The position numbers were made by a program, and so were the translations under genes. Of a DNA stretch of 64,000 nt, positions 1 through 64,000 are shown one piece after another; the first letter of the stretch is position 1; every line of letters begins with the position of its first letter. A model generated the notes under the pieces. It made no database searches and was not told the origin of the DNA. It worked only from the letters and a program-made list of their open reading frames with translations. The stretch is from Nitrosococcus wardiae (GTDB lineage: Bacteria > Pseudomonadota > Gammaproteobacteria > Nitrosococcales > Nitrosococcaceae): positions 3,863,659 to 3,927,658 of the forward strand of contig NZ_CP038033.1 in assembly GCF_004421105.1 (NCBI RefSeq), given 5' to 3'.

Positions 1-695
1 ATCTTATCAAACAAGGGAAGAAGTTTGTTTTTCATGTTTTTCTTGAGCTTGGTGATAAGTTGTAAGTCCTGCTCAAACAAGAGGTCGAAGAGGGGCTGAG
101 AAATATACCCCTTATCCCCGAAGAGCTTTCCAAACATCCCTCGGGTCATCTCGGGAACGGGTTGGCGCTCATCGACATTCGCCGGGGTCAGCTTGAAGGC
201 GAGCAGTTCCCCTTCATCGTTGATGATCAAATGCAGCTTAAATCCATAAAACCATCCCATGGAATGCTTGCCCCAGTGGGACTTTTTTCTAAAGAGTTGA
301 TGGGTAGGAGCCCGTTGGCGATGGCAGACGATAATGGGCGTAGAATCAATAAAACCAATACCGCTGACCTGGCCTTTACGGGTGTGCAGATAACTGCACA
401 AGGGAATCAACGCCGAGCTCATCAGTTCCACAAAGCGGGGATAACTGACCAGCATAGGAAAGGCTCCCCGCCAGTATTTCGCCACATAGCCGGTGTAATA
501 GTGCTTAAAGGTGCGATAGTTCGAGCGATGGAAAGCAATGATAATCGTCATCACCTCACTCAGTGACAGGCTTGAGGTTTTTCGCCGCTTTCTCTCGCCT
601 GAGTGTAGAAGCTGCTGATGCCACTGGGGTTCAAACGCTTGGCAGAAATCATCGACCTCACAAAAAACCCGCTCTAAATCTATCATGACCCTCAC
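1..695 (-). CDS. IS982-family transposase, partial (C-terminus beyond window)
   Basis: DDE transposase of IS982 copy 1, read leftwards and running off the window at base 1. Start is GTG at 695 or ATG at 686, as in copy 2. The retained part includes the N-terminal region, the first catalytic Asp in the GFIDSTP motif and the GWFYGFKLH and NVDDRQP motifs. The frame appears open throughout the visible part, so the copy may still encode active enzyme. Confidence 0.85.
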   Translation of the reverse strand, partial: MRVMIDLERVFCEVDDFCQAFEPQWHQQLLHSGERKRRKTSSLSLSEVMTIIIAFHRSNYRTFKHYYTGYVAKYWRGAFPMLVSYPRFVELMSSALIPLCSYLHTRKGQVSGIGFIDSTPIIVCHRQRAPTHQLFRKKSHWGKHSMGWFYGFKLHLIINDEGELLAFKLTPANVDERQPVPEMTRGMFGKLFGDKGYISQPLFDLLFEQDLQLITKLKKNMKNKLLPLFDK

Positions 696-783
696 CTGCT
701 TCTTTGAATAACCCTCTGAACAGGCACATCCTATCTCCTACCCAGGACTATGAAAACAGCCCCCCGCTTATGTCGAACTGACG
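1..783 (-). mobile_element. IS982-family element, copy 1 (cut by window edge)
   Basis: This is the right-hand 783 bp of the same element that is complete at 8561-9562; the constant offset is 8779 and I see only a handful of substitutions over the shared length. The outer terminus here (ending ...CTTATGTCGAACTGACG at 783) matches the inverted repeat of the complete copy. The left end lies outside the window. The element interrupts a gene whose remnant begins at 784. Confidence 0.9.
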
Positions 784-984
784 TTAGATTGGAGCGAGGA
801 TCAATATGGGATTAAAGGGAGAAAGCACTGCCTTGACCATCGGATCTTTGGGCGAAAACTCGCGGCCAAGGGGTTTAACCGCATTAAGATCCAAGGAGGA
901 CGCGGCTTTCAAGGCATCGCCCGCAAAAACTTAGACCCCGGGGAGAGGAGCTTTTTCCGCAACGCCCGGAAGGGGGCGGCCTAG
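784..984 (+). pseudogene. C-terminal remnant of an unknown gene cut by IS982 copy 1
   Basis: Immediately after the IS end the + strand is open for 66 codons and stops with TAG at 982-984. The peptide is basic and contains KGRKHC, RIFGRKLAAKGF and RIKIQGGRGFQG. I do not recognise the family. Because the frame enters directly from the IS terminus with no start codon or ribosome binding site, it is best read as the tail of a gene whose 5' part was displaced by the IS insertion. Confidence 0.5.
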
Positions 985-1024
985 CCTCTTTGAGTTGTCC
1001 AGTCGGGGGGTGTAACCCCCCCAT

Positions 1025-1123
1025 TGGACATTAAGGACATCAAAGGGGCTTTTTAAGAACTTTTTGGTGGTTAATTTCACTAGAGAAAGTTTTTAAAAAG
1101 GGGTTTAATGTCCTTAATGTCCA
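1025..1123. repeat. 99-bp imperfect inverted repeat (MITE-like)
   Basis: TGGACATTAAGGACAT at 1025-1040 is matched perfectly in inverted orientation at 1108-1123 (16/16). The similarity continues inward imperfectly (AAAGGGGCTTTTTAAG against AAACCCCTTTTTAAAA). Just upstream, a G-run and C-run around 1004-1022 form a second small hairpin. It could be a MITE, a strong hairpin terminator for the remnant gene at 784-984, or a protein-binding site; no coding capacity. Confidence 0.6.
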
Positions 1124-1557
1124 CAACCCTCAAAAAGGCAAAGTAGAAAACGGTCTCCTCCCCCCGCGGCATAATGAAGACCCCCTGTTTGCCTCAGTAA
1201 AGCATGTTAAGCGTAGGGTTTGGATTTATTCTCCCCAATGTGAAGCCCAAAAGGGGGGGGTTTGGGATTTTTGCTCCTCAAAACGAGGGACGGGGTCGCT
1301 GGGGGCGAGGATACATTTTCTTGCTTATTGCTACTGGCAGATCGGTCTATTATGTTAGTTGTAGTTTAGGGTTAATATTATTATTTTTCTCAAGAATGCC
1401 ACTGATCCATGTTCCCGATACTGACCAGATAGAGACCTTGTGTCTGCCTTCCTAGTCCATGCCCATCCTTCCAACCAACTAATAGCTCCTCAAACCACAT
1501 TGTCAGATCTTTCCACGCTAAAATCCCCATTTTACTCTGCATTCAGTAGTTCCAAGT
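1124..1557. other. Intergenic stretch without a supportable gene
   Basis: An 83-codon frame at 1204-1455 lacks a ribosome binding site and family resemblance and crosses a G7 run; I do not call it. I see no RNA gene or ordered repeat here. Confidence 0.5.
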
Positions 1558-2706
1558 TCATACTGTAGCTGAATAGGATTGCTCAACGATCACAACGTCA
1601 ATGATTTCCAATGTTTCTTGAGCAAGGTCAGCCAGCCACATCAGCAAAGTTCTAAAGGGCAGCTTGCCGAGATTGAGCCGCCGCCCGCCGCGCCGAGGCG
1701 TTGCCAGAGAGGACCAGTGAACCCAGACCCAGAGATTACGTAGCTACAGTGCGATACCGACAAATAACAAGTGCAAGGCCGGATGACGGGTGGTGGTTTT
1801 GATGCAGGCTTCATTGACTTGCCGATAGCTCGTTTCAATCCCAAACCGAAGCCGGTAGGTTTGATAGACCCATGGGGTGGTTTTCGGTCGGATCCCCCAG
1901 AAGGCATAGAGCAATGTTTGTCGGCCACGGCGCCGGCGACGACCTTGCCCGTTACGACAGTGAATGCAGATCGAGATACGGATTTTTCGCTGAGCGGCAT
2001 GGGTCAGCGTGTAGCGCGCCCAACCGCTACGTTTCTGAACCGCAAAGAGACGTGTGCCGCTTGGACCGCGAGGGTCACTGGCTTTGCGTCCTCGGCAGAT
2101 CACCGGCATCAAAAACGCCAGGCGCGCGGCCTGCAGGTAATAGATGACCTCCACACTGTAAAAGCCGCGGTCCAACAGCACTAAACGGGGCTTAACCCCG
2201 GCCTCGGCCGCGCGGCGTAGCAAACGTTTCAGCACCTCCTTCATGGAGGTCCCTTGGGCAACCCGCGTCAGGGCTACAGTATAACGTCGGCTGTTGTTCG
2301 CAAGATAATACGTGGCGTAGGCGTGAAAATGGCTCGTCCCCCTTTTAGCTTGGCTGCGGTAAATCTCTTGGCGGTTACGATACGGCTGACCGTGATAGGG
2401 TCCCAGATTCAAATCTACCGCTAAGCGGCAGCGACCTTTCTTGAGCACCGCCTTGGGCAGTTGGGCCGCAAAGCTGGCATTGAGTTGGCGCTCCACTTGT
2501 TCTACCTCCCCACACAGCTTCACCAGCGCATTACGGGTGGCCTGGTCACTCGGCGCACTGCGTAGTCGTGAACAGGCCGCAGCCAACGAACGCACCTGCG
2601 CGGCAGCATAGAACAAGAGGTGCAGCAACGCGCTGACCGTACACTTCGGCCCCAAATCTCGCCAACCTAAATGCGGCAACAGCATCCCAGCCGCATGGCC
2701 ATACAT
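1558..2706 (-). pseudogene. IS4-superfamily (ISH3-like) DDE transposase with in-frame amber stop
   Basis: Starting at ATG 2706, the product carries the DDE signature of an IS4/ISH3-like transposase: AVDLNLGPYHG (first Asp), LLLDRGFYSVEVIYYL (second Asp) and YRLRFGIETSYRQV (Glu). Reading stops at TAG 1744-1746 after 320 residues, just past HLLFVGIAL. The same frame then continues for 61 more codons (LRNLWVWVHWS..., typical of the family's tail) to TGA at 1558-1560. A single nonsense mutation therefore removes the C-terminal segment after the catalytic Glu. Terminal inverted repeats of this element were not found. The family name is from motif recall and is less certain than the DDE assignment. 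Confidence 0.75.
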
Positions 2707-3225
2707 CCTCCTTTGGCGTCATCATAGTCCGGGGTGAGTGCATCGATTTTCCTCCTGGAGTTATGAGTCTAACTTCCAGTATAAGGAAATCGGTGCGCTC
2801 CCCCTAACTGATTAGTTTTGTTGAGCGTTCAAACTTTCATCTACTGTGCATTTGCTATAAATCCCTCTCAAAAATATCCCCCTATAGGAAGACCTACACT
2901 CTTAAGTTTTCAGTGTTGATGCCGTTATTTTTAGGCATGCTCTGCACGCAGGGCAGGCGCGCTTGCACATATAAATGCATAGACATGTGAGCTATAACGA
3001 CCAAGCTTATAAGATCCTTATGAAGTAAGGCGTCTAAACTAGCCATTAACAGAGCCGTGTTAATGGATTAGCGTAAAGCCAATAAAAAGCTTAACTATTA
3101 AACAGTGTAATAGCAGAGCTTCAAGATATATATTTGTTCAATCTTGGTAGCAGATTTTCTTACCTAGCAGAGGTTGTATCAGTGGTATGCATCAAAAAAT
3201 TTAGCATAATACTACGGCTATTGTC
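2707..3225. other. AT-rich intergenic region, no gene seen
   Basis: About 520 bp between the transposase remnant and the J-domain gene. It becomes AT-rich toward 3200 and presumably holds the promoter of the J-domain gene. No open frame, RNA gene or repeat that I can support. Confidence 0.5.
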
Positions 3226-4158
3226 ATGAAGAATAAGCTACGAACTCATTACGATAATCTCCAGGTTACTGAAAATGCTAGCGATGAAGTAATCAAGGGT
3301 GCGTATAAGTATCTTTCCCAAAAATGGCATCCTGATAAAAATCCAGAGTGTCGTGAGAAAGCTGAAAAAATTTTGCGCATTATAAATGCGGCATACGAGG
3401 TCTTATCAGATCCTGAAAAGCGCCGAGCGCATGACGAGTGGATTCACGAGCAACGGAAAAAGCAAGAGGCCGCACAAGGTAAAAAGGAAGAAAATAAAGG
3501 GGAAAACCAAGAGCACGAAGAGAGCGAACGAACACAAGAAGAAATAGAAAGGGAAAGAGCACGGCAAGAGCGGGAAAGACAGATAGAGCTGGAAAAGCTA
3601 CAAAGTCAGCAAGCGGTAGTACGTGAGTATGAGAGGAGGGCAGCAGGCAAAGGTTTTAACAATGTGAGAGCGATTCTAGTAACCCTTGCTAATATGGGAG
3701 CGACGCTAGCCACTCTTGCTATATTCGGTTATTTGACTTTTCAAATTAATTCCCAGCAGTCTATCGACATTACTGCCGCTGCGCTAGCTATCGGGATGAT
3801 ACTAGGTCTCTTGCTGTTTGGAATAGGACGTTTCTTCATTGGTACACGCGGGCCGAGGTATTCAAGCATGGTGTTCATTAGTACTGTCCTCGTGTGTACA
3901 ACCATCGTTGGAGTACGGTACGTGGTTGGGCCTAGCCAGAAGACATTCACTTCCACACAGCCCTCCTATGATAAATTGCTTGTAGACTATGAAAGAAGAT
4001 ATCCCAAAATCAATTCGCCTCAGGCAGAGAAAACACAATTGCCCTTTCATACCCCGTCCATTGAAAGCACCCCAGGAAGACGCAATTGCGAGCTTAAATC
4101 CGTTATGACAGATAGAGATTACCGGGCGTGCGGGATTACACCACCACAAGCCCGTTAA
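3226..4158 (+). CDS. Membrane-anchored J-domain protein
   Basis: 310 residues. The N-terminal ~70 residues form a J domain (THYDNLQV, then the invariant HPD at residues 35-37, then AYEVLSDPEKR), which stimulates the ATPase of an Hsp70 partner. It is followed by a highly charged Lys/Glu/Arg coiled-coil stretch (about 75-145). Residues about 150-230 hold two or three hydrophobic membrane-spanning segments, ending with a ~75-residue soluble tail. The G/F-rich and zinc domains of classical DnaJ are absent, so this is a specialised type III J protein tethered to the membrane. No Hsp70 gene is adjacent. It stands alone upstream of a nuclease-like/HTH pair on the same strand; a functional link is speculative. 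Confidence 0.85.
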   Translation: MKNKLRTHYDNLQVTENASDEVIKGAYKYLSQKWHPDKNPECREKAEKILRIINAAYEVLSDPEKRRAHDEWIHEQRKKQEAAQGKKEENKGENQEHEESERTQEEIERERARQERERQIELEKLQSQQAVVREYERRAAGKGFNNVRAILVTLANMGATLATLAIFGYLTFQINSQQSIDITAAALAIGMILGLLLFGIGRFFIGTRGPRYSSMVFISTVLVCTTIVGVRYVVGPSQKTFTSTQPSYDKLLVDYERRYPKINSPQAEKTQLPFHTPSIESTPGRRNCELKSVMTDRDYRACGITPPQAR

Positions 4159-4261
4159 TCAGGGAATGAAGGGATTCTAGTTCCTGTAAGAACAACAATA
4201 AGCTACTAATAATTAATTTGATCTCATTTTCTTCTTCTTATCAAAGTGTCGCTTTTAAAAT

Positions 4262-4861
4262 CTGCAAGACATTAAAATTAACAGTGAATTAAAACGCCTG
4301 ATCAAAATCTCTGGCACTGCTCTCGAAGCTGAAGACAGGTTTCTACGTGAAGCTATTGCGAAAAACCAAACTGCCTACCCCAGCGGAAAAGGCGGAATTT
4401 TAAGAATCAACAATGAACGCTACTACCAGTTTATTATCTTGCGTGCCCTTGTATCGTCTTTTCCATTTACCGCCGAAGTTGAAATCAAATCACACGATCT
4501 TATACTTAAATATCCAGACGATGCATCTAAGTGGTTTGCAGTTATCGAAATGAAGCGGTGGATGAGCTCTAAGGGTGAGCAGGAAATTCCAAGTGTTATT
4601 CGAGACATCAACGATAAACTTCGCCCTTCTCATGCTAAAAACACTCTCATGCTAATTTTCTCAGCAAGCACATCTGGCACAATAAACACTCATCTTGGTT
4701 GGCTGTCAAAGCGGCTTGGAATTTCTCAGGTAGAGGACTGCTCCGCGTGGGAAAGTTATTATTTTCCCACAGTGAATGAGGTAGGGAAAGATGTTGAATT
4801 TTGGTTAGCTAGCTACCAGGTTAACCGCGCCAATATGGCGCCAGCAAATTATGGAACTTGA
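4262..4861 (+). CDS. Putative PD-(D/E)XK-type nuclease-like protein, start uncertain
   Basis: The frame opens after TAA at 4256-4258 and contains no ATG; CTG 4262, ATT 4271 or TTG 4439 are the only possible starts, and similarity-like secondary structure begins well before 4439. The middle carries LILKYPDD followed ~10 residues later by FAVIEMKRW, a spacing like the D...ExK core of PD-(D/E)XK nucleases. The C-terminal half has an alternating strand/helix pattern. The stop overlaps the ATG of the downstream HTH gene (4851), indicating coupled translation. It may be a 5'-truncated relic that lost its real start. Function is inferred from one motif only. Confidence 0.45.
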   Translation: MQDIKINSELKRLIKISGTALEAEDRFLREAIAKNQTAYPSGKGGILRINNERYYQFIILRALVSSFPFTAEVEIKSHDLILKYPDDASKWFAVIEMKRWMSSKGEQEIPSVIRDINDKLRPSHAKNTLMLIFSASTSGTINTHLGWLSKRLGISQVEDCSAWESYYFPTVNEVGKDVEFWLASYQVNRANMAPANYGT

Positions 4862-5528
4862 AGAAGCAATAAGAATAATCAAATCGCTTGCTGATGGTAT
4901 AGATCCTAAAACAGGAGAACCATTTCCAGAAGATAGTCCCTATCATTATCCCGATACTGTTCGCGCTCTTTTTTCTCTGCTTTTCGCAATAAATAACATA
5001 CATTTTGATAACACTAAAATCCCACTTGCAAGAGCAGGACAACCTTGGTCGGATAAAGAGGACTTATTCCTCAGGCGTTCATTTGAAAACGGAATATCAA
5101 TTGGGGAATTATCAAGCAGGCATCTGCGAACAAAAGGTGCTATTCGCTCTCGCCTTGAAAAGCTTGGCCTGTTAGTTAGTGACATTAATAATACAGTGAT
5201 TGAGTGGCGCCATGAAGAAGATTTTTTAAGGGCTGAACAAAGCTATTACGATCCAAGTAATGATTTAAATCAAGAAGGGGAGGAAGGTAGTTATCAGATA
5301 GATGACTATGAAACCGTATACTACGAAGACTATGAACTATCAGAATATGATTTAAATCAACCGTACTTAGACGAATACCAAAGCAGTTACCAAGCTGAAG
5401 AATGGGGCGGAGAAGCTAATGATTTAGATTCGAATGACTGGGAAGTGATTTTAGGTGGTCCAGATGATGAAGATCTAGAGAGACAATATGAGGAGTTTGA
5501 GAATTATAGTCTAGATGATGATTTATGA
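4851..5528 (+). CDS. HTH-containing DNA-binding protein with acidic tail
   Basis: 225 residues. The N-terminus (MELEEAIRIIKSLADGIDP...GEPFPEDSPY) and the following PWSDKEDLFLRRSFENG...ELSSRHLRTKGAIRSRL segment match a widespread small domain that pairs a leader motif with a Myb/SANT-like helix-turn-helix. The last ~90 residues are extremely acidic and tyrosine-rich (repeated DDYETVYYEDYE-like runs) and probably disordered. It overlaps the upstream nuclease-like gene by 11 bp. The domain often accompanies nucleases or helicases in bacteria (recall), which fits its neighbour. Exact function unknown. Confidence 0.65.
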   Translation: MELEEAIRIIKSLADGIDPKTGEPFPEDSPYHYPDTVRALFSLLFAINNIHFDNTKIPLARAGQPWSDKEDLFLRRSFENGISIGELSSRHLRTKGAIRSRLEKLGLLVSDINNTVIEWRHEEDFLRAEQSYYDPSNDLNQEGEEGSYQIDDYETVYYEDYELSEYDLNQPYLDEYQSSYQAEEWGGEANDLDSNDWEVILGGPDDEDLERQYEEFENYSLDDDL

Positions 5529-6493
5529 TTTAGATGAGGAGTCCCGCTGTATTCTGAACGCAGAACCCAATAACAAAATTTTAGTTTCCTACCGCCTCTG
5601 GGCCCCTCCCCCCGGCCTCCCAGAAAGCCACCCCCCTTCGGATTTTGCTTTTTCAGATCTCCGCCGGGGGGCCCCAAGCGCCACAAACTTTTCCAAATTT
5701 TTCGCCAATCTCTCCCAGGCCGCTCGTCCCTCGCCGCCCCATAGAAAAATACACCTAATCCAAACCAGAGGAAAGAGGAGATGAAGACCCACGTGCGAAG
5801 CGCAAAGTGCTTTAATATCAGCACTCAAGACCTAGCACCCTACCACTCCAACTCAACCTTTTTCCCAAAGTAATAACCCTTGTGGGGGTTCCAAGGAACT
5901 TCGCCCCTCGTACTCCGTTCTTCGCGCTGGGTACCGAGTGACTTCGCTGCAAAGCACGAAGTCACATTGTCTCTTTATTTCATAGATAAAGTGTTTCGGT
6001 GGCTAGGAACACTGGACGGCGCTCGACGTGACGATGTGGCAAGGTCGCTAAGAGCGCAATCACCTTGTGCCTGGGTAAAGGTTATTGTTTACTGGGCACG
6101 CAGTGACTTCGATCAATGGCACGAGATGGCGAAGTGTGGTGCGGCTTGGCAGCGAGGTTCGCGGGGGCTCCGTTCAAGGGGCGTGGGAGCGAAGGGCGGC
6201 GTCGGCACGGTGATAAGCCGCGCTATTATCTTTGAATAAATATATTGGGTTAATTTTTATGTAAAAAGATGGTGAATATATATATATATGTAATGGTGTT
6301 ATTAATGATGCTATTCATAGGTGGTGGTTGCGCCAAGGAAATGGCAAGAGATCTATCTGCTTAAGGAAAGCACATGGGAACGCAAGGTATTAGCCGGAAG
6401 ATGGTTCCTTAGCACTCACTCATGAAAGATAGCGCATGCTTTTTACTAAGAACCCTTCTATCGATTAACACCCCATTAGGTTGCCAGTAAATC
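5529..6493. other. Long non-coding or decayed stretch
   Basis: Nearly 1 kb without a credible gene. 5590-5720 is very C-rich, then 5880-6239 has an open frame of 119 codons with no ribosome binding site, biased residue use and no recognisable motif. A partial dyad GACTTCG...CGAAGTC lies near 5940-5965. 6275-6290 is an (AT)n run. I interpret the block as decayed DNA, possibly recombination debris. Confidence 0.45.
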
Positions 6494-7023
6494 ATGAATG
6501 GACTGGCCGAAGTATTAAATGCACTCGCCGCCCTAGCATGGCCCACATTGCTAGGAATTGCATTTATTAAATTGTGGCCAATGCTTCGAACTATTATCGA
6601 GTCTAGAAATTTTACTATTAAATTGGGCGACGCCGAGTTGACGGTGCAGGACGCCTCGGATCAGTGACGCTGGCAAATTGAAGATTTGCAGAAATCAAGT
6701 TGCCGCCCTACTTCCTAACACGGCAGTAACGGACCTGAAACCCTCCGAACTCCCCCCAATGCCCAAGCATAAATCCATTCTGTGGGTGGATGATAAACAG
6801 GGCTAACGCATGAAATTCTGAGAAGCTATATTTCTCAATATATTACCCATAACCGCCAGTTTTGAGGTGGGTTGATAATCAACTGATTCAATTAGCTTCT
6901 GGTTTTTTCATGCGTTAGCCCTGGGATGATAAACCGAAAAATAACACCCACAAGTGGCGAAAGTTCAGAAACGATGGCTTTCGTGTTGCTCAGGTGAAAT
7001 CCACCTCTGAAGCTTTATTATTA
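6494..7023 (+). pseudogene. Decayed gene with membrane N-terminus and receiver-like domain, split by a MITE
   Basis: ATG 6494 starts a 57-codon frame (MNGLAEVLNALAALAWPTLL...) with one transmembrane segment and an ELTVQDASDQ end at TGA 6665. Homologous-looking coding sequence resumes downstream in another frame (QVAALLPNTAV...LPPMPKHKSILWVDDK), is interrupted by the 126-bp inverted-repeat element at 6798-6923, and continues as DDKPKNNTHKWRKFRNDGFRVAQVKSTSEAL. The ILWVDDxPxNN...GFxV...ST.EAL pattern is that of a response-regulator-like domain found C-terminal to short membrane anchors. At least three lesions (stop, frameshift, insertion) plus loss of the C-terminal half make it non-functional. 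Confidence 0.65.
6798..6923. mobile_element. 126-bp MITE with 18-bp terminal inverted repeats
   Basis: The ends read CAGGGCTAACGCATGAAA and its exact inverse, followed inward by a second matched block AGAAGCT. The element is flanked by a 10-bp direct repeat GGATGATAAA (6788-6797 and 6924-6933). Removing the element and one repeat restores the codons ...WVDDKPKNN... of the interrupted gene. No coding capacity. A 10-bp duplication is typical of IS4-type transposases, but no matching full-length element is in the window. Confidence 0.8.
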
Positions 7024-7126
7024 AAAAGCCACTTAAAATCAAGCCTTTTAGGGCTTTTCTACTACCTTGTGATGCCCTTATGGTGTGTATTGACAATATC
7101 AATACGCTCTGCTTATTCTTTTAAGT

Positions 7127-7420
7127 ATGGACGAAGACTTCGAACTGAATGGGATCAAGTTTATCTGGAACCAAGAGAAGGCCCGCGCCAATCGTGCCAA
7201 GCACAAGGTGGCTTTTAAACAAGCCGCAGAGGCTTTCTTTGATCCCTTCGTTCGGGTTGTAGATGCCAGTCGTCATGAAGAAGCCCGCGATGCCCTGATT
7301 GGGATGGATAAACGATGGAATCTGCTGTTTGTCGTTCACGTTCTTCTGGAAGAAGATAAGATTAGAATCATTTCTGCGCGTAAAGCGACTCGAACGAAAA
7401 GACAGTTTTATGAAAATTGA
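7127..7420 (+). CDS. brnT: BrnT-family toxin (type II toxin-antitoxin)
   Basis: 97 residues with the BrnT pattern: KFIWNQEKARANRAKHKVAF near the N-terminus, AAEAFFDPF, then a C-terminal RIISARKATRTKRQFYE. BrnT is a RelE-fold ribonuclease neutralised by the ribbon-helix-helix protein BrnA. Toxin precedes antitoxin, as is usual for brnTA, and the two overlap by 11 bp. The frame looks intact. The preceding DNA is a decayed gene, so the promoter must lie within 7024-7126. Confidence 0.85.
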   Translation: MDEDFELNGIKFIWNQEKARANRAKHKVAFKQAAEAFFDPFVRVVDASRHEEARDALIGMDKRWNLLFVVHVLLEEDKIRIISARKATRTKRQFYEN

Positions 7421-7694
7421 GCAACTGAAGAAACGGCTTGATCGGAACCGGCCGATGACTATGGTGACGCTCCGTATACCGGAAGATGTGGTTGAAGATT
7501 TGAAGCGTGTTGCGCCCTTACTCGGCTTTTCGGGTTATCAACCTTTGATTCGCGCTTACATCGGTCAAGGCCTCAGAGAAGATTTAGAGAGGCTCGAGAA
7601 CGAGACAGTCTCGGCCTTAGTGGCGAGTCTGAGACGCCGGGGTGTCAGCGAAGAAATAATAGAAGAAGCTTTAACTGAGGCCACTCACGGGTAA
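7410..7694 (+). CDS. brnA: BrnA-like antitoxin
   Basis: Start chosen at ATG 7410, inside the last codons of brnT; upstream in-frame codons belong to the toxin gene. 94 residues: MTMVTLRIPEDVVEDLKR is a ribbon-helix-helix-like DNA-binding strand, and the rest is helical. It should bind and repress the brnTA promoter and sequester the toxin. Assigned chiefly from gene position and the RHH-like segment. Confidence 0.75.
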   Translation: MKIEQLKKRLDRNRPMTMVTLRIPEDVVEDLKRVAPLLGFSGYQPLIRAYIGQGLREDLERLENETVSALVASLRRRGVSEEIIEEALTEATHG

Positions 7695-7903
7695 GTCATC
7701 GTGTAGACCTCTCCTGAGGAATTTTTTTCTTGGGTTCCCGCATCATTTTGTATATGGGTCTATAACGGGATGCTTCCTCTAGGTCTTAAAGAGCCCGGTA
7801 AGGAGAGCTACCTTCAAAATGGGTGATGGCCACTTACCGCTAGGACTACTTTAATATTCAGGTGAAAGTCGGCAAAGCCCCCGTTTGACAGAACAGGGTA
7901 AAA

Positions 7904-8089
7904 ATGAAAGTAGAGGAGGTCATTCCAATGCTTGAGTACGAGGGTGGGTATCTTGTTCAGGTACGAGGTAGCCACCGCCAGTTCAAGCATCCCAAAAAGC
8001 CCGGAAAAGTCACCGTGGCCGGCAAACCCAGCGTGGATGTTCCGCCGGGGACGCTCAACACTATCCTGAAGCAGGCGGGTCTAAAGTGA
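7904..8089 (+). CDS. hicA: HicA-family toxin (mRNA interferase)
   Basis: 61 residues, usual HicA length, with the dsRBD-like pattern GSHRQFKHP carrying the catalytic His, then GKVTVAGKPSVDVPPGTLNTILKQAG. HicA cleaves mRNA ribosome-independently. The hicB gene follows after about 10 bp. The pair lies 210 bp after brnTA on the same strand; the 7695-7903 interval has no gene. Confidence 0.9.
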   Translation: MKVEEVIPMLEYEGGYLVQVRGSHRQFKHPKKPGKVTVAGKPSVDVPPGTLNTILKQAGLK

Positions 8090-8099
8090 GGTGCAGAGG

Positions 8100-8315
8100 A
8101 TGAGAGATAGGGTCGTGATTGAGCGAGGCCCCAAGAGTTGGGGCGCGTATGTGCCCGATCTTCCCGGCTGTGCCGCTGTAGGGGAGACGAAAGAGGAGGT
8201 TTTAGAGCTTATCCAAGGGGCCATTGAACTTCACTTGGAAGAGCTTAGAGCGGACGGCGAACCCCTCCCCGAGCCCCATTCGGAGGCGAGCTATGTGGAG
8301 GTGTCCGCTATCTAG
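8100..8315 (+). CDS. hicB: HicB-family antitoxin
   Basis: 71 residues from ATG 8100, preceded by GAGG at a suitable distance; GTG 8091 is an alternative. Motifs WGAYVPDLPGCAAVGETKEEV and AIELHLEELRADGEPLPEP are the HicB RNase-H-like antitoxin domain. It lacks an obvious C-terminal DNA-binding domain, as in short HicB variants. It forms the neutralising partner of HicA. Confidence 0.9.
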   Translation: MRDRVVIERGPKSWGAYVPDLPGCAAVGETKEEVLELIQGAIELHLEELRADGEPLPEPHSEASYVEVSAI

Positions 8316-8560
8316 CTCTTTCCGTCCATTAGGAAGCGGGAACTCTTCTGTTTTCGCGGGCAGGTCAATCGAATTAAAGGGGCCAATAAATTCACTCTAG
8401 CCGCGATGTAACACTGCCCGTGAACGCGTTGTTCCACTGTCTCTACTGAAGAAGCACCGTGTACGTTAGGGGCGCGGGACCCAGCTCCTTCTAGTGGCGG
8501 AAGCTGCCAATACCAACCCAGGCGCGAAAGGCAGCCGAAGCCCTTCGCCCTTCTCTACGA

Positions 8561-9562
8561 CGTCAGTTCGACATAAGCTAGATCCCGATGGGTAAGGATT
8601 GATCGGGGTGAAAGCGAAGGTGAAGAGAGGGTTTTTTGTCCTGATAGGTGTAGGCAATCAGGGCGGCCACTAGATTGACCATAAAATTAGCGATGCTGCG
8701 ATGGCGGGTGTGCTCAATTTGGGAGATATTTTTGAGCTGATCGTTGACCGTTTCAATGAGGGCCCGTTTTCGGGTGAGGATCTTATCAAACAAGGGAAGA
8801 AGTTTGTTTTTCATGTTTTTCTTGAGCTTGGTGATAAGTTGTAAGTCCCGCTCAAACAAGAGGTCGAAGAGGGGCTGAGAAATATACCCCTTATCCCCGA
8901 AGAGCTTTCCAAACATCCCTCGGGTCATCTCGGGAACGGGTTGGCGGTCATCGACATTCGCCGGGGTCAGCTTGAAAGCGAGCAGTTCCCCTTCATCGTT
9001 GATGATCAAATGCAGCTTAAATCCATAAAACCATCCCATGGAATTCTTGCCCCAGTGGGACTTTTTTCTAAAGAGTTGATGGGTAGGAGCCCGTTGGCGA
9101 TGGCAGACGATAATGGGCGTAGAATCAATAAAACCAATACCGCTGACCTGGCCTTTACGGGTGTGCAGATAACTGCACAAGGGAATCAACGCCGAGCTCA
9201 TCAGTTCCACAAAGCGGGGATAACTGACCAGCATAGGAAAGGCTCCCCGCCAGTATTTCGCCACATAGCCGGTGTAATAGTGCTTAAAGGTGCGATAGTT
9301 CGAGCGATGGAAAGCAATGATAATCGTCATCACCTCACTCAGTGACAGGCTTGAGGTTTTTCGCCGCTTTCTCTCGCCTGAGTGTAGAAGCTGCTGATGC
9401 CACTGGGGTTCAAACGCTTGGCAGAAATCATCGACCTCACAAAAAACCCGCTCTAAATCTATCATGACCCTCACCTGCTTCTTTGAATAACCCTCTGAAC
9501 AGGCACATCCTATCTCCTACCCAGGACTATGAAAACAGCCCCCCGCTTATGTCGAACTGACG
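8561..9562 (-). mobile_element. Complete IS982-family element, copy 2
   Basis: 1002 bp bounded by inverted ends CGTCAGTTCGACATAAGC (8561 onward) and its inverse (ending 9562). A 9-bp direct repeat TCTCTACGA flanks it (8552-8560 and 9563-9571), consistent with a target duplication. It carries one transposase gene. The same orientation as copy 1 places about 7.8 kb of accessory DNA between directly repeated copies, so recombination could delete or mobilise that segment. Confidence 0.93.
8578..9474 (-). CDS. IS982-family transposase
   Basis: 298 residues from GTG 9474 (ATG 9465 is an alternative). Motifs: GFIDSTPIIVCH (first catalytic Asp), GWFYGFKLHLIINDEGE, LTPANVDDRQPV, KLFGDKGYIS (second Asp) and a C-terminal ALIETVNDQLKNISQIEHTRHRS segment with the catalytic Glu. 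This is the DDE_Tnp_1 arrangement of IS982. No frame disruption is visible, so the element is potentially active. Confidence 0.92.
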   Translation of the reverse strand: MRVMIDLERVFCEVDDFCQAFEPQWHQQLLHSGERKRRKTSSLSLSEVMTIIIAFHRSNYRTFKHYYTGYVAKYWRGAFPMLVSYPRFVELMSSALIPLCSYLHTRKGQVSGIGFIDSTPIIVCHRQRAPTHQLFRKKSHWGKNSMGWFYGFKLHLIINDEGELLAFKLTPANVDDRQPVPEMTRGMFGKLFGDKGYISQPLFDLLFERDLQLITKLKKNMKNKLLPLFDKILTRKRALIETVNDQLKNISQIEHTRHRSIANFMVNLVAALIAYTYQDKKPSLHLRFHPDQSLPIGI

Positions 9563-9571
9563 TCTCTACGA

Positions 9572-10053
9572 AGCCGCGACGCTCTCAGCACCGGGCAAAT
9601 GAGTACCTGGTGTAGCAAAGCAACCCACCTACCCGACATACCATAGTGGCAGTGCCGAAAAGCAAAATAGTGTAACGGCTCCACCCGCCGTGCTTCTCAA
9701 CAGCAAACGCCCATAAACGAAATAACGAAGGCTTGCTACCACCTCAAGACGAGGTGGTGGCTGTGATTTCTATTGCCTATTCAAAGGCAATCCCCCCAAA
9801 GATGCACTATGACGTGCGTCGAACGGCGCAGCGAAGTCGCATGACTTCATGCTGCCTAAAAGCACAGAAGGTCTCTCGGGTGAAACAGCAAATGCCTCGG
9901 AAGCCTTTCCATTTTTTTACCCTGCAATGCCTGCCTTGCCCTTGATGGGCACTTCTCCAGTGCCTCTCGGGAGGCTCGCGGCATTGTCTCTGTTCCACCG
10001 TGATTTAGCACCTTAGGTGCATCACTTTTTTTATTCAAAAAAGGAAAAAAACC
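9572..10053. other. Intergenic stretch upstream of the csrA homologue
   Basis: About 480 bp following IS982 copy 2. No frame here has start, ribosome binding site and family features. There are several small dyads, for example CTACCACCTCAAGACGAGGTGGTGG near 9738-9762. A purine-rich AAAAGGAAAAAAACC precedes the csrA-like ATG and acts as its ribosome binding site. Confidence 0.5.
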
Positions 10054-10281
10054 ATGTTAGTACTGACCCGCAGATCCCTAGAAAGCATTGTCATTGGCCA
10101 GGATATCCAGCTTACCGTCCTGGAGATCCATGGCGGACAAGTGAGGATAGGGATTAAAGCCCCCAAAACAACTCCGATCGTTCGGGAAGAGGCGAAAAGC
10201 AAACACCCCAAGAATCGATCCCATTCCCCAGTGGCGGGGGCAATCCATTCCCCTCGTCCCCTGAAGAGGTCGAGAGAATGA
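10054..10281 (+). CDS. csrA: CsrA/RsmA-family RNA-binding regulator
   Basis: 75 residues. MLVLTRRSLESIVIG and the following ...VRIGIKAPKTTPIVREE reproduce the CsrA beta-strand core, which binds GGA motifs in mRNA leaders as a dimer. The C-terminal ~25 residues are basic and unlike housekeeping CsrA. Strong AAGGA ribosome binding site. The stop overlaps the start of a small frame at 10278 (ATGA), and this overlaps the DCL-domain gene, so the three form one translationally coupled unit. Its setting between IS982 and a restriction operon points to a mobile-element-borne csrA paralogue rather than the chromosomal master copy. Confidence 0.85.
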   Translation: MLVLTRRSLESIVIGQDIQLTVLEIHGGQVRIGIKAPKTTPIVREEAKSKHPKNRSHSPVAGAIHSPRPLKRSRE

Positions 10282-10406
10282 GAGAGCCTCCATTAATTCT
10301 TGCTTTACACACCGACTCCCCCATTACGGGGGAAGAAGGTGTCGCTCATTACCTATGGTCTAACAACCACGATGAGGTCAATCCACTATGGCACGTCAGC
10401 CACTGA
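10278..10406 (+). CDS. Small hypothetical protein, 42 residues, coupled to csrA
   Basis: ATG 10278 overlaps the csrA TGA (ATGA), and the TGA at 10404 lies 17 bp inside the next gene (ATG 10388). The product (MREPPLILALHTDSP...) has no recognised domain. It could be a real micro-protein or simply a leader that couples translation of the downstream gene. Supported only by the tight overlaps. Confidence 0.4.
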   Translation: MREPPLILALHTDSPITGEEGVAHYLWSNNHDEVNPLWHVSH

Positions 10407-11113
10407 TAATTAATAGTCTCCCATTTCATTCACAACAAGACGCCATCACCTATTTCCGCGCGATGCTGGGAAGGTATCGAGACGGGGAAGAGATCCTCGG
10501 CAAGGATTTTGAAATGTTGCTTGCCCTGCTTGAGCGGCATCCCCGGGCAGTGACAAAAATAGGTGGTGGGGTCAAGCGGCTTTATAAAGATAAAACCACG
10601 AAAACCACCCGCTGCTTTTGGATAGAACGCCAGGATGGCACCGTGACCGATTTCTCCTATCGAGAAGCGATCCGAGCCAAAGAAAAATCCTTATATCAAG
10701 AATTCGCAGAAGCCTGCCGCCAAGCGGTGGATGAGGATTTGCGCCTCATGAAGCAGAACCATTTTGCTATCCATGCCGATGCCGAGGGGAAAGTGAAATG
10801 TGATATCACCGGGGAGCGTATCGCTTTCCATGAAAGTCATCTCGACCATAAAAAGCCTTTGACTTTTCAAACCTTAGTCCAAACGTTTATGGGGGCCCAT
10901 GAGATTGAAATCACACGGGAGATGCTGTCCATGCATCAAGATGGACAGTTTCAAACAGCCTTCGTTGATGTAGACCTCAAGGAGAAATTTAGACACTTTC
11001 ATCACAAGATAGCGGAGCTGAGAATCATTCAGGCCGGATTAAACCTCAGCCTGGGAGGCGCGGAGAGAATCACGCCCTCGCTCTGTCCGGTGGTAATTCC
11101 CACGGGTTTGTGA
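10388..11113 (+). CDS. DCL-family (DUF3223) protein
   Basis: 241 residues. The N-terminal ~90 residues match the DCL/DUF3223 domain: SQQDAITYFRAMLGRYRDGE, FEMLLALLERHP, KIGGGVKRLY, TRCFWIERQDG and DFSYREAI. The C-terminal part has CDITGERI...SHLDHKKPLTFQTL, an HNH-like stretch (C...His-Asp-His) suggesting a nuclease module, although the second Cys pair is not obvious. DCL proteins were first described in plant chloroplast RNA processing; bacterial members are uncharacterised. Co-transcription with csrA is inferred from overlap. Confidence 0.7.
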   Translation: MARQPLIINSLPFHSQQDAITYFRAMLGRYRDGEEILGKDFEMLLALLERHPRAVTKIGGGVKRLYKDKTTKTTRCFWIERQDGTVTDFSYREAIRAKEKSLYQEFAEACRQAVDEDLRLMKQNHFAIHADAEGKVKCDITGERIAFHESHLDHKKPLTFQTLVQTFMGAHEIEITREMLSMHQDGQFQTAFVDVDLKEKFRHFHHKIAELRIIQAGLNLSLGGAERITPSLCPVVIPTGL

Positions 11114-11331
11114 TGAGCTTTATTTTCTGAGTTGTCTGGCAAATCGAAATCCAGGAGGTGCCAGTAAGTAGCCAGCTCTCATAGCGATGGGGACGCCGTC
11201 GCCCGCTTTTGGGCGGCGGCCCAGTTCTTTGCTAGCGTAGTATTTCCGTCCGGTATCTAGTACTCTTAACCCCAATGCTCATGTCCCAATGGTATTTGGT
11301 TCAACTCCTCATGCCGCAGGCGCCAGGAGGG

Positions 11332-14300
11332 TTAGTATTCACGCTGATTTTTCACTAGCTCAAAGATCTCGGGTGTTTTCACTGCATACTCGCCGAGTTC
11401 TTCCCGAATAGCGTTTTCCACTTCCCGCTCCTTGAAGCGGTTGCCCCGCCAGTCGTCCTTCTTAGTGTAGCGCACCGCAGTGTCGATCTTGACCGCCAAT
11501 GCCTCATTGTAGTCAAGATTATCGTAAAGGGCCCGCCTGGCCGGGGTGTTCAGGGAGGTGGGATAGGCGGTAGTCGCGGTAGGCTTTTTCACTTTGCCGG
11601 ACAGTTCCACCAGCTTTTTAAGATATTCCTGGTATGCCAACGCCTGGGCCTTGCGCTCCTGAATCAAGGCATCCAGCAAGTGGGACATTTTCTCGTAATA
11701 TTTGGGATTCACCGGCTGCTCATCGATAATCAACTTGCGCACGTTGTGCTCGATGGTTTCGGCCATGGCCTCGGGGTTGTCGCGAATCCCTTTGGGCAGC
11801 TTATCCAAGGCCCCTAGCCCCTGCTCCACAATCAGCTCCACCAGGCCCAGATCATCGAAAGCGGAAATCACTTCACTGTCCTCGGCCTGGAGATAGGTAT
11901 CCAGCAGATGGCGCATGGCGGGCTCGAATACTTTCATGTCCACGTAGTCGCCGCTGCCAAGCTTCACCTCATGGCGGACTTTCTCGTAGTGGCCCACCTC
12001 TTGCCGAATGGCCTCGATTTCAGTATTGCGGTAACCTGCGTCCGGCATCTCATTGGCCAGATTGGCAAAGGCCCGCACCAGAGCAGATACGGCTTTGTAG
12101 AGGGCGATCCGCTTGGGCTCGTTGTCCTTGAGGGCCGCCTGGTCAAGAGTATCAGCGGCGCAGAAATAATGCAGATAAGCCCCCGTGTCTTTGGGAGGCG
12201 CTACCGGTTCACAAAGGGCCTTAACCGCCTCCCGGGCTTCTTCTAGTCGTTCCCGCCCCTTCTCCAGGCGATTTTCCAGCAGGCCCGCCACATCCGCCCG
12301 GTCATAGCCCTCCAGGGCGCCGCCGGTGTAGTCGCCAATGGCCCCCTCCAGGGACTTGAACAGGTCCTTGTAGTCGATGATATAGCCGTATTCCTTGTCC
12401 TCCCCATCCAGCCGGTTCACCCGGCAGATGGCCTGGAACAGGCCATGGTCCTGCATCTTTTTGTCGATATAAAGATAGGTGGCCGAGGGGGCGTCGAAGC
12501 CGGTCAAGAGCTTGTCCACCACGATAAGGAGCTTCATCTGCCCCGGCGCTTTGACGAATTTTTCCTTGACTGCTGTTTCAAATTCTTCCGTCCGAGTCAT
12601 GGCCTGGTCTTCGGGCTCCTCGAACCAATCGGCCAGCATTTTTCGGTAGATGTCATACTGGCGCAGTTTCTCCGTTAGCCCCTCGCCGCTCTCCTCGCCC
12701 TTGATATCGTTAGGCGAAGGCTTATAGCTGGTGATAATGGCGCATTGTCCCGCCAAGGGAGTCTGGGCGAACAATTCATAGAGCTTGCAGGCCTGGTAAA
12801 TGCTGCTGGAGACTAGCAGGGCATTGCCCCGGCCGCTCATCAACCGGTCCCGGGTCTCCATGTCGAAGAGGATGTCGGCCACAATCTTCTCCAGGCGGGA
12901 CTGGGAGCTGAGCACCTTTTGCAGGGTGCCCCATTTCCGCTTGAGCTGGACCCGGGCCAGATCCGAGAGCCCCCGAGTCTTGGCCTCAAACCACTGGTCC
13001 ACCCGCTGGGGCGAGGTCAAGTTCTGATCGATATCTCGGGCCTCATAGCGTAAGTCCAGCACCACGCCGTCGCGCACCGCCTCGTCAAACTTGTAGGTAT
13101 GGAGGTAAGGGCCGAAGACCTCGATACTTTTTTGCTTATCGGCTTTTAACAAGGGGGTGCCGGTAAAACCGATGAACAGGGCATGGGGCAGCAGGGCCTT
13201 CATGGCCCGATGAAGTTTACCGGACTGGGTGCGATGACACTCGTCCACGAATACGAAGATCTGGCCCTTGGCTTGGAAATCAGAGGGCAAGCTCGCTTTC
13301 AATTCCTCGATAAAGGCCTCGGTGGCCGTCTCTTCACTGGCGCCGAACTTATGGATGAGGGAGCATAGCAACCAGGGCGTGGTGGCATTGAGTTGGGCCA
13401 TCAGATCGGCGCCGCTTTGGGTGCGGTAGATAGCCTCGTTCACTCCCAGGAACACCCCCTCGATCTGCTCATCCAGTTCGGTGCGGTCGGTGATGATGAG
13501 CACCCGGGCATCTGCTATATGCTCCCGTATCCATTTGGTGAGCCACACCATGGTCAGCGATTTGCCGGAGCCTTGGGTATGCCAAATGATCCCCCCCTGC
13601 CGGTTGCGGACACTCTGCTGGGCCGCCTTGACCCCGAAGTACTGATTGTGGCGGCAAGTCTTCTTGACCCCGGCGTCAAAGACCATGAAGTCATGGATGA
13701 GTTCTAGCAAACGGGGCTTGTTGCAAAGTTGAAGCAACGGCCGGTCCAGGGCGTTCTCAATGTCGCTCTCTTCTTTCCAGCTCAGGTAATGTTTTTCCGG
13801 CGTCTCGATGGTGCCGTAGCGCAGCCCCTCAGTCTCATTGCCCGCCATGAGCAGTTGCAGGGTGGTAAAAAAACCGCGAATGAACGCTTTTTTCTGGTTA
13901 TCCAGATTCTGGCGGATGCCCTCGCTCACCGCGACCGTGGAGCGTTTCAGCTCCAGCACCCCCAGGGCAATCCCGTTGACATAGAGCACGATGTCGGGAC
14001 GCTTGGTATGCTCGCCCCGGATAGAGACTTCTTCGGCAATAGCGAAGTGGTTGTGCTCCGGGTGGTTCCAGTCAATGAGCCACACGGTCTGGTGGTGCTC
14101 CCCCACCCCTTCCTTGACCTTCACCCCGTAGCGCAGCAGGTCATACACGGCCCGGTTGGCGTCATAGAGGTGTTTTCCCTCCCCCAAGGCGGTGGCTTTG
14201 CCGAGCTGATGGAGGGCGCGGGTGATAAGGGCGTTGGAGACTCCCCGCTTGGCCAGCCAGGGCCGCAGCAGGCCCTCTTCGATATTGCGATTGCCTTCCC

Positions 14301-14400
14301 GCTCGCTCCAATTGCCGAGAAAATCGTAGCCCAGTTGCTCCCGGAAGAACTGGATGACCCGCGCTTGGGTTTGGCGTTCTTTTTGGCCGACGGTGCTCAT
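11332..14400 (-). CDS. hsdR: Type I restriction endonuclease subunit R
   Basis: About 1022 residues from ATG 14400, chosen because GAGGAG sits directly upstream; a longer frame to 14475 lacks one. Domains: N-terminal PD-(D/E)XK nuclease (Pro-Asp ~135, ELK ~150), then the SF2 translocase with Walker A HTQGSGKS, DEAD-type VFVDECHR, SAT-equivalent GFTGTPL, and motif VI region QAICRVNRLDG, followed by a helical C-terminal domain that docks on HsdM. It translocates DNA toward the complex and cuts at a distance. Last gene of the hsd operon; intact frame. Confidence 0.95.
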   Translation of the reverse strand: MSTVGQKERQTQARVIQFFREQLGYDFLGNWSEREGNRNIEEGLLRPWLAKRGVSNALITRALHQLGKATALGEGKHLYDANRAVYDLLRYGVKVKEGVGEHHQTVWLIDWNHPEHNHFAIAEEVSIRGEHTKRPDIVLYVNGIALGVLELKRSTVAVSEGIRQNLDNQKKAFIRGFFTTLQLLMAGNETEGLRYGTIETPEKHYLSWKEESDIENALDRPLLQLCNKPRLLELIHDFMVFDAGVKKTCRHNQYFGVKAAQQSVRNRQGGIIWHTQGSGKSLTMVWLTKWIREHIADARVLIITDRTELDEQIEGVFLGVNEAIYRTQSGADLMAQLNATTPWLLCSLIHKFGASEETATEAFIEELKASLPSDFQAKGQIFVFVDECHRTQSGKLHRAMKALLPHALFIGFTGTPLLKADKQKSIEVFGPYLHTYKFDEAVRDGVVLDLRYEARDIDQNLTSPQRVDQWFEAKTRGLSDLARVQLKRKWGTLQKVLSSQSRLEKIVADILFDMETRDRLMSGRGNALLVSSSIYQACKLYELFAQTPLAGQCAIITSYKPSPNDIKGEESGEGLTEKLRQYDIYRKMLADWFEEPEDQAMTRTEEFETAVKEKFVKAPGQMKLLIVVDKLLTGFDAPSATYLYIDKKMQDHGLFQAICRVNRLDGEDKEYGYIIDYKDLFKSLEGAIGDYTGGALEGYDRADVAGLLENRLEKGRERLEEAREAVKALCEPVAPPKDTGAYLHYFCAADTLDQAALKDNEPKRIALYKAVSALVRAFANLANEMPDAGYRNTEIEAIRQEVGHYEKVRHEVKLGSGDYVDMKVFEPAMRHLLDTYLQAEDSEVISAFDDLGLVELIVEQGLGALDKLPKGIRDNPEAMAETIEHNVRKLIIDEQPVNPKYYEKMSHLLDALIQERKAQALAYQEYLKKLVELSGKVKKPTATTAYPTSLNTPARRALYDNLDYNEALAVKIDTAVRYTKKDDWRGNRFKEREVENAIREELGEYAVKTPEIFELVKNQREY

Positions 14401-14573
14401 GTCTCCTCGTCTTTTTCTGCTTCTAAGCCTTTCTGTTCCAAGCGGCGGCGCGCCGAGGCGATAATGTGCATCCAAGTCAATTGTCGTACCAGCGATACGA
14501 CAATCTCCTCATCCGGTAACCGCTTGGCAAACGGCCCCCTCTGCCGCAGATTCTTCTCGCTAGAGCCTTCGTC
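14398..14573 (-). pseudogene. DUF1016 (YhcG-like) remnant directly before hsdR
   Basis: A frame opening after TAG 14574 encodes SEKNLRQRGPFAKRLPDEEIVVSLVRQLTW and ends at a TGA overlapping the hsdR ATG. The PDEEIVVSLVRQLTW stretch resembles the N-terminal domain of DUF1016/YhcG nucleases (...QIVVTLSRQLSW). Only about 58 codons remain, with no clear start. It is probably the relic of a former operon gene; a short coupled leader is the alternative. Confidence 0.4.
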
Positions 14574-14711
14574 CTATTTCCTATTGCCGCGCCACAAATA
14601 AACTTGATTTTCTCGCCCTGTGGATGCTATATTTATAAGCAGTCTCATCCACCTGATGTGGAAGGAGCATCCGAAGCCCTTCGGCAGCAATGTCGCGGGG
14701 CTTCAGCCTTT

Positions 14712-15200
14712 CTAAAGCTTCAAGAATTCCTTCCGCTCCTTTTCAAAGCTCCTACGGCGGTGAGGCTTTAGATCGCAATAAGCCGTCTTGAGTAGATAAT
14801 AATCCCGGCGCTTACTCAGAATCACGGCGAAATCCCACAATTCCGCCCAAATTACCACGCGAGTTTCCCGGCCGCGACGATTTTCCCACCAACTGAACCC
14901 CTCCTCTGTGCCATTGGAGGCCTGCTCAATAGCCCAGGCAATCCAGCGAATCCGCGCACAGCGGTTGAAATCCGGTATCCGATCCTCTTCATTTCGGTTT
15001 CCAGGATGAGGGGCTTCGGAAATGACATGCCAAAAGCTATATCCCTTGCCCCGAGTTTCGGGTCGGTATTGCGCTTTAACCCGTACTTCCCTGAAGCGCA
15101 CTTCCGCACGGACAAAACTTGCAAGAAACGCCTCATAGACCGCATCTTCATATGCAGCCCAATCTCCTTGAAACGGCAGTAGCGCCGGCGGGTCAATCAC
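14712..15200 (-). CDS. Hypothetical protein inside the type I R-M operon
   Basis: 162 residues, overlapping the end of the DUF3800 gene by 4 bp (ATGA). Notable stretches: GKGYSFWHVISE, EEDRIPDFNRCARIRWI, WWENRRGRETRVVIW and a C-terminal ILSKRRDYYLLKTAYC followed by basic residues. The final strand pattern (YYLLKTAYC) and the conserved His/Arg positions resemble small RelE/barnase-type RNases, but this is only a visual impression. Tight overlap implies co-translation with the DUF3800 protein. Function unknown. Confidence 0.6.
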   Translation of the reverse strand: MIDPPALLPFQGDWAAYEDAVYEAFLASFVRAEVRFREVRVKAQYRPETRGKGYSFWHVISEAPHPGNRNEEDRIPDFNRCARIRWIAWAIEQASNGTEEGFSWWENRRGRETRVVIWAELWDFAVILSKRRDYYLLKTAYCDLKPHRRRSFEKERKEFLKL

Positions 15201-15904
15201 GCCCTCTCCTGTGGTTGCCAGATGAATAGATTAAATTTCCTAACTGCAGGCGGCGTCGATTTCGTAAGGGTCAGCCCGCTCCTTGTCTGGACATGCGCGA
15301 TAAGCGCCTGTTTGGCTTTACTGCCATCAATACGCCGGAAAAGATGAGATAGCGCGCCCGCGAGAACATCGGCCATCTGGACGAGCACAACATCATGGGA
15401 ATGTACCGCTTCGATGCTCTTGATCCGGCTGTTGTCGAAATCGTAATGGGCATTACACAACACCTCATGCAGCTTGGTGAGCTTTAGCGCGCTGTGTGTG
15501 TCCTTGATGTCGACAAAAATTCGGAATCCGTGCTCGTCATCAATCATCCGTGTCAGCAACAACCACCACATCTTGTAGTAAAAATCATCATGGCTTTGAT
15601 CGAAGCGTGCGTGCTCCAGTGTGTTTTTATCTGGTACCACTACACCGCGGAAGCCAAGCCTCGACTCATCGAAGAAAAGCTCAATGAGCTTACGATAAAA
15701 TGCCAAATTGGACGGCGATATTTGCGCCCACTTAATCTCTCGGCTTGTTGGAATGCCATAGGCTTTTTTAAGTGACTTGATGGCCCGCTCCACCCGCTTG
15801 CGAACATCCGCCGGACAAGACACCGCACCTAGCGCCATGGCATTCTGCCTATCCTTTTCTAAATGGCAGGATTCATCGCAATAGAGGTGAATCAGTCCAT
15901 TCAT
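15197..15904 (-). CDS. DUF3800 domain protein inside the type I R-M operon
   Basis: 235 residues. HLYCDESCH at the N-terminus and LVQMADVLAGALSHLF near the C-terminus are the two acidic signatures of DUF3800, thought to be an RNase-H-like fold with Asp/Glu catalytic residues. It overlaps hsdS by 4 bp upstream and the 162-residue gene by 4 bp downstream. DUF3800 proteins recur in defence islands, with no settled biochemical role. Its placement between hsdS and hsdR suggests an accessory effector or guard. Confidence 0.85.
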   Translation of the reverse strand: MNGLIHLYCDESCHLEKDRQNAMALGAVSCPADVRKRVERAIKSLKKAYGIPTSREIKWAQISPSNLAFYRKLIELFFDESRLGFRGVVVPDKNTLEHARFDQSHDDFYYKMWWLLLTRMIDDEHGFRIFVDIKDTHSALKLTKLHEVLCNAHYDFDNSRIKSIEAVHSHDVVLVQMADVLAGALSHLFRRIDGSKAKQALIAHVQTRSGLTLTKSTPPAVRKFNLFIWQPQERA

Positions 15905-17142
15905 ACCAGTCGTATCCTGCCAGTGAGGAGTTCCTGCATCATGCCCTGTTTGATAGCCTGGGTTTTGTCTCGGCGGGCTTCTAGGGCGGTGATTTCAGCA
16001 TCCATGTCGGAGAGAATGGTGGCAATGGCGGTTTGTTCGGCTTTTCTCGAAGGCAAAGAGATATTCATTTCCATGAGAGTACCCATTACGATGTATGGTG
16101 TATTACCTGCGTTTACCTCCGTTCGAATTCGATCTTGAAGCTTACGTTCCATAAATAACTTCAGAAAGTGAATATTGCAGTTGAACCCACTTAGAACATA
16201 GGTTCGCTGATAAGCATTGAATTTTCCTTTATAGTAATGAATGTAACCTACATTGGCTCCATTTCCGGAAACCAAAAGCGCCTCTGTATCAAAATCGTAT
16301 TTATCGATCCAGTAGTGTTCCCTGGCACAGGTAAAAAATGGGTACTCACCACCTTCCACCATCGCGTTTGCATCGAGTTTCCCTGTAGTGATCCTCTCGC
16401 ATAAATTTCCCAATTGCCTCACCTCCCACTCTCCCTCAAACCCCGGCAGTCGCTGCTTGCCAGTGAGGAGTTGCTGCATAGCGGCGGTTTTGATGGCGCG
16501 CTTTTTGGCGATGAGTTTGTCCAGCGCGGCGATTAGGGCATCTACGTCCGACAGGGCGGTGGCAATGACGGTTTGTTCTTCAAGTGTTGACGGTACAGGT
16601 ATCTCCAATGCCCTCACATCACTGCCATTGATTGCCGGGTAATTCGAACCTGTAAGCAAAGCATCTATCTGCTTTGGTACACTGCCGTCAAATAGATGGA
16701 AGAAGACAAAACGGGGTAACGATTTTCCTTCATGGCACCGAACAACTGAAAAGCCAGTAGAACAAATCCAGTTAGATTCATCGCGATCAAATAGAAAATG
16801 CGATTTGAGATTGGGACGTACCGTCGAAACTAAAATATCTCCTTTTCTCAGTTTTCTTCTTGCTCTTGATGGGGCATCGCGGAATTTGATTTCGGAGAAG
16901 CCCGCTAAGGTACCCTCGTTAACATCCTCAAGAGAGACATACTTAAACTCATAGCTAGGATCTGTATTGCTCGGTAGATTATCAGGATCAATATCAGCTA
17001 GCTCATCAAGCCGATTCACCTCCCAATCCTTCGGAATTACTCCAATCTCAGTCTGCTTATATCCCCAAAGCAAATCATGCTTTGCCGTAAATCCGGAATA
17101 GCTTACAGCCGCTTCCTCAACCGCCACCCCCTCCTTACTCAT
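15901..17142 (-). CDS. hsdS: Type I restriction specificity subunit S
   Basis: 413 residues with the usual two-half organisation: target recognition domain 1 (GVIPKDWEVNRLDEL...), central conserved helices (ATALSDVDALIAALDKLIAKKRAIK...LLTGKQRLPGF), domain 2 (GEWEVRQLGNLC...) and C-terminal helices (ATILSDMDAEITALEARRDKTQAIK...LLTGRIRLV). The paired helical repeats set the spacing of the bipartite DNA target. It overlaps the hsdM stop by 4 bp. The N-terminal ~20 residues before the first domain are variable. Confidence 0.95.
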   Translation of the reverse strand: MSKEGVAVEEAAVSYSGFTAKHDLLWGYKQTEIGVIPKDWEVNRLDELADIDPDNLPSNTDPSYEFKYVSLEDVNEGTLAGFSEIKFRDAPSRARRKLRKGDILVSTVRPNLKSHFLFDRDESNWICSTGFSVVRCHEGKSLPRFVFFHLFDGSVPKQIDALLTGSNYPAINGSDVRALEIPVPSTLEEQTVIATALSDVDALIAALDKLIAKKRAIKTAAMQQLLTGKQRLPGFEGEWEVRQLGNLCERITTGKLDANAMVEGGEYPFFTCAREHYWIDKYDFDTEALLVSGNGANVGYIHYYKGKFNAYQRTYVLSGFNCNIHFLKLFMERKLQDRIRTEVNAGNTPYIVMGTLMEMNISLPSRKAEQTAIATILSDMDAEITALEARRDKTQAIKQGMMQELLTGRIRLV

Positions 17143-19588
17143 ACGCCGCTACCCCACACCAGCCCCATCTGCTTCAGATGCTCATCCACCCGCGCCGATA
17201 ACATTTCGACTTCCTGGGTGAGTTGGGGCAGCGGCTCGGCGTAACGTTCTTCCAGCGCCTTGACCCGACCGGCGAGGGTTTGGGTGACCCGCTCCACCTC
17301 GGCCCGCACCTGGGCTTCGATGGCGGCCAACCATTTATCCTCCACCACCAGCTGCTTGATGTCGGCCTCATCCAGTTTGCCGTATTGGGCGAAGACTTTT
17401 TCCTCCAGGACCTTCTGAGCCTCCTTGGCCTGTTTGTCCGTAGCAGATTCCTGTTCCAGCAGTTTTTGGCAACGCTGGAGCACTTGCCATTCATCGTCAC
17501 CATCGGGCATGCCCTTGATCTCATTAAGGCGCACCTTGAGGCTGGCTTTGGTAACCTTGCCTTTGTCGCTCTTGGCCTCTTCCAACAGCCCCTCCTCGCC
17601 GCTGTGCTCTTCAACGAAAGCGTCCAGTTCCTGGGCGAGGGCCTCCTTGGCCGCTTGCAGCTCGTCGATGGCCGCCTGTTCCGGGGCAAAGTAGCGGGCG
17701 ACGATTAAGGCTGGAGGGATGAGTTCGGTCTTGTATTTCTTTTTGTGGATGACCAGATCCGGGGTCTCCTTGGTCTTCTTGCCCTTTTCCTCCACCAGCA
17801 AGCGGGGCTTGGCGGCCTCCAGCCAACCGTCCTGGACGATGACGTACACATCGTCCTGCATTTCCTCGGCCCAGTAGTCCATCAGATGCTGGTAGACATC
17901 GTATTTATCCACCAGCTCGGCCTGGGCAAACCGTTCCAGCAGATCTTCCGAGAGGGCGTGAATGAGGGCCTTGGGTTCGGCGCCGATATGGAGTCCCTGG
18001 AGGGTGGACCAATGCCGCTCCCGCCAGGCCCGATAAATGGCCAGTACCCGCTCGGAGAAAGCCGTGAACTCGGGCCGCCCCAGGATGGTGGTTTTCACTT
18101 CCTGGGCGGGGACGCGGGCGTAGCAGCAACCCTCCCGGTCGCTGGGCTTAAAGAGCGCCGGGCGCAAAGTGGGGAAGGCTTGCCAATAGTCCTCCAAGGC
18201 ATCGATATCCCGGTCGGGAATACCCCCGTTCAAGTGGGCGTTGAGGTCATGAAGGTCTTCCGGCGCGGAGCTGTCGATATAGCGGGGGATGTTGAGGTTA
18301 AACTCATTGGCCTCAATTTCCTGGAGGCTGACCAGTCGGGCGTATTTGGGATCCCTGTCGATCTGTCGGGTGAATACATCGACGATCTTGTGCAAATCCT
18401 GGCTGCGCAGGCGGTTTTTGTTGCCGTCCTTCATGTAGCCCTTGCTGGCGTCCATCATGAAGACGCCGGTGCGGGCCGGGGCCTGTTCCTTGTCGATGAC
18501 AATAATGCAGGCGGGAATGCCGGTGCCATAGAATAGGTTAGGGGGCAGGCCGATGATGCCCTTGATGAGCCCGCGCCGAATCAGGTTCTTGCGAATCACC
18601 GCCTCGGCGCCGCCGCGGAACAATACTCCGTGAGGCAGAATGACCGCGCCCTGGCCGGTGCTCTTGAGGGATTTGATGATATGCAGCAGGAAAGCATAAT
18701 CCCCGTTCTTGGCCGGAGGCACCCCCAGCTCGAAGCGGCCAAAAGGATCATGGGCCGGGTCCAGGCCGCTGGTCCAATTCTTTTGGGAGAAGGGGGGATT
18801 GGCCACCACGAAGTCGAAGGTCTTGAGGCTGCCGTCCTTGTGCTTCCAATGGGGGCTGGCCAGGGTGTTGGCGTGCCAGATCTCCGCCGTGGGCGCATCG
18901 TGCAAAATCATATTCATACGGGCCAGGGCGGAGGTGGCGTTATCCATTTCCTGACCGAAGATGGACAGGCCCCGGGGCGCTTCGTCGGCGACTTTGAGCA
19001 GCAACGATCCCGAGCCACAGGTAGGATCGTAAACCGTTTGATCCTGGCGGGTGTCACGGCTGATGCCCAGCACCTTGGCCATGATGCGGGAGACCTCGGC
19101 GGGGGTATAGAACTGCCCTTTGCTCTTGCCGGATTCGGTGGCGAAGTGGCGCATCAGGTATTCGTAGGCGTCCCCTAGCAGATCGTCCCCCTCGGCCCGG
19201 TTGGCGCGCAGATCGAGGCCATCGAAAATGGCGAGCAGCTTGGAGAGCCGGTCCACCATCTCCTTGCCTCGGCCCAGCTTATCCTCGTCATTGAAGTCGG
19301 CCACGTCGATGACGCCCTTGAGATCGTTTTCCTCCGCCAGGCGGCCGATGATGGTGTTGATCTTGTCGCCGATTTCTTTATCGCCTTTGAGCTTGAGCAT
19401 GTCGGCAAAGGAGCCGCCCTCGGGCACCACAATCAGGGCATTGCGGTTGCCGGCGTATTTGTCGGACACGATTTGACGAACAGCAGGGTGAGCACATAAT
19501 CCTTGTACTGGGAAGCATCCATGCCGCCACGCAGTTCGTCGCAGCTTTGCCATAGGGAGCTATAGAGTTCGGATTTTTTAATGGCCAT
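17139..19588 (-). pseudogene. hsdM: Type I modification methyltransferase subunit M, frameshifted near its start
   Basis: From ATG 19588 the frame reads MAIKKSELYSSLWQSCDEL...YVLTLLFVK, the canonical HsdM N-terminus. At about 19470 one base is missing: the strand has AAATCGTGTCC where AAATACGTGTCC would give K-Y-V-S-D-K-Y. The remaining ~780 residues continue in the shifted frame: VYDPTCGSGSLLL (AdoMet motif I), FVVANPPF (motif IV), then a long C-terminal extension with coiled coils. The downstream frame is otherwise open and clean, so this is either a recent inactivating deletion or an assembly error. If real, modification is lost or depends on internal initiation. Confidence 0.85.
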
Positions 19589-19815
19589 GCGTGGGTGGTC
19601 TTATTCTGGTGATAATTAGGGGAACAATAACGCTAACAGTGCTTAGAGGGAAAGCCGCATCGAGGCCCGATTCTAGTTTTATCTAGACTACAGTGCACGC
19701 TTAACAGACTAGGGAGGAACCAAAGAGGGCATAGAGGACATTTTGCAGATAGACGGTCAATTACCAGCTTCTGGGATAATCGTCACGGCTACCCTTTTCT
19801 TTAATGAAACCTGCC

Positions 19816-19838
19816 AAAGTATACCCAAAAGTATACCC
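19816..19838. repeat. Tandem AAAGTATACCC repeats next to the tRNA-Lys boundary
   Basis: Two copies, 19816-19826 and 19828-19838, 12 bp apart, lie between the hsd operon and the tRNA terminator. Such short direct repeats beside a tRNA 3' end look like integrase arm-binding sites of a tRNA-targeted island. No integrase gene is present in the window. Confidence 0.45.
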
Positions 19839-19839
19839 A

Positions 19840-19878
19840 GAAAATAAAAAAGGCCTACCACATGATGGTAAGCCTTTG
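19840..19878 (-). terminator. Rho-independent terminator of the tRNA operon
   Basis: On the minus strand AAAGGCTTACCA and TGGTAGGCCTTT form a stem followed by TTTTTTATTTT, directly downstream of tRNA-Lys. Confidence 0.8.
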
Positions 19879-19885
19879 ATTTCTC

Positions 19886-19961
<76 letters not shown>

Positions 19962-19974
19962 CAACACTAAAATT

Positions 19975-20050
19975 TGGGGTGAGCGATGGGATTTGAACCC
20001 ACGACCACAGGAGCCACAATCCTGCGCTCTACCAACTGAGCTACGCCCAC
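19975..20050 (-). tRNA. tRNA-His (GTG)
   Basis: Anticodon loop TTGTGGC gives GTG; acceptor GTGGGCG/CGCTCAC, discriminator C73 opposite a genomically encoded G at -1 (20051), the tRNA-His identity pair. CCA is encoded. Confidence 0.94.
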
Positions 20051-20112
20051 CATAAAAGCCAATAATTATACCGCAGTTATGCGGTAAGGTGCAGCCTCTA
20101 AATTGCAATACA

Positions 20113-20189
20113 TGGCGCGCCCGGTAGGATTCGAACCTACTACCCTCGGCTTAGAAGGCCGATGCTCTATCCGAATGAGCTACAGGCGC
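20113..20189 (-). tRNA. tRNA-Arg (TCT)
   Basis: 77 nt with CCA. Anticodon stem TCGGC/GCCGA encloses CTTCTAA, giving TCT. T-loop GGTTCGAATCC. Second gene of the operon. Confidence 0.94.
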
Positions 20190-20249
20190 ATGGAATGGCA
20201 TCCTCGCAACCCACAGGCGGGCCAACGTACGCCACTCCTTTATATAAAT

Positions 20250-20326
20250 TGGTCGGGGTAGAGGGATTTGAACCCCCGACCCTCTGCTCCCAAAGCAGAT
20301 GCGCTACCAGGCTGCGCTATACCCCG
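20250..20326 (-). tRNA. tRNA-Pro (TGG)
   Basis: 77 nt with CCA. Anticodon stem CTGC/GCAG encloses TTTGGGA, giving TGG; unpaired-start CGGGGTA acceptor pairs with TACCCCG. First gene of the Pro-Arg-His-Lys operon, divergent from folD. Confidence 0.94.
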
Positions 20327-20501
20327 AAACCTTTGATATTAAGGCCAGCCAAGCGAAGCGTCAATCCATATCCACCCGCCTTCTTTCCTTATGACTTTCT
20401 GCAGAGGGACCTGTCTTTATTTAGCGGCCCTTCCTTCTATGGAATTATAATAACAAATTACGCCTTCTATTACTGAATTATTAAAAAATTAAGGATCATT
20501 C

Positions 20502-21356
20502 ATGAGCGCTAAAATCCTTGACGGTAAAGCCATCGCCACCAACATTCGACAAACTATCAAAAAACGGGTTCAAGAAAGGATTGCGGCTGGACTACGCCCT
20601 CCAGGACTGGCGGTGATACTTCTTGGTAGCGATCCGGCCTCCCGGGCCTATGTCCGTAATAAACGGCGCGCCTGTGAAGAAGTGGGTTTCAAATCCTTGG
20701 CCTATGATCTGCCAGCAGAAACCCCCCAATCTCAGCTGCTCACCCTGATTGACCAATTAAATGCTGATTCAACCGTAGACGGGATTTTGGTTCAGTTGCC
20801 CCTTGGAAAGCATATTGATCCCGAGCGAGTCATTGAACAGATCCATCCTGATAAAGATGTGGATGGTTTCCATCCCTACAACATTGGTCGACTGACTCTG
20901 CGCCTCCCTCTTCTTAGGCCCTGTACGCCCCATGGGGTCATTACTCTTTTGAAAACCACAGAACAAGACCTCAAGAGCTTAGAAGCAGTGGTGGTAGGGG
21001 CTTCCAATATCGTGGGACGACCCATGGTCCTGGAGCTATTACTCGCTGGCTGTACAGTGACCGTCTGCCACCGTTGGACTCGGGATTTATTAAAGCACGT
21101 CTCAGAGGCGGATATTCTAGTTGCTGCCGCTGGGAAACCCCATTTAATCAAGGGAGAATGGATCAAGCCCGGCGCCACGGTCATTGACGTGGGCTTTACT
21201 CGGCAACCAGACGGGACCTTAAGTGGCGATGTGGAGTTTGAAGCAGCCCGCGAACGAGCGGCTTGGATCACCCCGGTTCCGGGAGGAGTAGGCCCAATGA
21301 CCATAGCGACCTTACTGGAAAATACCCTTTATGCCGCAGAGCAACTGCATAACTAA
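20502..21356 (+). CDS. folD: Bifunctional methylenetetrahydrofolate dehydrogenase/cyclohydrolase
   Basis: 284 residues, normal FolD length. [14 protein letters not shown] carries the catalytic Tyr/Lys, [14 protein letters not shown] the substrate site, [14 protein letters not shown] and the C-terminal [19 protein letters not shown] are signature motifs; [12 protein letters not shown] binds NADP. It interconverts methylene- and formyl-tetrahydrofolate in the cytosol for purine and formyl-Met synthesis. Single gene, divergent from the tRNA operon and convergent with cysS. Confidence 0.97.
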
Positions 21357-21417
21357 TAATCCTACGCTCCCCAATAACGGCTTCTGGCGGTATGAAAGCT
21401 CTAGCCGAGATTTTTCA

Positions 21418-21510
21418 CCACCAGGACACAAAGAACACGAAGGTGGAAGTAAACTATTTTAATATATTTAAGTTTTTTGATTTCTTTGGGTTTTTCATGC
21501 CTTTGTGGTG
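21418..21510. repeat. Intergenic inverted repeat with CACCACAAAGG-type arms
   Basis: CACCAGGACACAAAGAACACGAAGG near 21418-21442 faces the inverse of CACCACAAAGGCATGAAAA at 21492-21510. The second arm occurs again at 49414-49432. It lies between convergent folD and cysS and may act as a terminator or be a dispersed repeat. Confidence 0.55.
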
Positions 21511-21529
21511 GTTTCGCGAATTATTGGGG

Positions 21530-22984
21530 CTAGCCCCGCCGCCAGAGGGTTCCTGTCGGCGCATCCTCCAGGGTAATTCCCTGGTTTTTCAGAACTTCAC
21601 GGATACGGTCTGCTGCCGCCCAGTCTTTGTTTTTACGGGCGGCAGTTCTCTGGGCAATCAATTGCTCAATGTCATCATCGGAAAAGACGGCTTCTCCCTC
21701 TGCTGAGACAATGCTAGGTGCATCGGCCTGTCGGGGATCGCGGAGAAACTGCTCGGGATCCTGGGTTAGCAATCCTAAAATGGCACCCAATGATGGCAAC
21801 AACCTCGCCAAATATCGCACCTTATCCTTATCCCCCTCCTCGCGAGCGCGGTTAAGCTCATGCCGGATTTCATTTAATAGGGCCAGGGCCTCAGGGGTAT
21901 TAAAATCATCATCCATGGCCTCACGGAAGCGTTGGACAAAAGGATCATCCCCCTCGGCTAATTTTCCTCCCGCCCCTTGAGCTGGTATGGGGACGTCCCC
22001 CCACGGCATCCCCCGCAGGGCTGTATATAAGCGGGTAACGGCTGCCTGGGCAGTATCCAGTTGTTGCTCAGTATAATTCAAAGGGCTGCGATAATGGCTA
22101 GAGAGAATAAAGTAGCGCAGCACTTCGGGATGATAATGCTCCAAAACTTCACGTACGGTGAAAAAATTGCCCAAGGATTTGGACATTTTCTCATCATCCA
22201 CTCGCACGAAGCCGTTGTGCATCCAATAGTTGACAAATTTGCAGCCCGTGGCCGCCTCACTCTGGGCAATCTCGTTCTCATGGTGAGGAAACTGCAAGTC
22301 CTGCCCCCCCCCATGAATGTCAAAATGAGGGCCTAATGCTTGGGTGGACATGGCCGAGCATTCAATGTGCCAGCCGGGACGTCCCGGCCCCCAGGGAGAA
22401 CCCCAGGCGGGCTCATTGGGTTTGGCGGCCTTCCACAGGACAAAATCCAAGGGATCGGTCTTGGCTTCGCTCACTTGGATCCGTTCGCCGGCCCGTAATT
22501 CGTCTAATTGCTTTCCAGAGAGGGCACCATAACCCTCAAAATGGCTGACATCATAATAGATATCCCCATTTTCCGCTTGATAGGCATAGCCCTGATCCAG
22601 CAACTGCTGCACCATGGCAATGATGACTTCCATGGATTCCGTAGCCCGTGGCTCTCCATCCGGGGGTAATATCTGGAGGCTTTTCGCATCTTCATGGAGG
22701 GCCTCAATATAACGGGCAGTCAGTGCCTGAATGCTCTCTCTCCGTTCATGGGCGCGACGAATGATTTTATCGTCGATATCGGTGATGTTCCGGATATAGG
22801 TTACCTCAAATCCGCTGGCTCGCAGATAGCGGGCCACCACATCAAAGGCCACCATGACTCGGGCGTGACCCACATGGCACAGATCGTAGACCGTCATGCC
22901 ACACACATACATGCGCACCTTGCCTGGTTCGATGGGAACGAACTCTTCTTTTCTCCTGGTCAGGCTATTATAGATACGCAACAT
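21530..22984 (-). CDS. cysS: Cysteinyl-tRNA synthetase
   Basis: Start placed at ATG 22984 ([15 protein letters not shown]), the conserved CysRS N-terminus; upstream in-frame codons to 23095 are not conserved. Class I motifs: [17 protein letters not shown] (HIGH-type, with zinc-ligand Cys), WHIECSAMS (second zinc Cys), [12 protein letters not shown] and [10 protein letters not shown] (KMSKS). The C-terminal helical domain binds the anticodon. About 484 residues. It lies about 107 bp downstream of gltX on the same strand and is probably co-transcribed with it. Confidence 0.97.
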
Positions 22985-23091
22985 AAGGGGTTTCCTAAGA
23001 TATTCAGCAAGCGACCAATTTTCTATAAATTGTACTGCACTTTGGCGCCAAGGCGGCAATGCCCCAGCAAAGAACGTAAGAAGCTTGGTTA

Positions 23092-24519
23092 TCAATAAGT
23101 TGTGAGCGAATGCTCGGGGTGCATGCAGTTCTGCAGCCGCTGCCGTACCCGTCCTGTCCCCAGCAAGGGGAGCAAACGGGCCAGTTCTGGGCCGTCTAGC
23201 TCTCCAGTGAGAGCGGCCCGCAGAGGGAGAAAAAGCGACTTGCCTTTGGCCCCTGTGGTTTGTTTTAGCTGGATGGTGAGCGCTTTGAAATCAGTACCAC
23301 AGTTGTCAACGGCGGCTAGCGCCTGGGTAAAAAATGCAGGACCAGCTTCTTGGATGATGGGGAGAACATGGTTCTTGAGCACCAGCTCTTCACCAAAAAG
23401 CACCCTCGCCCAATGGCGGGCGTCTTCAGGCAAAACCACATTGGGCCGTACCGCCTCAACAAAGTCCTGGTATTTATCTGCCGGTACTTGCTGAGCGACC
23501 ACTGGCGCTAACCACTGTCCTAAGGTATCAACATCCCGGTGGGCCAAAGCCTCCCGCTGCCAGTGCTGGAGCTGTTGCAGATCAAAACGAGCGGGTGCTC
23601 GCCCGAGCCGGTCCAAGTCAAATTTAGCGGCCAGGGCATCTAGGTCCAGAAAATCCGTATCCTCATAATGATGTCCTAACCGGGCCAGATAATTGCACAG
23701 TGCCTCTGGCAGATAGCCGGTTTCTCGCAGTTCCTGAAGGCTACGGCTACCGTGACGCTTGGATAAGGGCGCACCATCGCTGCCCACAATCATGGCAATA
23801 TGCCCATAGCGGGGAGCCGGCAACCCTAAGGCCTGGAGTAACAGGATTTGACGGGGCGTATTGGTTAAGTGATCTTCTCCCCGCAAGACATGGGTCACCC
23901 CCATCAAGGCATCGTCCAAAGCATTGCTGAAAAAGAACGCCGGCGAACCATCGGCGCGCCGAATAATAAAGTCGCCAATATCGCCTGTCGCAAAGCGTTG
24001 AGGACCCCGGACCAAATCCTCGAATTCAACCGTAGCCAGGAGTGGCACCCGAAAGCGCAGGGTAGGCTTTAAACCTGCAGCTAGTTTGCTTTCCACTTCT
24101 TCTGGAGCCAGCCGAGCGCAGGTGCCCGCATAGCGGGGTGCCTGACCTGCCGCCAACTGTCGTTTGCGCACCCGCTCTAATTCCTCCGGGGAACAAAAGC
24201 AAGGATAAGCCAACTCCTCAGCCTCCAAGCGCTGGAAATAGGCTCGATAGATAGGCTCCCGCTGAGACTGGCGGTAAGGCCCTACTTCTCCCTCTACTTC
24301 CGGCCCTTCCTGCCACCCTAAACCCAACCAGCGCAGATCTTCCATAAGTGCCTCCACATATTTCTCGGCACTCCGTTCTTGATCCGTATCTTCAATCCGC
24401 AATAGGAATATACCCTGGTTGCGGCGGGCCAGTAAGGCATTAAACAAAGCGGTACGCACATTCCCCAGGTGCAACAAACCGCTAGGACTAGGGGCAAAAC
24501 GAGTCTTCAATTTAGTCAT
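23092..24519 (-). CDS. gltX: Glutamyl-tRNA synthetase
   Basis: 475 residues. [19 protein letters not shown] is the HIGH region, IEDTDQERS and the KMSKS equivalent LSKRHGS follow, with a helical anticodon-binding C-terminus. Many gammaproteobacteria and relatives carry two GluRS paralogues, one of them specialised for tRNA-Gln; sequence inspection alone does not tell which this is. Upstream it is divergent from the ppi gene; the intervening ~140 bp must hold both promoters. Confidence 0.95.
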
Positions 24520-24660
24520 GATATGGCATAGTAATAGAAAAACCGATCCGCCACAAAAGTTATTGATTTGGGATTTTGCTCACCATAGCAATATTCGCGT
24601 AGTATAACCGCTGACTGAAATTTGATTGAAATGTTCAACTTCAATAATAGGTCTACGCAT

Positions 24661-25254
24661 ATGTACGCTTCCCAAAAAACACTTGCTTTCCTTCTGCTCG
24701 GTGTATTTACATTAGCAGCCGAAGCTGGCGGCGGTGCAACTGCCCAAAAGCAGCCCCGGGTTAAACTGCAAACCAACTTCGGTAATATTATGATCGAACT
24801 CAACCGAGAAAAGGCTCCTGTTTCGGTGGAAAATTTTCTCCGCTATGTCAGCGAAGGCTTTTACGATAACACCTTATTTCACCGGGTGATTGATAATTTC
24901 ATGATTCAGGGCGGCGGTTTCGATACCGATTTTAAGCCCAAGCCAACCCATTCCCCCATACAAAATGAAGCAGATAACGGGCTTAAGAACGAAGAAGGGA
25001 CTCTCGCCATGGCGCGAACCTCTGATCCCCATTCAGCAACCGCGCAGTTCTTTATTAATGTTGCCGACAATGATTTCCTCAACCATCGCAGCAAAGACCG
25101 TCAAGGTTGGGGCTATGCTGTTTTTGGCCGGGTTGTGGAAGGCATGGAGGTGGTCAATACCATCAAGAAAGTGAAAACTGGCGCCAAGGGACACCACCGG
25201 GACGTACCATTGGAACCGGTAATCATCGAACAAGCTACCATTGTGGCCGATTGA
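24661..25254 (+). CDS. ppiA: Periplasmic cyclophilin-type peptidyl-prolyl isomerase
   Basis: Start at ATG 24661 gives a clear signal peptide ([22 protein letters not shown]). The cyclophilin core follows: [33 protein letters not shown] with the catalytic FHRV Arg, [19 protein letters not shown] and [15 protein letters not shown]. It catalyses proline isomerisation during folding of exported proteins. It precedes lpxH by 15 bp. The symbol could equally be ppiB; the signal peptide favours the periplasmic ppiA type. Confidence 0.9.
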
Positions 25255-25269
25255 TAATTAAAGGATTGC

Positions 25270-26025
25270 GTGGCCACATTTTTTATTTCCGATCTCCACC
25301 TAGGATCGGGTAAGACTGAGATTCAATCCCAGGTCCTAGAGTTCCTCTCCCAAGAGGCACTTCATGGAGAGGAGCTCTATATCCTAGGCGATCTGTTTGA
25401 CTATTGGATTGGAGACGACGCACCCACCACGGAGGGCTTGGCCATTACCCAGGCCCTCCGCCGCTTATCTGATACAGGAGTCAACCTCTATTTCATCCCT
25501 GGAAACCGGGATTTCCTAGTCGGTCGGGCCTTTGCTCAAGCAAGCGGTTGCCGGATCCTGCCAGACCCTACCCTTATCGACCTTTACGGAGTTCCTACTC
25601 TATTAACCCACGGGGATATGCTCTGCACTGATGATGTGGCCTACCAAAGAGCCCGGGCCCGGCTGCGCCGACCCCTATTCCTTCGCACCTATCTGGCGCT
25701 GCCTAAATCCTGGCGCGGCGCCATTGCTCGGCACCTACGCCGCCAGAGCCAGGCACACACCCAACAGCAGTCCTTGACCATCATGGATGCTAATCAAGCT
25801 GCGGTTGAAGCAGCCCTTCAGGCCCACGGGGCCAAACGAATCATCCATGGCCATACCCACCGCCCGGCAGTACACTACTTTTCTGTGGATAGCCATCCCA
25901 AGCAACGTATCGTGCTTGGGGATTGGGACCGGGGGAAGAGCATCCTAACCTGCACTGGGGAGGGTTTTCACTTCCTTGATCCCCAGATACCAAAACCCCG
26001 ATTCAATCATCTTCTCACCGCTTAA
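25270..26025 (+). CDS. lpxH: UDP-2,3-diacylglucosamine diphosphatase
   Basis: 251 residues from GTG 25270. Metallophosphoesterase motifs are all present: FISDLHLGS (D-x-H), LGDLFDYWIGDD (GDxxD), IPGNRDFLVG (GNRD), LTHGDML and IIHGHTHRP. It hydrolyses UDP-2,3-diacylglucosamine to lipid X in lipid A synthesis at the inner membrane face. Second gene after the isomerase; the pairing near cysS is common in gammaproteobacteria. Confidence 0.96.
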   Translation: MATFFISDLHLGSGKTEIQSQVLEFLSQEALHGEELYILGDLFDYWIGDDAPTTEGLAITQALRRLSDTGVNLYFIPGNRDFLVGRAFAQASGCRILPDPTLIDLYGVPTLLTHGDMLCTDDVAYQRARARLRRPLFLRTYLALPKSWRGAIARHLRRQSQAHTQQQSLTIMDANQAAVEAALQAHGAKRIIHGHTHRPAVHYFSVDSHPKQRIVLGDWDRGKSILTCTGEGFHFLDPQIPKPRFNHLLTA

Positions 26026-26029
26026 CCGC

Positions 26030-26770
26030 TTAAGGGTGAGCCGCTACTTTTCGCTCCAAGAGATTAGCGAGAGCCTGGGGGCGGACGAAACCTGGTAATG
26101 TGGAACCATCTTCCAGAATCAAGGTGGGAGTGGCGTTGACCCCTAATGATTGGCCGAGATTGAACTGCTCAGCCACGGGATTATCGCACTTAGCGGTATT
26201 CTCCACCGGCTTGCCTGCTTTGGCCTGGGTGATGGCCTGATGGCGATCCTTGGCACACCATACCTCTACCGCTTTGTCATAGGATGAAGAGCCAATACCG
26301 GCTCGGGGAAAAGCTAGATAGCGGATTTTGATCCCCAATTCACTATATTCGTCGATATGCCGGTGCAATTGGCGGCAGTAACCGCAGTCAATATCGGTAA
26401 AGATGTTCACCGTATGCTTTGCCTGCTCAGGCCCAAACACAATCATATTTTGCTCATCAAGGCCCTCAATGGCTTCAGCCCGCATCACTTTCAACCGTTC
26501 CTCGGTCAAATTGGTTCGATTCGCTAGATCAAGCAGCTGCCCTTGCATGGCGTAACGGCCATCCTGACTGATATAAAAAACCTGCCCCTCTACCACTACC
26601 TCATAAATGCCAGGAATGGGCGCAGCTTTGATACTCTGAGGCTGCACCCCCGGTGCCCACTTTTGTAGGGATGCCCGAACCACCTCTTTCTCTTCATCCG
26701 CTGCCGCAGAAAAGGAAAGGGTTACCAATACCCCTGCGAACAGAAAGCCTAGTATTTTTTTTCCCATCAT
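26030..26770 (-). CDS. dsbC: Thiol:disulfide interchange protein DsbC
   Basis: 246 residues with an N-terminal signal peptide (FLFAGVLVTLSFSAAADE). An N-terminal dimerisation domain precedes a thioredoxin fold carrying the CGYC active site (FTDIDCGYCRQLHRH) and the cis-Pro loop GVNATPTLI. It isomerises wrong disulfides in the periplasm and is kept reduced by DsbD. It lies downstream of yajQ and xerD on the same strand; xerD-dsbC proximity is typical. Confidence 0.95.
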   Translation of the reverse strand: MMGKKILGFLFAGVLVTLSFSAAADEEKEVVRASLQKWAPGVQPQSIKAAPIPGIYEVVVEGQVFYISQDGRYAMQGQLLDLANRTNLTEERLKVMRAEAIEGLDEQNMIVFGPEQAKHTVNIFTDIDCGYCRQLHRHIDEYSELGIKIRYLAFPRAGIGSSSYDKAVEVWCAKDRHQAITQAKAGKPVENTAKCDNPVAEQFNLGQSLGVNATPTLILEDGSTLPGFVRPQALANLLERKVAAHP

Positions 26771-26781
26771 TACATCCTAAG

Positions 26782-27264
26782 TTAATCGCGGAAATTCACG
26801 TACTGCAATGGTAACTCCAAATTAGCCTCTCGCAATAAGGCAATCACTTGCTGTAAGTCATCTCGTTTCTTGCCTGAAATTCGCACCTGCTCTCCCTGAA
26901 TGGCAGCCTGGACCTTGAGTTTACTCTCCTTCACCATTTTGATAATTTTGCGGGCAGTCTCTTTATCAATACCTTGGCGGACTCGGATAGACTGACGGGC
27001 ACGTTTCCCCGAGATTTCCGGCTCTTGAGCATCCAAACAACCCACGTCCACCCCTCGCTTAGCGAGCTTAGTATCCAATATGGTCCGCATCTGCTGAAGT
27101 TGAAAATCACTTTCAGCAATCAGTGTGAGCTCCTCCTCTGACCCCTCGATCCGAGCCTCGGTTCCACGAAAATCGAAGCGAGTGCCAATTTCGCGATTAA
27201 CCTGGTCGATAGCATTTTGCAATTCGTGCTTATCGACTTCAGAAACCACGTCGAATGAGGGCAT
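26782..27264 (-). CDS. yajQ: YajQ-family nucleotide-binding protein
   Basis: 160 residues. MPSFDVVSEVDKHELQNAID, IGTRFDFRGTEARIE and QGIDKETARKIIKMVKESKLKVQAAIQGEQVRISGKKRDDLQ-type segments define the family (two ferredoxin-like halves). Members bind RNA or cyclic di-GMP and tune gene expression. It sits 12 bp from dsbC, same strand. Confidence 0.95.
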   Translation of the reverse strand: MPSFDVVSEVDKHELQNAIDQVNREIGTRFDFRGTEARIEGSEEELTLIAESDFQLQQMRTILDTKLAKRGVDVGCLDAQEPEISGKRARQSIRVRQGIDKETARKIIKMVKESKLKVQAAIQGEQVRISGKKRDDLQQVIALLREANLELPLQYVNFRD

Positions 27265-27341
27265 TTAAATTTCCTCCTCGAAATGGGTTAACTTCATCTT
27301 GCAGTATAGCACTGAGCCCATTAGGTACCCTATGATGGTCT

Positions 27342-28274
27342 TTATCCGCGGGGATGGTGCTGTTGATGGAGCTGCTGTAAACGAGCCCTCGCCACATAAG
27401 TGTAGATCTGGGTGGTGGAAAGATCCGCATGCCCAAGCAACATCTGCACCACCCGCAGATCCGCCCCATGATTGAGAAGATGAGTCGCAAAGGCGTGGCG
27501 CAAAGTATGGGGTGAGAGCGCTTTCCGAATACCGGCCTGGCGAGCATAGCGTTTAATCAAATACCAGAAAGCTTGCCGGGTCATGGCACTCCCACGCCGG
27601 GTAAGGAATAAGGTTTCGCTCACCTGAGCCTTGAGTAACTCCGGGCGCGCTTCGCGAGAATAACGCTCAAGCCAACTCAATGCTATTTCACCTAAAGGCA
27701 CGAGGCGTTCTTTATTGCCTTTACCGCTTAAACGCACGACTCCCTGCCGGAGGTTCAATTGAGGCAAGGTTAAATGGACCAACTCCGAAACCCGCAGCCC
27801 GGTGGCATAGAGGGTTTCCAGCATTGCCCGATCCCGCAACCCTAGATTACAGTTGACCTCTGGCGCAGTCAGCAAAGCTTCCACTTCTTCTTCACTCAAT
27901 GACTCGGGCAAAGGTCTCCCCAACCGAGGGGCCTCAACCCGCTCACTCGGATCGCTATCGCGGACTTTTTCCCGCACCAGATAGCGATAAAAACGACGCA
28001 AGCTAGAAACCGAACGGGCCGCACTCCGAGCTTTGCTACTCATTCTCAAACGGTGTGCTAAATAGGCCAGCAGATCCTCTCGTTGCGCCTCAACCAAGGT
28101 CCGCCCCTGGGGGTACAACCACCGGGAAAAGCCCTCTAGATCCCGGCGATAAGCCGCTAAGGTGTTCTCAGCCAACCCTTCCTCTAACCAGAGGGCATCC
28201 AGAAAACATTCTAGTTGTCTTTGGTCAGCCGATAGACACGACCTTTCAAGATTTCCGGGCACCCTGGGCCTCAT
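27342..28274 (-). CDS. xerD: Site-specific tyrosine recombinase XerD
   Basis: 310 residues. SAM-like N-terminal core-binding domain, then the catalytic domain with ATGLRVSELVHL (Arg), LSGKGNKERLVPL (Lys), SPHTLRHAFATHLLNHG (His-x-x-Arg), LLGHADLSTTQIYTYV (His/Tyr nucleophile). With XerC it resolves chromosome dimers at dif under FtsK control. It overlaps the end of ogt by 29 bp, implying co-transcription. Confidence 0.96.
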   Translation of the reverse strand: MRPRVPGNLERSCLSADQRQLECFLDALWLEEGLAENTLAAYRRDLEGFSRWLYPQGRTLVEAQREDLLAYLAHRLRMSSKARSAARSVSSLRRFYRYLVREKVRDSDPSERVEAPRLGRPLPESLSEEEVEALLTAPEVNCNLGLRDRAMLETLYATGLRVSELVHLTLPQLNLRQGVVRLSGKGNKERLVPLGEIALSWLERYSREARPELLKAQVSETLFLTRRGSAMTRQAFWYLIKRYARQAGIRKALSPHTLRHAFATHLLNHGADLRVVQMLLGHADLSTTQIYTYVARARLQQLHQQHHPRG

Positions 28275-28737
28275 GCTGTAACAACCATGCCTTAATATCC
28301 AACTGAGGACCTTCCATCGCTCCGCTGTAGCCTCCTAAACCTTGCCTAGAAACCACCCGGTGACAGGGGATAAAAATGGGTAAAGGATTTGCGCAGCAAG
28401 CACCGCCTATGGCCCGCGCGCTGGTGTTTAATTCTTTAGCCAGCATGCCATAGCTCACCGTCGAACCTGAGGGTATGGTACGCAAAACTTGCCAGACTCG
28501 CTTTTGAAATGACGACCCCTGGGGGAGGAGGGATAATGTAAACATGCTCTTAGAATCGGCAAAATAGGCCTGAAGTTGAGTGAGGGCTGCTTCTATAACT
28601 GGATCACAGGGAAGACATTCTGGAATGTCTGGCTTTAGAAAATCCAGTCCAGTCAAAACATTCCCGGAAGCCAATAATCCCAACTTACCAAGAGGAGTAG
28701 TAATAATTGCTCCATAACCAGAATCTGCCCTAGCCAT
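28246..28737 (-). CDS. ogt: Methylated-DNA-protein-cysteine methyltransferase
   Basis: 163 residues. The acceptor motif PIFIPCHRVVSRQG contains the alkyl-accepting Cys; FQKRVWQVLRTIPSGSTVSYG and RAIGGACCANPLP complete the active-site loop. It removes O6-alkyl groups from guanine in a suicidal reaction. The extra CC in the GACCAN stretch is slightly unusual but not disabling. First gene of the ogt-xerD overlap pair. Confidence 0.95.
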   Translation of the reverse strand: MARADSGYGAIITTPLGKLGLLASGNVLTGLDFLKPDIPECLPCDPVIEAALTQLQAYFADSKSMFTLSLLPQGSSFQKRVWQVLRTIPSGSTVSYGMLAKELNTSARAIGGACCANPLPIFIPCHRVVSRQGLGGYSGAMEGPQLDIKAWLLQHEAQGARKS

Positions 28738-28753
28738 ATAGCCTTACTCCAAA

Positions 28754-28790
28754 ATCAAAAAGGCACTTCAGGTTGAAGTGCCTTTTTGAT
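28754..28790. terminator. Bidirectional terminator between ogt and rplS
   Basis: Near-perfect hairpin AAAAAGGCACTTCA/TGAAGTGCCTTTTT with U-tracts on both strands. Ends the rpsP-rimM-trmD-rplS transcript. Confidence 0.92.
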
Positions 28791-28810
28791 CTCATTTATC
28801 CAATTTAGCG

Positions 28811-29158
28811 TTAAATTTTTTCCTTAATACGGGCGGCCTTACCCGTCCGTCCCCGCAGATAATAAAGCTTAGCACGACGCACATCGCCCCGACGCTTGAC
28901 CTGGATGCCTGCCAGGGTAGGGCTATGGGTTTGAAAGACGCGCTCAACCCCCTCCCCATGGGAAATTTTGCGCACGGTGAATGAAGAGTTGAGGCCACGA
29001 TTACGCTTGGCAATCACGACTCCCTCGAAGGCCTGTAGGCGCTCCCGATTACCCTCCGTCACCCGAACTTGCACCTGAACCGTATCCCCTGGATTAAATT
29101 CCGGTAAATCTTGCTTTAGCTGTTCCGCTTCAATCGCCTTAATGACATTGTTACTCAT
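28811..29158 (-). CDS. rplS: Ribosomal protein bL19
   Basis: 115 residues: [43 protein letters not shown]-type SH3 barrel and [20 protein letters not shown] tail. It sits at the 30S-50S interface. It overlaps trmD by 4 bp and is followed by a terminator. Confidence 0.98.
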
Positions 29159-29913
29159 GTTGATTCCCCATATTCTGCTTGATACTCCCGAATAAATTCA
29201 GCAAGCAAGTGTTGCTGCTCTAAATTCAATATCCGCCCGCTTAACAAATCTGGCCGCTTCAGCCAGGTCCGACCCAGTGCTTGCTTTAACCGCCAACGGC
29301 GGATAGCTTCATGGTTGCCGCTCAGTAATACGGACGGCACCCGACGCCCCTCAATCACCTCCGGGCGGGTGTAATGGGGACAATCAAGCAAACCATTCAC
29401 AAAGGAGTCTTGCTGCGCCGACTCCGTTGCACCCAGCGCACCAGGCAATAACCGCACCAAGCCATCGATCATCACCATAGCTGCCAGTTCTCCGCCACTT
29501 AGGACATAATCCCCGATGGACCATTCTTCATCGATTTCCACATCGACGAGGCGCTCATCTACTCCCTCGTAGCGTCCCGCCACGAAAAGTAGGGCCTTTT
29601 GGGTTGCTAATGCCTCCAATCCGGCCTGATCTAATCGCCGCCCCTGGGGGGAAAGATATAGGACGCGACATCCCTCTCCTAATTCGGCACGTCCGGCGTG
29701 AATGGCATCGCGGAGAGGCTGAACTCCCATCACCATACCGGGACCTCCGCCATAGGGCCGATCATCCACGGTACGATGTCGATCATGGGTAAAGTCCCTT
29801 GGATTCCACAAATTTAATCCCACGATCCCCCGCTTCAATGCACGCCCCGTCACCCCAGAATCCCACAATACATGGAACATGGAGGGGAAGAGGGTGACCA
29901 CGCCGAGACGCAC
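29155..29913 (-). CDS. trmD: tRNA (guanine-37-N1)-methyltransferase
   Basis: 252 residues, SPOUT knot enzyme: [37 protein letters not shown] and [16 protein letters not shown] mark the AdoMet-binding trefoil knot. It methylates G37 next to the anticodon to prevent +1 frameshifting. Middle of the rpsP operon, overlapping rplS. Confidence 0.98.
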
Positions 29914-29943
29914 CGCTGACTATCCTCACAGGGTATTAAAAAA

Positions 29944-30471
29944 TCAGAAATCCGGATTCCAGTCGACCCGCAGCAGCCCTTGTTCTAGGTCTACTTGCTT
30001 GATGATGGTATCCTTTCGAAAGGGAATCAATCGCTCCCGCTCTCCCTGAACAACGAGCACATCGTTTGCTCCCGTCTCAAGTAAACGCTCGACCCGACCC
30101 AGCTCAACCCCTTGTACTGTGCTCACTTGCAGCCCAATAAGGTCAGCCCAGTAATATTCACCTTCCTCGGGGGGAGGCAACTGATCCCGATGGATGGCAA
30201 TTTCACAACCTATCCACTGGGTTGCCGCATCCCGGTCGTCGATACCTTCTAGGGCAACCACAATCCCTTTACCTTGGGCACGCCCTTCAACCAGTCGCCG
30301 CGCTATCCACTCTCCGTTTTGCTGCAAATACCAGGGCCCATAACGGAGAATATTATCCCGAGGTTCCGTATAGGAATAGACCCGAACCCAGCCCTGGACT
30401 CCGTATACCCCCGAAATACGCCCGACGAAAAGATAACAGTTATCGTCGGCTGGGCCCTGCACTAGCTCCAC
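29944..30471 (-). CDS. rimM: 16S rRNA processing protein RimM
   Basis: 175 residues. VGRISGVYGVQGWVRVYS N-terminal barrel and GEYYWADLIGLQV plus LIPFRKDTIIKQVDLEQG C-terminal PRC-barrel. It assists maturation of the 30S head with S19. Between rpsP and trmD. Confidence 0.97.
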   Translation of the reverse strand: MELVQGPADDNCYLFVGRISGVYGVQGWVRVYSYTEPRDNILRYGPWYLQQNGEWIARRLVEGRAQGKGIVVALEGIDDRDAATQWIGCEIAIHRDQLPPPEEGEYYWADLIGLQVSTVQGVELGRVERLLETGANDVLVVQGERERLIPFRKDTIIKQVDLEQGLLRVDWNPDF

Positions 30472-30487
30472 CGATAAGCGGGCTCTC

Positions 30488-30730
30488 TTAGGACGAGTGG
30501 GACTTAATCAAATGGGCGACCCGCTCGGAAGGTTGGGCCCCCTGGGATAGCCAGTAGTTGACCCGCTCCATATCGATCTGCAAAGGAACTTCTCCCCCAC
30601 TGGCAACGGGGTTGAAATAACCTAGCCGCTCAATATGGCGCCCATCGCGCTTATTGCGTTTATCAGCTACCACGATACTGTAGAAAGGACGTCTCTTCGC
30701 CCCCCCTCTTGCCAAGCGGATTGTTACCAT
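30488..30730 (-). CDS. rpsP: Ribosomal protein bS16
   Basis: 80 residues starting [23 protein letters not shown]; a full-length, typical bS16. First gene of the rpsP-rimM-trmD-rplS operon, 85 bp downstream of ffh on the same strand. Confidence 0.98.
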
Positions 30731-30814
30731 TGCACGTCTTGCCTCGTTTGCACTCTATTGTTACTGAAAACCGACAGATTTTACGGGAAATTTACAGGCT
30801 TGAGAAGCATAGGT

Positions 30815-32173
30815 TCAAAAGGGCATCCCTGGCGGCATCCCTCCTTTCATCCCCCGCATTAACTTAGCCATCCCTCCTTTACGGGACATCTGCTTCATCA
30901 TTTTTTGCATCTGAGTAAACTGCTTGAGTAAACGGTTGACTTCTTGGACTTGGGTACCCGAACCAGCTGCAATACGGCGTTTACGAGAGCTTTTAATAAT
31001 CTCTGGCCGTTGACGCTCCTTTGGGGTCATGGAATTAATAATCGCCTCCAGACGGGCCAGATCCCGATCATTAACTTGTTCAGCGGCACCTGCAGGTAAA
31101 TTAACTCCGGGGAGTTTATCCAATAAACTGGAAATTCCACCCATTTTACTCATTTGCTGTAACTGTTGACGGAAATCCTCGAGATCAAAGCCTTTACCCT
31201 TCTTCAGCTTTTTGGCAAATTTCTCCGCCTTATCTTTATCAAGCTTCTCCTCTACCTCTTCCACCAAGCTGAGGACATCCCCCATACCCAAGATGCGGGA
31301 AGCCAAGCGGTCCGGATGAAAGAGCTCAAGGGCAACCGTTTTCTCCCCTACCCCTAAAAATTTGATAGGTTTGCCGGTAATTTGGCGGATAGATAAAGCC
31401 GCCCCCCCGCGGGCATCACCATCGACCTTGGTGAGAATAACGCCCGTTAGCGCCAGGGAATCATTGAAAGCCCGAGCCGTATTGGCCGCATCCTGCCCGG
31501 TCATACTATCCACCACAAAGAGTGTCTCAACCGGCTCTACTGCCCCGTGTAAACGCTTGATCTCTGCCATCATCTGATCATCCACATGGAGACGACCCGC
31601 CGTATCGATAATGAGCACATCAAACAACCGAGTACGAGCCTGTTGAAGCGCACGCTGGGCAATAATGGCTGGGTCTTGGCTAGCTTCGCTAGGGTAAAAT
31701 TCCACCTCCACTTCCTTGGCTAGGGTCTCAAGCTGCTGAATCGCTGCTGGCCGATAGACATCAGCACTAGTCACCAGCACCGACTTCTTTTGCCGCTCCT
31801 TCAGCCACCGGGCAAGCTTGGCTACGCTGGTCGTTTTCCCCGACCCCTGCAAACCCGCCATTAAGATAACGGCAGGAGGACGAACATCCAGATTCAGGCC
31901 TTCTGCAGCCTCCCCCATGACCGCCATCAGTTCTTCATGGACGATCTTGATAAATACCTGGCCCGGTGTCAGGCTGCGCAGAACCTCCTGTCCAATCGCC
32001 CGTTCCCGAACCTTAGCGACAAAATCCCGCACCACGGGTAAAGCGACGTCCGCCTCCAGTAAAGCAACGCGCACCTCACGTAGGGTGTCTTTGATATTGT
32101 CTTCGGTGAGGCGCGCCTGGCCTCGTAACCGTTTCAGAGTTTGGCCAAGACGCTCCGTCAAGTTATCAAACAT
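30815..32173 (-). CDS. ffh: Signal recognition particle protein Ffh
   Basis: 452 residues from ATG 32173 (a TTG lies one codon upstream). NG domain: GLQGSGKTTSVAKLARWL (P loop), DTAGRLHVDD, TKVDGDARGGAAL; then a methionine-rich M domain (KQFTQMQKMMKQMSRKGGMAKLMRGM-like) that binds 4.5S RNA and signal sequences. It targets nascent membrane proteins with FtsY. Upstream of the ribosomal operon. Confidence 0.98.
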   Translation of the reverse strand: MFDNLTERLGQTLKRLRGQARLTEDNIKDTLREVRVALLEADVALPVVRDFVAKVRERAIGQEVLRSLTPGQVFIKIVHEELMAVMGEAAEGLNLDVRPPAVILMAGLQGSGKTTSVAKLARWLKERQKKSVLVTSADVYRPAAIQQLETLAKEVEVEFYPSEASQDPAIIAQRALQQARTRLFDVLIIDTAGRLHVDDQMMAEIKRLHGAVEPVETLFVVDSMTGQDAANTARAFNDSLALTGVILTKVDGDARGGAALSIRQITGKPIKFLGVGEKTVALELFHPDRLASRILGMGDVLSLVEEVEEKLDKDKAEKFAKKLKKGKGFDLEDFRQQLQQMSKMGGISSLLDKLPGVNLPAGAAEQVNDRDLARLEAIINSMTPKERQRPEIIKSSRKRRIAAGSGTQVQEVNRLLKQFTQMQKMMKQMSRKGGMAKLMRGMKGGMPPGMPF

Positions 32174-32416
32174 CAAACAACCCCATAAAAATGTCTATAA
32201 AACCTTAAAAAAGAGGTATAATTATAGCGTGAATATTTCTTATCCAACAGGCATTGGAGTTCTCCATAATTGCAACACGTAAGCAGTTAACTCCGACCTC
32301 ATAAAAATTCAAACTGAAACGACTGCTGACCCCTGCTTGAATTTAGCTATTTACCATTTATATAGAAGCCTTCATGACAAGGAACGGTTCCCTTTAAGGA
32401 AGCCGAGCGTTATGGG

Positions 32417-33292
32417 ATGATGGGACTTTCCTGGTTAATAAACCCGATTGAGATGTTGCCGATACCGATAGAAAGCCTGCTTGGAATTCTCTGCTATTGC
32501 GCTGCAGGCATCACCGTAGGCTGGTATTTATTAAATGTAAATGCCAAGAAAAGCAAGCGAAATGCTAGCAAACGGCTAGCAGCTCTGTTGGGGCTTAGTG
32601 GCGTCGTTTTTCATGGTGTCGTGCTAGCGAACCGCCTCTTCACGGCGTCCGGCATCAACCTTAGTTTTACTGATGCCCTATCCGCCGCAGCTTGGCTGAT
32701 GGCCCTGCTATTACTAGCCACTAGCCTCAAAGAACCTATAGAGAACATGGGTATTGCCGTTTATCCTTTTGCGGCAATTACGTTAGGGGTACAAAACCTA
32801 TTTCCGTCCCAGCATATTGTCATTGAATTCGGGACTGAAGCCAACATGGTCAAGCCGCTAGAAATCCATATCTTAATATCCCTGGTGGCCTATAGCCTCT
32901 TTGCTTTGGCGGCCGTACAGGCCATCTTGCTGGCAGTCCAAAATAAGCAACTTCGAAACAAGCACCCAGGCGGTTTTATCCGTGCCCTGCCCCCATTGCA
33001 GACAATGGAAAATCTCCTGTTTCAGATTCTCGCGGTGGGGTTTGTACTACTTTCACTGAGTCTTTTTAGCGGCATTCTTTTTCTAGAAGATTTATTTGCC
33101 CAACATCTGGCTCATAAAACCGTATTCTCAATCATTGCTTGGCTGGTGTTCGGGATCTTGCTCTGGGGGCGTTGGCGCTTCGGCTGGCGAGGACCTATGG
33201 CGATCCGCTGGACTCTTAGCGGTTTTTTCTTTCTAATGTTGGCCTATTTTGGCAGCAAATTGGTACTAGAAATTGTATTACAACGCACCTAG
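32417..33292 (+). CDS. CcsA/YpjD-family cytochrome c assembly-like membrane protein
   Basis: 291 residues with about eight hydrophobic segments. Features of the CcmC/CcsA-like family (YpjD subgroup): EIHILISLVAYSLFALAAVQAIL and AHKTVFSIIAWLVFGILLWGR with conserved His residues that could coordinate haem, but the WWD motif of true CcsA is not evident. It is divergent from ffh, as in many gammaproteobacteria. Role in haem handling is inferred from family. Confidence 0.8.
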   Translation: MMGLSWLINPIEMLPIPIESLLGILCYCAAGITVGWYLLNVNAKKSKRNASKRLAALLGLSGVVFHGVVLANRLFTASGINLSFTDALSAAAWLMALLLLATSLKEPIENMGIAVYPFAAITLGVQNLFPSQHIVIEFGTEANMVKPLEIHILISLVAYSLFALAAVQAILLAVQNKQLRNKHPGGFIRALPPLQTMENLLFQILAVGFVLLSLSLFSGILFLEDLFAQHLAHKTVFSIIAWLVFGILLWGRWRFGWRGPMAIRWTLSGFFFLMLAYFGSKLVLEIVLQRT

Positions 33293-33440
33293 TCTTATGA
33301 TCGCTGTAGATTGGATAATGGTAAGCACCACCGTTTAAGGATACGGCGGTGCACCCTTGTAGAGAACAAACACAACCAACCTATATCATTGCCGCTCGTT
33401 ACCACTTAGCCTCTTGTGACAAGTCTTAGTTTCTTGGTAG

Positions 33441-34763
33441 ATGCTTGATGAAATCCCCCTAGGGCTTCTGCTTGCTGCACTGGCAGTGCTATTGCTGATC
33501 TCCGCTTGTTTTTCCGGCTCAGAGACAGCATTAATGAGCCTCAATCGCTATCGGCTGCGACACCGAGAAGAAGCCCAACATCCAGGGGCAATACGCGTTG
33601 CCCGCTTACTCAGGCGTCCCGATCGGCTTATCAGCCTCATTCTTCTCGGCAATAATTTTGTCAACATCCTGGCCGCCTCAATTGCCACTATCATCGCTGT
33701 GCGGCTATTGGGGGATGAAGGAATTGCGGTAGCTTCCATCGTCCTCACTATAGTGGTACTACTGTTCGCCGAAGTCACCCCTAAAACTTTGGCTGCTTTA
33801 CACCCAGAACGAGTGGCCTTTCCCGCCGCCTATGTCCTAGGCCCTTTACTGAAACTGCTTTATCCTCTAGTCTGGCTTATCAATGTCATCGCTAATGCCT
33901 TGCTTGGCCTATTCGGCGTCCATCCCCACAGGGGGACGACGACTACTCTGAACCAAGAAGAACTGCGGGTAATTCTGAGCGAAACCGGGTTACTCGTACC
34001 TAAGCGACATCAGCGTATGCTACTGAGTATTCTCGACTTGGGGAAAATGACCGTCAATGACGTCATCGTGCCACGCCACGAAATCGATGGCATCGACATC
34101 AACAGCCCGGTAGAGACGATTGTTAATCAACTGACTCACTGCGCCCACACCCGTTTGTATGTCTACCAAGACAATATTGACCATGTTGTTGGTATTCTGC
34201 ACCTGAGAAAGGCGTTACACCTCATCGCCAATAATAATTTTAATAAAGAAAGCTTGCGGGCCATCATTAAGGAACCCTATTTCATCCCTGAAGGGACTTC
34301 CTTAAATCTCCAACTATTGAATTTTCAACGAGGCAAACGACGGACTGGCTTAGTTGTGGACGAGTACGGTGATATCTTGGGCTTGGTTACCCTGGAAGAT
34401 ATTCTGGAGGAGATTGTGGGCAAATTCACTGTGGATGACATTGGCAGTGAACGAGAAATACACCCTCAACCTGATGGCAGCTATTTGATTGCTGGCAGCA
34501 GCAATATCCGGGAATTAAACCGCACCATGCAGTGGGACCTCCCTACCAACGGGCCAAAAACCTTAAATGGTCTCATTATTGAGTATCTGGAGACTATTCC
34601 CAATCCGGGGATCAGTTTACGCCTTGGCCGGTACTTTATTGACATTGTCCAAACCAGTGGAAATGCAGTACGTACCGCCCGGATACGGCCTCCCCAAGAT
34701 GAAAATGGAAAAGATGTTGAAAGCAACCCTCCCGCACCCCCTTCCGATTCCCCTCAGGCCTAG
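33441..34763 (+). CDS. CNNM/CBS-domain transporter-like protein (HlyC/CorC family, YfjD-like)
   Basis: 440 residues. N-terminal DUF21/CNNM membrane domain (ISACFSGSETALMSLNRYRL, ILLGNNFVNILAASIAT), a CBS pair (VPRHEIDGIDIN, RLYVYQDNIDHVVGILHLR, GLVVDEYGDILGLVTLEDILEEIVG) and a C-terminal CorC_HlyC domain. Family members are implicated in Mg2+/Co2+ efflux. It follows the CcsA-like gene on the same strand, the usual gammaproteobacterial order. Confidence 0.92.
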   Translation: MLDEIPLGLLLAALAVLLLISACFSGSETALMSLNRYRLRHREEAQHPGAIRVARLLRRPDRLISLILLGNNFVNILAASIATIIAVRLLGDEGIAVASIVLTIVVLLFAEVTPKTLAALHPERVAFPAAYVLGPLLKLLYPLVWLINVIANALLGLFGVHPHRGTTTTLNQEELRVILSETGLLVPKRHQRMLLSILDLGKMTVNDVIVPRHEIDGIDINSPVETIVNQLTHCAHTRLYVYQDNIDHVVGILHLRKALHLIANNNFNKESLRAIIKEPYFIPEGTSLNLQLLNFQRGKRRTGLVVDEYGDILGLVTLEDILEEIVGKFTVDDIGSEREIHPQPDGSYLIAGSSNIRELNRTMQWDLPTNGPKTLNGLIIEYLETIPNPGISLRLGRYFIDIVQTSGNAVRTARIRPPQDENGKDVESNPPAPPSDSPQA

Positions 34764-34912
34764 ACTTATAGAATAACCTCATTTCTCAATCGAGCCCCTC
34801 ATGATTTTCCCCTCCAGACCGAACAAATCAAGTGATCTCTAAATCAATGCGGGATAAGAGAATTTGTAAACAACTCCTGACTGAAGTCAGAATATTATGG
34901 TAGTCCAGTGAA

Positions 34913-35998
34913 ATGAGGGAAAATTTTCGGCTGACTGGGCTTGGATTCCATTTCGAAATGAAAGCCAAGCCCCAACCCAGTTCCAAGACATCAGATTCCT
35001 CTGACCCGTTTCTGCTGTCCACTCCCCAGTTGTTGGATGATAAAAATCCGCTGGTAGAGACCCGTGAAAGCAAAGTAAGACAATGGATCCGTAAACTGCC
35101 GGTGATGAATTTGCTTCACTCTAGCCGGGCCCTGCTAGATGGGCTGACTTTATTAAATGAACAGCCCCTCCAAGAGAAACACCGGGTCCAACTACTCGAC
35201 CTTTACCGCATTCCTATCAATACTATGCTGCTTAGCTTTGATCCATTGCACTTACGCCAACTCCCTGTCCCCTTGGCAAAACGGGAGCAAGTTGCCCAAA
35301 ATATCGCTCAGCTCCCCCTAATGTTGGCAAACGGCTATAAAACGGTTGTTAAACAAGGATATCAGCTAGATCACAGGCCGAGTAAGAACAAAACACTACT
35401 GCTCGCCGCCATCCGAGCCTGCGAACAACTAGGCTATGCCCTGTTACATCTATTTCGCATCGCTCACCCAGTCCCCCCCCAGCTCTATCTTGAACTTAAT
35501 CAGCTCTATCGCTACGCTGAACACCACCAAGTTCTGTACCAGCTACCCCATGCCGCCACACGGGCTGGCATTGACAAAGATATCGCCACGATCTATAAGC
35601 GTTTGATGCTGTTAGCTATTATTGATCCATCCCGGCTATCCGAAAGAGAAATTCTATCGACCTATGAATTACTAGAGCGGTTATTAACCCATGTGGAAAT
35701 CTCTCCCCCTCACGGACCTCTTGAAGGGCTCGAAAGAAAGTGCTGCTTTATCGTTGATCTCAACAGTGATCATCCTCCTAGGGCCTTAGTCCCTCATGGA
35801 TTTACTTCAGAAAACCAAAACCTCCGCCTTTTTAACACCTATTCCCTACTTCGTAAGGTGGGGGAATTGCTGCATCAGGCTGAACACCCCTCAGCCCAAC
35901 GAATGCCCAAAATAGATGTCCAGTTGCTGCGACATCTAGCGCCTTATCTCAATGCCTCCTACCAACGCCCCTCCCCGGGTAAGTCATTACCCAACTAG
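34913..35998 (+). CDS. Hypothetical protein, mostly helical
   Basis: 361 residues, soluble, with no signal peptide. The stretch WIRKLPVMNLLHSSRALLDGLTLLNEQPLQEKHRVQLLDLYR (split here only for description) is a pattern I associate with N-terminal helical domains of gammaproteobacterial proteins linked to type IV pili or cyclic-di-GMP signalling (FimW-like), but this is weak recall. No PilZ or GGDEF motif is visible at the C-terminus. It lies upstream of asmA. Function unassigned. Confidence 0.65.
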   Translation: MRENFRLTGLGFHFEMKAKPQPSSKTSDSSDPFLLSTPQLLDDKNPLVETRESKVRQWIRKLPVMNLLHSSRALLDGLTLLNEQPLQEKHRVQLLDLYRIPINTMLLSFDPLHLRQLPVPLAKREQVAQNIAQLPLMLANGYKTVVKQGYQLDHRPSKNKTLLLAAIRACEQLGYALLHLFRIAHPVPPQLYLELNQLYRYAEHHQVLYQLPHAATRAGIDKDIATIYKRLMLLAIIDPSRLSEREILSTYELLERLLTHVEISPPHGPLEGLERKCCFIVDLNSDHPPRALVPHGFTSENQNLRLFNTYSLLRKVGELLHQAEHPSAQRMPKIDVQLLRHLAPYLNASYQRPSPGKSLPN

Positions 35999-36019
35999 GA
36001 ATTTATAAGGAATTAATTT

Positions 36020-38440
36020 ATGAAGAAATTTTTAAAATTTCTCTTCTCGACCTTCCTTGTGATTATTCTACTCATTGTGATTGCAGCTGCCGTTCTACCT
36101 TTTATCATTGACCCCAATGATTTCAAACCGCAGATTACCGCCCAGGTTAAAAAAGTCACAGGTCGAGAACTTACCCTCGGGGGCGATATCGATCTCAGCC
36201 TCTTCCCTTGGCTAGGAGTCGCCCTTAAAGATGTCAGTCTCAGTAACCCTCCCAGCTTTGAAAAAGCCTCCTTTGCTAAAGCGGCGGATATGGAAGTTCG
36301 GGTCAAGCTGTTGCCCCTGCTGGAAAAGCGCGTGGTAATGGACACGGTAGTGCTGCGCGACCTTGATCTCAACCTCGCTCGTAACGCCCAAGGGAAAACC
36401 AACTGGGAGGATCTGCTGGCAGAGAAACCCCAGGAAGCGCCCCCCGAGGCCAAACCTCCCGAAGAGGGAGGAACCCCGCCTCCTCTTGCAGGCATTGCCA
36501 TCGCCGGTCTCAAAGTCGAAGCGGCCCGCATCCATTGGCGTGACGAGGTGAAAGATGTCCGCTATACCATCAAGCAACTGAACTTAACCACCGATCCCCT
36601 GGTGCCCGGGGAACCGACCCAGATGAAACTGGCATTTGACTTTGACTTAAGTCAGCCGGCAGTCCATGGGCACCTGGATTTTGGTGGCGAAGTGATGGCC
36701 GATATGGAAACTAACCATTACCGTCTCCAAGATACGGATCTCAAGCTCACCGCTGCCGGCCCAGCGCTGCCTATTGAACAACTGGCGCTACAGCTAGGGG
36801 CTAACGTAGACGCCTTACTGGCTAAACAGCAATTGACCGTGAGCGATCTCAAACTCACCAGTCAAGTGAAAGGACCGCAAGAAGTGCAACTTGCCCTGAA
36901 CACTTCCCTGGAAGGGGATCTTGCAGCCCAACGTTATCGTTTCCAGGGCCTCCAGCTAGAAACCCAGGTTAAAACTCCCCAATTTCCCGAGCCCGTGAGC
37001 GCTACCCTGGCCACGACGGCGAATATGGATCTCAATAAAGGAACCTTAACCCTACAAGACCTCGCCCTAGCCACCCTCGGCATTAATCTAAACGGCCATA
37101 TGGATGGCACCCAGATATTGACTGAACCTCGTTTCAGTGGCCGCCTTGTCAGCAACCAATTCAATCCTCGTCGTACGGCGGAAGCGCTAGCCTTGGAACT
37201 TCCTCCCACCGCGGATGAATCAGCCCTCAACCAGGCCCGTTTGGCGCTGAAATTCTCCGCCTCACCCCAGGATTTCGACGCCCAGGGGCTAGTACTCAAA
37301 TTAGATGACAGCACTCTGAAGGGAGCGATGAGCGTACACAACTTCCAACAGCCAGCCATCCACTTCGACCTGGCCCTCGACACCATTAACTTGGATCGCT
37401 ACCTGCCGCCATCTTCCGAGGAGGCATCCCAACCCAAGCCTCCTGTCTCTCCTGGCGCTGGCGCGGCAACCGGTGCGGGGGAACTCCCCCTAGAGACTTT
37501 ACAGGCCCTCAATGCCAGCGGGACATTAAAGATAGGCGAGCTTATTGCCAGTGGTATTCACAGCGAAGGTATCCGCATTACCTTGGAAGCCAAAGAGGGG
37601 TTAGTAAAACTTCATCCTTTATATGCTAACCTCTATCAAGGCACTTACACGGGTAATGTCCGCCTAGATGCCCGCAGCGCCCCCCCCAAATTGGCCATTG
37701 ATGAAAAACTTGAGGGGATTAAAGCCGGCCCCTTGCTCAAAGATTTGATGGGTGAGGACAAAATAGTGGGCACTGCCAATCTCAATGCCAAACTAACCGC
37801 TACTGGCGCTACTCCCGAGGCTATTCAGCGGACTCTCAATGGTACCGCCGGGTTTTCCTTTAGGGACGGGGCCGTCAAAGGCATAAACATTGCCCGTCTT
37901 ATCCGGGAGGCCAAAGCTGCCTTGGAAGGCAAATCCCTCCCCCCCAGCAGGGAACCGGAACAAACCGATTTTACCGTTTTGGAAGGAACCATTAAAGCCA
38001 CCAATGGCCTGCTAAAAAATAATGATCTGAATGCTCAATCCCCTTTTCTCCGGGTTCAAGGCCAGGGAATGGTTAACCTCATCCAGGAGCGGCTGGATTA
38101 TCAATTAGGGATCGCGATTGTCAAAACCCCCAAGGGTCAGGGGGGAAAAGGATTATCTGAACTAAAGGGCATCACCATTCCCCTCAAGGTTAGCGGCCCC
38201 TTTGACCAACCCAAATATGGCGTTGATCTGGAGAGCATTCTCAAGGCCCAAGCCGAAAAGCTTATGGAAGAGAAAAAACAAGATATTGAGAAAAAGCTGG
38301 AGAAAGAACTGGATAAGCTCTTGGGCACTGAGTCCGGCAAAGAAGCACCTGCTGAAGGGGAAGCCCCGAGCGAAACGCCTTTAACTCCTGAGCAGCAATT
38401 AAAGGAAGAGCTTAAAAATAGATTAAAAGGGCTATTCTAG
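36020..38440 (+). CDS. asmA: AsmA-family inner-membrane protein
   Basis: 806 residues. One N-terminal transmembrane helix (FLVIILLIVIAAAVLPFII), then the AsmA start pattern DPNDFKPQITAQVKKVTGREL and GDIDLSLFPWLGVALKDVSLSN, a long beta-rich repeat region, and a Lys/Glu-rich coiled coil at the end. AsmA-like proteins bridge the periplasm and affect outer-membrane lipid or protein assembly. It opens a run of four closely spaced genes ending with yggX. Confidence 0.93.
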   Translation: MKKFLKFLFSTFLVIILLIVIAAAVLPFIIDPNDFKPQITAQVKKVTGRELTLGGDIDLSLFPWLGVALKDVSLSNPPSFEKASFAKAADMEVRVKLLPLLEKRVVMDTVVLRDLDLNLARNAQGKTNWEDLLAEKPQEAPPEAKPPEEGGTPPPLAGIAIAGLKVEAARIHWRDEVKDVRYTIKQLNLTTDPLVPGEPTQMKLAFDFDLSQPAVHGHLDFGGEVMADMETNHYRLQDTDLKLTAAGPALPIEQLALQLGANVDALLAKQQLTVSDLKLTSQVKGPQEVQLALNTSLEGDLAAQRYRFQGLQLETQVKTPQFPEPVSATLATTANMDLNKGTLTLQDLALATLGINLNGHMDGTQILTEPRFSGRLVSNQFNPRRTAEALALELPPTADESALNQARLALKFSASPQDFDAQGLVLKLDDSTLKGAMSVHNFQQPAIHFDLALDTINLDRYLPPSSEEASQPKPPVSPGAGAATGAGELPLETLQALNASGTLKIGELIASGIHSEGIRITLEAKEGLVKLHPLYANLYQGTYTGNVRLDARSAPPKLAIDEKLEGIKAGPLLKDLMGEDKIVGTANLNAKLTATGATPEAIQRTLNGTAGFSFRDGAVKGINIARLIREAKAALEGKSLPPSREPEQTDFTVLEGTIKATNGLLKNNDLNAQSPFLRVQGQGMVNLIQERLDYQLGIAIVKTPKGQGGKGLSELKGITIPLKVSGPFDQPKYGVDLESILKAQAEKLMEEKKQDIEKKLEKELDKLLGTESGKEAPAEGEAPSETPLTPEQQLKEELKNRLKGLF

Positions 38441-38459
38441 GTCAAAACTCTCGGCGACC

Positions 38460-38969
38460 ATGCTTAACCGGACAACAGAGGCCGCGGTCCAGAATCTGGA
38501 AGTATTACGCCACCATTCTGGTTATGTGGTCAGCGGCCAAGTCCGACTGCAAGCTCCCCTGGAGACCGTGCGGGCACGGCTACTAGATTTCAATCACATG
38601 GACCGTCTGCACCGAAGCATCCAGGTGAGTGAATTGCAATGCAGCTTTCCCGATGGCCGCCATCGAGTACGGGTCCAAGTCCAGTTTGGTATTCTATGGT
38701 TCTGGTTTACCCTCCAGAGTATTCAAGATTTTACTTGGAATGAGCGCACCATTCAGGCCGTAATGCTGCCAGAGAAAAGTGATTTCACTCATGGAGAAAT
38801 ACACTGGGATCTCACGCCTGACAAGGGCGATACCCAACTCCAATTCAGAGCAGAGTTAATCCCCACTTTTTGGGTTCCCCCGGTCATCGGTCCTTATCTC
38901 CTTAAACGTATCCTTCCGGAAAAGGCCCGCGAAATAGTACAAAATTTAGAAAGCTGGACAGCTCCATGA
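38460..38969 (+). CDS. SRPBCC/START-like hypothetical protein
   Basis: 169 residues. It begins with a strand pattern GYVVSGQVRLQAPLETVRARLLDFNHMDRLHRSI typical of polyketide-cyclase/START-like ligand-binding folds, and ends with a long helix (LKRILPEKAREIVQNLES). Overlaps the mutY start by 4 bp. Ligand unknown. Confidence 0.7.
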   Translation: MLNRTTEAAVQNLEVLRHHSGYVVSGQVRLQAPLETVRARLLDFNHMDRLHRSIQVSELQCSFPDGRHRVRVQVQFGILWFWFTLQSIQDFTWNERTIQAVMLPEKSDFTHGEIHWDLTPDKGDTQLQFRAELIPTFWVPPVIGPYLLKRILPEKAREIVQNLESWTAP

Positions 38970-40033
38970 GCAGGACTTTCAGTCAACACTTGCTCACCTG
39001 GTTTGACACCCACGGACGCCAAGATCTGCCTTGGAAACACAATCCTACGCCTTACCGGGTCTGGATCTCGGAAATCATGCTACAGCAAACCCAGGTAGTC
39101 ACCGTCATTCCCTACTATCAGCGATTTATCAAACACTTTCCCGATATGCCGACCCTTGCCCAAGCCTCTGTGGATGAAATCTTAGGGCTATGGACAGGGC
39201 TAGGTTACTATGCCCGGGCCCGTAACCTACATCGAGCTGCCCAGTTGGTTTGGGAATCCCATGGCGGCGAATTGCCCACAACCCTGGAGGCACTCATGGA
39301 GTTGCCGGGGATCGGGCGCTCCACTGCTGGTGCTATTTTGACCCTGGCCCTTGGTCAACGCCACCCTATTTTGGATGGCAACGTCAAACGAGTACTAGCC
39401 CGACAGGAAGCCATCCCAGAGTGGCCAGGGCAATCAAAGGTAGAAAAACAACTCTGGCAACAGTCCGAGAAACTTCTCCCCCAGACGCGCGTTGCAGACT
39501 ATACTCAGGCCATCATGGATCTAGGTGCTACCGTTTGCACCCGGCGCCATCCCCGTTGCCCTTCCTGTCCAGTCAAGGAAACCTGTCGAGCCTATGCCCA
39601 AGGGAACCCGGAGGCCTACCCTCGTCCTCGCCCCCGCAAGCGCTTACCCCTGCGTACCACCCGCATGCTGCTGCTGCTCAATGATCAAGGAGAGGTATTA
39701 TTGGAACGCCGCCCGCCCGTCGGACTCTGGGGGGGATTATGGAGCTTTCCTGAGTGTCCCCCCCAAACAGAGGTGGCCCTTTGGTGCCAGGAACAGCTCG
39801 GCTGGCCAATCGAAGAGATGATGACTTGGCCTCCTGTGCGCCATCATTTCACTCACTTTACCCTCCATATCCAACCCGTCGTAGCTCGCATTCAAGGCCA
39901 GGGATGCCAAGTCATGGAGCCCAGTGACCAGGTTTGGTGTAAAATGGGGACAATGTCTAAGCGCGGCCTCCCAGCTCCCATCCTACGGATGTTGGCGAGA
40001 CTGCGTGAACAATTAGAAGGAATATCACCATGA
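38966..40033 (+). CDS. mutY: Adenine DNA glycosylase
   Basis: 355 residues. [35 protein letters not shown] (helix-hairpin-helix), [11 protein letters not shown] with catalytic Asp, and the 4Fe-4S cluster [19 protein letters not shown]-terminal NUDIX-like domain recognises 8-oxoG. It removes A mispaired with 8-oxoG. Overlaps yggX by 4 bp, the conserved gammaproteobacterial pair. Confidence 0.97.
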
Positions 40034-40305
40034 GCCGTACTGTACATTGCGTCAAACTAGACCAGAAAGCTGAAGGTTTGGATTTTCCCCCTTATCCGGG
40101 GGAATTGGGCAAGCGTATCTACGAGCAGGTTTCTAAAGAAGCTTGGCAGATGTGGATGAAACATCAAACCATGCTGATCAACGAATACCGCCTGACCCCC
40201 GTCGATCCCAAGGCCCGGCAATTCTTGGAACAAGAAATGGAAAAGTTTTTCTTTGGTGAAGGTTCGGCACCCCCCCAGGAATACGTGCCACCTGAGCAAC
40301 AGTAA
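40030..40305 (+). CDS. yggX: Probable Fe(2+)-trafficking protein YggX
   Basis: 91 residues: [38 protein letters not shown]-type sequence, [24 protein letters not shown]. Implicated in iron handling and protection of Fe-S enzymes such as MutY. Last gene of the operon. Confidence 0.96.
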
Positions 40306-40364
40306 ACTAGACACGAGCACCGACAGGGCGGCTTCTTAATTTCTCATCCCCTGATTAATCCTAA

Positions 40365-40391
40365 CGCCTTCCCCCTTTTAGGGGGAAGGCG
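40365..40391. terminator. Strong hairpin over the thiO stop codon
   Basis: CGCCTTCCCCC and GGGGGAAGGCG pair perfectly around a TTTTA loop that contains the thiO TAA (40378-40380). No U-tract on either strand. It separates the convergent yggX and thiO genes. Confidence 0.55.
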
Positions 40392-41484
40392 AGGATGGGG
40401 GTAAAGAGAAAGTATAGGGCGCCGGGTCCAGAATAGGCTCCCGCCCCAGGAGGATATCCGCCAATAAACGCGCCGATGCCGGACCGGTCACCACGCCATT
40501 GCGGAAGTGGCCGGTATTGACATAAAGCCCCTTAAGGGTGAGATGTTCCCCAATGTAGGGAATACCCTGAGGTGAGCCGGGGCGCAGTCCTGCCCACTGC
40601 TGTTCCACAGCTAGCGATTTCAGCGCAGGGACCAAGATATGGGCGGCATCGCGGAGTTCCTCCAGCGCTTCTGCCGTGGTGGACTTGTCGAAACCGACGT
40701 ATTCTACGGTACTCCCGGCGAGGATATGCCCATCCCGGCGTGGTATCAAGTAACGCCCCTGCCACATTACCATCCTTGACAACAGCCCTGGTTGTCCTCG
40801 AAACAGAATCATTTGTCCCCGTACCGGTTCTACCGCCAAGTGAACCCCAATTTCCGCCAATATTTGCCCACTCCAGGCTCCTCCCGTGACCACTACCCGC
40901 TCTGCGGTTACCGAGCCCCTTTGGGTAGCCACCCCAGTCACAATCTGATTGCGAATCAGCAAGCCTGTCGCTTCAACCCCTTCTCGCATATCCACCCCCA
41001 GATTCTCCAAACTCTGCCGTAACGCCCGCACCAGCCGGGGATTGCGCACCTGAGCCACCCCAGGCATCCACAAACCAGTGGTTCCCGCGTCCTCCCCTAA
41101 GGCCTGCTCCCATTGCTTCAGGCCAAATTTGTCCAGGACTTCCAGTGGCACCTCCCAGCGCTCGGCCCAATCCCGCGCTTGAGATTTTTCCTCCACTTCC
41201 AGCATTAACAGGCCGCTAGGAGTCCATTCAGGATCCGCCCCACTTTCTTGCCAAAGACAATGGCAAAGGGCCTCATAGCGGGGTTGGCTCCAAGCAGCAA
41301 GGGCAGTAACTTCATCCGGATAGCGCCAAGGATAAAGGGGGGAGAGAATACCCCCTCCCGCCCAGGAGGCCTCCTGTCCCGCCTGACCCCGCTCCAGCAA
41401 AGTGACTTTCAGTCCACTCAAATGTAATTCACGGGCTGTCAACATCCCGATAAGGCCGCCACCCACGACCACTACATCATACAT
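40378..41484 (-). CDS. thiO: Glycine oxidase ThiO
   Basis: Start at ATG 41484 (MYDVVVVGGGLIGMLTARE), the FAD-binding GxGxxG start; an upstream Met at 41532 lacks support. About 368 residues of the DadA/ThiO family: GILSPLYPWRYPDEV, AGSTVEYVGFDKSTT and WAGLRPGSPQGIPYIGEH. It oxidises glycine to iminoglycine for the thiazole ring of thiamine. Alone on the minus strand; no TPP riboswitch is visible upstream. Confidence 0.9.
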   Translation of the reverse strand: MYDVVVVGGGLIGMLTARELHLSGLKVTLLERGQAGQEASWAGGGILSPLYPWRYPDEVTALAAWSQPRYEALCHCLWQESGADPEWTPSGLLMLEVEEKSQARDWAERWEVPLEVLDKFGLKQWEQALGEDAGTTGLWMPGVAQVRNPRLVRALRQSLENLGVDMREGVEATGLLIRNQIVTGVATQRGSVTAERVVVTGGAWSGQILAEIGVHLAVEPVRGQMILFRGQPGLLSRMVMWQGRYLIPRRDGHILAGSTVEYVGFDKSTTAEALEELRDAAHILVPALKSLAVEQQWAGLRPGSPQGIPYIGEHLTLKGLYVNTGHFRNGVVTGPASARLLADILLGREPILDPAPYTFSLPPSSPSP

Positions 41485-41806
41485 CCTTCTTTCCTTATCC
41501 ATTTTACAATCCCAATGACTGCACGCAATCACCTCACCTGAATTATACCTAGGGAAACGATAGGACTACGGCTTAAGTTACGACGATTTTTGCCGATCAA
41601 AACCTATAAATGGAAGTTTTGGGCACTCCTAACAGAGGGCAATAGCCCCAAACCCGGGTGAATGGAGGCATTGATCAAATTTTTTCCAAGGCCAAAAACA
41701 AATTTGCAGAGTGCCTCACATCTCGCTCTAAAAGAGCCGATATTCTAGGCATAAATATTTACATGCTTTTTTTTCATCACTGGCTAACAACACAATCTAA
41801 GCCACT
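41485..41806. other. Divergent intergenic region between thiO and the pilus operon
   Basis: 322 bp. Must carry promoters for thiO and the minor-pilin operon. AT-rich near 41755-41790. No RNA gene or long repeat found. Confidence 0.5.
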
Positions 41807-42376
41807 ATGAATAACACCGTATGCATTTTTGGGAAAGGCCTTAGAGGTTTTACCTTAGTGGAGTTAATCATCACTTTGGCCATTGCTGCAATTCTAGTCA
41901 CGATGGCGGTTCCAAGCTTTCAGGGAACCATCAGAAACAACCGAATGGTGGCCCAAACCAATGAATTCATCACCACTTTAAATCTCGCCCGTAGCGAAGC
42001 AGTCAAGCGAGGGCAACGCATCACTATATGCAAAAGCACTAACAGCACGGGCTCTTCACCAGGGTGTAATACTTCAAACGACGTTGGCTGGGATAGCGGT
42101 TGGATCATATTTGTCGATGCCAACGAAGATGCCATCCTAGATACCGGAGAAACCATCCTGCGTGTCCACGAAGCCCTGGAGGGAGGTCCTAGCCATAACC
42201 TCACGGGAAATACCCATGTAGCTAACTACATTTCCTACATCCCCAATGGGACCACGCAGCTCACCGATGGCGCGCTTCAAATGGGCACCGTCACCCTTTG
42301 CCATCCTCCCAAGGCCCGCCAAATCGTCATCAACAGCACGGGCCGCGTCCGCTCAACCGAGGCGACTTGCTCATGA
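41807..42376 (+). CDS. fimT: Minor pilin FimT/GspH-like
   Basis: 189 residues with a type III prepilin signal: G-FTLVELIITLAIAAILVTMAVPSF, cleaved by PilD before Phe, and Glu at +5. The GspH/FimT C-terminal domain follows with two Cys near the end. It helps prime type IV pilus assembly. First of six genes; its stop overlaps pilV (ATGA). Confidence 0.92.
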   Translation: MNNTVCIFGKGLRGFTLVELIITLAIAAILVTMAVPSFQGTIRNNRMVAQTNEFITTLNLARSEAVKRGQRITICKSTNSTGSSPGCNTSNDVGWDSGWIIFVDANEDAILDTGETILRVHEALEGGPSHNLTGNTHVANYISYIPNGTTQLTDGALQMGTVTLCHPPKARQIVINSTGRVRSTEATCS

Positions 42377-42861
42377 AGCATTACTCTGCACCCATACGCC
42401 TGCAACCTCATGCAAAAGGTTACTCCTTACTCGAAGTCCTCATCTCAGTAGTGATCCTGTCGATTGGACTCCTAGGGCTCGCGGGGCTTCAAGCCACTGG
42501 TTTACGCAATAATCACAGTGCCTATTTGCGCAGCCAAGCCACCCTGCTGGCCTATGATATCTTCGACCGGATGCGGGCTAATCGCACCGCCGCCTTAAAT
42601 GGCAGCTATAACCTCGCCATCGACGCCACCCCTGCAACTCCCCCCAAGGATTGCACTGCAGTGAACTGCGTAGCCACCGAATTAGCAGCTTACGACCTCA
42701 ATGATTGGATTCAAAATCTCACTACCGCACTACCTGCGGGTGACGGCCAGGTTAGCCAACCCGCAGCGGCTACTCCCAGCGTAGTCACCGTTACGGTGCA
42801 ATGGGACGATACCCGGGGAGTCGGTGATCCTAAGCAATTTTCCATGAGTACTGAGCTATGA
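42373..42861 (+). CDS. pilV: Minor pilin PilV
   Basis: Start at ATG 42373, overlapping fimT by 4 bp. Prepilin motif KGYSLLEVLISVVILSIGLLGLAGLQ, then the PilV pattern RSQATLLAYDIFDRMRANR. About 162 residues. Part of the priming minor-pilin complex. Confidence 0.93.
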   Translation: MKHYSAPIRLQPHAKGYSLLEVLISVVILSIGLLGLAGLQATGLRNNHSAYLRSQATLLAYDIFDRMRANRTAALNGSYNLAIDATPATPPKDCTAVNCVATELAAYDLNDWIQNLTTALPAGDGQVSQPAAATPSVVTVTVQWDDTRGVGDPKQFSMSTEL

Positions 42862-43892
42862 ATCCCCGGCATTATTTCCATTCACAGCTCAAGCAACAAG
42901 GTCTCTCAATAGTTGAACTTTTAGTTGGGATCACGGCGGGCCTCCTACTTACAGCGGGGACCATCCAGATCTTTGTCAACAGCAAACAGGGCTACCGGGT
43001 TCAGGAAGCGCTCTCCCGACTCCAGGAAAATGGGCGCTTTGCCATCAACTTTATCAGCCGCGATATCCGCAGCGCCGGGTTTTTTGGTTGCGCGGGGAAA
43101 TCCAGCCGGATTGTTAATACCCTTAATAATGCTGACCAATATGCTTGGAATTTTTCCACTGCGCTGCAAGGCTTCGAGGCCACCGACTCCAGCACTTGGA
43201 TTCCTGTCCTTGACCCTATCATCACTAGCCCCCTTGGTGGCCGGGATGTGATCACCCTTCGCCATGCTATTGGAGAATCCACCCAAGTGGTTCACCATCC
43301 TGGAAACCCCCATGGAGACCCTGGCTCTGCCGATATTCAAGTTGATCCGGGCAATGGTCTCAGCCAATTCGATATTGTCATGGTTTCCGATTGTATCGAT
43401 GCGGCCATCTTTCAGATCTCCAGCACTAGCCCGGATACTTCAGGCAGCCTCGCCCATAATACCGGAGTCGGCACCCCTGGCAATGACACCAAAAAATTTG
43501 GGAAAGAATACGACAATTCCGGCTCAGTGATACGACTGGCGACCACCACCTATTATATTCGCACCAACTCCCAAGGCGCCCCAGCCCTGTACCGAAAAGA
43601 AGACGCCGACCCCTCCCAAGAACTCATCGAAGGGGTGGAGGATATGCAGATCCTTTTTGGGGAAGACACCGACGGCAACCGGGAGGCGAATGCTTACCTG
43701 ACTGCGGATAACGTTACTGCCTGGAATAATATCATTAATGTACGCATCAACCTGCTGCTGCAAACCTTAGAAGACAATCTGGCCGCTACTCCCCAATCCT
43801 ACACCTTCAATGGGGCCACCATTACCCCCAACGACAGGCGGCTGCGCCGCGTATTTACTGCCACCGTCAATCTAAGAAATAGAGCGCTATGA
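42858..43892 (+). CDS. pilW: Minor pilin PilW
   Basis: 344 residues. QGLSIVELLVGITAGLLLTAGTIQIF prepilin helix, LQENGRFAINFISRDIRSAGFFGC, a large globular domain. Overlaps pilV and pilX by 4 bp each. Confidence 0.93.
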   Translation: MNPRHYFHSQLKQQGLSIVELLVGITAGLLLTAGTIQIFVNSKQGYRVQEALSRLQENGRFAINFISRDIRSAGFFGCAGKSSRIVNTLNNADQYAWNFSTALQGFEATDSSTWIPVLDPIITSPLGGRDVITLRHAIGESTQVVHHPGNPHGDPGSADIQVDPGNGLSQFDIVMVSDCIDAAIFQISSTSPDTSGSLAHNTGVGTPGNDTKKFGKEYDNSGSVIRLATTTYYIRTNSQGAPALYRKEDADPSQELIEGVEDMQILFGEDTDGNREANAYLTADNVTAWNNIINVRINLLLQTLEDNLAATPQSYTFNGATITPNDRRLRRVFTATVNLRNRAL

Positions 43893-44431
43893 ATCCAACC
43901 CACCCAACTTATCCATCACAACAGGGCGCCACCCTCATCATCAGCCTCTTGATGCTGCTGGTTCTGACCCTAATTGGGGTGACCGCCATCCAAACCACCA
44001 CCCTGGAGGAAAAGATGGCCGGAAATATGCGCGACCAAAACCTGGCCTTCCAGGCTGCTGAAGCGGCCCTCCGGACGAGCGAGGATTGGTTAGGGCAACA
44101 GATCACCGAGCCTATTCCCCAAAGCAGTTGCAGCACCCCTCCTTGTGATCTGGTGTGGCAACTCAATGCCCTCAATGGGGGCGACTTTCTCGACATCAAT
44201 TGGTGGAAAACCAGCGCTGACACGCGTAGCTATCGTAATGCCACCCTGGTCGAGGTCAAGACTGCTCCCAAACACCTGATCGAATACCACTCATTTATCA
44301 AAGACAGCCTAGTCATCGGCAGGCAGAGCGATGAAGTGGGAAGGCATACCTATCGAATTACCGCCCGGGGAACGGGGGGAACAGACAACGCTCAAGCCAT
44401 TATCCAGACCACCTATACCCGTCGCTTTTAA
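43889..44431 (+). CDS. pilX: Minor pilin PilX
   Basis: 180 residues. N-terminal QGATLIISLLMLLVLTLIGVTAIQTT helix with the PilX signature EEKMAGNMRDQNLAFQAAEAALR. Lacks the classical Glu5, as PilX proteins do. Precedes pilY1 by 10 bp. Confidence 0.93.
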   Translation: MNPTHPTYPSQQGATLIISLLMLLVLTLIGVTAIQTTTLEEKMAGNMRDQNLAFQAAEAALRTSEDWLGQQITEPIPQSSCSTPPCDLVWQLNALNGGDFLDINWWKTSADTRSYRNATLVEVKTAPKHLIEYHSFIKDSLVIGRQSDEVGRHTYRITARGTGGTDNAQAIIQTTYTRRF

Positions 44432-44441
44432 GGATTATAAA

Positions 44442-47400
44442 ATGATGGAAAAGTATCGGCTTAAAATCACCGCTTATTCCATAGCCACTACCGCCGCCCT
44501 GGGTTATTTTGGCAATGCCCAGGGAGCCGATCTTGACCTCAGCAATTCACCGCTATTTCTCACTGACAATGCCTCTCCACTGACCATGCTAGTGATGGGA
44601 AAGGATCACAAGCTTTACTATGAGGCTTATAACGATGCTTCTGATCTCAACGGGGATGGCACTATCGAGGTTGGCTACCAGCCAATGCTGGTCGATTACT
44701 ACGGTTATTTCGACTCCTACAAATGCTATCTCTATGACAGCAGCGACAACCGCTTTGAACCCAGCGCCACCACCAGTGACAAGACCTGCGCCAATGCTTG
44801 GAGCGGGGATTTTCTCAACTATCTCACCACTTCTCGCATGGATGCCCTCCGGAAAGTGTTCTATGGGGGGCATCGGGACGTCGATACGGCCTCAGAAACC
44901 GTTCTGGCTGGGGCTTTCATTCCCCAAGATGCCCATAGCTGGGGCAAAGAGTATACCAGTACTGCCGTGGATGGTTATGACCTCAGCCAATATGCGCCGC
45001 TTACCTTACCTACCTCGGGAAATCGGCACCTGTTTGCCGTCACCAGCCTTGCCGACGGAAACGTCCCCGTCCTGCGGATTCTGCAAAACCGAACAGAGCG
45101 TATTTGGGAGTGGGTCAGCAAACAGCGGCCCGTTGCCGATGACTCTTTAGGCACGCCGACCGATTACCCCATCCGGGTGTTGGCCTGCGACTCCTCCTTG
45201 CTAGAAGAAAATTGCCAACAGTACGGCTCCTCATCTTATAAACCCACCGGGTTACTGCAAAAATACGGCGAAAATGACAGCATGTATTTTGGCTTGCTCA
45301 CTGGCTCCTACGCCAAAAACACTTCCGGCGGGGTATTGCGAAAAAATATGGGGAGCATTACCGATGAGATCGATTCCAGCACCGGCGTTTTCACCTCCAC
45401 CAATGGAATCATCAAAACCATCGATAACCTCAGGATTATTCAATTTGACTATGGTGACCATTCCTACAGCCCGGGATGGCCAAATGCTCCGGGGCAGCCA
45501 AGTGCCTGGATCACCACCCGCCCCATCAATGAAGGGGAACAACCCAATTGGGGTAATCCCACCGCCGAAATGATATATGAAGGCTTGCGCTATTTTGCCG
45601 GCAAAGCATCCCCCACTAGCGACTATGCCATCTCATCCAGCACTACCCCGGATGCGGACTTAGGGTTACCCGTCGCCAGCTGGGATGATCCTTACGCGAA
45701 CACCAATTTCCCGGCTTGTTCAAAACCTTTCCAAATTGTCATCAGCGATATCAATCCTTCCTATGACACGGATCAACTCCCAGGGAGCTATTTTTCCAGC
45801 TTCAGCGGGGATGTTTCCGGTCTCAACAGCCAAACCCTCGCCGATACCATCTCCAGCCATGAGCCGGATGTCGCTGGGAGTCACTTTATCGGCCAATCAG
45901 GCACAGATGCTGATGGCGCCCCCTCGGCAAAAAGTGTCACTAGCCTAGGGAATATCCGTGGCTTATCCCCGGAAGAGCCCACCAAGCTAGGGGGCTACTA
46001 CGCCGCCAGCGTGGCTTACTTTGGCCATACTAATGATCTCCATTCCGCGGAGGGGGAACAAAAGATGAGCACCTTCGGGATGGCTCTGGCCTCCCCCTTA
46101 CCGAAAATAGAGATCCCAGTCAATAACCAAACCGTGACCCTGGTCCCCTTCGCCAAATCCGTGGGCACAACTAGCGATTGTGCAGTCAGTGATATCAGTA
46201 GCGTCAAGGGAGATTTCCAGCCTACCAATCAAATTGTGGATTTTTATGTTGAGACGGTCACCCCCACTTCTGGTAAATTTCGCATCAACTACGAGGATGT
46301 AGAACAAGGCGCCGATCATGACATGGACGCTATTGTGGAATATACCTACCAGGTCAACGATGGCACCGTGGATATCACCCTGGATTCCACCTTTGCCGCC
46401 AGCTGTATCATTCAACACATAGGTTATGTGATTTCAGGCACCACCGCCGACGGCGCCTATCTAGAGGTGAGAGATAATGATACCGATTCCACTGAAGATC
46501 CCGATTATTTCCTGGACACCCCTCCTGGGGCTACCCCCGGTAGCGGTTGGGAAGATGGTGCCGCCCTCCCCCTAACCACGAACCGCACCTTTACGCCAGG
46601 AGTCAGCAGCGCCGCCACCCTGCTAAAGGATCCCCTGTGGTATGCCGCCAAATGGGGCAGTTTTAATGACCGGAACAAAGACGGCATCCCCCAAGGGACG
46701 GAATGGGATATTAACAATGATAATACCCCCGATAATTACTTTTTGGTCACCAATGCCCTGAAGTTGGAAGATCAATTGGGCAAGGCCTTTGATGAGATTA
46801 TCGAGCAAACTTCATCTAACTCTTCGGTTGCCCTCAATAGCGGGGCTATCAGCACCGATAGCCATCTCTACCAAGCCCGCTTCAACAGCAGCACTTGGAC
46901 CGGACAGCTGCTGGACTTCCCCATTAACAGTGATGGCAGCTTGGGCGCCAAAAGCTGGGAAGCCGCAGAGCTATTAGATACGCTCTCAAGCAACAATCGA
47001 AAAATCGTCACTTATAAACCCTCTACCGATAGCGGGATACCCTTCCGCTGGCCCACGGACCCCACCTCCTCTAGCAGCTCCGAGCTTGATGTGGACCAGT
47101 CCTCGGCCTTAGATACCGATCCCGCAACTGGCACTACCGATGGTAGAGGCAGTGACCGCCTTGACTACATTAGGGGTACTGAATTTTCCGGCTTTCGCGA
47201 ACGGGTTCATAAGCTCGGCGACATGGTCCATTCCTCGCCTGTGTACGTAGACACAACCCCTGCCTTCCGCTACCCCGACACTTTGGAAGGGTCTGGGAAT
47301 GAGTATTCCACTTTCAAGAGTAATACGACCCGGGACGCGATGGTCTATGTGGGAGCCAATGATGGTATGCTCCACGCCTTCGACGCCACCACCGGTGAAG

Positions 47401-48875
47401 AACGCTTTGCTTATGTACCGAATGCCGTCATCAAGAACCTCAGCCATTTAAGTGATCCTAATTACAACCACCGCTACTACGTGGATGGGACCCCTACTGT
47501 AGTGGACGCCTTCTTCGGTAGCGCTTGGCACACCCTGCTTGCCGGAGGACTTCGGGGAGGTGGTCAGGGGATCTTCGCTCTGGATATCACTACTCCCCCC
47601 AGTACCACCACAAGCGAGAGTACCATTGCTTCCAAGGTGCTTTGGGAATTCACCGACACCGATGATCCCGACCTCGGCTACACCTTTAGTGAGCCGAACA
47701 TCATCCGCATGCACAATGGAAAGTGGGCGGTCGTTTTTGGCAATGGCTACAACAACACTAAAAATGACGGCAGTGCGAGCACCACGGGCAATGCGGTGCT
47801 TTTTATCGTGGATGCGGAAACCGGTACGCTGATTAAAAAAATCGATACTCAGACAGGTTCAGCCGACGATCCCATAGCCAGCAACCGGCCCAACGGTTTG
47901 GCCACGGTAGCCCCAATTGATGCGAACGGCGATTTTATCGTTGACTACATTTATGGCGGCGATCTTTTTGGCAATTTGTGGAAATTCGATGTCAGAAGTT
48001 CCAACATAAGCGGGTGGGAAGTGGCCTATGGAAATTCCAACAATCCCAAACCGCTTTTCACCGCTCAAGCGGCCGATAACAGTTACCAACCCATCACTAC
48101 CCGTCCTCAAGTTGACCGACATCCCAAAGAAATCGATACCTTTATGGTGTACTTTGGTACCGGGAAATATCTTGAAACCAACGACGACAGCCAAACCGGA
48201 CAAGCCACTCAAACTTTCTATGGGATTTGGGATAAATTTAACGATAATACAAAATTTATTTCATTTACCCGATCTAGTCTACTCCAGCAAGAGATCGTCA
48301 AGGAAATTGCCCAAGCTTTTGATACTGACGGCGATGGCTCCAGTGATACCACCTTTGAGTTCCGGGTTAGCACGGGAAATACTATTGATTGGTCGACCCA
48401 TCAGGGATGGTATCTGGATTTAGTAAACACCGAGAACGACAACACTAACAATTATGGTGAAAAACAAGTCAGCGATCCGGTGCTGCGCAATGGGCGCATT
48501 ATTTTCACCACCCTCATCCCTTCCGATAAGCTCTGTGACTTTGGGGGCACCGGCTGGCTCATGGAGCTAAACGCAATTAGCGGTGGGCACTTAGCCTTTA
48601 CTCCCTTTGATCTCAATAATGACGGAATTTTTGATAACGCCGATTACATCAACGTGGGCGACACTGATGGTGATAGCGAGGATAACCACGTCCCAGCCAG
48701 CGGCAAGAAATCAAAAGTGGGCATTATCCCCACCCCAGGCATTATTACTGGCCCAGCAACGGACCCGAGAGTGGAATTCAAATATACCAGCGGCTCGACC
48801 GGCAACATTGAGGCCACCCGCGAAAATGCCGGCCCCGGCTATGCAGGCCGCATATCCTGGATCCAACTGCGCTAG
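44442..48875 (+). CDS. pilY1: Type IV pilus tip adhesin/biogenesis protein PilY1
   Basis: About 1477 residues from ATG 44442; an in-frame extension to 44331 overlaps pilX and is not credible. An N-terminal signal-like hydrophobic stretch ends near GNAQGAD. The C-terminal half is the PilY1 beta-propeller: YVGANDGMLHAFDATTGEERFAYVP, HRYYVDGTPTV, GGLRGGGQGIFALD and a Ca-binding DANGDFIVDYIYGGD loop. Several DxNxDG loops (for example DLNGDGTIEVGY, DRNKDGIP) suggest further Ca2+ binding. It acts at the pilus tip in assembly, adhesion and surface sensing. Confidence 0.95.
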   Translation: MMEKYRLKITAYSIATTAALGYFGNAQGADLDLSNSPLFLTDNASPLTMLVMGKDHKLYYEAYNDASDLNGDGTIEVGYQPMLVDYYGYFDSYKCYLYDSSDNRFEPSATTSDKTCANAWSGDFLNYLTTSRMDALRKVFYGGHRDVDTASETVLAGAFIPQDAHSWGKEYTSTAVDGYDLSQYAPLTLPTSGNRHLFAVTSLADGNVPVLRILQNRTERIWEWVSKQRPVADDSLGTPTDYPIRVLACDSSLLEENCQQYGSSSYKPTGLLQKYGENDSMYFGLLTGSYAKNTSGGVLRKNMGSITDEIDSSTGVFTSTNGIIKTIDNLRIIQFDYGDHSYSPGWPNAPGQPSAWITTRPINEGEQPNWGNPTAEMIYEGLRYFAGKASPTSDYAISSSTTPDADLGLPVASWDDPYANTNFPACSKPFQIVISDINPSYDTDQLPGSYFSSFSGDVSGLNSQTLADTISSHEPDVAGSHFIGQSGTDADGAPSAKSVTSLGNIRGLSPEEPTKLGGYYAASVAYFGHTNDLHSAEGEQKMSTFGMALASPLPKIEIPVNNQTVTLVPFAKSVGTTSDCAVSDISSVKGDFQPTNQIVDFYVETVTPTSGKFRINYEDVEQGADHDMDAIVEYTYQVNDGTVDITLDSTFAASCIIQHIGYVISGTTADGAYLEVRDNDTDSTEDPDYFLDTPPGATPGSGWEDGAALPLTTNRTFTPGVSSAATLLKDPLWYAAKWGSFNDRNKDGIPQGTEWDINNDNTPDNYFLVTNALKLEDQLGKAFDEIIEQTSSNSSVALNSGAISTDSHLYQARFNSSTWTGQLLDFPINSDGSLGAKSWEAAELLDTLSSNNRKIVTYKPSTDSGIPFRWPTDPTSSSSSELDVDQSSALDTDPATGTTDGRGSDRLDYIRGTEFSGFRERVHKLGDMVHSSPVYVDTTPAFRYPDTLEGSGNEYSTFKSNTTRDAMVYVGANDGMLHAFDATTGEERFAYVPNAVIKNLSHLSDPNYNHRYYVDGTPTVVDAFFGSAWHTLLAGGLRGGGQGIFALDITTPPSTTTSESTIASKVLWEFTDTDDPDLGYTFSEPNIIRMHNGKWAVVFGNGYNNTKNDGSASTTGNAVLFIVDAETGTLIKKIDTQTGSADDPIASNRPNGLATVAPIDANGDFIVDYIYGGDLFGNLWKFDVRSSNISGWEVAYGNSNNPKPLFTAQAADNSYQPITTRPQVDRHPKEIDTFMVYFGTGKYLETNDDSQTGQATQTFYGIWDKFNDNTKFISFTRSSLLQQEIVKEIAQAFDTDGDGSSDTTFEFRVSTGNTIDWSTHQGWYLDLVNTENDNTNNYGEKQVSDPVLRNGRIIFTTLIPSDKLCDFGGTGWLMELNAISGGHLAFTPFDLNNDGIFDNADYINVGDTDGDSEDNHVPASGKKSKVGIIPTPGIITGPATDPRVEFKYTSGSTGNIEATRENAGPGYAGRISWIQLR

Positions 48876-48901
48876 CAATTCTATAAGACATGGGAAGCCA
48901 C

Positions 48902-49387
48902 ATGAAAACAGATAGTCAAGAGAAGACCATTGAGCCGCGAAGGAAACAAAAAGGTTTTACTTTAATAGAAATTATGATTGTAGTGGCTATTGTCGCTATC
49001 CTCGCCAGTGTTGCCTTTCCTAGCTACCAGGAAAGCATTCAGAAAAGCCGACGTGGCGATGCCCAAGGAGCATTGACCGCTTTTGCCGCCGCCATGGAGC
49101 GCCATTTCACAGAAAACAATACCTATGAGGGGGCCGCTACCGGAGGAAACGATACGGGGACTCCCGCCATCTTCGCCACCGAGGCACCTCTCGATGGGGC
49201 GGACAAGTTCTACGACTTGACTATTGTAAATCCTACTAATGCGACGACTTACACCTTACGGGCAACTCCCAAAAACGCCCAGGCAGGCGATGGCTATCTG
49301 GAACTGACCAGCACCGGCGTCCGGAGATGGGATGAAAACAATAATGGCGCAATTGATGCTGGCGAAACTGATTGGAAACAAGGCTAG
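48902..49387 (+). CDS. pilE: Type IV pilin PilE-like
   Basis: Start at ATG 48902 (ATG 48890 possible). The prepilin peptidase site KGFTLIEIMIVVAIVAILASVAFPSYQ is preceded by a ~20-residue basic leader that is rather long. The globular domain is YDLTIVNPTNATTYTLRATPKNAQ-type, as in PilE minor pilins, with a DENNNGAIDAGE acidic loop at the end and no disulfide Cys pair. Last gene of the fimT-pilE operon. Confidence 0.92.
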   Translation: MKTDSQEKTIEPRRKQKGFTLIEIMIVVAIVAILASVAFPSYQESIQKSRRGDAQGALTAFAAAMERHFTENNTYEGAATGGNDTGTPAIFATEAPLDGADKFYDLTIVNPTNATTYTLRATPKNAQAGDGYLELTSTGVRRWDENNNGAIDAGETDWKQG

Positions 49388-49413
49388 GATTTAGCCCACT
49401 TAATCCATGAGGT

Positions 49414-49432
49414 CACCACAAAGGCATGAAAA
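49414..49432. repeat. Second copy of the CACCACAAAGGCATGAAAA repeat
   Basis: 19/19 identical to the inverse of 21492-21510. Here it lies downstream of pilE, again in an intergenic space between convergent genes. Confidence 0.7.
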
Positions 49433-49504
49433 GCACAGAGAAATCAAAAGGTCTAACTCTTAATCCACCCACATCACTCACGAGATTGGCCAGCCTGCTT
49501 TACC

Positions 49505-49972
49505 TCAGTGGGCTGGCTTGCCAAATACGCTTTGTAAAATAAGAACCGCTGCACCCACGGTAATGGCAGAATCGGCAATATTAAAGGCGGGCCAGTGCCA
49601 ACCTTGATAATACAAATCGATAAAATCGATAACATGACCATGCCAGAGCCGGTCAATCACATTACCCAAAGCTCCGCCAAGAATCAGCGCCACCGCCACC
49701 GCTTCCCACAGAGCACTCGCCCCTAACCGGTACAGCCAAAAAATCAGTGCTATGCTCACGGTGAGCGCCAGCCCCACAAAGAACCAGCGCTGCCAGCCAC
49801 CCGCATCGGCAAGGAAGCTAAAAGCTGCGCCGGTATTGTAAGCCAAAGTAAAATTAAAAAAGGGTAATACCGGAACCGGCTCATAGAGCTGCAACTGATG
49901 TTCCGCCAGATACTTGGTCCCTTGATCCAGCAGGATCACCAGCGTAGAAAGCCACAACCATTTCAGCATCAA
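49505..49972 (-). CDS. lspA: Lipoprotein signal peptidase
   Basis: 155 residues with four transmembrane helices. Catalytic aspartates lie in GNVIDRLWHGHVIDF and AFNIADSAI. It cleaves prolipoprotein signal peptides in the inner membrane. Normally directly follows ileS; here a Uma2 gene is inserted between. Confidence 0.97.
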   Translation of the reverse strand: MMLKWLWLSTLVILLDQGTKYLAEHQLQLYEPVPVLPFFNFTLAYNTGAAFSFLADAGGWQRWFFVGLALTVSIALIFWLYRLGASALWEAVAVALILGGALGNVIDRLWHGHVIDFIDLYYQGWHWPAFNIADSAITVGAAVLILQSVFGKPAH

Positions 49973-49994
49973 CTTACCCGTTATAAAAAAATTC

Positions 49995-50459
49995 CTATAA
50001 GATTATTCGGAAACCCAAAAATGAGCGATCGAGCTCACCCTGTGAATCGAAATAGCGGACTTCTCCTTTTTCACTGACCAACCAGACTTCCTTCGCCCCT
50101 TGTTGAAAGTAGAGAGCCATTTTATCTTTCATCTCCTGATGACTATTGCTGGGGGATAATATTTCCACACACACTTCAGGGGCCTCACTATAAGGCGTTT
50201 CAAACCCATGAACACTCATAAACTCATCCGAACACCAAGCCACATCTGCCACTTTAACCCCTTTCTCCGTATCAATAGCACACTCGCTAATCACTTCCCC
50301 CTCTGGCACATTTTGCCGGAGCACATAACTGATTTTACTCTGTAAATAGCCGTGCCTATTGGAAGCCGGAGTCATCACAATTTTCCCGTATTCATTCAAT
50401 TCAATTTTATAGGGCAGCTCCCGCAGGGACTTGTCCTGTAGTACCTCCGACCACCGCAT
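49995..50459 (-). CDS. Uma2-family (DUF820) PD-(D/E)XK-fold protein
   Basis: 154 residues. VADVAWCSDEFM and APEVCVEILSPSNS give the D...E-x-x core of the Uma2 nuclease-like fold. Family members are abundant in cyanobacteria and scattered elsewhere, with no clear biological role. It separates ileS from lspA, 22 bp from lspA and 50 bp from ileS, so it likely shares their transcript. Confidence 0.85.
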   Translation of the reverse strand: MRWSEVLQDKSLRELPYKIELNEYGKIVMTPASNRHGYLQSKISYVLRQNVPEGEVISECAIDTEKGVKVADVAWCSDEFMSVHGFETPYSEAPEVCVEILSPSNSHQEMKDKMALYFQQGAKEVWLVSEKGEVRYFDSQGELDRSFLGFRIIL

Positions 50460-50509
50460 TGTCTGATCCTCCGGTTAAATCTACCCCGCTTCCTCAGGAG
50501 AAAGCGGCG

Positions 50510-53332
50510 CTAAGCGAAAGCCCGCTGTTCCCCCTCACCGTCGATGTTCTCCACACAACGGCCACACAGCTCGGGATGGGCCGAGTGGCTTCCCACATCT
50601 TGCCGGTGATGCCAGCAACGCACGCACTTGGGATAACTAGATGGGGTCGCGACTGTCCACAAGCCCGGCATTTCGGTCTCTAGGGCATCAGAGGGGCGCT
50701 TTTGGGCCGGATGCACACGGGCATAGGAAGTAATTAATACAAAACGAAGTTCATCGACAACTTGCATAAGGGTGTGGTACAAGGCTTCCTCGGCATAAAG
50801 GTCCACCTCTGCATCCAGGGAAGAGCCAATCCGCCCTTCCACCCGGACCCGTTCCAACTCCTTGGCAATAGCTTCCCGCACTGCCAACACCACATCCCAA
50901 AAAGTACGACCTAAGGGCGCCTCCTCTTCCAGGGGGGGCAACCCTGGATACCAGGTAGTCAGAAACACCGATTCGCCCCGCTCACCTGGAAGATGATGCC
51001 AAATTTCATCAGCAGTAAAACTCAACACTGGAGCAATCCAGCGCACCAGGGCTTCGGCAATATGGTACATGGCGGTCTGGGCCGAGCGTCGGGCACGGCT
51101 GTCCGCGGGGGTCGTATATTGGCGATCTTTGATGATATCGAGATAAATTGCCCCCAAATCCATGGCACAGAAATTGTGCACCCGTTGATAGATAAGATGG
51201 AAATTATAATCTTCGTAAGCCTGGAGAATCTCCTCCTGGAGCAGGAAGGCTCGATCCATAGCCCAGCGGTCCAGGGCCAGCATATTTTCCACTGGCACCC
51301 TATGGGTGGCAGGATCAAAGCCATTCAAGTTAGCCAATAGATAACGGGCAGTATTACGCATGCGGCGATAAGAATCGGCAATGCGCTTTAAGATTTCATC
51401 CGAGACGCTCATCTCGCCCCGATAGTCGGTAGCCGCCACCCACAGGCGGAGGATGTCCGCGCCCAGACTCCCCATTACTTGCTGCGGAACCACCACATTG
51501 CCCCGGGACTTAGACATCTTCCTGCCCTCGGCATCCACGGTAAAACCGTGGGTCAACACCGTCCGGTAGGGCGCTGCACCCCGCATCGCCACCGCGGTCA
51601 ACAGGGACGACTGGAACCAGCCCCGGTGCTGATCCGAGCCCTCCAGATAGAGATCCGCCGGCAGACCTAGCTCCGCTCTTGCCGCCAGGACGCAGGCATG
51701 AGTCACTCCGGAATCAAACCAAACATCCAGGGTGTCGCCGACCTTCTCATACTCCGAGGCCTTGCTGCCCAGCAGCTCGCTCGGCTCCAGCTCAAACCAG
51801 GCATCCACTCCCTTCTCTTCTACCCGCCGAGCCACTTCTTCTATAAGACGGGGGGTCTCGGGGTGCAACTCACCGCTTTGGCAGTGGACAAACAAAGGGA
51901 TAGGAGTTCCCCAAGCCCGCTGGCGGGAAATACACCAGTCTGGCCGATTTTCCACCATACCCTCAATCCGTTGCTGCCCCCAACCAGGAAGCCAGCGGGT
52001 TTTTTTGATTTCCTCAAGGGCCGCGCTACGCAAACCTTGCCGATCCATACTGATGAACCACTGGGGCGTTGCCCGAAAAATGATAGGGGTTTTGTGGCGC
52101 CAGCAATGGGGATAGCTATGCTGAAGACGCTGCTCACAGAGCAGGGCCCCTCCTTCCTTGAGCACTTGAATGATATGATCGTTAGCCTTAAGTACCGGTT
52201 CACCCGCAAACAAGGGAGTCTCGGGCAAAAAGCGGCCATCCCCTCCCACTGGATTGTCTATGGGCAAGCGGTAACGGCTGCCTACTACGTAGTCGTCCTG
52301 ACCATGGCCGGGCGCCGTATGAACAGCCCCCGTACCGGCTTCCAAATTGACATGTTCCCCCAGAATAACCGGTACCGTCCGCTCATAAAACGGATGTTGC
52401 AATTTCAACCCTTCCAGATCATCCCCCTGGCAAGTGGCTAAAATTACCGAGGACTCTACGCCATAACGGGCCAATACCTCCCGGTATAACCCTTCAGCCA
52501 GAAGCAAACGTTCCTGGCCCTGACCGGTATCGCACTCCACCAAAACATATTTCAAAGCGGGATGTAAGGCGACGGCCTGATTGGCCGGTAGTGTCCAAGG
52601 GGTGGTGGTCCAAATCACCACACTCATAGGCCCGGCGCCTGGATTTTCTACTTCGCAGCGGGAAAGCAACTCCGCCTCATCCGCCACCGGGAAACGGACA
52701 TCAATCGCCGGCGAAGTTTTCTCTTGATACTCGACTTCCGCCTCTGCCAGGGCGGAGCCACAATCCACGCACCAGTGGACCGGTTTCACGCCCTTATGGA
52801 GATGCCCTTTCTCAATGATCTTTCCTAAAGCGCGGATAATATCGGCCTCAAATCGGTAATTCATAGTGAGATAGGGATGGCGCCAATCACCCAACCCCCC
52901 CAGGCGCTCGAAATCCTGACGCTGCGTATTGACCTGCTCCCGGGCATAATCCCGACAGGCTTGGCGGAAACCTGCCGCATCAATTTTCAGTCCAGGTTTA
53001 CCGACCTTTTTCTCCACGTTCAATTCAATAGGCAGGCCATGGCAATCCCAACCGGGCACATAGGGGGCCTCAAATCCACTCAAGGTCTTTGATTTTACTA
53101 TAATATCTTTCAATATTTTGTTGACGGCATGGCCAATATGAATAGCGCCATTGGCATAGGGAGGACCGTCATGGAGGATGAAGCGGGGCCGGCCCCGTGC
53201 TGCTTCCCGCAGCTTCCCGTAAAGATCCATTTCTTGCCAGCGCTTAAGAAGCTCGGGTTCGCGCTTGGCTAAGTTGGCTTTCATGGGAAAAGCGGTCTTG
53301 GGGAGATTGAGAGTCTCTTTATATTTCGCCAC
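50510..53332 (-). CDS. ileS: Isoleucyl-tRNA synthetase
   Basis: 940 residues. [18 protein letters not shown] (HIGH), editing domain, [21 protein letters not shown] (KMSKS), helical anticodon domain and a C-terminal zinc ribbon [12 protein letters not shown]...LCGRCV. Charges tRNA-Ile. First gene of the ileS-Uma2-lspA run. Confidence 0.98.
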
Positions 53333-53532
53333 GTTTAATCTCTAACCATTCATTTTCTACTGGAGACAATTATTAAATGATTATACCGGCGTTATCACGG
53401 CTCGCCCATGAGATGGGAACCGGATCCTGTTTATTTCCTTCAAAATAGTTATTAATAGAAGCTGTCCAAGTTCATCGCTGAAGCTTTAATTTTCCCCTTG
53501 ACCCTACTCGCGGCACCCCTTAGCCTTGCCCC

Positions 53533-54237
53533 ATGAATTTCGACCAAAAGTTACTTCCCGGTATATTGCGCCGGCGCTATCAGCGATTTTTCGCTGAAGT
53601 GGAGCTTAAGAGCGGCGAACAGATCACCGCCCACTGCCCCAATACGGGCTCCATGCGGGGATTAGTCGAACCGGGGCTTGGCGTCTATGTTTCTCAGTCG
53701 ACCAATCCCCGGCGCAAACTAGCCTACACTTTGGAGTTGGTGAATGCTCACACCAGTTTGGTGGGGGTACATACCGGCCGCGCCAATACCTTGGCAAAAG
53801 AAGCCATTACCGCAGGATCCATAGCCCAACTCTTAGGCTATGGGAAAGTCCGACAGGAAATCCGCTATAGCCAAAATTCCCGGATCGACCTCCTCTTGGA
53901 AGACCCGGCTACCCAGCGATGCTGCTATGTGGAAGTCAAAAGCGTCACCCTCAGAGAAGGACCGGCGGCCTGCTTCCCCGATGCCGTCACCACCCGTGGC
54001 GCTAAACACTTGGATGACCTAATCGCTACCGTTCGCCTTCCCAACCAGCGCGCGGTCATGTTTTATCTCGTACAGCGGGAGGATTGCCAATACTTTACCC
54101 CCGCCGATGACATCGATCCCACCTATGGCGCCAAACTTCGGTCTGCAGCCGAACAAGGAGTGGAAATGCTCGCCTACGCCTGCCAGGTCTCCCCCCAAGG
54201 CATTCAAGTCACCCAACCGTTGCCTATCCAACTATAG
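53533..54237 (+). CDS. sfsA: SfsA-family DNA/RNA nuclease-like protein
   Basis: 234 residues: RRRYQRFFAEVELKSGEQITAHCPNTGSMRGL, RIDLLLEDP, YVEVKSVTL (nuclease-like D...ExK) and FPDAVTTRGAKHLDDLI. Named for sugar fermentation stimulation; the core resembles a PD-(D/E)XK nuclease. Single gene. Confidence 0.95.
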   Translation: MNFDQKLLPGILRRRYQRFFAEVELKSGEQITAHCPNTGSMRGLVEPGLGVYVSQSTNPRRKLAYTLELVNAHTSLVGVHTGRANTLAKEAITAGSIAQLLGYGKVRQEIRYSQNSRIDLLLEDPATQRCCYVEVKSVTLREGPAACFPDAVTTRGAKHLDDLIATVRLPNQRAVMFYLVQREDCQYFTPADDIDPTYGAKLRSAAEQGVEMLAYACQVSPQGIQVTQPLPIQL

Positions 54238-54429
54238 GGGCCAACACCAACAGCTCCAGACCCATTGCCTGCTGTAAAACTCTAGGGGCTTTATCTAACA
54301 GATAGAAGCAGCTGCCAGACGATCAAGAGAAACGATGTTTGATTGGCTGAAAACTGCTAGTTAAGAAAAGGGATCAGTTCCCTTTTCCGGGCCAGTGGCG
54401 GCGGCGCTCTAGCCGCATTGAGACCGACG

Positions 54430-54936
54430 TCAGTCCCTGCGGAGGGCGCGGTCGACGAGGGCGCCGGCGGCAAGACCAAGGGCGAGGGCGCCGAAGGCAG
54501 TAGCAACCGAGCGGGGTGAGACTGCGTGCTCCCAGCCTGGAGTGAGGCGGCGGGGGATGAGGCCATAGTCAACGGCAGCGGCGATGGCGGCGGTTGTAGC
54601 GGCGCCAGCGGCAATCTCTGTACCACTGCGGCGCGGGCGGCGGGCAAGCCACCAGGTGAAAGGCAGAGCCCAGAACACCGCCGCAGCATGGTTGGTCGCA
54701 TAGCCAACGCCAGTGTGCTTGAGATCAACCCGCCCACTCCAACCCGCCTGCGGCCCATGGAGCCAGTGACTCGTTGCATTGACTGGCTGGAGCGGGTCCT
54801 GGCCCTCCTGCCGCGCGAGCAGTCCGAGAGTGCCGGTAACAGCGAGGTTGGCCACGGTGCCAGTGGTTGCCGCCGACAGCAGCAGACGCAGGAAGTTCGG
54901 CCGAGGCGGTTCGATATCGTCTAGGGTCGGAGCCAT
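54430..54936 (-). CDS. Small hydrophobic membrane protein, GC-rich
   Basis: Start placed at ATG 54936 (MAPTLDDIEPPRPNF) with AAGGAGTAG upstream; the frame extends to 55023 but without support. 168 residues, four hydrophobic segments, Ala/Arg/Gly-rich. GC is much higher than in neighbours, suggesting transfer from a high-GC donor. No family recognised with confidence. Confidence 0.65.
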   Translation of the reverse strand: MAPTLDDIEPPRPNFLRLLLSAATTGTVANLAVTGTLGLLARQEGQDPLQPVNATSHWLHGPQAGWSGRVDLKHTGVGYATNHAAAVFWALPFTWWLARRPRRSGTEIAAGAATTAAIAAAVDYGLIPRRLTPGWEHAVSPRSVATAFGALALGLAAGALVDRALRRD

Positions 54937-55326
54937 GACGCTACTCCTTGGAGTATAGGAAAAGGAAACACTCTTTACTCTTACAAGAGAAAAGTAGAAG
55001 AAAGTGAATATCGTGTCAAACATGCTGACAAGCGAGCAAGAATTTAAAAGAATATTTATATTTCCTATTGCTCAACTATACTCCTCTATCAGACGGCTCC
55101 AATAAAGCTATTAAAGCTATGGCAGTTCAACCATAATCATCTGATTTCATCCAACATCTCTCACAAAACCAGAACTTATCTTTATTTTATCCGGGCCTTA
55201 GCCACAAAGATTAGGTTTGAGTTTCAATGATGCTTTTAAGTCGTTATTTTTCTATCAAGAAAAACTGCGACCTGCTGCGTTGTACGCCGTACAAACATTC
55301 AACCTCCGGCTTATGAGGGAACAATC
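54937..55326. other. Intergenic region upstream of katE
   Basis: 390 bp, AT-rich, divergent promoter space. Nothing beyond a GAGGGAACAATCATG ribosome binding site for katE is supported. Confidence 0.5.
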
Positions 55327-57414
55327 ATGACCCACTCTTCCAAAAAAGATGCCGCGATTGGCCAAGGCGGCGAACTTCATCAACACACCAGCAGTGACAG
55401 TGAAACCTTAACTACCCAACAGGGGCTTCCTGTTGCAGATGACCAAAATTCTTTGCGCGTGGGGACTCGTGGTCCGACTTTACTCGAAGACCATATCATG
55501 CGTGAAAAAATCTTTCATTTTGATCATGAACGTATTCCGGAGCGGGTAGTCCATGCCCGAGGCTATGGCGCCCATGGTTATTTTGAAACTTATGAAAATC
55601 TAAACGATTTAACTCGCGCCGATATTTTCCAAAGAGCAGGAGAAAAAACGCCTGTTTTTGCGCGCTTTTCTACCGTCGCAGGCAACAAAGGTTCGGCAGA
55701 TTTGCCCCGTGATGTACGGGGTTTTGCCGTTAAATTCTACACTAAGGAGGGTAACTGGGATCTTGTAGCCAACAATATTCCAGTCTTTTTCATTCAGGAT
55801 GCCATTAAATTCCCGGACTTAATCCATGCCGCCAAACAAGAGCCTGACCGCGGTTTCCCTCAAGCACAAACCGCCCATGACAACTTTTGGGATTTTGTCT
55901 CACTCACGCCCGAGAGCATGCACATGATTATGTGGATCATGTCCGATCGGGCCATTCCGCGTTCTTTCCGCTTTATGGAGGGCTTTGGCGTTCACACCTT
56001 CCGGCTTATCAATAGCGAGGGCAAATCGACCTTCGTTAAATTTCATTGGAAACCCAAGCAAGGCCTGCAGTCGGTCATGTGGAATGAGGCTTTAAAGATT
56101 AATGGTGCTGATCCAGATTTCCATCGCCGCGACTTATGGGACGCAATTACTATGGGCGACTACCCGGAGTGGGAATTGGGACTGCAAGTTTTTGATGAAG
56201 AATTTGCTGAAAAATTTGATTTTGATGTGCTTGATGCCACCAAAATTATTCCAGAAGAGGAAATTCCGGTAAAGATTGTGGGACGGTTGGTGTTAGACCG
56301 GGTAGTGGATAATTTTTTTGCCGAAACCGAACAGGTTGCGTTTTGCACACAGAATATTGTTCCCGGTATTGATCACTCAGATGATCCGTTACTTCAAGGG
56401 CGCAATTTTTCCTACTTGGACACGCAACTCAAACGCTTAGGCAGTCCCAATTTTACTCACATTCCCATCAACGCCCCCAAATGCCCGATGCATCATTTCC
56501 AACAAGATGGTCACATGGCGATGCACAACCCCAAGGGTAGGGCCAACTACGAACCCAATAGTTGGGGAGAAAAAGGCGGGCCGAGAGAAAACCCAGCTAA
56601 AGGCTTCACCAGCTATGCCGCCCCCCTAAGCGGCCAGAAAGCAAGAATCCGCTCAGAAACTTTTGCCGATCATTACAGCCAAGCGCGGCAGTTTTATATC
56701 AGCCAAACACCCATAGAGCAAAAACACATGAGTAACGCACTCATATTTGAACTCAGCAAGGTGGAGCGAAAAGATATTCGTGAACGCATAGTATCTCACT
56801 TGCTTAATATTGATGATGATTTAGCCAAGGCAGTCGCCCGGGGCCTAGGTCTCGAGGCGCTTCCCCAGCCGGCCCAAGCTGCCAAACCCACCCGCAGGGA
56901 CTTAAAGGCATCGGAGAAGCTTAGTATTCTTAAAAATGGTCCGGACACCTTCAAAGGACGTAAAATCGGCATTCTAATGACGGACGGTGCTGATGCAGAT
57001 ATCTACTCTGCCTTGGAAAATATAGCAAAATCAGAAGGCGCTCTAATTGAAGTTATTGCCCCTCAGGTGGGTGGCGTGACGGACAATCGCAATACCAAAA
57101 TCAGCGCCGCCCAAAAAGTTGATGGCGGTCCCTCTGTACTCTATGATGCGGTGGTTATTTTGACTTCTGAGGAGGGTGCAAAAAACCTCGTTAAATTACC
57201 CCCTGCAAAAGACTTTGTCAATGATGCCTTTGCCCATTGCAAATTTATCGGCTTTGTCAAAGGGGCAGAACCACTTTTAGAAGCTACCGGTGTTGCTCAG
57301 AAACTTGACCCGGGATGTTTGCTGCTTAAAGATGAAGAATCCGTTAGTAGTTTCGTTAAAACATGTAGAAATTTGCGTTTCTGGGAAAGGGAAGAAGGCT
57401 TTGTTGAAAGCTAG
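55327..57414 (+). CDS. katE: Large-subunit catalase HPII (KatE type)
   Basis: 695 residues. Catalytic His in [15 protein letters not shown], haem pocket [36 protein letters not shown], and the proximal haem-ligand Tyr in [10 protein letters not shown]. The C-terminal ~150 residues form the flavodoxin/DJ-1-like domain ([18 protein letters not shown]) that marks clade 2 catalases. Dismutates hydrogen peroxide. Monocistronic. Confidence 0.97.
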
Positions 57415-57456
57415 AAAAGGCTGGGAAGTTTATTATCTATCTGTACTGATTTGGAA

Positions 57457-57485
57457 GCGTGGAGGGCGCTATGCGCCCTTCAACG
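57457..57485. terminator. Possible katE terminator hairpin
   Basis: AGGGCGC TAT GCGCCCT with outer GCGT/ACGC pairing, 43 bp after the katE stop; no U-tract, so moderate support. Confidence 0.4.
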
Positions 57486-57557
57486 CCCCCTTCCCTCTCC
57501 AACTATTTAACCCGCTGTACTGCCTCGATTTAGGGCAGCGCATAGTTAAACAATACT

Positions 57558-57728
57558 TTAGACAGTTTTAAGCAGTTGTAGCCCCATAGTAAGGTGACTC
57601 GGACGCGCCACTTTGAGCTTGGCTTTGAGCCGGTAACGTACCATTTGATGCACGGTCTTATACTTGAGAAGTAGTGCTTTTAATTTCTCGGCGCTCTCCT
57701 TAATCTCTAGCTCCAGCCATCGGCTCAT
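57558..57728 (-). pseudogene. N-terminal fragment of an IS630-like transposase
   Basis: ATG 57728 to TAA 57558, 56 residues: MSRWLELEIKESAEKLKALLLKYKT. This EIKESAEELK...K-type opening resembles the HTH leader of IS630-related transposases, but the rest of the protein is missing. Mobile-element relic at the edge of the accessory region. Confidence 0.5.
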
Positions 57729-57839
57729 GATCCTCACTCCTCCCGATAAACTCGCTTCTCATAATGCAAAGCACAAGCGACAGCAGGAACAGCTACTATC
57801 AAGTAGAGTCGTAATTGATAGTGGGACACAGAGGCTGCC

Positions 57840-58118
57840 ATGAAACGACAACGCGCCCTTGAATTGCTGGCCCAAAGCAAGCCGGAGCTGCAGGCCCGCT
57901 TTGGCGTCACCCACCTGCCCTTGTTCGGCTCGACGGCGCGGGATACGGCGGAGGCCGACAGCGATGTGGATATTCTGGTCGCCTTCGACGGCCCAGCTAC
58001 CTCAAAGCGCTATTTCGGGGTACAGTTCTATCCGGAAGACCTGCTGGGCTGTCCAGTGGATCTGGTCACTGAAAAGGCCCTGCGCCCCTATATCGAAAAG
58101 GAACGGGTCTATGTCTGA
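57840..58118 (+). CDS. mntA: MntA-like minimal nucleotidyltransferase antitoxin
   Basis: 92 residues: LFGSTARDTAEADSDVDILV is the GS...DxD nucleotidyltransferase motif, followed by PVDLVTEKALRPYIE. MntA AMPylates and inactivates the HEPN toxin HepT encoded next door. Here its partner is truncated after 16 codons, so the antitoxin is orphaned. The frame looks intact. Confidence 0.9.
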   Translation: MKRQRALELLAQSKPELQARFGVTHLPLFGSTARDTAEADSDVDILVAFDGPATSKRYFGVQFYPEDLLGCPVDLVTEKALRPYIEKERVYV

Positions 58119-58158
58119 TGCACCGATGCGGGAATGGCGCTTCTATCTCGATGACATG
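58111..58158 (+). pseudogene. hepT: HepT (DUF86) toxin, N-terminal stub
   Basis: ATG 58111 overlaps the mntA stop in the normal mntA-hepT way. The first 16 residues (MSDAPMREWRFYLDDM) match HepT N-termini, then at 58159 the sequence switches abruptly to a copy of the higB 5' region. The catalytic RX4HXY motif is lost. Confidence 0.75.
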
Positions 58159-58566
58159 TCGGTTGAGTTGCGCCAATTTGCGCCGCGCCGATTGCGGTAT
58201 CTCTGGCGCTAACCGGCGTACTCGCTGGTTAGCGAAGACAACCGCCGTTTCTTTATTGGCGAACGTCCTAATCATCAAGGGTTCGGACAGTTTTTACTCA
58301 GAATGATCAATGAGTTGCCATTCCCAGACGAATAAAATGCAAGTTAGGACTCTCCTTAAGTTACATTTAATTCGGTAAGTCTCTGATTATTGGTAGCAAG
58401 CTCGCCCAAAACTGTCCGAAGTATTGAATCATGGGTAATGAGACTAACGAAGGACGTTAGTATCATCAATGGTTATTAGAACAGGAGACTATCCTGAGTG
58501 TTCCTAATTCTCTGGGCTGATTTTGGAAGCAGCGGGTTTTTCCCCTTCCCTTCCCAACTACCTGAT
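58159..58566. repeat. Duplicated higB 5'-end/operator segment, copy 1
   Basis: Matches 59599-59849 at constant offset 1440 up to 58275, then, after a 157-bp insertion, to 58566. It carries the first ~39 codons of higB in reverse orientation (MIRTFANKETAVVFANQR...), the operator palindrome in a degenerate form and upstream DNA. A few substitutions separate the copies. It truncates hepT. Confidence 0.9.
58276..58426. mobile_element. 151-bp MITE inserted in copy 1
   Basis: Absent from the paralogous segment at 59715. Ends pair as CAA-nnn-TTCGGACAGTTTT in inverted orientation (left near 58276-58295, right near 58407-58426). Flanking 6-bp direct repeat AATCAT at 58270-58275 and 58427-58432. No coding capacity. 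Confidence 0.82.
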
Positions 58567-58633
58567 TCGTTTTCGACGGGGCACGGGCCGAACTCAACGA
58601 GCTTCCGCTGGCGGCGGAGGCGAGGAACAAACG

Positions 58634-58660
58634 AAAAAATCCCGTATTGACACGGGATTA
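58634..58660 (-). terminator. Terminator next to a tmRNA 3'-end remnant
   Basis: On the minus strand AATCCCGT-GTCAAT-ACGGGATT followed by TTTTTT. It lies 33 bp beyond the CCA of the tmRNA-like fragment, where an ssrA terminator would be expected. Confidence 0.7.
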
Positions 58661-58692
58661 TGGACGGTCTTGGATGGTGCTGGATGGTGAAT

Positions 58693-58706
58693 TGGTGGAG
58701 GCGGCG
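58693..58706 (-). other. Putative att site: 14-nt match to the tmRNA (ssrA) 3' end
   Basis: Minus-strand CGCCGCCTCCACCA is the standard tmRNA acceptor end plus CCA. Sequence to the right (58707 on) is unrelated to tmRNA, which is the pattern left when an element integrates into the 3' end of ssrA. Nearby ATACCCCCAAAAATACCCCC (58771-58790) could be arm-type repeats. The intact ssrA would be expected further right, outside the window. Confidence 0.45.
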
Positions 58707-59058
58707 TCTACCGCAATAACTATTTATAGATATGAAAAATAAATATAAATAATTAAATATTTCTTCATATACCCCCAAAAATACCCCCTTCCAAGTAGCG
58801 TTATCAGTTCAATTCCGCGTTCCGCTATTTAATTGCTTAGGCTAAGTTGGAGGAATGAGGTATTTACTCTCAGGATACATACATAGATACTTAGCGAATA
58901 ATTCTCTTAATACTGGTCGCTAGCCGCACGGGCGCAGGCCTTGCCCGAGCCATGGAATGGGACTTCTTTTCCAAGAACCTGCAGGGACTGATACCGAGAG
59001 GTGAGGTTTGCGTTGCCGGCATAGGGTAGTTCCAGCCAGACAGCAGCGGGTACCTTCT
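58707..59058. other. Interval between the putative att site and higA
   Basis: AT-rich first 100 bp with direct ATACCCCC repeats at 58771-58790; then no frame that I can support as a gene. A 60-codon frame at 58907-59089 overlaps higA and lacks features. Confidence 0.4.
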
Positions 59059-59421
59059 CTATGAGAAGGTCTGATGATTTTCTTTCCACGGCTGGATGGC
59101 TACCAACGTGTCCGCGAGCTTGTCACGGGCCATTTCCACATCATAATCGGTTTGAAGTCCTACCCAAAAGCTATCGTTCAGGCCGAAAAACCGGGACAAG
59201 CGCAGCCCCGTGTCTGCAGTGATGGCACGTTTGCCGGCAACGATTTCGCCAATACGGCGCTGCGGTACGCCGATTTCCTTGGCTAATCGATACTGAGTAA
59301 TGCCCATCGGCTTTAAAAACTCTTCCAGAAGGATTTCACCTGGATGGATAGGAGGTAGCTTCTCGCCGGTAGCCACATCAGAGAAATCCATGGTGGCGAG
59401 ATCTTCAGTACGAATGCTCAT
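59059..59421 (-). CDS. higA: HigA-family antitoxin
   Basis: 120 residues: IHPGEILLEEFLKPMGITQYRLAKEIGVPQRRIGEIVAGKRAITADTGLRLSRFFG is the HigA XRE-type helix-turn-helix. It neutralises HigB and represses the operon through the palindrome upstream of higB. Second gene after higB, 12 bp apart. The ~20-residue N-terminal extension (MSIRTEDLATMDFSDVATGE) is longer than usual. Confidence 0.93.
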   Translation of the reverse strand: MSIRTEDLATMDFSDVATGEKLPPIHPGEILLEEFLKPMGITQYRLAKEIGVPQRRIGEIVAGKRAITADTGLRLSRFFGLNDSFWVGLQTDYDVEMARDKLADTLVAIQPWKENHQTFS

Positions 59422-59433
59422 CGCTTCTCTCCA

Positions 59434-59715
59434 TCAATGATAATCCACAATTTCGACCTCATAGGCGTCGCCACTCTCAAACCGAAAACATATCCGCCAT
59501 TGATCGTTAATACGAATACTCCAAGCCCCTGCACGGTCGCCGGAGAGTTTTTCCAGCCGATTGCCGCTTGGAATCCGCAGCTCGCTAACGTCTTTTACTC
59601 GGTTGAGTTGCGCCAATTTGCGCCGCGCCGATTGCAGTATCTCTGGCGGTAACCGGCGTACTCGCTGGTTAGCGAAGACAGCAGCCGTTTCTTTATTGGC
59701 GAACGTCCTAATCAT
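59434..59715 (-). CDS. higB: HigB-family toxin (RelE-like RNase)
   Basis: 93 residues: MIRTFANKETAAVFANQRVRRLPPE, LNRVKDVSELRIPSGNRLEKLSGDRAGAWSIRINDQWRICFRF. The typical HigB/RelE fold; cleaves mRNA on translating ribosomes. Toxin-first order as in other higBA loci. Its 5' part is duplicated at 58159-58275. Confidence 0.93.
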   Translation of the reverse strand: MIRTFANKETAAVFANQRVRRLPPEILQSARRKLAQLNRVKDVSELRIPSGNRLEKLSGDRAGAWSIRINDQWRICFRFESGDAYEVEIVDYH

Positions 59716-59849
59716 GGGTAATGATACTAACGAAGTACGTTAGTATCATCAATGGTTATTAGAACAGGAGACTATCCTGAGTGTTCCTAATTCTCTGGGC
59801 TGATTTTGGAAGCAGCGGGTTTTTCCCCTTCCCTTCCCAACTACCTGAT
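59599..59849. repeat. Duplicated higB 5'-end/operator segment, copy 2 (native context)
   Basis: Source-like copy because it is continuous with complete higB. Shares 251 bp with copy 1, minus the MITE. Confidence 0.88.
59721..59749. promoter_or_regulatory. Palindromic operator upstream of higBA
   Basis: ATGATACTAACG-AAGTA-CGTTAGTATCAT, 12-bp perfect arms, starting 6 bp upstream of the higB ATG on the template. Position and symmetry fit a HigA-binding operator. Copy 1 carries two changes in this palindrome. Confidence 0.75.
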
Positions 59850-59980
59850 GAATTTTCTTAAGGAAGGTGGGGATTACCAATTTTTTTGATAATTCAAAAG
59901 CTGACTCTTTATCCTTATGCCAAACTAGACAATCTGCTGTGCTTACTGAGGTGTCCTGGCAATAGTGGACACTCTTTTTT

Positions 59981-60841
59981 TCAAACAACCCCCTGTAGTT
60001 TGCGGAAGTTTTGAGCAAACACCGCTGGGGCCAGGTAGCCAAGGCGCGAGTGGCGCCGTTGGCGATTATAAAAGATTTCAATGGTCTCCCGAATGGAGGC
60101 CTGCGCCTCAGCCCGGGTGTCATAACGGTGGTGATAGACCCACTCATTTTTTAAACTGCCCCAGAAGCTTTCTACTGGTGCGTTGTCGTCACAGTTTCCT
60201 CTCCGGGACATAGAAGCGATGAGGCCGTGTTGTTCCAATAGGCGCTGGTAGTCCTGAGCACAGTATTGGCTGCCGCGATCGGAGTGGTGAATCAGACCGG
60301 GTTTGGGGCGCTGGTAGCCGATCGCCTGCCATAGGGCTTGTCCCACAAGCGCTTGGGGCATGCGTTCTCCCAAGGCATAACCGACGATCTCGCAGGTGAA
60401 TTGATCCTTGACCCCCGCTAAATAGAGCCCACCTTCTCCGGTGGGAATATAAGTGATGTCGGCATGCCAGACTTCATTGGGCGCCTGGGCCTCGAACGGT
60501 TGATCCAACCGATTTTCCGCCACCGGCAAGTCGTGATTCGACGGCGTGGTTGCCTTGAATTTGCGCTTTTGTTTGCAGACCCTCCCCATCGCTCGACGCA
60601 GCCGAGCAATCCGGTCACGACCGACCTCGAACCCTTCGGCCTTGAGCTCCCGTTGTCAGCGCTTCGCCCCATAGGTCCCTCGGGTTTTGCAATCGCCCGC
60701 GCGCAGAGCGACCTTCAGTCGCTCGTCCTCACAGGCTCGCTTAGCGGGCGGGCGGCTCAGCCATGCATAAAATCCACTGCAGGAAACCTCCAGAACCCGC
60801 GCCATGACTTGCACTGGATACTCGAGCCGCCACCGCTTCAT
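59981..60841 (-). pseudogene. IS3-family transposase OrfB with in-frame TGA
   Basis: ATG 60841 overlaps the orfA stop (ATGA). Motifs: CSGFYAWLSRPPAKR, then TGA at 60656-60658, then in the same frame QRELKAEGFEVGRDRIARLRRAMG and the rve integrase core with VWHADITYIP (Asp), GLIHHSDRGSQYC (Asp) and DDNAPVESFWGSLKNEW (Glu). The stop separates the HTH_21 part from the intact catalytic core. Confidence 0.9.
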
Positions 60842-61146
60842 GAACGCGTACCTTGCAGCGACTCCTTGGCAAAGTACGCCGCCGCTTTTTTTACTCTCTC
60901 CCGCTCCCGCTGAGTCTCCGCCAATTCCTGACGCAGTCGCCGGATTTCCGCCTCTAACTCCGCCACACTCCGAACTCCTGGCCCCCTCGGCACCTTTCCT
61001 CCTTTGGCTTTGTTGACCCAGGTGGCCAACGTCCCCTTGGGAATCGCTCACCGATGGGCCGCTTCTGTCAAGGATAACTCCTGCTCCAAAATTAACTTCA
61101 CTGCCTCAGCCCGAAACTCGGGGGTATAGCTCTGTTTAGGTTCCAT
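60838..61146 (-). pseudogene. IS3-family OrfA with in-frame TGA
   Basis: ATG 61146 (MEPKQSYTPEFRAEAVKLIL), an HTH of the transposase_8 type, broken by TGA 61048-61050 right after LTEAAHR, then in frame AIPKGTLATWVNKAKGG and a leucine-zipper coiled coil ELEAEIRRLRQELAE. Ends at 60838. Confidence 0.88.
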
Positions 61147-61208
61147 TTCCTTCCTCCTCAATCAGCTCAGTTTAACCGATCAGGAGTGTCCATTTTTCTC
61201 AGGATACC

Positions 61209-61583
61209 TCAGCAATTCTGTCGCCCCGCAAGGGTTGGCAGAACCTTGCCACGCATGTACCGACCGAAATTCCCCTTGTAACGCCATCTATTGGCGGATT
61301 GTAAAAGTTCGTCAAATTCCCTAGTGATCTTTCCAGCTTCAATTTCTGTCAATCCGCCGCTAGTTCTGTAGCGCGGAATGAATGACGTAATAACCCATAG
61401 CAGGAACAAGGACGTAAGAATTGCCGCAGCGATTGCTCGAACGTAACTAAGAGCCGCGTCAAGGAGCGATAAACTACTAAGCTTCCAATCTAGAACCAGA
61501 GCAAGCAGAAATAATACGATCAACAGAACGACAAAAGTTCGTCTATGTTCCTTAGGCAGGGTCAGAATTGATTTTGGGTCCAT
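61209..61583 (-). pseudogene. Two-helix membrane protein truncated by IS3
   Basis: ATG 61583 (MDPKSILTLPKEHRR); two transmembrane helices (TFVVLLIVLFLLALVLD and AIAAAILTSLFLLWVI), then a cytosolic start GLTEIEAGKITREFDELLQSANRWRYKGNFGRYMRGKVLP that runs into the IS3 terminus, whose first bases supply the stop. The missing C-terminal domain would be the functional part. Family unrecognised. It follows an attC-like site and so may be a captured cassette gene. Confidence 0.65.
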
Positions 61584-61624
61584 GGTTTTTCTTTGCTCAG
61601 GTCTTGCTCCTGCGAGCCAATGCC

Positions 61625-61709
61625 ACATAACGCTCACAATCACCGGCAAATTTGGAGCGGCAGAGCGGGGCGGCGCCGCGGAAAACTCGTCCGGTGAATT
61701 GCATTATAT
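61625..61709 (-). other. attC-like site (integron cassette recombination site)
   Basis: On the minus strand an 85-nt region begins ATATAAT, ends GTTATGT (pairing with two G-U pairs), and has inner arms CACCGG/CCGGTG and CAAT/ATTG with an asymmetric spacer. This is the R''-L''...L'-R' layout of attC. It starts 10 bp after the HEPN stop and precedes the next gene by ~40 bp. Consensus GTTRRRY is met only in part. Confidence 0.45.
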
Positions 61710-61719
61710 TGCGTTTTCA

Positions 61720-62238
61720 TTATTCTTTAATTCCTGTTTCTAACTCGAGGTCTCTCGGGATATCTGAGGGACGTTTCATTAAGATTCTATTGCCTTTTTT
61801 GCCTTCAGAAATGTTTTCGTATGACCGAACTAGAGTTTCAGGAAGATGTTGCCAAATTTTGTCAGCTAACTCATAAATTTGCTCAATATCTTCGCTACCA
61901 ATTTCAATTGGATAGTTTTTGCTGGGATACCTTAGCTCAACGAAATTAGATAAATACTCCAGAGTTTGCTGTTCTCTCTCGCTTAATGAGAAGTCAGTGT
62001 CGGTTTTTTGAATTTCTTTAATTAAACTAGGTAACGAATGGATGGCTACAAATTGAGAGTTCTCGTGAAGTAACCATGATTTCAATACAAGCTCTAACGC
62101 CATATGTGCTAAATAGCCGGCAGAATCAAAAAGAAATGGGTGGGAGCTAAATAGTAGTGAAGCAGACCACAAATGATGATGACCAGATTGCAACAGGTCT
62201 TCTGGGTTGTAATTGCTTAAATTATATTTCTTTGCCAT
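61720..62238 (-). CDS. HEPN-like helical protein
   Basis: Start at ATG 62238 (MAKKYNLSNYN), overlapping the end of the HNH gene by 17 bp. 172 residues, all helical. LLQSGHHHLWSASLLF, AGYLAHMALELVLKSWLL and FVELRYPSKNYP are the pattern of HEPN-type proteins (membership judged by eye; a strict RX4-6H motif is not seen). HEPN proteins are often RNases or toxin partners. Coupled to the upstream HNH gene. Confidence 0.7.
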   Translation of the reverse strand: MAKKYNLSNYNPEDLLQSGHHHLWSASLLFSSHPFLFDSAGYLAHMALELVLKSWLLHENSQFVAIHSLPSLIKEIQKTDTDFSLSEREQQTLEYLSNFVELRYPSKNYPIEIGSEDIEQIYELADKIWQHLPETLVRSYENISEGKKGNRILMKRPSDIPRDLELETGIKE

Positions 62239-62875
62239 GACATTTGCCTTTGGCAATATGACCTCTGAGCTCAGCCGAGAACGTCGGCTGGATCGACGTA
62301 TTAGAGCGCCTGTAATGGGCCTTTGCGACAGTACGGTTGATTTTCTGAGCCAGAACTTGTGCTTCCTTCATAAGCTCTATGATCGCTTGCCAGTTTTTCC
62401 AATGTTCAGCCCAAACATCCGACCCAACGATTTGCACGAAGTCCAATTGGGTTGGTGAGCCCCAGAGTTCATAGGCCCGCAACTTCTCGATCCTTTCCTC
62501 AAGATCGGCAACCCCACGCGTTTTCGGCGAAAGCCTAGCTGAGCTTCGCATCCAAGATTCCCATTCTTTATTCCCCTTGGATTGGTTGCATTTGCCGCAG
62601 GCGGGCACCAAATTGTGGATTTCTGAAATGTAACCAGTGGGCTTTTTGCCTTTAACAAGTGGGCGTAAGTGATCCCATTCCGTTGCTGTGTCTCCGCAGA
62701 ACGCACATCCATAGGTGTCGTGTGCCATTCCAAGGACATCAAGGGCTTCCTTCACTTCCGCGGCTGTAGGCTGGACAACCGGGATAATGGCATTAACGAA
62801 TGAATTGGTAATGCTTGATGACCGACCGGTGATTTTCATCGGCGTCGGCATTCTAAATAGTGTCAGATAGTCCAT
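62222..62875 (-). CDS. HNH endonuclease
   Basis: 217 residues. CAFCGDTATEWDHLRPLV and EIHNLVPACGKCNQSKGNKEW give the zinc-bound HNH core: CxxC, D-H, H-N, CxxC and N-x-x-K-G. The C-terminal ~90 residues are helical and unassigned. It opens right after a GTTAGAG-type attC half site and overlaps the HEPN gene by 17 bp; together they look like a two-gene cassette. Confidence 0.88.
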   Translation of the reverse strand: MDYLTLFRMPTPMKITGRSSSITNSFVNAIIPVVQPTAAEVKEALDVLGMAHDTYGCAFCGDTATEWDHLRPLVKGKKPTGYISEIHNLVPACGKCNQSKGNKEWESWMRSSARLSPKTRGVADLEERIEKLRAYELWGSPTQLDFVQIVGSDVWAEHWKNWQAIIELMKEAQVLAQKINRTVAKAHYRRSNTSIQPTFSAELRGHIAKGKCHGKEI

Positions 62876-62885
62876 GCGTCTCTAG

Positions 62886-62908
62886 CTCTAACGCTTCACA
62901 TCACCGGA
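62886..62908 (-). other. attC-like half site before the HNH gene
   Basis: Minus strand CCGGTGATGTGAAGCGTTAGAG closely resembles CCGGTGATTGTGAGCGTTATGT of the site at 61625. A matching left half is not clear. Confidence 0.35.
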
Positions 62909-63480
62909 CGCAAAAAGCAGAGCGAAGAACGAGCAGCGCTTTTTCAACAGCTTTAGAAGCATAAGGCGTATTTGGTGACGATGTTTCCTTTGTGGTTTTT
63001 TTAGGACTGCACCGATGCCCGGCTTGGGGGCATTCTTGCCGTACTGAGCCGGTAGATTGACAACGATGCTCACCTTGCGCTCCAGCACGCCGAATTTGCC
63101 CGAACAGTTGTAAAAGGTGCAGGGCCGCCCGGCGATGGCGATAATGCTGAATGTATTTAGCGCTGAATTTATAAACGTGAGCGTTTCCAAAGGCTTGTTT
63201 CATCATCCGCTTGAATTCAGGAGTTGAGAGGACGCTTAAGTAGAAAGTTGTGCGGTGGACACGACATTTCTCAAGGTAATCAAAAACTGCATATAGCCTT
63301 CTTTCGTCACGTTCCCAGGTAACTTTAATGACGCGAGCGCTTGCCATTCTTCCGGGGTGATTTTCAGCGCTTCGATGACGGGCTGCAGGATGGGAAGGGC
63401 CAAAACGCGGTCGGTGAGGTCGAAACCAGCCCTATCTGTACCCTATTCGGCAGGAGACGCTACGAAAGCCACTAAAATTC
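62909..63480 (-). other. Degenerate coding-like stretch, no gene assigned
   Basis: A minus-strand frame (GFDLTDRVLALPILQPVIEALKITPEEWQALASLKLPG...) reads to TAA near 63239 and is preceded in the same frame by TAG near 63442. Its peptide looks protein-like but I recognise no family. Other overlapping frames at 62888-63347 are not convincing. I regard this as the relic of an unknown gene. Confidence 0.35.
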
Positions 63481-63558
63481 GCCCCCGTTCGCCCGATGTT
63501 CGCCCTGCGGAAAGCCCCGCGCCCCCTAAGGGTTTTCGCCTAATTCGCCCCTTTCGCC
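63478..63558. repeat. Cluster of six GGCGAA motifs
   Basis: Minus-strand GGCGAA occurs at 63478, 63488, 63499, 63535, 63544 and 63553 (lower coordinates), the last three 9 bp apart. It could be iteron-like or coding-sequence bias. Confidence 0.45.
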
Positions 63559-63609
63559 CCTCTGCTAAGATATGTGTTGTACGATGGCCGAAAAGTTTCT
63601 TGTTTATGG

Positions 63610-63787
63610 CCCCCATGGATCGTGGCCATCCAGCCCGGCGATACCCTGTCCCGGATTGCAGAGCGCGCTTATGGCGATCACACTCCAAGGCGAATCATTT
63701 TATGAGGCCAACCGGGACATAATTAATGATCCTGACCGGCTAAGAGCAGGAATGGAACTGGCTATTCCCCTGGATCCGGAAAAATAG
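63610..63787 (+). pseudogene. LysM-domain fragment with frameshift
   Basis: PWIVAIQPGDTLSRIAERAYGDHT in one frame continues as GESFYEANRDIINDPDRLRAGMELAIP in another, ending TAG 63785-63787. Together they make one LysM peptidoglycan-binding domain. The first frame ends at TGA near 63702, so one indel lies around 63685. No start or upstream domain remains. Confidence 0.7.
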
Positions 63788-64000
63788 AGGACAGCTTCTT
63801 TAAGAAGTGTACAGAATTGTCTTAGAGAGGGATCTTTCGGATATCTGTAATGCCCCCTCCCCACGCACGTGAACGTCCCCGTTTCGTATTCGCCCCTATT
63901 CCCAGGTGCCGCCTATGCGAATGCGGCTGGACCCAGGGTATTCCTGTATAGGATCCCAATGAGTAAAAGAATAAAATAAAAAGTCCACCTGCATTTTCTT
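63788..64000. other. Right-end interval, nothing called
   Basis: 213 bp with no supportable gene or repeat before the window edge. Confidence 0.4.

What the first reader, a model, noticed from the sequence alone, without database searches (positions are those of the whole stretch)
58111..58566. hepT destroyed by a transplanted higB promoter segment
The mntA-hepT junction is normal, then at 58159 hepT becomes a reversed copy of the higB 5' end and operator found intact at 59599-59849. One toxin gene was replaced by a piece of another locus, leaving an orphan MntA antitoxin and an extra HigA operator that could titrate HigA.
Basis: seen in the sequence. Interest (0 to 1): 0.55.

Follow-up and report, generated by a model that had tools for sequence, protein, structure and literature searches.

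The report
Toxin-gene scar beside old genomic island
A bacterial toxin gene was cut off after 16 codons and fused to the leftover start and control region of a second toxin gene, most likely when an old genomic island beside it collapsed; a small mobile element landed in the remains later, and the result looks like ordinary genome wear, not a new device.

Summary
hepT (ATG 58111) matches an intact sister-species copy up to 58158, then becomes an antisense copy of higB codons 1-39 plus the higBA operator (58159-58566 = 59599-59849; 6 substitutions in 251 nt).

The transplant story is less likely than a relic. Next to the copy (58629-58706) lie 14 nt of the tmRNA 3' end plus the 64-nt integrase-side arm of a tmRNA-targeting island family, without an integrase. 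The intact higBA sits in a sibling island (26.4 kb, integrase present). Both higB copies point the same way relative to tmRNA; arm and higB copies diverge alike (2.6% and 2.4%). So the junction is most likely a deletion scar between mntA-hepT and an older island that carried its own higBA.

The orphan MntA keeps its catalytic motif but has a 4-residue deletion seen in 0 of 105 relatives. The spare operator has two changes. hepT loss beside mntA is common: 25 of 76 scorable loci. A new example of known processes; interest is low.

The parts
57840..58118 (+). mntA, 92 aa, type VII antitoxin family (adenylyltransferase); toxin partner lost
   Evidence: PF01909 1.6e-14; NF047752 MntA_antitoxin 40.4 bits, below its cut-off of 60; GSx10DxD kept; 12-nt deletion against 105 relatives
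58111..58158 (+). remaining 5' end of hepT, 16 codons
   Evidence: matches G001 up to 58158; intact 118-aa hepT in G001
58111..58212 (+). chimeric frame of 33 residues: hepT start read into antisense higB'
   Evidence: tail of the ORF 57859-58212
58159..58275 (-). higB' relic, codons 1-39, 4 substitutions
58270..58275 (.). target-site duplication AATCAT (first copy), covers the higB' start codon
58276..58426 (.). MITE, 151 nt, terminal inverted repeats, six copies in the genome, ends shared with an IS701/IS4-like IS
   Evidence: DNA fold z -5.56
58427..58432 (.). target-site duplication AATCAT (second copy)
58438..58466 (.). relic HigA-operator-like palindrome, 11 of 12 arm matches
   Evidence: intact counterpart
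58467..58566 (.). rest of the duplicated upstream region, identical to 59750-59849
   Evidence: no differing position listed here
58567..58628 (.). 62 nt of unknown origin between the higB relic and the attachment arm
   Evidence: only a 24-nt match elsewhere, judged chance
58629..58692 (-). integrase-side arm with terminator, 64 nt, of an earlier tmRNA-targeting island; no integrase beside it
   Evidence: with 58693-58706, 97% to C1:3948643-3948720; arm between tmRNA and integrase in other genera; terminator-like site
58693..58706 (-). displaced fragment of the tmRNA 3' end, 14 nt: far end of the resident island
59059..59421 (-). higA, intact, 120 aa, in the resident island
   Evidence: TIGR02607 105.2 bits
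59434..59715 (-). higB, intact, 93 aa
   Evidence: PF05015 1.1e-17; solved HigB relatives
59721..59749 (.). intact higBA operator-like palindrome, 12 of 12 arm matches

Best explanation
This is a deletion scar in a worn tandem-island site at the tmRNA gene, not a working device. Inferred order: (1) mntA-hepT lay beside tmRNA, as in the sister genome G001 (shown for G001). (2) An island with a tyrosine integrase and its own higBA entered at the tmRNA 3' end (inferred from its leftover integrase-side arm at 58629-58692). (3) Deletions removed its integrase and interior, and another ran from hepT codon 17 through the island's far end and higA into higB codon 40, joining 16 hepT codons to the antisense 5' end of higB (the junction is shown, the deletion inferred). 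(4) A sibling island with an intact higBA, type I restriction genes and an integrase entered at the same site (attachment repeats and integrase shown). (5) A MITE jumped onto the start codon of the relic higB (insertion shown; its place in the order after 2 is shown by the empty site at the intact higB, its order relative to 3 and 4 is not known). HepT is no longer made; the relic higB cannot make a whole toxin; the orphan MntA is probably decaying too.
For: The match to the intact locus ends exactly at 58158. 58629-58706 is a 97% copy of C1:3948643-3948720, that is 14 nt of tmRNA 3' end plus 64 nt, with the tmRNA at C1:3948707-3949067 and the integrase at C1:3947333-3948544. In other genomes the arm lies between tmRNA and an integrase relative, 58-85% identical over the part aligned: L249 (first 105 residues only), L250, L251, L253; also L138 (G002; integrase 65%, arm 75%). 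After integration the far fragment should be followed by the old chromosomal flank; here that flank is itself an integrase-side arm, so an earlier relative sat there. higB, promoter and upstream region point the same way relative to tmRNA in both copies, and the copies diverge alike (2 of 78; 6 of 251). The MITE (99% to two siblings) is absent from the intact higB, so it came after the two higB copies parted.
Against: No genome with the earlier island and its higBA intact was found: apart from the own genome, the higB upstream region had no close match in the genus (4 genomes) or in a class sample (369 genomes, two candidates scored in each). The 62 nt between the relic and the arm match nothing informative, so that the higB piece belonged to the earlier island rests on position, orientation and similar divergence only. 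Both divergence figures rest on few differences. Of 14 loci with an arm match in other genomes, 7 gave no integrase match (stretches of about 3 kb or less).
Confidence: 0.62

Rival explanations
1. Local transplant: repair of a break in hepT copied 251 nt from the neighbouring higBA (template switching), and the rest of hepT was lost; the MITE came later. The relic island arm would then be an independent leftover.
For: The only two copies found in the genome lie about 1.4 kb apart; the left junction shows no shared base, as non-homologous joining can leave; the source locus is intact.
Against: It makes the position and orientation of the piece beside the integrase-less arm a coincidence, and 2.4% divergence would need a long time since copying.
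Confidence: 0.27
2. A selected regulatory arrangement: the spare operator sequesters HigA, or orphan MntA has a role of its own.
For: The palindrome keeps TAACG-N5-CGTTA; MntA keeps GSx10DxD.
Against: Changes in the operator arm and core, loss of the higB-direction promoter-like match, MITE between operator and higB', a 4-aa deletion in MntA and two proline changes at well-conserved sites. One extra site against an autoregulated repressor would probably change little (inference).
Confidence: 0.05
3. Assembly artefact or collapsed repeat.
For: A direct repeat pair 1.4 kb apart can mislead short-read assembly; no reads were available.
Against: Single-contig genome; the copies differ at 6 places and one carries a MITE with its target duplication.
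Confidence: 0.03

Closest known systems
HepT-MntA (HEPN/MNT) type VII toxin-antitoxin, as in Shewanella oneidensis (PMC7641770, passages read)
   Same: MntA-family gene with GSX10DXD followed by an overlapping hepT start; the sister copy's HepT shows RX4HXY (RNRLIHGY in the translation, read by eye)
   Different: here HepT ends after 16 codons, before that motif, and MntA has a 4-aa deletion
HigBA type II toxin-antitoxin and the GraTA/HigA operators (PMC6393540 and PMC6987408, passages read)
   Same: toxin-first order, palindrome just upstream of higB; TAACGAAGTACGTTA here against TAACGAATAACGTTA in graTA (13 of 15 by eye)
   Different: the site here lacks the exact central TAACGTTA that GraA reads; the copy beside hepT has no higA, only 39 higB codons, and a changed palindrome
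tmRNA-targeting tyrosine-integrase genomic islands and tandem arrays (Islander, PMC4383910, passages read)
   Same: tmRNA gene, displaced 3' fragment, integrase in between; tandem islands are known there
   Different: the outer island is reduced to an arm and, by inference, a higB relic, without an integrase
MITEs derived from DDE insertion sequences (concept recalled, no paper read)
   Same: 151 nt, inverted ends, 6-bp target duplication, several copies, ends shared with a full IS
   Different: nothing notable; landed on a relic start codon
Orphan antitoxins (Klebsiella survey PMC7192599, passages read)
   Same: antitoxin gene kept while the toxin is gone
   Different: that survey treats type II and IV systems; the cause of toxin loss is visible here

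Membership tests
HepT-MntA type VII TA | MntA with GSX10DXD | tested here: met
   GSTARDTAEADSDVD in the translation; motif in 105 of 105 relatives; NCBIfam model matched below its cut-off (40.4 of 60 bits)
HepT-MntA type VII TA | adjacent HepT with RX4HXY | tested here: not met
   hepT ends after codon 16; motif present in the G001 copy
HepT-MntA type VII TA | MntA adenylylates and neutralises HepT | not testable with these tools
   needs an assay
HigBA type II TA (59059-59715) | HigB RelE-like toxin gene followed by HigA | tested here: met
   PF05015 1.1e-17, TIGR02607 105.2 bits against a cut-off of 47.7
HigBA type II TA (59059-59715) | operator palindrome upstream of higB | tested here: met
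   12 of 12 arms; palindromes with TAACG/CGTTA-type half-sites before several, not all, homologous higB genes; binding not tested
HigBA type II TA (relic 58159-58566) | complete toxin and antitoxin genes | tested here: not met
   39 higB codons, no higA
tmRNA-targeting genomic island (resident, C1:3922287-3948720) | tmRNA, displaced 3' fragment in the same orientation, integrase in between | tested here: met
tmRNA-targeting genomic island (earlier, relic) | own integrase and own far-end fragment | tested here: not met
   only the arm is left; no match to the resident integrase anywhere in the window
MITE | short, inverted ends, target duplication, several copies, too short for a transposase | tested here: met
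   151 nt; six copies; 6-bp duplication clear at 3 of 6 copies (L001, L002, L006)

The most novel reading that the evidence does not exclude
In this MntA subfamily the antitoxin outlives its toxin so often (25 of 76 scorable loci; 9 of 25 in the class sample) because MntA has a use without HepT, for example as an anti-addiction shield or on another target; the window would be one of many natural toxin-loss events, caught with its cause visible.
Probability: 0.13. Interest if true: 0.45.

Novelty: new member of a known kind. Interest (0 to 1): 0.2.

Why it matters
It shows in one place how toxin-antitoxin genes in stacked islands can decay: the toxin goes first, the antitoxin lingers and then probably wears too. 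The survey around it fits that rule (intact HepT of the close subfamily without MntA: 0 of 18; MntA without intact HepT: 9 of 25) and lists natural orphan MntA genes that could be tested.

Tried and rejected
Chance similarity and a simple inverted repeat: rejected. The MITE as carrier of the higB piece: rejected, because the target duplication lies inside the higB sequence and the intact copy is the empty site. Origin of 58567-58628: no informative match; the one hit, L257, looked like chance. Polarising the copy by outside relatives of the higB upstream region: failed, no close relative. Deciding from the three amino-acid changes in HigB' whether the copy decayed: uninformative, the sites vary in 32 relatives. 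Comparing decay of orphan (34) and other (67) MntA at 39 conserved columns: no clear difference (means 0.65 and 0.46, one-sided p 0.07); by that measure the window's own MntA deviates at one column only, so its decay rests on the deletion and the two prolines.

Counts and rows dropped. One search kept the best 80 of 108 MntA relatives; 4 of the 80 end too soon and were dropped before the 25 of 76. Some of the 25 are near-duplicates (L057/L059, L100/L101). Broken or missing means no HSP of 95 residues or more to the G001 HepT, so a very divergent hepT would count as missing. In the class sample 25 of the 42 matches outside the own genome (L179-L203, MntA at 55% or more) were scored, and 20 of the 88 HepT matches (L208-L227); of these 20, L224 (frameshift) and L226 (partial) were dropped before the 0 of 18. 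Beyond them, L230 and L231 (HepT at 40-46%) show no MntA match; their partners may be too far from the query. L201/L223 was counted as having an intact HepT although one search reports one in-frame TGA; counting it as broken gives 10 of 25 and 0 of 17. L180 (HepT aligned to residue 104) was counted as intact; in L227 the MntA match starts at the contig edge. The p of 0.006 treats partly shared loci as independent and is only a guide. The promoter-like matches (5 found, 2.1 expected by shuffling) are consensus matches only. In one search the printed chimeric hepT frame was read one base off; the frame given here is that.

Full report
Observation. The window lies at C1:3863659-3927658 of a single-contig genome of 4,022,640 bp. 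Two repeat families join 58159-58275 to 59599-59715 and 58427-58574 to 59710-59857, 97% each. Base by base there are four substitutions in higB' and two in the operator; three mismatches at 58567-58569 mark the end, which I place at 58566/59849. What was missed is the 151 nt between the two halves.

The insert. 58276-58426 begins CAAGGGTTCGGACAGTTTT and ends AAAACTGTCCGAAGTATTG, and lies between two copies of AATCAT. The own genome holds six copies, two of the others at 99%; G001 holds relatives, G002 and G003 none. A 6-bp duplication is clear at three of the six copies (L001, L002, L006) and at two of five full-length insertion sequences with the same ends (L013, L021). The transposase of one of these (L013, 394 aa) matches DDE_Tnp_1 at 5.1e-13 and IS701-type models below the cut-off (best 115.6 against 170 bits). 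The strand folds with z -5.56. The intact higB locus is the empty site, so the MITE came after the two higB copies parted. The duplicated hexamer holds the higB start codon.

What was lost. The sister genome G001 has mntA and a 118-aa HepT beside tmRNA; it matches the window at 92.5% from 57811 to 58158, and the hepT match stops there. Sixteen hepT codons remain and run on into antisense higB, 33 residues in all. G001 HepT shows the RX4HXY signature described for HepT in PMC7641770 (passages read); the window has lost that part.

The neighbourhood. 58629-58706 is a 97% copy of C1:3948643-3948720: 14 nt of the tmRNA 3' end (tmRNA at C1:3948707-3949067) plus 64 nt. Between the two copies lie 26.4 kb with a tyrosine integrase at the tmRNA end, type I restriction genes, transposase genes and a second, divergent mntA-hepT pair. 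This is an island in the sense of Islander (PMC4383910, passages read). The intact higBA lies in it.

Why a relic. The 64 nt beyond the tmRNA end belong to a mobile family. In a class sample 16 of 369 genomes, the own included, match some part of 58560-58706 (two candidates scored per genome). Of the 14 loci fetched besides the own, 8 were given to the tRNA finder and 7 hold a tmRNA. An integrase like the resident one lies beside the arm in L249, L250, L251 and L253; integrase matches were also seen in L255, L262 and weakly in L259; none was found in L252, L254, L256, L257, L258, L260 and L261. L138 (G002) shows arm and integrase, L139 (G003) an arm with integrase pieces. The arm carries a terminator-like hairpin whose sequence changes between relatives, and repeated CATCCA words. 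At the far end of the resident island the flank should be what stood there before; it is an integrase-side arm without its integrase. So an earlier relative was there. The higB relic lies 62 nt from that arm, in the orientation that the resident island's higB has relative to tmRNA, and both pieces differ from their siblings by about 2.5%. That is the case for a deletion scar; its weak points are the unexplained 62 nt and the lack of a genome with the earlier island whole.

Operator. The intact site ATGATACTAACGAAGTACGTTAGTATCAT has 12 of 12 arm matches, the relic 11. Palindromes with TAACG/CGTTA-type half-sites lie before several homologous higB genes, for example L147, L159 and L164, though by no means all of those examined. 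The graTA operator in PMC6393540 (passages read) has the same TAACG-N5-CGTTA layout, but its specific core TAACGTTA is not exact here; the PaHigA site of PMC6987408 (passages read) is TTAAC GTTAA. One relic change (58453) falls between the arms, one (58442) in an arm, and the latter removes the higB-direction promoter-like match found at the intact site. Titration is possible but has no support.

The orphan MntA. Against G001 there are 13 substitutions, 3 of them changing a residue, and a 12-nt deletion. The deletion is in 0 of 105 relatives (80, 25); A27P and L65P occur in 0 of 105; D at position 40 is the commonest residue there. GSx10DxD is kept. Probably decaying; not shown.

How common is it? 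Of 80 MntA loci in named genomes, 51 have a full hepT, 25 a broken or missing one, 4 end too soon. In the class sample, 9 of 25 MntA loci lack an intact HepT, while 0 of 18 intact HepT genes of the close subfamily lack MntA (rows left out are listed under Tried and rejected). The first set was found by MntA, so intact MntA is expected in it; the reverse search is the fair control and shows the asymmetry. Orphan antitoxins are reported as abundant in Klebsiella (PMC7192599, passages read). Whether this asymmetry is in print for HepT-MntA I searched only (six papers listed, one read in passages), so I make no claim.

Verdict. Real, well located, and most likely a scar of island decay with a later MITE. 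Nothing in it calls for a new mechanism.

Noticed in passing
57551-57757: Just upstream of mntA, a right-end fragment of the same IS701/IS4-like element (57551-57590) abuts a shortened copy of another insertion sequence (57591-57757) whose two halves lie apart in copies in G001 and elsewhere in the own genome.
   Followed up: partly
C1:3922287-3948720 (window 58629 to beyond 64000): A 26.4-kb tmRNA island with integrase, type I restriction genes, a divergent mntA-hepT pair (C1:3945187 and 3945432), a HEPN protein (61720-62256) and an HNH protein (62222-62875).
   Followed up: partly
L136:863-1277: G001 keeps next to its tmRNA a piece 90% identical to C1:3945109-3945523 of the resident island, so that site was probably visited by a related island as well.
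   Followed up: no
L057, L059, L056, L042, L054, L061 and others: In many genera hepT is cut soon after its start or later while mntA stays whole; in two Ectothiorhodospira it ends after 18 codons, close to the break in the window.
   Followed up: partly
55327-57414: A large catalase gene; relatives at 77-78% lie at another place in G002 and G003, and G001 gave no match to it.
   Followed up: no
59943-61215: An insertion sequence with inverted ends and an rve-type transposase frame, about 100 nt from the end of the duplicated higB upstream region.
   Followed up: no
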